From a virus, in the IMG/VR virus record IMGVR_UViG_3300015242_000048, positions 1 through 20,138 of that record: DNA of 20,138 bases; one strand, given 5' to 3'. Positions 1 to 20,138 of this stretch are shown here, one piece after another. Below the pieces are notes generated by a model. It searched no databases. It was given only the letters and a program-made list of their open reading frames with translations, and was not told the DNA's origin. Each line of letters opens with the position of its first letter. Position 1 is the first letter of the stretch. A program made the translations under genes and the position numbers.

Positions 1-1
1 G

Positions 2-1015
2 GATTTTCTATGGAATATGAGTTGTCCTATTTGTGGAGATTCCAAACGACGCAAGCACGTGGCTCGCGGGTATGTTTATCGGAAAGGCGACAAGCTGAAC
101 TATGATTGCAAGAATTGTGGTTCTGGCATGTCAGCGAAAAATTTCATCAAACATATTGATCCGGAATTATACCGAGAGATGCAACTTGAATTGTTTGCTC
201 CAGTTAAACATTATGAATCTGTCTCGATACCTAAGGTTGATCGTCCTGTTATCAACGATAAAATCAGTCCATTTGATGGATTGATCAAGATTGTAGATCT
301 TCCTAAGAATCATTTCTGTCGAAAATTTGTTGAGGATCGATATATCCCGCAACATGCGATGGAAGATTTGTATTTCACACCGCACTTCTATTCATGGTGT
401 GGTGATGTGTTGCCCGGTCGTTACAAGATTCCAAAAAATAAACAAGATGATGAACCACGTCTTGTGATCCCAATGAGGAACCTGAAAGGCGAGATTACCT
501 CTTTTCAGGGTAGACAACTTAAGGGTGAGGATAGGGGACAGAAATATGTGTTCCTTGCTCTGACCAAGGATGAGCCACTGATATGGGGATTGAACAATAT
601 TGATCCCGAGAGAAAAATTTATGTGTTTGAAGGTCCCATCGATGCAATGTTTATTCCCAATGCAATTGCATGTGGTGGAAGTGATTTGGCGGCTTCTATA
701 TCACGTCTTTCGATCCCAAAGGACCGATTCGTCATTGTCTATGACAATGAGCCCAGAAATGCAAATACAATTGCTAAGATTGAAAAAGCAATTCAATACG
801 GTTTTAGCGTGTGTTTATGGCCTACCCTAAATGAGAAAGATGTCAATGATATGGTTAAGAAATTGATAAAAAACGGTCTTTCTGAAGCTTGTCAATATAT
901 TTTTGCAAAAATCAATCAAGGAATCTATACTGGGGTCGGCGCTACTGTTGCGCTTTCTTCATGGAAGAGGACTAATAATGGCGATATCTCCAGATCGAAA
1001 AGCACTCACCACTAG
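2..1015 (+). CDS. T4 gp61-type DNA primase (5' end outside window)
   Basis: Primase that would synthesise RNA primers for lagging-strand replication with the phage helicase. The reading frame is open to the window edge. The first internal ATG (17) lies directly before the zinc-finger motif CPICGDS, where T4 gp61 still has about 30 residues upstream, so the true start is probably outside the window. Visible parts: an N-terminal zinc ribbon (CPIC then DCKNC about 30 residues later), a conserved HIDPELYRE stretch as in gp61, and a C-terminal TOPRIM core with YVFEGPIDAMF, then VYDNEPRN and KDVNDM. Length after the ATG is 332 aa, close to T4 gp61. The 3' end overlaps the next gene. Assignment is by recognised motif order. 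Confidence 0.9.
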   Translation, partial: DFLWNMSCPICGDSKRRKHVARGYVYRKGDKLNYDCKNCGSGMSAKNFIKHIDPELYREMQLELFAPVKHYESVSIPKVDRPVINDKISPFDGLIKIVDLPKNHFCRKFVEDRYIPQHAMEDLYFTPHFYSWCGDVLPGRYKIPKNKQDDEPRLVIPMRNLKGEITSFQGRQLKGEDRGQKYVFLALTKDEPLIWGLNNIDPERKIYVFEGPIDAMFIPNAIACGGSDLAASISRLSIPKDRFVIVYDNEPRNANTIAKIEKAIQYGFSVCLWPTLNEKDVNDMVKKLIKNGLSEACQYIFAKINQGIYTGVGATVALSSWKRTNNGDISRSKSTHH

Positions 1016-1160
1016 AATCCACAAATCTTTGTGGCAGAGGATCAAAACAAGAGCAGATAAAAATCATACGCGTCTCTCAAAAGAGACAGAGATACTTTTG
1101 ATTAAGGCACTAGAAATTGTCGAAGATGAAGAGAAGGGTCTAGTAAATAAAGTGGCCTGA
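978..1160 (+). CDS. Small ribbon-helix-helix (Arc-like) DNA-binding protein
   Basis: A 60-aa basic protein with the pattern of an Arc/MetJ-type ribbon-helix-helix repressor. A short beta-strand stretch (ALTTRIHKSLWQRIKTRA) is followed by two helices containing LSKETEILLIKALE. Such proteins dimerise and bind operators through the strand. I chose the ATG at 978 because GAAGAGG lies 8 bases upstream and the downstream sequence is the whole RHH domain. An in-frame upstream extension exists but falls inside the primase gene and looks non-native. The gene overlaps the primase 3' end by 38 bases and lies just before the ribonucleotide reductase leader with its inverted repeat, so an autoregulatory or RNR-regulatory role is possible but inferred. 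Confidence 0.75.
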   Translation: MAISPDRKALTTRIHKSLWQRIKTRADKNHTRLSKETEILLIKALEIVEDEEKGLVNKVA

Positions 1161-1162
1161 AC

Positions 1163-1169
1163 ATAAATA
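1163..1169 (+). promoter_or_regulatory. Candidate T4-type late promoter box ATAAATA
   Basis: ATAAATA in the 65-base gap before the ribonucleotide reductase gene, ending 56 bases before the ATG. It matches the TATAAATA/NATAAATA core bound by gp55-type sigma factors and has no -35-like hexamer at the usual distance. It is less certain than the boxes at 10838 and 18087, because reductase genes are usually not late and the box overlaps the left arm of an inverted repeat. Confidence 0.4.
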
Positions 1170-1211
1170 GGTTCAATACGATCATTCATCCAAAATCATG
1201 TTGAACCTATT
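1166..1211 (+). repeat. Perfect 11-bp inverted repeat in the RNR leader
   Basis: AATAGGTTCAA (1166-1176) and its exact complement TTGAACCTATT (1201-1211) flank a 24-base loop. The right arm ends just before the Shine-Dalgarno sequence GAGGAG of the ribonucleotide reductase gene (ATG at 1226). As RNA it would form an 11-bp hairpin abutting the ribosome-binding site. As DNA it could be an operator, for example for the ribbon-helix-helix protein encoded just upstream. Which of the two is not decided by the sequence. Confidence 0.7.
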
Positions 1212-1225
1212 GAGGAGCGACGAAA

Positions 1226-3547
1226 ATGTCGAATGCTATTGCTGTCCGCAAATTATATCCCGGTCTCGGTCAGGCAGTAGCAGAAAGAACTGTTCTTCGG
1301 AAAAATGAGGATGGTTCCTTCGAAACATGGGGAGACGTGGCACAGCGAGTTGCTATGGGTAACTCGCTGCTGTCGTCTGATGCAGGACATGCATTAGATG
1401 AATATTTGCTATTAAACAAGCATATTGCTCAAGCATCGATCCTGATGTCGGGCCGCCATCTCCAACATGGTGATGAAACCCAACCGAATCGTACCCAAGA
1501 AATTTTTACAAATTGTTCCACTGCGGCGGCCTCTTATACGCTTTTCTATTTGCTACTCAATGGTTCTGGTGTTGGCCGTTGTTATGATGATGATCTGATT
1601 CTCATCAATTGGGATAATGCCCCGAATCTTCGTGTGGTTCTTTCCAATAAACATCCTGATTTCGATTGGTCAGCACATGAAGATGTGCGCGATGCTGAGC
1701 ACAAGTATGGTATCGATTCCAAAAATGTAATGTGGTTCCGTGTGCCAGATACCCGTGAAGGATGGGCGCAGGCATTGGAAGTATGGGAGAATGCGGCTTT
1801 CGAAAAAATCCATAAAGACAAAATGTTGATTTTGGATTTCTCTAAAATACGTGCCCGTGGTTTGCCCATTGGAGGAATGCAGAATCGACCATCATCGGGA
1901 CCTGTACCCTTGATGAATGCCTTCATGAAGGCGGCATCACTCAAGGGTTCTGATCTATCGCCATGGAAGCAGGCGATGTATGTTGATCACTATTTCTCTG
2001 AATGTGTGTTGGTTGGGGGTGCACGTCGTGCTGCTCGCATGTCAACCAAAATTTGGACAGATCCTGAAATCGTGGATTTCGTGCGTGTCAAGCGACCCAT
2101 TGAATTTCATGGATTATCAGCCGAACAGGTGATTGAATATCGCAAGACAAAGCAACCATTCAGTTTCCTGTGGTCATCGAATAATTCAGTTGCTGTTGAT
2201 GCTGAATTCTGGATGTTTCTCGACATCAAGCGTAATGATGAGAAGTATGGTTCATCACTGGCCAAGCATGCCCGGAAGGTGTGGAAGGAAATTATTGCTT
2301 GTTCATATGCCGATGGCACGGGAGAACCCGGTTTTCTTAATGTTGATATGCTTCATCGTAATGATGATGGATGGGACAAACTGATCAAAGAAACTTATGC
2401 TGGATCAAAGAAATATCATATCCGTGAAGAGACAGAACTTCTGATGTCGCGGCTGGCCAAGCGAGCCAAGCGCAAGAAGTACAATATGATCGTCAATCCT
2501 TGTGGTGAAGTGGCACTGTCAGTTCTGGGTGGCTATTGTGTGATCGCCGATGTTGTTCCCTATTTCTGTGAAACGCTTGATGAAGCAGAAGAAGCTTTCC
2601 GGGTTGCTGCGCGAGCATTGATTCGAGTAAATACGATGGATTCGTTTTACCGACTTGAAGTGCAGCGTACCAATCGCATAGGCGTTGGTATGACAGGGGT
2701 CCATGAATTTGCATGGAAGTTTTTCAAGATTGGTTTCCGAGATATGATCAATCCTGATTTTGAGAAGTATGCGACCATGGAGGAAGGCTGGGAAAATAAT
2801 CCTGATTCTGATCCGAGAGTTCGTGCTGCGTCATTTTGGCGAACCATGGAAAGATTCAATATGGCTGTCAAGGATGAAGCAGATCTATATGCCAATAAAT
2901 TGGGTGTTACTGTTCCTCATACCATGACTACGATCAAGCCCGCTGGAACCACGTCTAAGCTGTTTGGCCTGACCGAAGGATGGCACCTTCCTGCCATGCG
3001 ATATTACCTGCGTTGGGTTCAATTCCGTTCTGATGACCCACTGGTGGCCTCCTATGGGGCATTGGGATATCCGACGCGTGCCCTGAAAACCTATGAGGGG
3101 ACCACAATTGTGGGTTTTCCAACGGCACCCTTGATTTCCACATTGGGAATGGGGGATAAGATGGTAACCGCTGCTGAAGCCACTCCGGAAGAACAATATC
3201 GCTGGCTACAGCTTGGGGAACGTCACTGGATTATCGGCATTGGTGAGGATCGCGGTAATCAGATCTCATACACTTTGAAGTATGATCCAACCATAGTTGA
3301 TTCAAAGCAGTTTGCTGAGATGATCCGTAAGTATCAGAAGACCGTGCGTGCATGTTCAGTCATGCCGCAAGAGCAACAATCATCATTTGAATATCTCCCT
3401 GAGGAGATGATAGATAGGATTCGTTATGAAGAAATCTCGCACTCAATCAAAGAAATTGTCAAAGAAGACATCTCAAAAGAGCATCTTGAATGTACGTCGG
3501 GGGCCTGTCCGACAGACTTCCGCGAAAACGAAGAAACAACAACCTAA
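1226..3547 (+). CDS. nrdJ: Class II (adenosylcobalamin-dependent) ribonucleotide reductase
   Basis: A 773-aa monomeric B12-dependent reductase that converts ribonucleotides to deoxyribonucleotides for phage DNA synthesis. The core motif NPCGE (residues 424-428) supplies the Asn, radical Cys and Glu of the family. C97 in FTNCSTA and C438 fit the active-site disulfide pair. The C-terminal CTSGAC (C756 and C761, five apart) matches the re-reducing cysteine pair of the Lactobacillus leichmannii enzyme. The length fits that monomeric type. The start at 1226 has GAGGAG nearby. T4 itself uses class I NrdAB, so this is an oxygen-independent alternative relying on host cobalamin. Leader elements at 1163-1211 may control it. 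Confidence 0.92.
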   Translation: MSNAIAVRKLYPGLGQAVAERTVLRKNEDGSFETWGDVAQRVAMGNSLLSSDAGHALDEYLLLNKHIAQASILMSGRHLQHGDETQPNRTQEIFTNCSTAAASYTLFYLLLNGSGVGRCYDDDLILINWDNAPNLRVVLSNKHPDFDWSAHEDVRDAEHKYGIDSKNVMWFRVPDTREGWAQALEVWENAAFEKIHKDKMLILDFSKIRARGLPIGGMQNRPSSGPVPLMNAFMKAASLKGSDLSPWKQAMYVDHYFSECVLVGGARRAARMSTKIWTDPEIVDFVRVKRPIEFHGLSAEQVIEYRKTKQPFSFLWSSNNSVAVDAEFWMFLDIKRNDEKYGSSLAKHARKVWKEIIACSYADGTGEPGFLNVDMLHRNDDGWDKLIKETYAGSKKYHIREETELLMSRLAKRAKRKKYNMIVNPCGEVALSVLGGYCVIADVVPYFCETLDEAEEAFRVAARALIRVNTMDSFYRLEVQRTNRIGVGMTGVHEFAWKFFKIGFRDMINPDFEKYATMEEGWENNPDSDPRVRAASFWRTMERFNMAVKDEADLYANKLGVTVPHTMTTIKPAGTTSKLFGLTEGWHLPAMRYYLRWVQFRSDDPLVASYGALGYPTRALKTYEGTTIVGFPTAPLISTLGMGDKMVTAAEATPEEQYRWLQLGERHWIIGIGEDRGNQISYTLKYDPTIVDSKQFAEMIRKYQKTVRACSVMPQEQQSSFEYLPEEMIDRIRYEEISHSIKEIVKEDISKEHLECTSGACPTDFRENEETTT

Positions 3548-3575
3548 GATTCCCGATGCCGTTACCGAGCGAAAT

Positions 3576-3815
3576 ATGGATGATAATCCTTATTCTCTCG
3601 ATGAGGGGCGGGTTGCAGAATGGCTGGTAAAATTGAGTGGCGATATGGTGGGTGGCGGACCAGATCCCATCGGATTTCTTTTATCTTCCTATGAATATTT
3701 GATCATGGAACGTAAGGAACTAAAACAACATATCGCTGCCTTGCAACTCGATAATGATCGTCTACATACATTGATGGTCAATTATCAGAATGAGACTGAG
3801 CAGAATGTACAATGA
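3576..3815 (+). CDS. Conserved phage protein of unknown function with C-terminal coiled coil
   Basis: A 79-aa protein from the ATG at 3576. An acidic N-terminal half (DEGRVAEWLVKLSGDM) precedes a heptad-like helix rich in L, E and K (about residues 40-75) that probably forms a coiled coil. No enzyme motif is visible. The same frame is open back to an ATG at 3426, preceded by AGGAT at good spacing, which would add 50 very Lys/Arg-rich residues and overlap the reductase tail by 122 bases. The ATG at 3576 has only a weak ribosome-binding site, so the start is unsettled. The 3' end overlaps the FkbM-type gene. Confidence 0.6.
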   Translation: MDDNPYSLDEGRVAEWLVKLSGDMVGGGPDPIGFLLSSYEYLIMERKELKQHIAALQLDNDRLHTLMVNYQNETEQNVQ

Positions 3816-4419
3816 AAGCTTCGTAAATATGCAAATCGATGCGTTGGAAAAACGCATTGGTGGTATCGCCATCGAGTTGGGCGCCAATCATGGCATGCAT
3901 ACTCGCAAGATCGCTGAAAAGTTCGATACTGTTTATGCCTTTGAACCTCATCCCGACAACATCAAGGTCCTACAAGGCGCTATCAAACATTATCCACATG
4001 TTGAAGTAATTGAAGCGGCAGTAGTGCCAGTTCCCGGCAAGGTGAAACTATATAATTGTCCCAATCCGGGTGGTCACACTATTTCTGAAGATGTCATGGG
4101 TCATCGGATCTGGGGTCACAATCCAGATTCCTATCATGAAGTGCAGGGAATTGTGCTTGATGATTTTTGTCGAAACAGGAAGATCTCATTTCTTAAATCT
4201 GACATAGAGGGTGCAGAAAATACGATATTTGATGGTGCTATCGAGACTCTTAAGAACAACAAGATGGATATCCTGATTGAAATTCATCGTTTTGTTGATT
4301 GTGATAGACTCTTCAAATTTTTTACTGATCTAGGATATCAGATTTTTGATATCGATGGAATTGGTAGGCCAACCACCTTTATCGCTGATAATCATTACAT
4401 TGTGACAAATCGGGTGTAG
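3790..4419 (+). CDS. FkbM-family methyltransferase
   Basis: A 209-aa Rossmann-fold SAM-dependent methyltransferase of the FkbM type. The SAM-binding motif IAIELGANHGMHT sits near residues 26-38, followed by the acidic motif II (VYAFEPHPDN). The typical FkbM block VLDDFC and FLKSDIEGAE follows mid-protein, then a C-terminal DILIEIHRF strand. Family members methylate hydroxyl groups of sugars or small molecules, so a role in modifying a glycan, virion or host surface component is plausible here. The substrate cannot be read from sequence. The start overlaps the previous gene, and a second in-frame ATG at 3805 is equally possible. The GNAT gene starts 3 bases after the stop. Confidence 0.85.
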   Translation: MRLSRMYNESFVNMQIDALEKRIGGIAIELGANHGMHTRKIAEKFDTVYAFEPHPDNIKVLQGAIKHYPHVEVIEAAVVPVPGKVKLYNCPNPGGHTISEDVMGHRIWGHNPDSYHEVQGIVLDDFCRNRKISFLKSDIEGAENTIFDGAIETLKNNKMDILIEIHRFVDCDRLFKFFTDLGYQIFDIDGIGRPTTFIADNHYIVTNRV

Positions 4420-4421
4420 GG

Positions 4422-4901
4422 ATGGATGTCCGCATTCGTGATATGGAAGCCAACGACATCATCGACTGCATCAAGATTGTTGAGGAGAATTGGGACAAAG
4501 AAATCGGTATTCAGGCTTACCGGGAAATGTGGGAAATGTTTATTAGTAATTCGATTTGGCCCCCACATTATTATGTGGCTACTGATCAAAATGGAAAGAT
4601 ATTGGGATTTGCCGGATTCAAATCGACGTGGCTCATGTCAAATACCTTTGAATTGATCTGGGTGAATATTTCCAAGGATGCACAGAGACAGTCGATAGGA
4701 ACCTTCCTCACCAATGTTCGATTGGAAGAAATCAAAAAAAGAGGAGGAAATTTGGTTCTCCTCATGTCTCAAAAACCTACATTTTTTGAACGATTTGGCT
4801 TCAAAAGTGTTCAAAATCTTGACGGATGGCATCTTATGACATATAAGATGGCACCCATCCAATTAGGACCAGACAATGCCAGACCAGTACTCAAAATTTA
4901 G
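4422..4901 (+). CDS. GNAT-family N-acetyltransferase
   Basis: A 159-aa single-domain GNAT protein. It begins with the usual IRDMEANDIIDCIKIV beta-alpha segment. The middle has the strand GKILGFAGF and the strand FELIWVNISKDAQRQSIGT, whose QRQSIGT occupies the place of the acetyl-CoA pyrophosphate loop (family pattern Q/RxxGxG/A; the second Gly appears replaced). The C-terminal PTFFERFGFKSV matches the common FYxKxGF element. It should transfer an acyl group from acetyl-CoA to an amine, acceptor unknown. It lies 3 bases after the FkbM-type gene and overlaps the next gene by 26 bases, which suggests co-transcription. Confidence 0.85.
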   Translation: MDVRIRDMEANDIIDCIKIVEENWDKEIGIQAYREMWEMFISNSIWPPHYYVATDQNGKILGFAGFKSTWLMSNTFELIWVNISKDAQRQSIGTFLTNVRLEEIKKRGGNLVLLMSQKPTFFERFGFKSVQNLDGWHLMTYKMAPIQLGPDNARPVLKI

Positions 4902-5223
4902 AGTCGAGCATTTTGATTGTGCTTGCTTCTCGAAGGAGCATTCTATTCGGATGTCGTTTGATCCAAGCGAGGATGACATTCGCTTTCTGGAAATTTGCAT
5001 CGATGTTCATTTTGATCCGGATAGACCATGGTGGCAGCGCCTGTGGCTCGCTGCTAAATACGTGGTAGGTAAGGATACTCATACCTGTAAGGCAGGGTAT
5101 CTTCTGCGACCGGAGGATGAGCCAAGATTCAAGGCATTCTTCCGAGACTATGAATATGTAGTGTGGGTACTGAAGAATAATCCGAAGGGGAAAAATGAAC
5201 CTATCAAAAAGGACGGTGTGTAG
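4876..5223 (+). CDS. Conserved phage protein of unknown function
   Basis: A 115-aa protein starting inside the GNAT gene, with TAGGA placed 8 bases upstream of the ATG. The N-terminal part carries a closely spaced DCACFSKEHSIRM segment, the middle a Trp-rich stretch (DRPWWQRLWLAAKYVVG) and the C-terminus a basic tail. I recognise the general pattern (Cys/His start, then a W-R-W-A-K-Y block) from hypothetical proteins of other phages but know no function. There is no clear membrane segment; the Trp-rich stretch looks amphipathic. The 3' end overlaps the next small gene by 29 bases. Confidence 0.75.
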   Translation: MPDQYSKFRVEHFDCACFSKEHSIRMSFDPSEDDIRFLEICIDVHFDPDRPWWQRLWLAAKYVVGKDTHTCKAGYLLRPEDEPRFKAFFRDYEYVVWVLKNNPKGKNEPIKKDGV

Positions 5224-5344
5224 TCACTGTTCGGGCGAATTCGAAGTTGAGGCATCCGAGGATTATCCGATCATGTTTTGCGCTGGATGTGGCGCTGAAC
5301 TTGAAGAGGACGATGAAGAATTGGATGACAGCGACGAAGAATGA
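5195..5344 (+). CDS. Small zinc-ribbon protein with acidic tail
   Basis: A 49-aa protein. Two CxxC knuckles, CSHC (residues 9-12) and CAGC (29-32), form a probable zinc ribbon, followed by a strongly acidic C-terminus (13 of the last 15 residues are Asp or Glu). The ATG at 5195 has a strong Shine-Dalgarno GAAGGGG a few bases upstream and lies within the end of the preceding gene. Zinc ribbons with acidic tails often bind proteins or nucleic acids in the transcription machinery; a specific role is not readable here. The GIY-YIG-like gene starts 8 bases after the stop. Confidence 0.75.
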   Translation: MNLSKRTVCSHCSGEFEVEASEDYPIMFCAGCGAELEEDDEELDDSDEE

Positions 5345-5352
5345 TTTACTAG

Positions 5353-5766
5353 ATGACTTGGCTATTCGGGGGGAAGCCGGTTACTGAAGAGACGATTGAA
5401 GGTCACTTCGCTTTCACATACATCATCACCAATAAAATTAATGGGCGAAAATATATTGGCAAGAAGATACTGACATTCGCCAAGACACGCAAGCCGCTTA
5501 AGGGCAGACTTCGCAAACGTCGCTCCCGAGTAGCATCAGACTGGCAAACCTACTATGGTTCAAACAAGGAACTATGTGAGGATGTCAAAAAGCATGGTTC
5601 TGAAAATTTCGAACGCGAGATCATCCGATTTTGTCAAACCAAGTCAGAAGCTTCCTATTATGAAGCCAAACTTCAATTCGATTTTGATGCCATCCTGAGT
5701 GATTCATACTATAATTCGTGGATCGCCGTTAAAGTGCATCGAAATCGATCCCTTGACAAATCCTGA
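5353..5766 (+). CDS. GIY-YIG-like nuclease-type protein
   Basis: A 137-aa protein with the N-terminal pattern of a Seg/GIY-YIG nuclease domain. FTYIITNKINGRKYIGKK (about residues 24-41) contains the YIG element, with TYI in place of GIY. A basic block KGRLRKRRSRVASDW, then YYGSN and an ENFEREII helix-strand follow, and YYEAKLQFDFD supplies a glutamate where the catalytic Glu is expected. Similar free-standing proteins are common in T4-like phages and may be homing-type or repair nucleases. No intron or insertion scar is visible around it. A TTGACA promoter for the next gene overlaps its 3' end. Confidence 0.7.
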   Translation: MTWLFGGKPVTEETIEGHFAFTYIITNKINGRKYIGKKILTFAKTRKPLKGRLRKRRSRVASDWQTYYGSNKELCEDVKKHGSENFEREIIRFCQTKSEASYYEAKLQFDFDAILSDSYYNSWIAVKVHRNRSLDKS

Positions 5767-5780
5767 TCGGTTCCTAGATA
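5753..5780 (+). promoter_or_regulatory. sigma70-like promoter for the small winged-helix gene
   Basis: TTGACA at 5753-5758 is followed after 16 bases by TAGATA (5775-5780). The -10 is imperfect, but its TAGA start is shared with the better promoters at 6090 and 17965. It lies at the very end of the GIY-YIG-like gene and would make a leader of about 50 bases for the gene at 5837. That leader contains a short CCCGA/TCGGG stem. Confidence 0.45.
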
Positions 5781-5836
5781 GTGGATCACCCGATGGAAAC
5801 TTCGGGATCATATCAATCATTAGGAGACATTTTGTA

Positions 5837-6034
5837 ATGGCTAATCTTACTGCAACTCAGAAGATGATTAACCTACTGCGCCGTCGTCCTTCGACCGCAC
5901 AGCAGATTGTTAGTCAGTGTGGTTTTGCTTCCCGCTCATCGGTCACTTCTGTGATTGCTTCTCTCCGGGCCAATGGCTATGACATCACTGATGCTGGCCA
6001 GAACAAGGAAGGCCTGAAGCGCTACGCTCTGTAA
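5837..6034 (+). CDS. Small winged-helix-like DNA-binding protein
   Basis: A 65-aa basic protein that fits a minimal helix-turn-helix/winged-helix domain. Helix 1 is TATQKMINLLRRR, then STAQQIVSQCG and SRSSVTSVIASLRANGY as helix-turn-recognition helix, followed by an ITDAGQNKEGLKRYAL wing. The pattern resembles domains that control replacement of one DNA or protein partner, and a regulator role is likely. The ATG at 5837 has AGGAGA 9 bases upstream. It has its own candidate promoter (5753) and an intrinsic terminator (6063), so it is a one-gene transcription unit. Its codons are more GC-rich than its neighbours, which suggests high expression or separate origin. Confidence 0.75.
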   Translation: MANLTATQKMINLLRRRPSTAQQIVSQCGFASRSSVTSVIASLRANGYDITDAGQNKEGLKRYAL

Positions 6035-6062
6035 ACTTGCGTGGGTCGGCCAAGGATGGAAG

Positions 6063-6084
6063 AGGGGCCGGAAGGCCCCTTTTT
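6063..6084 (+). terminator. Intrinsic terminator after the winged-helix gene
   Basis: A 7-bp stem, AGGGGCC with GGCCCCT, closes a GGAA loop and is followed by five T residues. It lies 28 bases after the stop codon at 6034 and immediately before the next promoter, so it insulates the two units. Confidence 0.9.
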
Positions 6085-6089
6085 CTTTG

Positions 6090-6118
6090 TTGACATCGTA
6101 ACCGAATCTGTCTAGATT
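6090..6118 (+). promoter_or_regulatory. sigma70-type promoter driving a gene-less structured stretch
   Basis: Perfect -35 TTGACA (6090-6095), a 17-base spacer and TAGATT (6113-6118, 4 of 6 matches). The predicted start is near 6125. No open reading frame follows on this strand before the convergent endolysin gene, so its product should be a non-coding RNA. Confidence 0.65.
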
Positions 6119-6124
6119 GTTTTT

Positions 6125-6213
6125 TGTGATGAAGGCTGTCCCCCAAAGCCCTCCTTCATTACATCGCGCGGGTGCCTAACCGGGATTAAGCCCCCACTCG
6201 GTGGCATCCGCGC
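6125..6213 (+). ncRNA. Candidate structured small RNA
   Basis: Downstream of the 6090 promoter the sequence folds into two hairpins. The first pairs ATGAAGG (6129-6135) with CCTTCAT (6153-6159). The second is an 11-bp stem (6166-6176 with 6203-6213, one G-U) enclosing a 6-bp inner helix (79-84 with 97-202 of the 6100s, i.e. 6179-6184 with 6197-6202). The loops are C-rich. There is no clear T-run at the 3' end, so the RNA end is uncertain. It lies between convergent genes. The function is unknown; an antisense RNA, a protein-binding RNA or a convergent-gene barrier are all possible. Confidence 0.45.
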
Positions 6214-6263
6214 TTCTCTTATTCGGTTGTCTTCTCGGATGTACAGATGACACCGTTTAAGGG

Positions 6264-7022
6264 TTAGGCCTTATCCCAAGGAAGCGGAAACCATTTTTGC
6301 CGTAATGACTTCGGTGGTTCTGCTGTCTTGGTGTCATTAAGCGCCACAACAGGTCTTTCAGGATCAGGCTTAGGCGGTACCGCTTTGGAATTCAATGGCA
6401 CAATGACATTCGCCGCCTTCCATTTGGCCAACCATGCCTTGCGTTCTGCCAGCCCCACGGTGCCTCCATTTAACTTCTTGGTGACACCAACCACATCATC
6501 TTTGATGGCAAATGGTAGACATCCACAAATAATGAAATCGGCAGCGCCGCATTCGAGAAACAATTTCGGATCATTCACCAATTCTGGATGATTGATTAAA
6601 TCGAGATTCATGCGATCACCTAATCGCGTGTAACCTTCTCGACCAGTGGTTTGTGACGCACCGCGACCACGGAAATTCCAGCCATCATTAGATCCTGTAC
6701 GATTCCCCATACGGCCATTATAGACCTTGTTTGCAAGAGCCTGAGGATTGTGTTCATAGGGCTGAGCAGAAGCCACACTGGGAAAGCGGGATGGCCACAC
6801 CTGTGTCATGCGAGAAGCAGTGTAATTGAGGTTCTCCACCACATCATGCCCGGCACCGCATTCGTGACTGACTTGTGCCATGAAATGTGCAAGCAGAAGC
6901 GGCGTGTTGATTCCATATTTGGCAAACACGGTTGGTGCACTATCAATCATTCCCTGACGAAGGCCCTTGATATATTGATCACCATTGGGCCATAACTTCA
7001 TCAATGTATCTGCGAAATTCAT
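6264..7022 (-). CDS. GH19-family endolysin (peptidoglycan hydrolase)
   Basis: A 252-aa lytic enzyme of the chitinase class I / GH19 lysozyme fold that would cut the glycan strands of host peptidoglycan at lysis. Motifs in order: MAQVSHECGAG (catalytic acid E54), VVENLNYTASRM (second acid E63), then ANKVYNGRMGN and GWNFRGRGASQTTGREGY, which are typical of phage GH19 endolysins. A Pro/Lys-rich C-terminal tail follows from about residue 210. No signal peptide is visible, so export would need a holin such as the one at 9058-9525. On the minus strand it starts 8 bases after the nucleotidyltransferase gene with GGGGGA as ribosome-binding site, forming a two-gene unit. Confidence 0.92.
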   Translation of the reverse strand: MNFADTLMKLWPNGDQYIKGLRQGMIDSAPTVFAKYGINTPLLLAHFMAQVSHECGAGHDVVENLNYTASRMTQVWPSRFPSVASAQPYEHNPQALANKVYNGRMGNRTGSNDGWNFRGRGASQTTGREGYTRLGDRMNLDLINHPELVNDPKLFLECGAADFIICGCLPFAIKDDVVGVTKKLNGGTVGLAERKAWLAKWKAANVIVPLNSKAVPPKPDPERPVVALNDTKTAEPPKSLRQKWFPLPWDKA

Positions 7023-7030
7023 GTTTCCCC

Positions 7031-7750
7031 CTAACTCGATAATGTTTTGTCTTGAAGTGTACGAACATATGTAGTCATACGATCAAGCACCCCTAAATCA
7101 CGCAACGTCTTGAAAATGATATTATTCTGATCATACTCCCCGCCGCGCTTGAGACCAGCAGAGCGCATGTCTTTTAGACGATCTTTCAGCATCTTGAATT
7201 TATCCAAGGATGCATTCTTCGAAATTAGATGATCAATTTGGTCGATGAATTTCTGGACCTTTGATCTGAAGGCGGATGATTCAACATCAACTACCGGAGG
7301 AGTTTCCGGTCGTGTGATCCAATGATTGTTGCGGACAGAATAGACACCTTGACTCTTTGGATGTCCCTCGGAATAATCCTGCACATATCCTTCGACCGGA
7401 AGCCCGGCGATTTTGACGTGATGCTCCAGACCCCATAGACTCTTTTTGGTTTGAAGCAACTCATCGACCAATTCACGTTTGCCCAGTTTGTTTCGGTCAA
7501 CCAGTAGATGAACATCAAGATCGCTTTTATCGGTATAATTGTAGCCAGCCGACCCACCGACCAGAATCACATCATCAATGAGGTTCGGTGGAATTTTGGC
7601 ATAGGCCGCCCATGTATCGGCAAAAGACAATATTTTGGTGCGAATCTCCGGACGAAGTTGGTCATTTTCCCACAGAACAGGATTAAGTTCCGTGTGAAAT
7701 CGTGCAGTTGTTTCAAAATCTTCAACCAAAAACCGAGCAAATTTCTTCAT
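7031..7750 (-). CDS. Pol-beta-superfamily nucleotidyltransferase-like protein
   Basis: A 239-aa protein with a clear nucleotidyltransferase core at residues 63-85. LVGGSAGYNYTDKSDLDV contains the GGS helix signature and the D-x-D metal ligands (D77, D79), followed by HLLVD. A third acid may be E120 in PVEGYVQD. The N-terminal helix MKKFARFLVEDFE and the C-terminal helical region (MLKDRLKDMRSAG) flank it. Such proteins are common in large phages, but their substrate (tRNA, protein or other RNA) is not established. It is the first gene of a minus-strand pair with the endolysin. A CTAAATA box lies only 5 bases before its ATG. Confidence 0.85.
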   Translation of the reverse strand: MKKFARFLVEDFETTARFHTELNPVLWENDQLRPEIRTKILSFADTWAAYAKIPPNLIDDVILVGGSAGYNYTDKSDLDVHLLVDRNKLGKRELVDELLQTKKSLWGLEHHVKIAGLPVEGYVQDYSEGHPKSQGVYSVRNNHWITRPETPPVVDVESSAFRSKVQKFIDQIDHLISKNASLDKFKMLKDRLKDMRSAGLKRGGEYDQNNIIFKTLRDLGVLDRMTTYVRTLQDKTLSS

Positions 7751-7755
7751 CCCAC

Positions 7756-7762
7756 TATTTAG
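7756..7762 (-). promoter_or_regulatory. Candidate late promoter box CTAAATA (minus strand)
   Basis: CTAAATA on the minus strand ends 5 bases before the ATG of the nucleotidyltransferase gene. If it is a -10 element, transcription would start about at the ATG, giving a leaderless message, or the true start codon is further in. It is one of eight intergenic boxes of this type. Confidence 0.45.
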
Positions 7763-7795
7763 GGAATCAACTCCTATTTTAAGCGATTGAAACTG

Positions 7796-7822
7796 TTGAC
7801 AAATATCAAATGCATATATATT
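7796..7822 (+). promoter_or_regulatory. sigma70-like promoter for the 7864-9061 operon
   Basis: Perfect TTGACA at 7796-7801 and TATATT at 7817-7822 (5 of 6) with a slightly short 15-base spacer. It lies in the divergent gap and fits transcription starting near 7830, ahead of AGGAGA at 7849-7854 and the ATG at 7864. Confidence 0.55.
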
Positions 7823-7863
7823 TACATGACCGGAAAGGCTTTATGCTTAGGAGAAATCTATCT

Positions 7864-8118
7864 ATGCCGAACGAATATCAGCTTGCTATCGCTGAAATCA
7901 GGCGAGCGCAAAAGCGGATCATCACGGCAAAAAAGACACTCGATAAGAGTGATGCTGTACTGACAAAATCAGCGCTTTTGTTGAAGGAAAAGGGCATTCG
8001 ACCCTACCACAAGAAGAATGCTCTCCCGGAGAACGTGATGCCGACCGCCGCGATTTCAAATTTTATCAAGGGATCGAGCTACGCCAAAAGATCGGCGAGA
8101 AGGCGGCAGCGTCAGTGA
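7864..8118 (+). CDS. Small basic protein of unknown function
   Basis: An 84-aa helical, Lys/Arg-rich protein with an N-terminal helix (NEYQLAIAEIRRAQKRI) and a strongly basic C-terminus (KRSARRRQRQ). No known domain was recognised. The frame is open further upstream, but those codons overlap the promoter at 7796-7822. The ATG at 7864 has AGGAGA 9 bases before it and is the better start. The stop overlaps the GTG start of the phosphoesterase gene (GTGA), so the two are translationally coupled. The positive charge suggests nucleic-acid binding, which is inference only. Confidence 0.7.
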   Translation: MPNEYQLAIAEIRRAQKRIITAKKTLDKSDAVLTKSALLLKEKGIRPYHKKNALPENVMPTAAISNFIKGSSYAKRSARRRQRQ

Positions 8119-8741
8119 AATTCATCGGAGACGTTCATGGACTCTACCAACAATATCATGCGATCATAAAAGAACATCCCGGAACAATTCAAGTCGGAGA
8201 TATGGGTATCGGCTTTCGCCGATGGCCGCATGGTGAATGGCAGGCCAACCCACATTTCGATCTGATGGTGGCTCAAAATGCTTGGTTCATTCCCGGTAAC
8301 CACGATAATCCCGATGTATGCCGTAACCACAAGCGGTGTATTAAGTATGGTCATGTAGAGACCACAGCAAAGGGTACGAAGATCATGTTTATCGGGGGTG
8401 CCTACTCCATCGATAAAGCACATCGTTACGAGGATTTTTCGTGGTGGCCCGGAGAGGAATTATCTCAGGCGGAGATGTGGGAAATTGCTGAGAATTATGA
8501 AAAAATCAAGCCAGATGTGATGGTGACCCATGATTGTACCATCACGACAGCGGAGGCGATGTATTTCAGTTATCATAAGTGGGATAACTCACGGACCCAG
8601 CAATTTCTACAATCTCTATGGAACACTCATAAGCCGCACACATGGATTTATGGACATCATCATAGGTCCTTCGATATGATGGTTGAAGGCACGAGATTTG
8701 TGTGTCTGAATGAATTGGAACTGAGGGAGTTTGATCTATGA
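8115..8741 (+). CDS. Calcineurin-like metallophosphoesterase
   Basis: A 208-aa two-metal phosphoesterase. All five family blocks are present: GDVHG (D6, H8), VGDMG (D29), GNHD (N62-D64), THD (H139) and GHHH (181-183). Members hydrolyse phosphoproteins, nucleotides or nucleic acids; the substrate here is unknown. It starts with GTG at 8115, overlapping the stop of the gene before it, and ends in an ATGA overlap with the zinc-ribbon gene after it. Phage phosphatases of this fold, such as the lambda enzyme, are of similar size. Confidence 0.9.
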   Translation: MKFIGDVHGLYQQYHAIIKEHPGTIQVGDMGIGFRRWPHGEWQANPHFDLMVAQNAWFIPGNHDNPDVCRNHKRCIKYGHVETTAKGTKIMFIGGAYSIDKAHRYEDFSWWPGEELSQAEMWEIAENYEKIKPDVMVTHDCTITTAEAMYFSYHKWDNSRTQQFLQSLWNTHKPHTWIYGHHHRSFDMMVEGTRFVCLNELELREFDL

Positions 8742-9061
8742 AATCCACCAATAACATGGAATTGAAGCACACGCTCAAATGTTCAAAATGTGGTGATGCC
8801 AATGACATGGCCACTGGCGTTACATTTCCCGGCGAAGAGGAAGTTATGAGTCCGGGTGAAGGCGATATATCGATTTGTTCAGGATGTGGTCACCTGATGA
8901 CTTTCACCAAACAATCAGGGAAGCTTATGCTCCGAGAAGCTACTCCGGATGAACTACGCGAAGCATTCGCTGATGCTCGCGTAGCTGCCATACTTCGATC
9001 CCGGGTACTATCTGGCTCTACCGTGAAAGAACGTCTTGATAGGGCGCTGAAGATTCATTAG
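8738..9061 (+). CDS. Zinc-ribbon protein of unknown function
   Basis: A 107-aa protein with a four-cysteine zinc ribbon: CSKC (residues 15-18) and CSGC (47-50) separated by an acidic, Gly-rich loop. The C-terminal half is helical (TPDELREAFADARVAAIL). It starts in an ATGA overlap with the phosphoesterase gene; an internal in-frame ATG at 8756 is an alternative. Its 3' end overlaps the convergent holin gene by 4 bases. The family is seen in other phages without a known role. A nucleic-acid or protein contact role is the usual guess for such ribbons. Confidence 0.75.
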   Translation: MKSTNNMELKHTLKCSKCGDANDMATGVTFPGEEEVMSPGEGDISICSGCGHLMTFTKQSGKLMLREATPDELREAFADARVAAILRSRVLSGSTVKERLDRALKIH

Positions 9062-9525
9062 CGGCGAATGGCCTTGATTGCAGCCACGACACCTACGGCT
9101 GCGGAAGCGCCAATGAAAAAGGATTGAAAAATTGCCAATTCAACCGTTCCCCATGGTTCAGGAAGGGCAGGAATATGCCATGAGCCAACTTGATGCTGAA
9201 CAATCCATGGTATCCACCATCCCGCCTCCCAATCGATAACCCACCGCGAAGAATCAAGCACAACTTGCCATTCATGCCATACGAATGGAATCAGTATCAA
9301 GGCCATGAAAATCGTCATCGGCCCCCAATTCCCTTCCTTCATTCTGATTTGAGCATTTAGCTCATCGGCCTTGGTCGCCGCTGCGAGCCCCCCCGCTGCA
9401 ATGGTACCCATGGTTTGTGTATCCACGATATGGGTTTGCAGTTGAGCATCGACGCGTTTGTTTAGAAAATCAAAAACTGGCCCAATTATACCTTTCAGAA
9501 ACCCGAAAACCAACTCCCAGATCAT
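9058..9525 (-). CDS. Probable holin (GTA-type 3-TM holin family)
   Basis: A 155-aa membrane protein. An amphipathic N-terminus (WELVFGFLKGIIGPVFDFL) is followed by a soluble helix region rich in Ala and Lys, a hydrophobic segment after NWGPMTIFMALILIP, a Trp-rich amphipathic stretch (about residues 96-125), and a last hydrophobic segment (FQSFFIGASAAVGVVAAI) ending in basic residues. The order resembles the three-segment holin family of gene transfer agents in alphaproteobacteria. As a holin it would permeabilise the inner membrane and release the GH19 endolysin. The ribosome-binding site is AAGGGAGA and a CTAAATA box lies 22 bases upstream. Confidence 0.65.
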   Translation of the reverse strand: MIWELVFGFLKGIIGPVFDFLNKRVDAQLQTHIVDTQTMGTIAAGGLAAATKADELNAQIRMKEGNWGPMTIFMALILIPFVWHEWQVVLDSSRWVIDWEAGWWIPWIVQHQVGSWHIPALPEPWGTVELAIFQSFFIGASAAVGVVAAIKAIRR

Positions 9526-9547
9526 GATGTCTCCCTTGCGTTTCCTG

Positions 9548-9554
9548 TATTTAG
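9548..9554 (-). promoter_or_regulatory. Candidate late promoter box CTAAATA (minus strand, holin)
   Basis: CTAAATA on the minus strand, 22 bases before the holin ATG and with the ribosome-binding site in between. Lysis genes are late in T4-like phages, so this is one of the most natural members of the set. Confidence 0.6.
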
Positions 9555-9590
9555 CTCTATATCGTATGAGATATTGATCAGGAGGATCGT

Positions 9591-9845
9591 GTGTCAGAGA
9601 CCATTACAAAAACCCATAATATCAATGCTCAATTAAAATCGATTGTCGAAAGGATTGAGCGGTTGGAAGAGGAGAAGCATGGTATCGGTGATGATATCAA
9701 GGATGTGTATTCCGAAGCTAAGGGAAATGGCTTTGATGTCCGTACACTCAGAAAAATCATCGTTTTGCGTAAACTTGATGCCAACTCCCGTCAGGAGCAG
9801 GAAACAATCCTAGAAACTTATATGACCGCTCTTGGAATGGTCTGA
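9591..9845 (+). CDS. GapR-like (DUF2312) DNA-binding protein
   Basis: An 84-aa protein that matches the whole GapR/DUF2312 family. It contains [23 protein letters not shown]-type helix sequence, then [16 protein letters not shown] and VLRKLD, ending in [15 protein letters not shown]. In Caulobacter, GapR forms rings on overtwisted DNA and supports topoisomerase action and replication. A phage copy could guide phage DNA topology or compete with the host protein (inference). It starts with GTG at 9591, with AGGAGG 5 bases upstream, and its stop overlaps the glycosyltransferase start (TGATG). The family is characteristic of alphaproteobacteria and helps place the host. Confidence 0.88.
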
Positions 9846-10831
9846 TGGGTATTGCATGGCACGATGATTCTGCGAAATCCAATGGTGGAACTGAACGACT
9901 GGGACGCCAACTTGAATCATTTGTTGATCCCAAGCTATTAGAGGAATTTCAGATTGTCATTTCTCGGAAGCGGACGGAACTCGATGAGTCAAAGCTTCGA
10001 CTCTTTTGGGCTCATGATCTTTCAGAAGATCCTGAATCATCCCATCTTGCGAATGGTGGTTGGCGAAAATATCACCGACTGATTTTCGTATCGCATTTCC
10101 AGATGCAGGCCTATATCCGGAAATTTGATATTCCATGGTCGCGATGTCAGGTTTTACAAAACGCCATTGTTCCATTGACTCCTAATCCCAATAAGGAGAT
10201 TTCCACGATCCGGTTAGTCTATCACTCGACTCCCCATCGGGGCCTGAATATTTTATTGCCAGTGTTTGACAAACTCTGTGAAACGAATAAGGATATTCAT
10301 CTTGATGTGTTTTCATCATTCCGACTCTATGGGTGGGAAGATAATGACAAGCATTATCAAGAACTATTCGATGCAATGGATAAAAATCCTAATGTGACGA
10401 ATCATGGCACTGTAAGCAATGATCAGATAAGGGAGGCGCTTCAAAATTCTCACATTTTTGCCTATCCATCAACGTGGCAAGAAACCTCATGTTTATGCTT
10501 GATGGAATCGATGTCTGCCGGTTTGTTGTGTGTGCATCCTACACTGGGGGCACTACCAGAAACCGGAGCTAATTGGACCATGCTCTATCAATGGGATGAA
10601 ACACCAAATAAGCATGCCGGTATCTTCTACCAATCACTCGACACCGCAATTCGACTGATCCGGGATAATCAAGAAAAAACACACGGTCAGTTGGCAAGCC
10701 AGAGGGCCTATACAAATGTCTTCTATTCGTGGGATCTTAGAAAGCTTCAATGGAATGCTCTTCTCCAGTCGATGCTGGATGAGCCAAGGGAATTTGAAAA
10801 GGAGAAAGCCTACTTCAACTACAGGGCCTGA
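9845..10831 (+). CDS. GT4-type glycosyltransferase (GT-B fold)
   Basis: A 328-aa glycosyltransferase that would transfer a sugar from an activated nucleotide donor. The C-terminal donor domain is clear: LVYHSTPHRGLNILLPVF opens it, NHGTVSNDQI is the typical G-V-S-interval, and AYPSTWQETSCLCLMESM with SAGLLCVHPTLGALPE is the E-x7-E sugar-nucleotide loop. The N-terminal part is short for a GT-B enzyme; SNGGTERLGRQL resembles the usual start. The acceptor could be DNA, virion protein or a host glycan. Together with the FkbM and GNAT genes it forms a modification-type gene set. It is coupled to the GapR-like gene by a TGATG overlap. Confidence 0.87.
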   Translation: MGIAWHDDSAKSNGGTERLGRQLESFVDPKLLEEFQIVISRKRTELDESKLRLFWAHDLSEDPESSHLANGGWRKYHRLIFVSHFQMQAYIRKFDIPWSRCQVLQNAIVPLTPNPNKEISTIRLVYHSTPHRGLNILLPVFDKLCETNKDIHLDVFSSFRLYGWEDNDKHYQELFDAMDKNPNVTNHGTVSNDQIREALQNSHIFAYPSTWQETSCLCLMESMSAGLLCVHPTLGALPETGANWTMLYQWDETPNKHAGIFYQSLDTAIRLIRDNQEKTHGQLASQRAYTNVFYSWDLRKLQWNALLQSMLDEPREFEKEKAYFNYRA

Positions 10832-10837
10832 GTTATG

Positions 10838-10844
10838 ATAAATA
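10838..10844 (+). promoter_or_regulatory. Candidate late promoter box ATAAATA
   Basis: ATAAATA directly after the glycosyltransferase stop and 26 bases before the ATG at 10871, with GGGGA between. The spacing matches the boxes at 18087 and 19478. It supports 10871 rather than 10835 as the start codon, because 10835 would overlap the box. Confidence 0.6.
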
Positions 10845-10870
10845 CTATGCAAACACTTGGGGAACCTGAA

Positions 10871-11260
10871 ATGGCTGAGAATGATCCAAAGGAAAGCAAT
10901 GTTGTGCTATTTCCCGGATTTTCGAAAAATCGACCACCACAGTCTATCGAGGAGATATGTCGAACCGTTGAGTTGGCCAAAACAGTAAGAATAGAGGAAA
11001 CTACCGAAGTCGCGATCCTCAACCTATTTGAAGACCTATTCAATAATGGTTTCGACTTTACTGATCGCGAAGATGCAAATAAGAATATGGCCATCCTGAT
11101 CGAAACTTTGAAGGCGCTATTATGCAAGCATGATGGTATCGAACATTCATTCCATATGCTTGCGGAACAATATTTCATGGAAGACCCCATGGGGGACTTA
11201 TTTTTTGTCGATACCGTAAAAGTTGAACCTTCGGATATTGATGAAGGGAGTGGTTGTTAA
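10871..11260 (+). CDS. Conserved T4-like phage protein of unknown function
   Basis: A 129-aa protein. The N-terminus carries SNVVLFPGFSKNRPPQSIEE, a pattern I recognise from hypothetical proteins of T4-like phages, followed by a helical domain (AILNLFEDLFNNGFDF, MAILIETLKALLCKHDGIEHSF) and an acidic C-terminus. No catalytic motif is visible. I chose ATG 10871 for its GGGGA site and upstream ATAAATA box; an ATG at 10835 is in frame but lies inside that box. It precedes RNase H by 11 bases, so both are probably co-transcribed. Confidence 0.8.
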   Translation: MAENDPKESNVVLFPGFSKNRPPQSIEEICRTVELAKTVRIEETTEVAILNLFEDLFNNGFDFTDREDANKNMAILIETLKALLCKHDGIEHSFHMLAEQYFMEDPMGDLFFVDTVKVEPSDIDEGSGC

Positions 11261-11271
11261 CCTCATAGATT

Positions 11272-12129
11272 ATGATTATCGTTGATTACTCGGGCATTAT
11301 GTATAGTAGTGTCACGGCCCAGATTGGGTATGATCCAGAAATTGGTGCAGCTATCGATGAGGGCCTGATTAGGCACACGATCCTGAACACCATTCGCTAT
11401 AACAATCGCGAATTTCGTCAGAAATTTGGCGAATTGGTTCTGGTATTTGATTCATCAACCTACTGGCGCAAGTCGGTGTTCCCAAATTACAAGATTCGAC
11501 GTAAGAAGGCACGTGATGAATCCATGATAGATTGGGAATTGGTTTTTTCCACCACGAAGAAGGTCAAGGGCGAAATCATCGATCATTTCCCCTACCGAAC
11601 GTTCGAGGTAGGAGAGGCTGAGGCTGATGATGTGATTGCCGAGTTGGTTCGGATTCATCACAATGAGCAAATTCTCATTATCTCCACCGACCAAGATCTT
11701 ATCCAGCTTCAGGATGAATTGGGAGATCGTATCACCCAGTATGATCCTGTACGCAAACGTTATCTCACACATCCGAGCCCATCGACATTCCTGCTTGAGA
11801 AAATCATCAAGGGAGATGCCGGGGATGATGTGCCCAATGTCATGATGCCGGATGATACCTTTATTCAAGGTATCCGACAGAAGCCGATTACAGCCAAGCG
11901 GCTAGAGGAATTTGGTCGTGATCTGCCTAATGGTATCGGTACCGAGGAGCATCTGCAAAATTTCAAGCGGAATGATCTTCTCATCAATTTAAACCGTATT
12001 CCAGAGGATATTCGTCGTGGGGTTCGCAAAATTTATGCGCAACCCAACACCAAGACAAAAAAGCATTTGACTAATTATTTCGTAAAGAATCGATTGAAGA
12101 ATCTTTACGAAGGGATCGCTGATTTTTAA
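11272..12129 (+). CDS. rnh: T4-type RNase H / 5'-3' exonuclease (FEN-like)
   Basis: A 285-aa flap-endonuclease-family enzyme like T4 RNase H, which removes RNA primers and adjacent DNA from lagging-strand fragments. Metal-binding acids are spread in the expected order: IIVDYSG (D4), LVFDSSTYWRK, EAEADDVIAEL, ISTDQDLIQL, and the helix-hairpin-helix region with KGDAGDDVPN. YKIRRKKARDES is the basic arch or bridge region. Length is near that of T4 Rnh (305 aa). The ribosome-binding site is weak, which suggests coupling to the gene before it. It works with the primase encoded at the window start. Confidence 0.92.
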   Translation: MIIVDYSGIMYSSVTAQIGYDPEIGAAIDEGLIRHTILNTIRYNNREFRQKFGELVLVFDSSTYWRKSVFPNYKIRRKKARDESMIDWELVFSTTKKVKGEIIDHFPYRTFEVGEAEADDVIAELVRIHHNEQILIISTDQDLIQLQDELGDRITQYDPVRKRYLTHPSPSTFLLEKIIKGDAGDDVPNVMMPDDTFIQGIRQKPITAKRLEEFGRDLPNGIGTEEHLQNFKRNDLLINLNRIPEDIRRGVRKIYAQPNTKTKKHLTNYFVKNRLKNLYEGIADF

Positions 12130-12142
12130 AAGGAATATTTTT

Positions 12143-12748
12143 ATGGAAGGGGATATTGTGCGTAAGGGGATCGCGGAAATTTTAGGCGAGGCTGCCAAAG
12201 AAAAAAAGAATGAAAACAAGGTTGCAGTGCTGACCATGAATGATAGTCCGCAACTACGCAAGATGATCAAGTATATTCTTGATCCGGAAGTTGTGTGGTG
12301 GGATATGCTCAAGGGCACTCCCGCGCCCTACAATCCAAATAAATATCTGGATGCAGAGGGTCGTTTATTTCAGGAAATTCGCTTAATTTATATGTTCGTT
12401 GAGTCAGGCGATGACTGGATCGGTCTCAAACAAGATCAGTATCTGACACGAATGGGACTTCAGAAGAATCCTCGCAAGAGAGAGCGTATTTGGATTCAAT
12501 TGCTGGAAAGCATCACACCAGAGGATGCCCTGCTTCTATGTGCAGCACCACAAAAGCAATTTCCATTCAAGGGACTTACACGGAAAATCATTGATGAAGC
12601 ATTCCCGGGACTATTAAGTCCTGAGAATCTATCGAATGGACAGGTGGTTCCACCACCGATATTGGCAGATCAGATGGAACCAGCACATGGAATTCCACCA
12701 CAAATTGCTAATCCGGTGGAAGTTGATATCGACGAAATTCTTAAGTAG
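12143..12748 (+). CDS. DUF6433-type conserved phage protein
   Basis: A 201-aa protein that I recognise as the DUF6433 family of T4-like phages. Features are LTMNDSPQLRKMIKYILDP near residues 30-50, the PAPYNPNKY segment, an LFQEIRLIYMFVESGDDW block, a basic RKRERIWIQLLESI helix and the closing FPFKGLTRKIIDEAFPG. A Pro-rich linker and acidic end (EVDIDEILK) follow. Function is unknown; it is usually found near replication or virion-associated genes. It starts 13 bases after RNase H with AAAGGA upstream and belongs to the same operon. Confidence 0.82.
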   Translation: MEGDIVRKGIAEILGEAAKEKKNENKVAVLTMNDSPQLRKMIKYILDPEVVWWDMLKGTPAPYNPNKYLDAEGRLFQEIRLIYMFVESGDDWIGLKQDQYLTRMGLQKNPRKRERIWIQLLESITPEDALLLCAAPQKQFPFKGLTRKIIDEAFPGLLSPENLSNGQVVPPPILADQMEPAHGIPPQIANPVEVDIDEILK

Positions 12749-12759
12749 GGGGAAAGGAC

Positions 12760-12906
12760 GTGGGTAAGTCCAAGCATAGCTATGATTATGATGATGAAGA
12801 AGAATTCGATTTAGCAGAACGTGATCGTAATCAGAGAGAAACGCGTCAACGCCGCCGCAAAGAAAAACAGAAGGCGTTGGATCCACAGAAGGAGGATTTG
12901 GAATGA
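12760..12906 (+). CDS. Small highly charged protein
   Basis: A 48-aa protein starting with GTG at 12760 and preceded by AAAGGA. The N-terminus is acidic (YDYDDEEEFD), the rest strongly basic (ETRQRRRKEKQKA), so it is probably unstructured or helical. The stop overlaps the ATG of the next gene (ATGA). Similar short charged proteins follow DUF6433 genes in T4-like phages as far as I recall. No function is known. Confidence 0.7.
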   Translation: MGKSKHSYDYDDEEEFDLAERDRNQRETRQRRRKEKQKALDPQKEDLE

Positions 12907-13088
12907 GTGATTGGTTACCAAATGATCCTAATAAAGGTGTTCCAATTTCTGAATTGATGAAAAAGCATGGTGGCTTTAAGACTATTGTTGAGAAGAAAGA
13001 CTGGTTTGATGACACTGCAAAGCCACGCAAGAAGAAAAATGAATCAGATTTCGATCCCGATCCGGAGGTAAAGGATGGCGATTTATAA
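12903..13088 (+). CDS. Small protein of unknown function
   Basis: A 61-aa hydrophilic protein with a lysine cluster (KPRKKKNES) and an acidic end. GGAGGATTTGGA upstream (12891 onward) gives a good ribosome-binding site. It is bounded by overlaps on both sides (4 bases with the previous gene, 14 with the next), which supports it being a real, co-translated gene. No domain was recognised. Confidence 0.7.
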   Translation: MSDWLPNDPNKGVPISELMKKHGGFKTIVEKKDWFDDTAKPRKKKNESDFDPDPEVKDGDL

Positions 13089-13308
13089 TTTCCGGAACAG
13101 GAAGTCTGGAAAGATTACTGAATTTTCAGGAAGCATTGCTGAAGCAGAGGCTCATGAAAAGGATCATCCTAACCTTGAATGGATGTGTGGTTCCCCAGCC
13201 ATAGGAGATTCATTTCGAGTAGGTCTCCAAAAACCAACCGATGGATTTCGTGATCGATTGAAGGACATCAAGAAGAGTCATTATAAATCTAACATCAATA
13301 CGTGGTAG
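13075..13308 (+). CDS. FmdB-like small phage protein lacking zinc cysteines
   Basis: A 77-aa protein that begins like the FmdB zinc-ribbon family (MAIYNFRNRKSGKITEF) and ends with PTDGFRDRLKDIKKSH, a pattern common to a conserved T4-like phage protein. The paired cysteines expected of a true zinc ribbon are missing; only C38 is present. It is therefore a zinc-free relative at best. Its start lies within the previous gene with GGAGG and AAAGG upstream. Function is unknown. Confidence 0.72.
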   Translation: MAIYNFRNRKSGKITEFSGSIAEAEAHEKDHPNLEWMCGSPAIGDSFRVGLQKPTDGFRDRLKDIKKSHYKSNINTW

Positions 13309-13343
13309 AGGAATACCATCAAATTTTTTCTTATCTCGGGGGG

Positions 13344-13350
13344 ATAAATA
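13344..13350 (+). promoter_or_regulatory. Candidate late promoter box ATAAATA
   Basis: ATAAATA after a GGGGGG run in the 86-base gap between the FmdB-like gene and the metalloprotease-like gene, 44 bases before the ATG at 13395. The spacing is longer than at the other boxes, so this is a weaker member of the set. Confidence 0.5.
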
Positions 13351-13394
13351 GCAGGTTGCTATGATCATTTTTTCTTTGACTGAGGGATTGGTCC

Positions 13395-13823
13395 ATGCAT
13401 TTATCACCGGGCGAAGCCCAATTTGCATTTCAATGGTTTCTTAATCGACTGATTCCCGATCAGGTTGAAAAACTTGATCTTGCAATCTATGTTAGAAAAA
13501 TGGATATTGATTCTGGACGATGTTGGGCCTATCAGGATCATCCACGAAAATTTATTGTTGTGGTCAATTCTAAAAATAATTATCATAAAATGATTAGTTC
13601 AATCGCACACGAATGCGTTCATATTGAACAGTATGTCACCGGCAAGCTTAAGAAGATATGGAGAGATGACAGGGCTAAGCATGCTCTGTGGCGCAAGAAA
13701 ATTTTTGTAGAGACCTATGAGGGTCGAACCTATCGTGATTCTCCATGGGAAAAGGATGCAAGGGTACGAGAAAAAAAGCTGATGTGCGCCTATCTTCGAT
13801 TTAAGAAACGATCATCCACTTGA
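13395..13823 (+). CDS. HExxH metalloprotease-like protein (zincin type)
   Basis: A 142-aa protein with a zinc-protease signature AHECVHIEQYVTG (H72-E73-xx-H76) in a helix after a hydrophobic strand (RKFIVVVNS). A downstream PWEKDAR (E119) is a plausible third ligand, as in small phage SprT-like or zincin proteins. N- and C-terminal parts are basic. It may process a phage or host protein; the target is unknown. The GAGGG upstream of 13395 is a fair ribosome-binding site. A perfect -35 promoter for the next gene begins at its stop codon. Confidence 0.75.
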   Translation: MHLSPGEAQFAFQWFLNRLIPDQVEKLDLAIYVRKMDIDSGRCWAYQDHPRKFIVVVNSKNNYHKMISSIAHECVHIEQYVTGKLKKIWRDDRAKHALWRKKIFVETYEGRTYRDSPWEKDARVREKKLMCAYLRFKKRSST

Positions 13824-13848
13824 CATTTTGAAAGATGTGTGTTACTAT
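13820..13848 (+). promoter_or_regulatory. sigma70-type promoter
   Basis: TTGACA (13820-13825), a 17-base spacer and TACTAT (13843-13848, 4 of 6). Predicted start near 13855, leaving a leader of about 20 bases with GGGAGA before the ATG at 13876. It overlaps the stop codon of the metalloprotease-like gene. Confidence 0.65.
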
Positions 13849-13875
13849 GATTGGTCATGATGGGAGAACATGATC

Positions 13876-14724
13876 ATGGATGAAATGGATATTCCAGATT
13901 TTTTACAGCGGAAAGGTAAGATTTGGCCAATCGCCACATCTCTACCCGAAATGAAATCGAAGGCCGCTGAAATCCCCTTACCAGAAAATATAGAAGTCAA
14001 TCGAAAGGAAATCATTGCAAAGGGAATGCGTGAAAATGCATCGCGCTACATCACCGAGATTAATGGTTTTTTTGATGACGTTGTTTTCCTAGGTAAGGAT
14101 GTCGATTTCTCTCCCTACGAATATTTCCGTGTTAATGAAATTAAGGGTAGACATATCGATCTCATTATTGAGTTCTTTAGTCCTCAATTGAAAGAAATCG
14201 AAATTCGAAATTCAGATCCGCAATTGAAGGAAGCCTATCGCGGATACAAGTCTACTGAGATCAGAACCATCATCATGTTCTTTTCGACGTTGATTGATGA
14301 TGCTACGCGATGGTGTGATAGTCAGAGTGCTGCCAAGGGGCCGCGCAAGAAACGTAGAGTGATTATCAAGCCTGAGAAGAAGGTCAAGAGCATCAAGTAT
14401 CAGCGAGAAGATCGTGAACTGAAGTTGCTCAGCATTCCTCCAGAGAAGATTATAGGAGCACAGGAATTGTGGACCTATAACACCAAATACAAACATTTGA
14501 CCAGATATGTGGCTCGAACGCGCACCGGACTTTCCATGAAAGGCACAACATTGCAGGATTTCGATGTTGACAATTCTTGTACAAAAGTGCTTAGAAAGCC
14601 AGATGAGATTTTGGGAGAAGTCCTGAAGTCAGGGAAGAGGAAGATTTTGGATAATCTCAAAACTAAATCTATTATTCCCACTGGGCGCATCAATGATAAG
14701 ACGATCCTATTGAGGGCATTATGA
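13876..14724 (+). CDS. Conserved phage protein of unknown function (282 aa)
   Basis: I recognise this as a conserved hypothetical protein of T4-like phages. The start at 13876 has GGGAGA at a good 8-base distance; an ATG at 13870 is too close to it. The protein is mostly helical and basic: a short DFLQRKGKIWP opening, a middle helical region (EIRTIIMFFSTLIDDA), then a lysine-rich linker (GPRKKRRVIIK). The C-terminal domain has PPEKIIGAQELWTYNTKY, then RTGLSMKGTTLQDFD and LRKPDEIL. The conserved C-terminus looks like a folded beta-rich domain. No function can be assigned. It has its own promoter at 13820 and its stop overlaps the next start (ATGA-type). Confidence 0.82.
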   Translation: MDEMDIPDFLQRKGKIWPIATSLPEMKSKAAEIPLPENIEVNRKEIIAKGMRENASRYITEINGFFDDVVFLGKDVDFSPYEYFRVNEIKGRHIDLIIEFFSPQLKEIEIRNSDPQLKEAYRGYKSTEIRTIIMFFSTLIDDATRWCDSQSAAKGPRKKRRVIIKPEKKVKSIKYQREDRELKLLSIPPEKIIGAQELWTYNTKYKHLTRYVARTRTGLSMKGTTLQDFDVDNSCTKVLRKPDEILGEVLKSGKRKILDNLKTKSIIPTGRINDKTILLRAL

Positions 14725-15023
14725 CGACTAACCCACCACCATTTAGAAGTTGGGGTGCTTATGCCGTTCTTTTATCATTGCGAGAAGCAGAGAAGAACAT
14801 GACACGAGTTGATGATTGGCAAAAGGCCCAAGAGAAATGCTTTCAGTCTCTGAAAGAAGGGAAGTGTGGTTGTCATCGATGCATCAACGAACGGGATGAA
14901 ATTGCTTGTCATATGGTAGTTTGCCCGGGGTGTGGAAACAAGCGCTGCCCTCATGCAACCAATCATAATTTGGCTTGCACGAACAGCAATGAGCCCGGTC
15001 AACCCGGAAGCATTTACGCCTAG
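14721..15023 (+). CDS. Cysteine-rich, probable zinc-binding phage protein
   Basis: A 100-aa protein with a dense set of Cys and His residues: KCGCHRCINERDEIACH, then VVCPGCGNKRCPHATNH and NLACTNSNEPGQPGS. It probably binds two zinc ions. The same motif string is familiar from hypothetical proteins in many phages of Gram-negative hosts. The N-terminal half is helical. The start overlaps the stop of the 282-aa gene. Function is unknown. Confidence 0.8.
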   Translation: MTTNPPPFRSWGAYAVLLSLREAEKNMTRVDDWQKAQEKCFQSLKEGKCGCHRCINERDEIACHMVVCPGCGNKRCPHATNHNLACTNSNEPGQPGSIYA

Positions 15024-15038
15024 ATAGGAGTTTGTCAT

Positions 15039-15239
15039 TTGAATGAATATGAAAACCTAATCGAGGCTTTGGTTGGTATGGCTGAAATTTCCCGACCAAG
15101 GTCGAATCCCAATGCATCACGGGAAGAAAAAATTCAGCATGGCATTTGTGATCTTCTGGAGGATGCCGCAGTTGCAATTGATGAATTAATGAAGAGGATA
15201 CCAATCAAAAATGAGCAACGGGAATTCGAAGCCGCTTAG
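15039..15239 (+). CDS. Small protein of unknown function (TTG start)
   Basis: A 66-aa protein starting with TTG at 15039, preceded by TAGGAG 8 bases upstream. No in-frame ATG exists at this position. It appears helical (EYENLIEALVGMAEI, DLLEDAAVAIDELMKR). The 3' end overlaps the next gene by 29 bases. No domain was recognised. Confidence 0.65.
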   Translation: MNEYENLIEALVGMAEISRPRSNPNASREEKIQHGICDLLEDAAVAIDELMKRIPIKNEQREFEAA

Positions 15240-15396
15240 AGAGTCGGTAGCGACCGGAGAGGAAGGCAAGAAGATCAAGGTCTTTCTGTTCGAAGATGAT
15301 CAGCAGGTTGCTGTCATAATCGTGAAGTCCATGACCGAAGCTGATGACATCATGGATCGGTGGAAAGATGGTACATACAAGTTACTGATGGGTTGA
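15211..15396 (+). CDS. Small protein of unknown function
   Basis: A 61-aa protein with a compact alternating pattern: KIKVFLFEDDQQVAVIIV as a beta-hairpin followed by a helix SMTEADDIMDRWKDG. It starts within the previous gene; an AGAGGA lies 13 bases upstream, which is distant, so translation may be coupled. Function is unknown. Confidence 0.65.
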   Translation: MSNGNSKPLRESVATGEEGKKIKVFLFEDDQQVAVIIVKSMTEADDIMDRWKDGTYKLLMG

Positions 15397-15399
15397 GGC

Positions 15400-15558
15400 A
15401 TGAAACGCAGACGCGCCATCCAAACTCTATTCCGGCAGCACGAAATGGAACGCTTATCGGACTATTTTGGATGGGGTTCGATCCTGCGATACGGAGAAGA
15501 TCGGTGGGGCACGCCCGAAAGTTATCCAATGGAGTTGATCAATCATGATCAAAAATGA
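15400..15558 (+). CDS. Small basic/aromatic protein of unknown function
   Basis: A 52-aa protein opening with MKRRRAIQTLFRQHEMERL and rich in aromatic residues in the middle (DYFGWGSILRYGEDRW). The ATG follows the previous stop by 3 bases, and its end overlaps the next gene by 14 bases. That tight packing supports it as real, although the Shine-Dalgarno sequence is poorly spaced. No domain was recognised. Confidence 0.55.
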   Translation: MKRRRAIQTLFRQHEMERLSDYFGWGSILRYGEDRWGTPESYPMELINHDQK

Positions 15559-15697
15559 CGAATGGGTGCATGGCATAACCATATTCCCAAAGTATGGTGG
15601 GGTCGTAAAAGTAATAAGAGGACGGCGACCGGATGACATGTCTCCGATCCGGGTTGAAGTGTTTCTATATCCGATAATTGAAACGGTTGAGAAGTAA
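15545..15697 (+). CDS. Small protein of unknown function
   Basis: A 50-aa protein that looks beta-rich (WVHGITIFPKYGGVVKVI and IRVEVFLYPIIETVE). It overlaps the end of the previous gene and ends 7 bases before the next start. Upstream GGAGTTG is a reasonable ribosome-binding site. No function can be given. Confidence 0.55.
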   Translation: MIKNDEWVHGITIFPKYGGVVKVIRGRRPDDMSPIRVEVFLYPIIETVEK

Positions 15698-15704
15698 CAA
15701 CTTT

Positions 15705-15950
15705 ATGACCGAAGAAATTTCATCGTTGATTATGATTCGTCCTGAAAAATATGACATCGTTCAGATTCATCCTTCCCATAAATGGGGCGGATGTTTTGCC
15801 ATCATTGATGAGGTAAAGGATTGGGGATACCTTGTCTTTGTGAGTATTCCCAAGAATGATGGTGATCCACCGGGATTGGCATTCATTCTACTTCAACATG
15901 ATGAATTTGAATTGGTTGGAGTCAAGGCCTATATTCGTTCCCGAGGATGA
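15705..15950 (+). CDS. Conserved small phage protein of unknown function
   Basis: An 81-aa beta-rich protein with the order KYDIVQIHPSHKWGGCF, IIDEVKDWGYLVFVSIP, then NDGDPPGLAFILL and DEFELVGVKAYI. This is a pattern I know from short hypothetical proteins of other phages: a small beta-barrel-like fold with a conserved DG-PPG turn. The start at 15705 is preferred; a TTG frame extension to 15678 overlaps the previous gene. Function is unknown. Confidence 0.7.
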   Translation: MTEEISSLIMIRPEKYDIVQIHPSHKWGGCFAIIDEVKDWGYLVFVSIPKNDGDPPGLAFILLQHDEFELVGVKAYIRSRG

Positions 15951-15953
15951 AGA

Positions 15954-16091
15954 ATGATTTTGGCCAAGGTTTGGCCCCGGAATGATGTCCCGATCATTGA
16001 CTTTAAAGAGGGCATAGGACGCAATAGGGGGCGGCTGGACGCGTTCTTGACCACGATGGGTAATGTAGGGTGCCGGGTATCCCCTAGATGA
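15954..16091 (+). CDS. Small protein of unknown function
   Basis: A 45-aa protein with GAGG 7 bases before its ATG, starting 3 bases after the previous stop. It is basic in the middle (GIGRNRGRLDAFLTT). No domain was recognised. Its position at the end of a tightly packed run supports it, but it could be spurious. Confidence 0.5.
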   Translation: MILAKVWPRNDVPIIDFKEGIGRNRGRLDAFLTTMGNVGCRVSPR

Positions 16092-16229
16092 TATCAGGAT
16101 GGGAACCAATTATTATTGCCTGTAGGGGTTTACTTCCCGGAAAAAATAGTATATTCTGGGAGATCGAATCATCCTCAGCATGGCTGATTCCGGGCATCGA
16201 AGAAAATGAAGATTCTTGACTCTTTTTTG
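16092..16229 (+). other. Gene-less stretch with an imperfect inverted repeat
   Basis: No gene is visible in about 200 bases before the ArdC-like gene. TCCCGGAA (16135-16142) and TTCTGGGA (16154-16161) form an imperfect inverted repeat (7 of 8 pairs) around an AT-rich centre. The core TTCCGG recurs near 16187 and 16238, so this may be an operator region for the promoter that follows. Confidence 0.35.
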
Positions 16230-16258
16230 TTGACTCTATTCCGGAAAGGTCTTATGAT
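16230..16258 (+). promoter_or_regulatory. Strong sigma70-type promoter for the ArdC-like gene
   Basis: TTGACT (16230-16235), exactly 17 bases, then TATGAT (16253-16258, 5 of 6). A second TTGACT begins 15 bases earlier. This is the best sigma70 match in the window and implies early expression by host RNA polymerase, as expected for an anti-defence gene. Confidence 0.8.
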
Positions 16259-16293
16259 TCCTCCATCGAAACGCCACACCATGGAGAATATCG

Positions 16294-17181
16294 ATGGCTT
16301 TCCGCGATGCCTACCAGACCGTCACCGACCAGATCATTGCAAATCTTGAGGCTGGCACGGTTCCTTGGGTCAAGGATTGGTCCCGCGTCGAATTCGGCCT
16401 TCCCTGCAATGCTGTGACCAACAAGCCCTATCGTGGGATCAACGTTTTCTTGTACTTCACCTCAATGGCCTACTATTCCTCGCCGCGCTTCCTGACCTAC
16501 AAGCAGGCCAAGGACGCGGGTGGCCATGTCCGTAAGGGCGAGAAGGGTCATGTCCTATATTTCTTCAAGCCCATGGTCAAAAACGAGGGCGCGGCAGATG
16601 AGCAGCGGTATGCCATCCTGCGCGAATACACCGTGTTCAACGTCGATCAGTGCGAGAACCTGTCAGATACCATCCGCTATGGCAGGACTGGCAAGCCGGG
16701 AGAGGTGCGGTGGCTGAATCAGGATCAGCGCAATGAACTGGCAGATGCATTCATCAAGTCCACTGGAGCTTCCTTCAAGGAGGGCAAGGGCCAGCCGATG
16801 TACATCCCATCACTCGATCAGATCAAGATGCCGAAATGGGAAGAATTCCATCACGAAACCGGCTTCTATCATACCGCATTCCATGAACTTACTCATTGGA
16901 CCGGTGCCAAGTCCCGGCTGGATCGTGATCTGAAGCCCCGCTTTGACCGAGAAGCCTACGCGATGGAAGAACTGGTTGCTGAATTGGGTGCAGCCTTCAT
17001 GTCCGCCGAATTCGGCTACAAGGTCGTCGATAACAGCGCGGCCTATATTGGCGGGTGGCTCATTGCGCTCAAGAACGACAAGCGAGCCATCTTCATGGCA
17101 GCAGCGGCTGCTCAGAAGGCCGTGGACTTCCTCCGGGGCAAGGCTCTGGAGGACACCACCACCGAGGAGATTGCGGCATGA
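16294..17181 (+). CDS. ArdC-like antirestriction protein
   Basis: A 295-aa protein with the two-part ArdC architecture. The N-terminal ssDNA-binding domain runs to about residue 125 (MAFRDAYQTVTDQIIANLEAG opening shortened here, PWVKDW, NKPYRGINVFLY, FLTYKQAKDAGG, VRKGEKG). A C-terminal zincin domain follows with HELTHWTG (H197, E198, H201) and the EELVAELGAAF glutamates (E226/E230). ArdC proteins protect incoming single-stranded DNA from host restriction. Here it probably acts early after injection. Codons are clearly more GC-rich than in neighbouring genes, which suggests recent acquisition or selection for high expression. It has its own promoter at 16230 and TGGAGA as ribosome-binding site. 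Confidence 0.88.
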   Translation: MAFRDAYQTVTDQIIANLEAGTVPWVKDWSRVEFGLPCNAVTNKPYRGINVFLYFTSMAYYSSPRFLTYKQAKDAGGHVRKGEKGHVLYFFKPMVKNEGAADEQRYAILREYTVFNVDQCENLSDTIRYGRTGKPGEVRWLNQDQRNELADAFIKSTGASFKEGKGQPMYIPSLDQIKMPKWEEFHHETGFYHTAFHELTHWTGAKSRLDRDLKPRFDREAYAMEELVAELGAAFMSAEFGYKVVDNSAAYIGGWLIALKNDKRAIFMAAAAAQKAVDFLRGKALEDTTTEEIAA

Positions 17182-17363
17182 TCAATCCCACGATGGAAGA
17201 TTTGGGGGAGAGGGTTGTCTATAATCCTCTTTTCCCGGGACTGGTAAATGGCCGGGGTGAACGTGGCATACTTGTTTCGTTCTCCCCCCATTATGCTCAT
17301 GTCAAGTATGATGGTGATCGGTATGCGAAGGGTGTTGATCTGCGGGATCTGAATTTAGAGTAG
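17178..17363 (+). CDS. Small protein of unknown function
   Basis: A 61-aa protein starting in an ATGA overlap with the ArdC-like gene. It looks like a small beta-barrel (GERVVYNPLFPG, RGILVSFSPHYAHVKYDGDRYAKGV). An internal ATG at 17193 is an alternative start. Similar short proteins (ERV-Y opening, KGV-DL ending) occur in phages. The overlap suggests co-expression with the antirestriction gene, but a shared role is inference. Confidence 0.7.
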   Translation: MINPTMEDLGERVVYNPLFPGLVNGRGERGILVSFSPHYAHVKYDGDRYAKGVDLRDLNLE

Positions 17364-17415
17364 AATCTTCAGATTAACACGAAAATTTCGACTTGTCAAA
17401 TGGAGGAAACTAGTG

Positions 17416-17661
17416 ATGCTGAGTATGATTGGTGTCTATCTACTTCTTGCCACCAGTGATGGGCAGATGGCCGGGGTTCAGCGGTATCCGACCATGGAAC
17501 AATGTGATGCAGCGGCACAGTCTTACTCTCAGGACCCGAAGTATATCACTGTTCAGTGCCTGAACAATCCGATCATCACCGCCGCGCATGGGAACGTTAC
17601 CCCATCCGATGTACTGGGAATTATCGGTAATGTGTTGCGACAAATCGAGAGACAACGATGA
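17416..17661 (+). CDS. Small secreted or membrane-associated protein
   Basis: An 81-aa protein with a hydrophobic N-terminus (MLSMIGVYLLLATS) that could be a short signal or anchor, followed by a soluble part with two cysteines (C29-type in MEQCDAAA and VQCLNN), which may form a disulfide. The Shine-Dalgarno GGAGG lies at 17402-17406; GTG at 17413 in the same frame is equally possible. The 3' end overlaps the next peptide gene. Function is unknown. Confidence 0.65.
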   Translation: MLSMIGVYLLLATSDGQMAGVQRYPTMEQCDAAAQSYSQDPKYITVQCLNNPIITAAHGNVTPSDVLGIIGNVLRQIERQR

Positions 17662-17738
17662 AATATGGCTACATCGCCTTGACGGCTCTGTCATTTTCCG
17701 TAATTGCTGCGGTGATTATTGGAGGCGGTAACCCCTAG
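17658..17738 (+). CDS. 26-aa membrane peptide
   Basis: A 26-aa peptide starting in an ATGA overlap with the previous gene. Almost the whole sequence is one hydrophobic segment (YIALTALSFSVIAAVIIGGG). It could be a small membrane protein, possibly acting with its neighbour. The short length limits confidence. Confidence 0.5.
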   Translation: MKYGYIALTALSFSVIAAVIIGGGNP

Positions 17739-17749
17739 TAGGTGTATGA

Positions 17750-17968
17750 ATGTCGCGGTGGAAGCCAAGGCTAACCAAAGGTGATGTGATTGATCTGTTC
17801 CTGAGACGAAAGGAAGAGAACAATCGCATCACTTCGATTCAGTTAGCAAAAGAATTAGGTTGTGAATCGTCCTATGTGCGAGCAACGCTTGCCAGAGCCG
17901 GATATCCTCTGCCTCGGTCGAAACAGAAGGGACCATCCCAGAGCGGAAAAGTCAAAAAGCAGGCTTGA
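17750..17968 (+). CDS. Small helix-turn-helix DNA-binding protein
   Basis: A 72-aa basic protein with a helix-turn-helix: GDVIDLFLRRKEENN, then TSIQLAKELGCESSYVRATLARAGY as turn and recognition helix, and a Lys-rich tail. It probably binds DNA as a regulator. AGGTG precedes the ATG at 17750. Its stop codon overlaps the -35 of the promoter at 17965, so it may autoregulate the RNA that follows. Confidence 0.72.
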   Translation: MSRWKPRLTKGDVIDLFLRRKEENNRITSIQLAKELGCESSYVRATLARAGYPLPRSKQKGPSQSGKVKKQA

Positions 17969-17993
17969 CGGTCTCTGGAAGATTGGCTAGAAC
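17965..17993 (+). promoter_or_regulatory. sigma70-type promoter ahead of a hairpin RNA
   Basis: TTGACG (5 of 6), a 17-base spacer and TAGAAC (4 of 6). The predicted start near 18000 is the first bases of a perfect inverted repeat. The TAGA -10 start is shared with the promoters at 5753 and 6090. Confidence 0.6.
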
Positions 17994-17998
17994 CTGAT

Positions 17999-18070
17999 TG
18001 CTGCATGGTTCTCCAGCATGTTCCCCAACCCCCAGCCCCAAGTTGAAGGGCCATGCAGCACCCCCTTTCA
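17999..18070 (+). ncRNA. Candidate small hairpin RNA
   Basis: TGCTGCATGG (17999-18008) and CCATGCAGCA (18051-18060) are a perfect 10-bp inverted repeat enclosing about 42 bases. The loop has two C-rich runs and a CAAC/GTTG inner stem. The predicted transcript start coincides with the outer stem. CCCCCTTTCATTT follows as a poor terminator. No reading frame is present between 17969 and 18120. I infer a short structured RNA; it could also be a leader for the SpeD-like gene. Confidence 0.45.
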
Positions 18071-18086
18071 TTTCTGATCACAACGC

Positions 18087-18093
18087 CTAAATA
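18087..18093 (+). promoter_or_regulatory. Candidate late promoter box CTAAATA
   Basis: CTAAATA 27 bases before the ATG of the SpeD-like gene, with the ribosome-binding site GGAG between. The spacing is almost identical to that at 10838. Confidence 0.6.
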
Positions 18094-18120
18094 AAACTCT
18101 CATTCAATCTGGAGTTTTTG

Positions 18121-18483
18121 ATGGCAGAATATTGGGGTTGGCATCTTCTGCTGGACATTCAGTCCTGCGATATCGAATCGATCAAGTCAAAAGAGAACCT
18201 GAAAAACTTTCTGACTGTGCTGGTTAAGCGCATCGAGATGGTTTCTTTTGGGCCACCCATGATTGAACATTTTGCTACTCATGATCCTGAGAAAGCTGGA
18301 TATTCGATTGTACAACTGATCGAAACCTCCAACATCACTGGACATTTCGTTGATAAGACTGGTGATGCCTATATCGATGTCTTTTCGTGCCTACAATTCC
18401 AGCCTGATGACGTGATCGCGGTGGTTCAGGAATTTTTTGCTCCACTCAAGATCACTGACAAAATGATTTTGAGATTGGCATGA
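18121..18483 (+). CDS. speD: S-adenosylmethionine decarboxylase-like (SpeD-type) proenzyme
   Basis: A 120-aa pyruvoyl-enzyme-type protein of the prokaryotic SpeD fold. It starts WGWHLLLDIQSCD, as SpeD does. The key segment LIETSNITGHF and DAYIDVFSC keeps all three catalytic positions at the same spacing as Thermotoga S63, H68 and C83: S70, H75 and C90. The residue before the cleavage serine is Thr instead of Glu. The family normally self-cleaves to form a pyruvoyl group and decarboxylates AdoMet for polyamine synthesis. Phage SpeD homologues with this ITGHF form are known, but some SpeD relatives use ornithine or arginine, so the substrate is not assured. The ATG at 18121 follows GGAG. Confidence 0.85.
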   Translation: MAEYWGWHLLLDIQSCDIESIKSKENLKNFLTVLVKRIEMVSFGPPMIEHFATHDPEKAGYSIVQLIETSNITGHFVDKTGDAYIDVFSCLQFQPDDVIAVVQEFFAPLKITDKMILRLA

Positions 18484-18581
18484 TTTGGATTCATGTCATC
18501 TGTGCCTGCTTTGGAGCCCTGATATTCGCGATGCCGATAATGTTCCCCAATACTGTTGACATTGTGGACATGAATCGCTAA
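18480..18581 (+). CDS. 33-aa membrane peptide
   Basis: A 33-aa peptide in an ATGA overlap with the SpeD-like gene. Residues 3-22 (WIHVICACFGALIFAMPIMF) form one hydrophobic segment and a short polar C-terminus follows. Its last codons overlap the -35 and -10 of the tmRNA promoter. It may be a real small membrane protein, but its size limits certainty. Confidence 0.5.
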   Translation: MIWIHVICACFGALIFAMPIMFPNTVDIVDMNR

Positions 18582-18584
18582 ATA
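18556..18584 (+). promoter_or_regulatory. tmRNA promoter: TTGACA with a TAAATA -10
   Basis: Perfect TTGACA (18556-18561), a 17-base spacer and TAAATA (18579-18584), embedded in CTAAATA (18578). The -10 is the same box as the putative late promoters, but only here is it preceded by a consensus -35. It could therefore serve host sigma70 and the phage late sigma. Predicted start near 18591. Confidence 0.6.
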
Positions 18585-18984
18585 GAGCTACTTGATATGG
18601 CGACAGGCGCCGTTCAGCTTCACCAACTAGCTACACATCGGCCGTATGGTAGAATAGGGAAAGCTTAGTGCGTGCTGGGTTCGGAGCAAATTCTGAATCG
18701 AACACATGAAAAGAGAGGTTCCGCCATGTTGAGTATGTTGATCGTTGATAGCGTTCGATAACTGTACAACACGGGAGGGCAGTACTCCCCGCCTCCACCA
18801 TGAGCAGCCTACGAGTCTTCTCGATTGCTTACCCGTCGATGTAGACAAGCTGGGTTGGTAAGAACGTCAGGCCTCTCTTATGGGGGTTGGGCTGTTCTTG
18901 ATGGGGGCGAAACAGGATCGATTGACAGTGAAGTGTTCGCTGGAGGTTAACTGGTTTGCCGACTACGGCACGGAAATAAATGTC

Positions 18985-19026
18985 GCCGCAAATGACAACA
19001 ATGTGGATCTCGCCCTCGCGGCCTGA
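18985..19026 (+). other. tmRNA tag reading frame AANDNNVDLALAA
   Basis: The tag frame reads GCC GCA AAT GAC AAC and ends GCC TGA at 19026, giving AANDNNVDLALAA (or ANDNNVDLALAA if GCA is the resume codon). TGTC lies just before GCC, comparable to AGTC before the resume codon in E. coli. The ANDN start and the -LAA end are typical tmRNA tag features; -LAA is the ClpXP degron. Confidence 0.88.
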
Positions 19027-19030
19027 TCTA

Positions 19031-19083
19031 CTGGGCCATGGACTGGCCTAGAAACAGAAGGGGGGCTTTGGTCCCTCAGTCCA
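19031..19083 (+). other. tmRNA pseudoknot at the end of the coding piece
   Basis: CTGGGCC (19031-19037) pairs with GGCCTAG (19045-19051). The loop bases TGGACT (19039-19044) are complementary to AGTCCA (19078-19083), forming a pseudoknot around a small GGG/CCC hairpin. A T5 run directly follows and may end transcription. Confidence 0.75.
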
Positions 19084-19090
19084 CTTTTTG

Positions 19091-19164
19091 ATCGGTGTGG
19101 TGTAACGGTAGCACAATGGTCTCCAAAACCGTTAGTAGAGGTTCAAATCCTCTCACCTTTGCCA
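19091..19164 (+). tRNA. tRNA-Trp (anticodon CCA), mismatched acceptor stem
   Basis: D-stem GTGT/GCAC, anticodon stem ATGGT/ACCGT with loop CTCCAAA (anticodon CCA), T-arm AGAGG TTCAAAT CCTCT, discriminator G and encoded CCA are all present. The acceptor stem ATCGGTG with CACCTTT pairs only at 5 of 7 positions: 2:71 is T-T and 3:70 is C-T. It begins 1 base after the tmRNA T-run. It may be processed from the same transcript. Confidence 0.85.
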
Positions 19165-19176
19165 ATAGGAGTGATC

Positions 19177-19350
19177 ATGAGTCATGCTGATGAAATGCGG
19201 ATGAACAATGAGGCCGGTTGTGAATGGCCGACGTGCAAATGTTCGGTTCCGTATTATGCATTGTCGATGCATAATCGAATCAATTTCTGTGTGAAGTTGA
19301 AAGAGTATGATGATCAGCATGGCATCATCATGAAATATCGCGAAATTTAA
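19177..19350 (+). CDS. Small cysteine-containing protein between two tRNAs
   Basis: A 57-aa protein. AGGAG lies 6 bases before the ATG. Cysteines in GCEWPTCKC and a later C45-type residue, with several His, suggest a small zinc-binding fold. The C-terminus is helical (VKLKEYDDQHGIIMKYREI). Its stop codon TAA is directly followed by the first base of tRNA-Gly. Function is unknown. Confidence 0.7.
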   Translation: MSHADEMRMNNEAGCEWPTCKCSVPYYALSMHNRINFCVKLKEYDDQHGIIMKYREI

Positions 19351-19425
19351 GCAGGTATAGCTCAGTGGTAGAGTCCTAGTTTTCCAAACTAGTTGTCGTT
19401 GGTTCGATCCCAATTGCCTGCTCCA
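19351..19425 (+). tRNA. tRNA-Gly (anticodon UCC)
   Basis: Complete cloverleaf: acceptor GCAGGTA/TGCCTGC, D-arm with AGCTCAGTGGTAGAG, anticodon stem CTAGT/ACTAG with loop TTTCCAA (anticodon TCC), T-arm GTTGG TTCGATC CCAAT, discriminator T and encoded CCA. It would read GGA and GGG codons. It starts immediately after a TAA stop codon. Confidence 0.95.
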
Positions 19426-19451
19426 AAGTTCCTTCATTAAATTTTGATGAC

Positions 19452-19469
19452 ATCACGCTATTGCGTGAT
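19452..19469 (+). repeat. Short perfect inverted repeat before the late box
   Basis: ATCACGC and GCGTGAT flank a TATT loop. It lies 9 bases before the CTAAATA box at 19478. There is no T-run after it, so it is more likely an operator or RNA-processing hairpin than a terminator. Confidence 0.55.
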
Positions 19470-19477
19470 CATGAATC

Positions 19478-19484
19478 CTAAATA
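19478..19484 (+). promoter_or_regulatory. Candidate late promoter box CTAAATA
   Basis: CTAAATA 23 bases before the ATG at 19508, with CGGAGGAG between. No -35-like sequence is at the normal distance. Confidence 0.6.
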
Positions 19485-19507
19485 CCCGTAGAGAACCGGA
19501 GGAGATC

Positions 19508-19927
19508 ATGTGTATGTTCCGAAAGAAGAAACCACGGTTCGACATTGAATCAGCTTTATCAAAACTGGCAGATAGGCTGGACAGAATCGAAGCCAGACTT
19601 GCGTTAATACAAATTAGGGGACACAGAATAATGTCAGCAGTTGATGACCTGAATGCAGCTATTGGTGCTCTTGGCACCACCGTGACCGCCGCTGTTGCGG
19701 CGATTGAAGCGGAACTTGCGATCATTGCGAATGCACCAGCCGATGACTCAGCAGCGGTTGCTGCGGCCACGGCCAGCATTCAATCGATCACCAAGGCTTT
19801 GTCGGATGAAGTGACCAAGGCAACAACCCCGGTTGTTGTTCCGCCACCGGTTGTTACACCTCCAGCCGACGCCAATACTGCGCCGGTCGATACTCCTCCG
19901 GTGGATGGCTCAGCCCCTTCCGCTTAA
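19508..19927 (+). CDS. Ala-rich helical protein with Pro-rich tail
   Basis: A 139-aa protein. Residues 1-41 are basic then coiled-coil-like (IESALSKLADRLDRIEARL). The middle is Ala-rich with heptads (AAIGALGTTVTAAVAAIEAEL). The last 35 residues are Pro/Val/Thr-rich (VVVPPPVVTPP), as in linkers of surface or virion proteins. A second in-frame ATG at 19631, with AGGGGA upstream, could make a 98-aa product starting MSAVDDLNAAIG. Late-type promotion and a strong terminator after it suggest a structural or lysis-associated role (inference). Confidence 0.75.
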   Translation: MCMFRKKKPRFDIESALSKLADRLDRIEARLALIQIRGHRIMSAVDDLNAAIGALGTTVTAAVAAIEAELAIIANAPADDSAAVAAATASIQSITKALSDEVTKATTPVVVPPPVVTPPADANTAPVDTPPVDGSAPSA

Positions 19928-19949
19928 GGATCACAAACACTATATAAAG

Positions 19950-19980
19950 TGGCGGGGGAAACCTCGCCATTTTTATTTTA
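19950..19980 (+). terminator. Strong intrinsic terminator
   Basis: TGGCGGGG pairs with CCTCGCCA (8 bp, one G-U) around a GAAA tetraloop, followed by TTTTTATTTTATTT. It lies 22 bases after the stop of the Ala-rich gene. Confidence 0.95.
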
Positions 19981-20008
19981 TTTGAGGTGATTATGTCAAA
20001 GACAGTCA

Positions 20009-20138
20009 ATGCAGGCTAACGTAGAAATACTTACGATCATAGCCGACTTCCCCAATCAGATTGAAGGTATCGTTCGCTCCAAACGAATAGGTTACATGGA
20101 AGCCATCGAAATCTGGTGTGATCAAAATGGCAAAGAAA
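20009..20138 (+). CDS. gp33-like late transcription accessory protein (3' end outside window)
   Basis: The 43 visible codons read MQANVEILTIIADFPNQIEG, then VRSKRIGYMEAIEIWCDQNG. The GYMEAIEIWCDQNG segment matches the start of the late-promoter transcription accessory protein (T4 gp33 family), which links the sliding clamp and gp55-RNA polymerase at late promoters. The ATG at 20009 has no good ribosome-binding site. GAGGTG instead serves an ATG at 19993 in another frame that runs for 8 codons only. The product fits the late-type boxes seen in the window. It is partial, so the call is tentative. Confidence 0.6.
   Translation, partial: MQANVEILTIIADFPNQIEGIVRSKRIGYMEAIEIWCDQNGKE

Follow-up and report, generated by a model that had tools for sequence, protein, structure and literature searches.

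A phage-borne circularly permuted two-piece tmRNA gene whose tag most likely begins with valine

Does a T4-like phage carry a ribosome-rescue RNA of its own and, if so, which peptide tag does this RNA encode? We addressed this question in a window of 20,138 nucleotides, the whole stretch of viral DNA that was analysed (IMG/VR record IMGVR_UViG_3300015242_000048), for which a preliminary description had claimed a circularly permuted tmRNA. Upon comparison with Rfam (cmscan), we found two matches above the gathering cut-offs, the first to tmRNA_permuted (RF04321; 18737-19026, 77.2 bits, E 1.5e-13, cut-off 47), with an alignment that spans the full model (1-213 of 213), and the second to alpha_tmRNA (RF01849; 18687-19069, 69.9 bits, E 1.6e-17, cut-off 50), the model that the preliminary description had named for this comparison. 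Membership in RF04321 agrees with the score, with the permuted order of the halves and their 7-bp stem containing G3-U70, and with a tag frame that has both a resume site and a stop codon; for RF01849 the cut-off is passed, but with a score well under the 143-313 bits of the bacterial alpha tmRNAs above it (n = 86). ARAGORN missed the tmRNA and called only the neighbouring tRNA-Trp and tRNA-Gly. Chance is excluded as the source of the feature because of the E-values and the comparative evidence given below, and we conclude that it is a real circularly permuted two-piece tmRNA (ssrA) gene. The claim of such a gene in a T4-like phage is thus borne out by both Rfam matches, by related viral contigs and by T4-type genes.

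Table 1. Features of the tmRNA locus and its surroundings (window coordinates)
Feature	Position	Strand	Basis and remarks
Promoter TTGACA (18556-18561), 17-nt spacer, TAAATA (18579-18584)	18556-18584	+	Motif comparison with relatives
5' leader of the precursor, putative start to acceptor half	18591-18736	+	Predicted; without an Rfam match of its own
Acceptor piece	18737-18800	+	5' halves of inter-piece helices, T arm, acceptor 3' strand, A73, CCA; sequence reading, Rfam and comparison
Intervening segment, presumably removed	18801-18902	+	Ends form a helix beside the acceptor stem
5' part of coding piece	18903-18981	+	Acceptor 5' strand, D-analogue, helices to acceptor piece, stretch up to resume site
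Tag reading frame VAANDNNVDLALAA and stop UGA	18982-19026	+	Most likely resume codon GUC 18982-18984; sequence and comparison
3' pseudoknot	19031-19083	+	CUGGG/CCUAG and UGGACUGG/UCAGUCCA, conserved AACAGAA
tRNA-Trp (CCA)	19091-19164	+	Rfam and ARAGORN; adjoins tmRNA in RNA gene cluster
tRNA-Gly (UCC)	19351-19425	+	Rfam and ARAGORN; RNA gene cluster
CTAAATA sites	5054, 7762 (-), 9554 (-), 18087, 18578, 19478		

Direct reading of the sequence confirmed the anatomy that had been described, with a CCA-ending acceptor half (to 18800) lying upstream of the GGGGGCG half (from 18903), a 7-bp acceptor stem with G3-U70 and a pseudoknot. The acceptor 3' strand CGCCUCC (18790-18796) is followed by A73 and an encoded CCA (18798-18800), and it pairs at 7/7 positions, G3-U70 included, with the 5' strand GGGGGCG (18903-18909); the T arm (GGGAG/GGCAGUA/CUCCC) occupies 18773-18789, and the tag frame closes with its UGA at 19024-19026. 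The pseudoknot is found 3' of the tag and contains an extra hairpin in the window (19060-19077); in relatives it occurs at the same position with AACAGAA, its stems altered but compensated. Eleven pairs are also attained in 24% of shuffles; the pair count is therefore indecisive, and it is the position and the AACAGAA motif that support the pseudoknot. As for the extent of the gene, the tmRNA does lie in the span 18591-19089 first assigned to it, but the homologous acceptor half starts only near 18737, and 18591 suits a transcription start instead. Between the pieces lies a spacer of 102 nt with a terminal helix containing a 10-pair run; among viral spacers of at least 26 nt (n = 85), a terminal helix of at least seven pairs was observed in 82%, versus 7% in shuffles. 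Such a helix would make the precursor look like a lengthened acceptor stem to processing enzymes.

We then examined the phase of the tag. Across 79 viral tmRNAs outside the valine group, an A at position -4 before the resume codon is present in 79/79 and a U at -5 in 71/79. In the grouping made here as the Val class (UAAAU|GUC GCN GCN AAY GAY AAY), whose pattern the window matches, UAAAU precedes GUC, not GCC or GCA, in 19/19 tmRNAs, the window included. Tag starts at GCC or GCA were rejected, as they break the otherwise invariant A-4. Because only the GUC phase keeps U-5 and A-4 in the Val class, we take GUC at 18982 as the most likely resume codon and read the encoded tag from this context as VAANDNNVDLALAA and not AANDNNVDLALAA; the tag first described is two residues short. 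ARAGORN, where it detects close relatives, as it does for many, independently reads VAANDN... with the start at GUC. The alanine carried on the tmRNA would precede the encoded residues, giving (A)VAANDNNVDLALAA.

Adaptor and protease (SspB, ClpXP) recognise such tags by their AANDN motif and ALAA end, both of which the window tag retains. Because they are retained, an ordinary ClpXP degron is the simplest reading, and the tag is probably such a degron and not a redirecting one; the earlier suggestion that a tag different from that of the host redirects tagged proteins is disfavoured, both features being kept as in host-type tags. A related alternative, in which the longer Val-led tag would serve the phage by altering the fate of tagged proteins or the speed of their degradation, draws on the Val leader plus two codons being seen only in viral contigs and on the variable middle of the tag, and we regard it as unlikely given that AANDN and ALAA are preserved and that a valine first codon is natural in Helicobacter pylori (GUA) while GUC works in E. 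coli, so that the chemistry is not new (PMC2862035).

Upon examining the spread of the valine start, we found it to be common to 30 viral contigs with several differing tag bodies. Exactly VAANDNNVDLALAA occurs in 14 contigs besides the window's own duplicate, and a VELALAA variant in two; in many viral contigs the same tag is spelled by differing sets of synonymous codons. The Val-class contigs (for example L204, L209, L216, L219 and L231) share with the window the resume context UAAAU|GUC and the tag VAANDN..., but differ from it in their spacers (5-295 nt) and acceptor stems, and most of their flanking genes are not common. A bacterial source was sought in 84,980 prokaryote species genomes by a pattern-based search, which leaves bacterial tags written in other codons outside its reach, and of its 26 matches none lies in a tmRNA. 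Additionally, 385 alphaproteobacterial genomes were scanned with two mismatches allowed; the 11 matches were scattered, none of those comparable with the genome's own tmRNA coinciding with it, and a valine-first tag was found in 0 of 28 alphaproteobacterial tags read. We tentatively suggest, at somewhat less than even odds, that the window tmRNA is part of a lineage of two-piece tmRNAs confined to viruses, in which the resume point moved two codons upstream to valine with AANDN and the degron end kept, and in which the RNA would be made from a strong promoter and the phage tag used instead of the host's during infection. Separately, several Val-class loci hold genes called as tRNA-Pyl (CUA) (L212 3789-3866, L228 5998-6075, L219 4957-5031, L230 1713-1789 and 2222-2296), which are possible amber-suppressor tRNAs; the tags of those tmRNAs end with UAA.

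To compare the stems, 101 non-identical viral tmRNAs were gathered from related contigs and two pattern-based sets, with both halves located in 98. G3-U70 is invariant in 98/98 of these, in a survey that demanded at least 6/7 acceptor pairs, and so are G1-C72, G2-C71 and G7-C66, whereas pairs 4, 5 and 6 change on both sides with the stems remaining fully paired, as in GGGCCGG/CCGGUCC, GGGGAUG/CAUCUCC and GGGGCCG/CGGCUCC. The T stems likewise vary yet stay fully paired. Since the loci L002-L121 had been preselected by GGGGGCG, it is the Val class and the L122-L189 set that carry the case for compensation. Furthermore, among viral contigs reached through an unrelated window protein (13870-14721), 15 of 30 contain a permuted tmRNA above the cut-off. 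G3-U70 is the alanine identity element, and a tmRNA that is charged would need it to stay invariant while its neighbours change.

These patterns bear on the possibility that the gene is a host ssrA copy, decaying or captured, that has no function in the phage, a reading that would fit the alpha_tmRNA score far under those of bacterial genes (69.9 vs 143-313 bits), the failure of ARAGORN to detect the gene and the long leader. We consider it very improbable, as every functional element is intact, the stems are compensated, G3-U70 and A-4 are invariant across divergent viral tmRNAs, and the same tag recurs in different synonymous codons in many viral contigs. Compensated acceptor stems together with an invariant G3-U70 argue that viruses keep their tmRNA genes working, and not as relics.

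Turning to the genomic context, we observe T4-type genes in the window (primase, ribonucleotide reductase and RNase H), and a second, overlapping record with 100% identity extends further, to a T4-type helicase loader and single-strand binding protein. The T4 capsid family was found above the cut-off in 7/20 related contigs. Host DNA contamination or a chimeric contig, conceivable for a metagenomic contig of 20 kb, can in practice be dismissed, since related viral contigs conserve the tmRNA, some of them with a T4 capsid gene, and phage genes flank it on both sides in the 100% identical, longer-reaching record. An S-adenosylmethionine decarboxylase-like gene lies at 18118-18483, directly upstream of the tmRNA promoter.

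A search for SmpB (PF01668), with a positive control, found none in ten related records, among them two contigs of about 135 kb and three complete phages, the window's own record being a fragment. The related records thus give no phage trans-translation system with its own SmpB, and host SmpB is presumably used. With no phage SmpB found, the phage tmRNA would have to share that of the host, a point that also speaks for a decoy, in which the phage tmRNA would occupy SmpB or ribosomes and damp host trans-translation. There is a precedent in the tag-less tmRNA-like RNA of mycobacteriophage DS6A, reported to damp trans-translation when expressed in E. coli (PMC11915505). The window gene, however, retains a complete tag frame with a stop and degron ends, which a decoy does not need, and we judge this explanation highly improbable.

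Next, we investigated the promoter. The window -35 element is TTGACA with 0 mismatches at a spacing of 17, followed by TAAATA as a weak -10, a layout like the TTGACA-17-TATAAATA of relatives, in which a perfect -35 occurs in 30 of 65 distinct promoters (0.1 expected by shuffling). Overlapping the -10 is CTAAATA (18578-18584), a phage promoter-like motif that occurs 6 times in the window versus 1.7 expected, with 0/100 shuffles reaching six. At five of the six sites a gene begins shortly downstream; these genes include two leftward ones with starts at 9525 and 7750, and the endolysin gene comes next after the one at 7750. TTGACA accompanies CTAAATA only at the tmRNA site. CTAAATA is a likely late promoter element of the phage, and it is a reasonable hypothesis that host-type and phage late promoters both drive the tmRNA. 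A promoter of the purely late T4 type had been suggested by TATAAATA about 66 nt before the CCA in relatives; it is weakened because nearly half of the relatives have a perfect TTGACA 17 nt upstream, and we keep it only as a possible dual early/late arrangement. TATAAATA was found upstream of 0/19 bacterial tmRNAs sampled. The distance from promoter motif to CCA is 213 nt in the window versus about 66 in relatives, so that the leader is longer than theirs, and position 18591 would fit a transcription start below the promoter.

Overall, we favour an intact phage-borne permuted tmRNA of the alphaproteobacterial structural type that works through host enzymes for ribosome rescue and tagging, with a probability of roughly 0.8. 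Of functional trans-translation, the sequence displays the identity elements G3-U70, A73 and CCA only. The precursor would be transcribed from about 18591, its spacer ends pairing to prolong the acceptor stem; the spacer would be cut out by tRNA-processing enzymes of the host, with RNase P acting at 18903 and 3' trimming to the CCA at 18800, leaving two pieces held together by base pairing. G3-U70 would direct alanine charging, host SmpB would deliver the tmRNA to stalled ribosomes, and translation would resume at GUC 18982; upon addition of (A)VAANDNNVDLALAA the ribosome would be released and the product passed to host ClpXP. For the phage, the benefit may be that ribosomes are kept free while host RNA is destroyed; rescue that stays active during host shutdown, as first proposed, may be a role as well.

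When comparing with known systems, we find that bacterial two-piece ssrA of Alphaproteobacteria (RF04321/RF01849) shares with the window the permuted order, encoded CCA, G3-U70, T arm, inter-piece helices, ALAA tag end and 3' pseudoknot with AACAGAA, whereas the window differs in its much lower score, Val resume codon and two-codon leader, phage gene context, long spacer with a terminal helix and extra hairpin in the 3' pseudoknot. The tmRNA of Helicobacter pylori likewise resumes at valine (GUA; PMC2862035), but is bacterial and has a different tag. Methylophilales phage Melnitz and Pelagibacter phage HTVC008M are also T4-like phages with a permuted tmRNA, but their tags, ANDNYVPVDYALAA and ANFNEYALAA, are without the Val leader. 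Melnitz has TTGACA-17-TATAAATA upstream of its tmRNA, as do the window's relatives, at a site that its authors call an early promoter, and differs from the window in a glutamine riboswitch (PMC9004378). No permuted tmRNA was found in Caulobacter phage Cr30, Ochrobactrum phage OC, cyanophage S-PM2, Agrobacterium phage Atu_ph07 or Pseudomonas phage PA5oct, and the 'tRNA-TERM' of Sinorhizobium phage phiM12 was rejected as a hidden tmRNA half, there being no model match in the phiM12 record. In Stenotrophomonas phage DLP_6 (L200), we observed a permuted tmRNA at 102838-103059 (136.8 bits, tag ANDDSFAPMAIAA), which is not mentioned in the accessible part of the DLP_6 genome paper.

Spacers of other viruses hold small frames. 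In another viral group, a spacer of 159-183 nt between the halves encodes a conserved, probably membrane-spanning microprotein of 38-44 residues with the core WSICAD, accompanied by an overlapping upstream small frame (..DEEP..) (L107, L113, L022, L037, L052, L058, L084, L094; L302-L381). The microprotein is encoded at 80 loci, 4 of them cut off; of the 76 evaluable ones, 66 are situated within a permuted tmRNA and 10 outside one. Pooled values (pS 0.62, pN 0.18) place it under protein-level constraint. It has no match in PHROG or phage records, and we found no description of it in the literature. A spacer-encoded protein was rejected for the window, whose 102 nt contain no plausible frame. 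Unrelated small frames with ribosome-binding-site-like sequences occur in the spacers of L230 (295 nt), L096 (239 nt), L020 (247 nt) and L201 (Melnitz, 142 nt), and those of L179 and L183 contain a T-arm-like GGUUCGAAUCC, suggestive of a tRNA that decayed within the spacer.

Two-piece tmRNAs of phages have seldom been studied, and most known cases come from marine isolates. They are already established: of 133 unique structures of phage tmRNAs in a survey with ARAGORN, 53 are two-piece (PMC9004378), and the tmRNA database has 79 phage sequences (PMC11915505). The window gene joins them with a tag start that has so far turned up in viral contigs alone. As ARAGORN misses the window tmRNA, surveys based on it undercount. 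The Val-led phage tag provides a signature by which mass spectrometry could distinguish, in infected cells, tagging by the phage from tagging by the host, the expected end of tagged peptides being AVAANDNNVDLALAA under the GUC phase and AANDNNVDLALAA under the phase first described, and this signature makes the role of phage tmRNAs directly testable.
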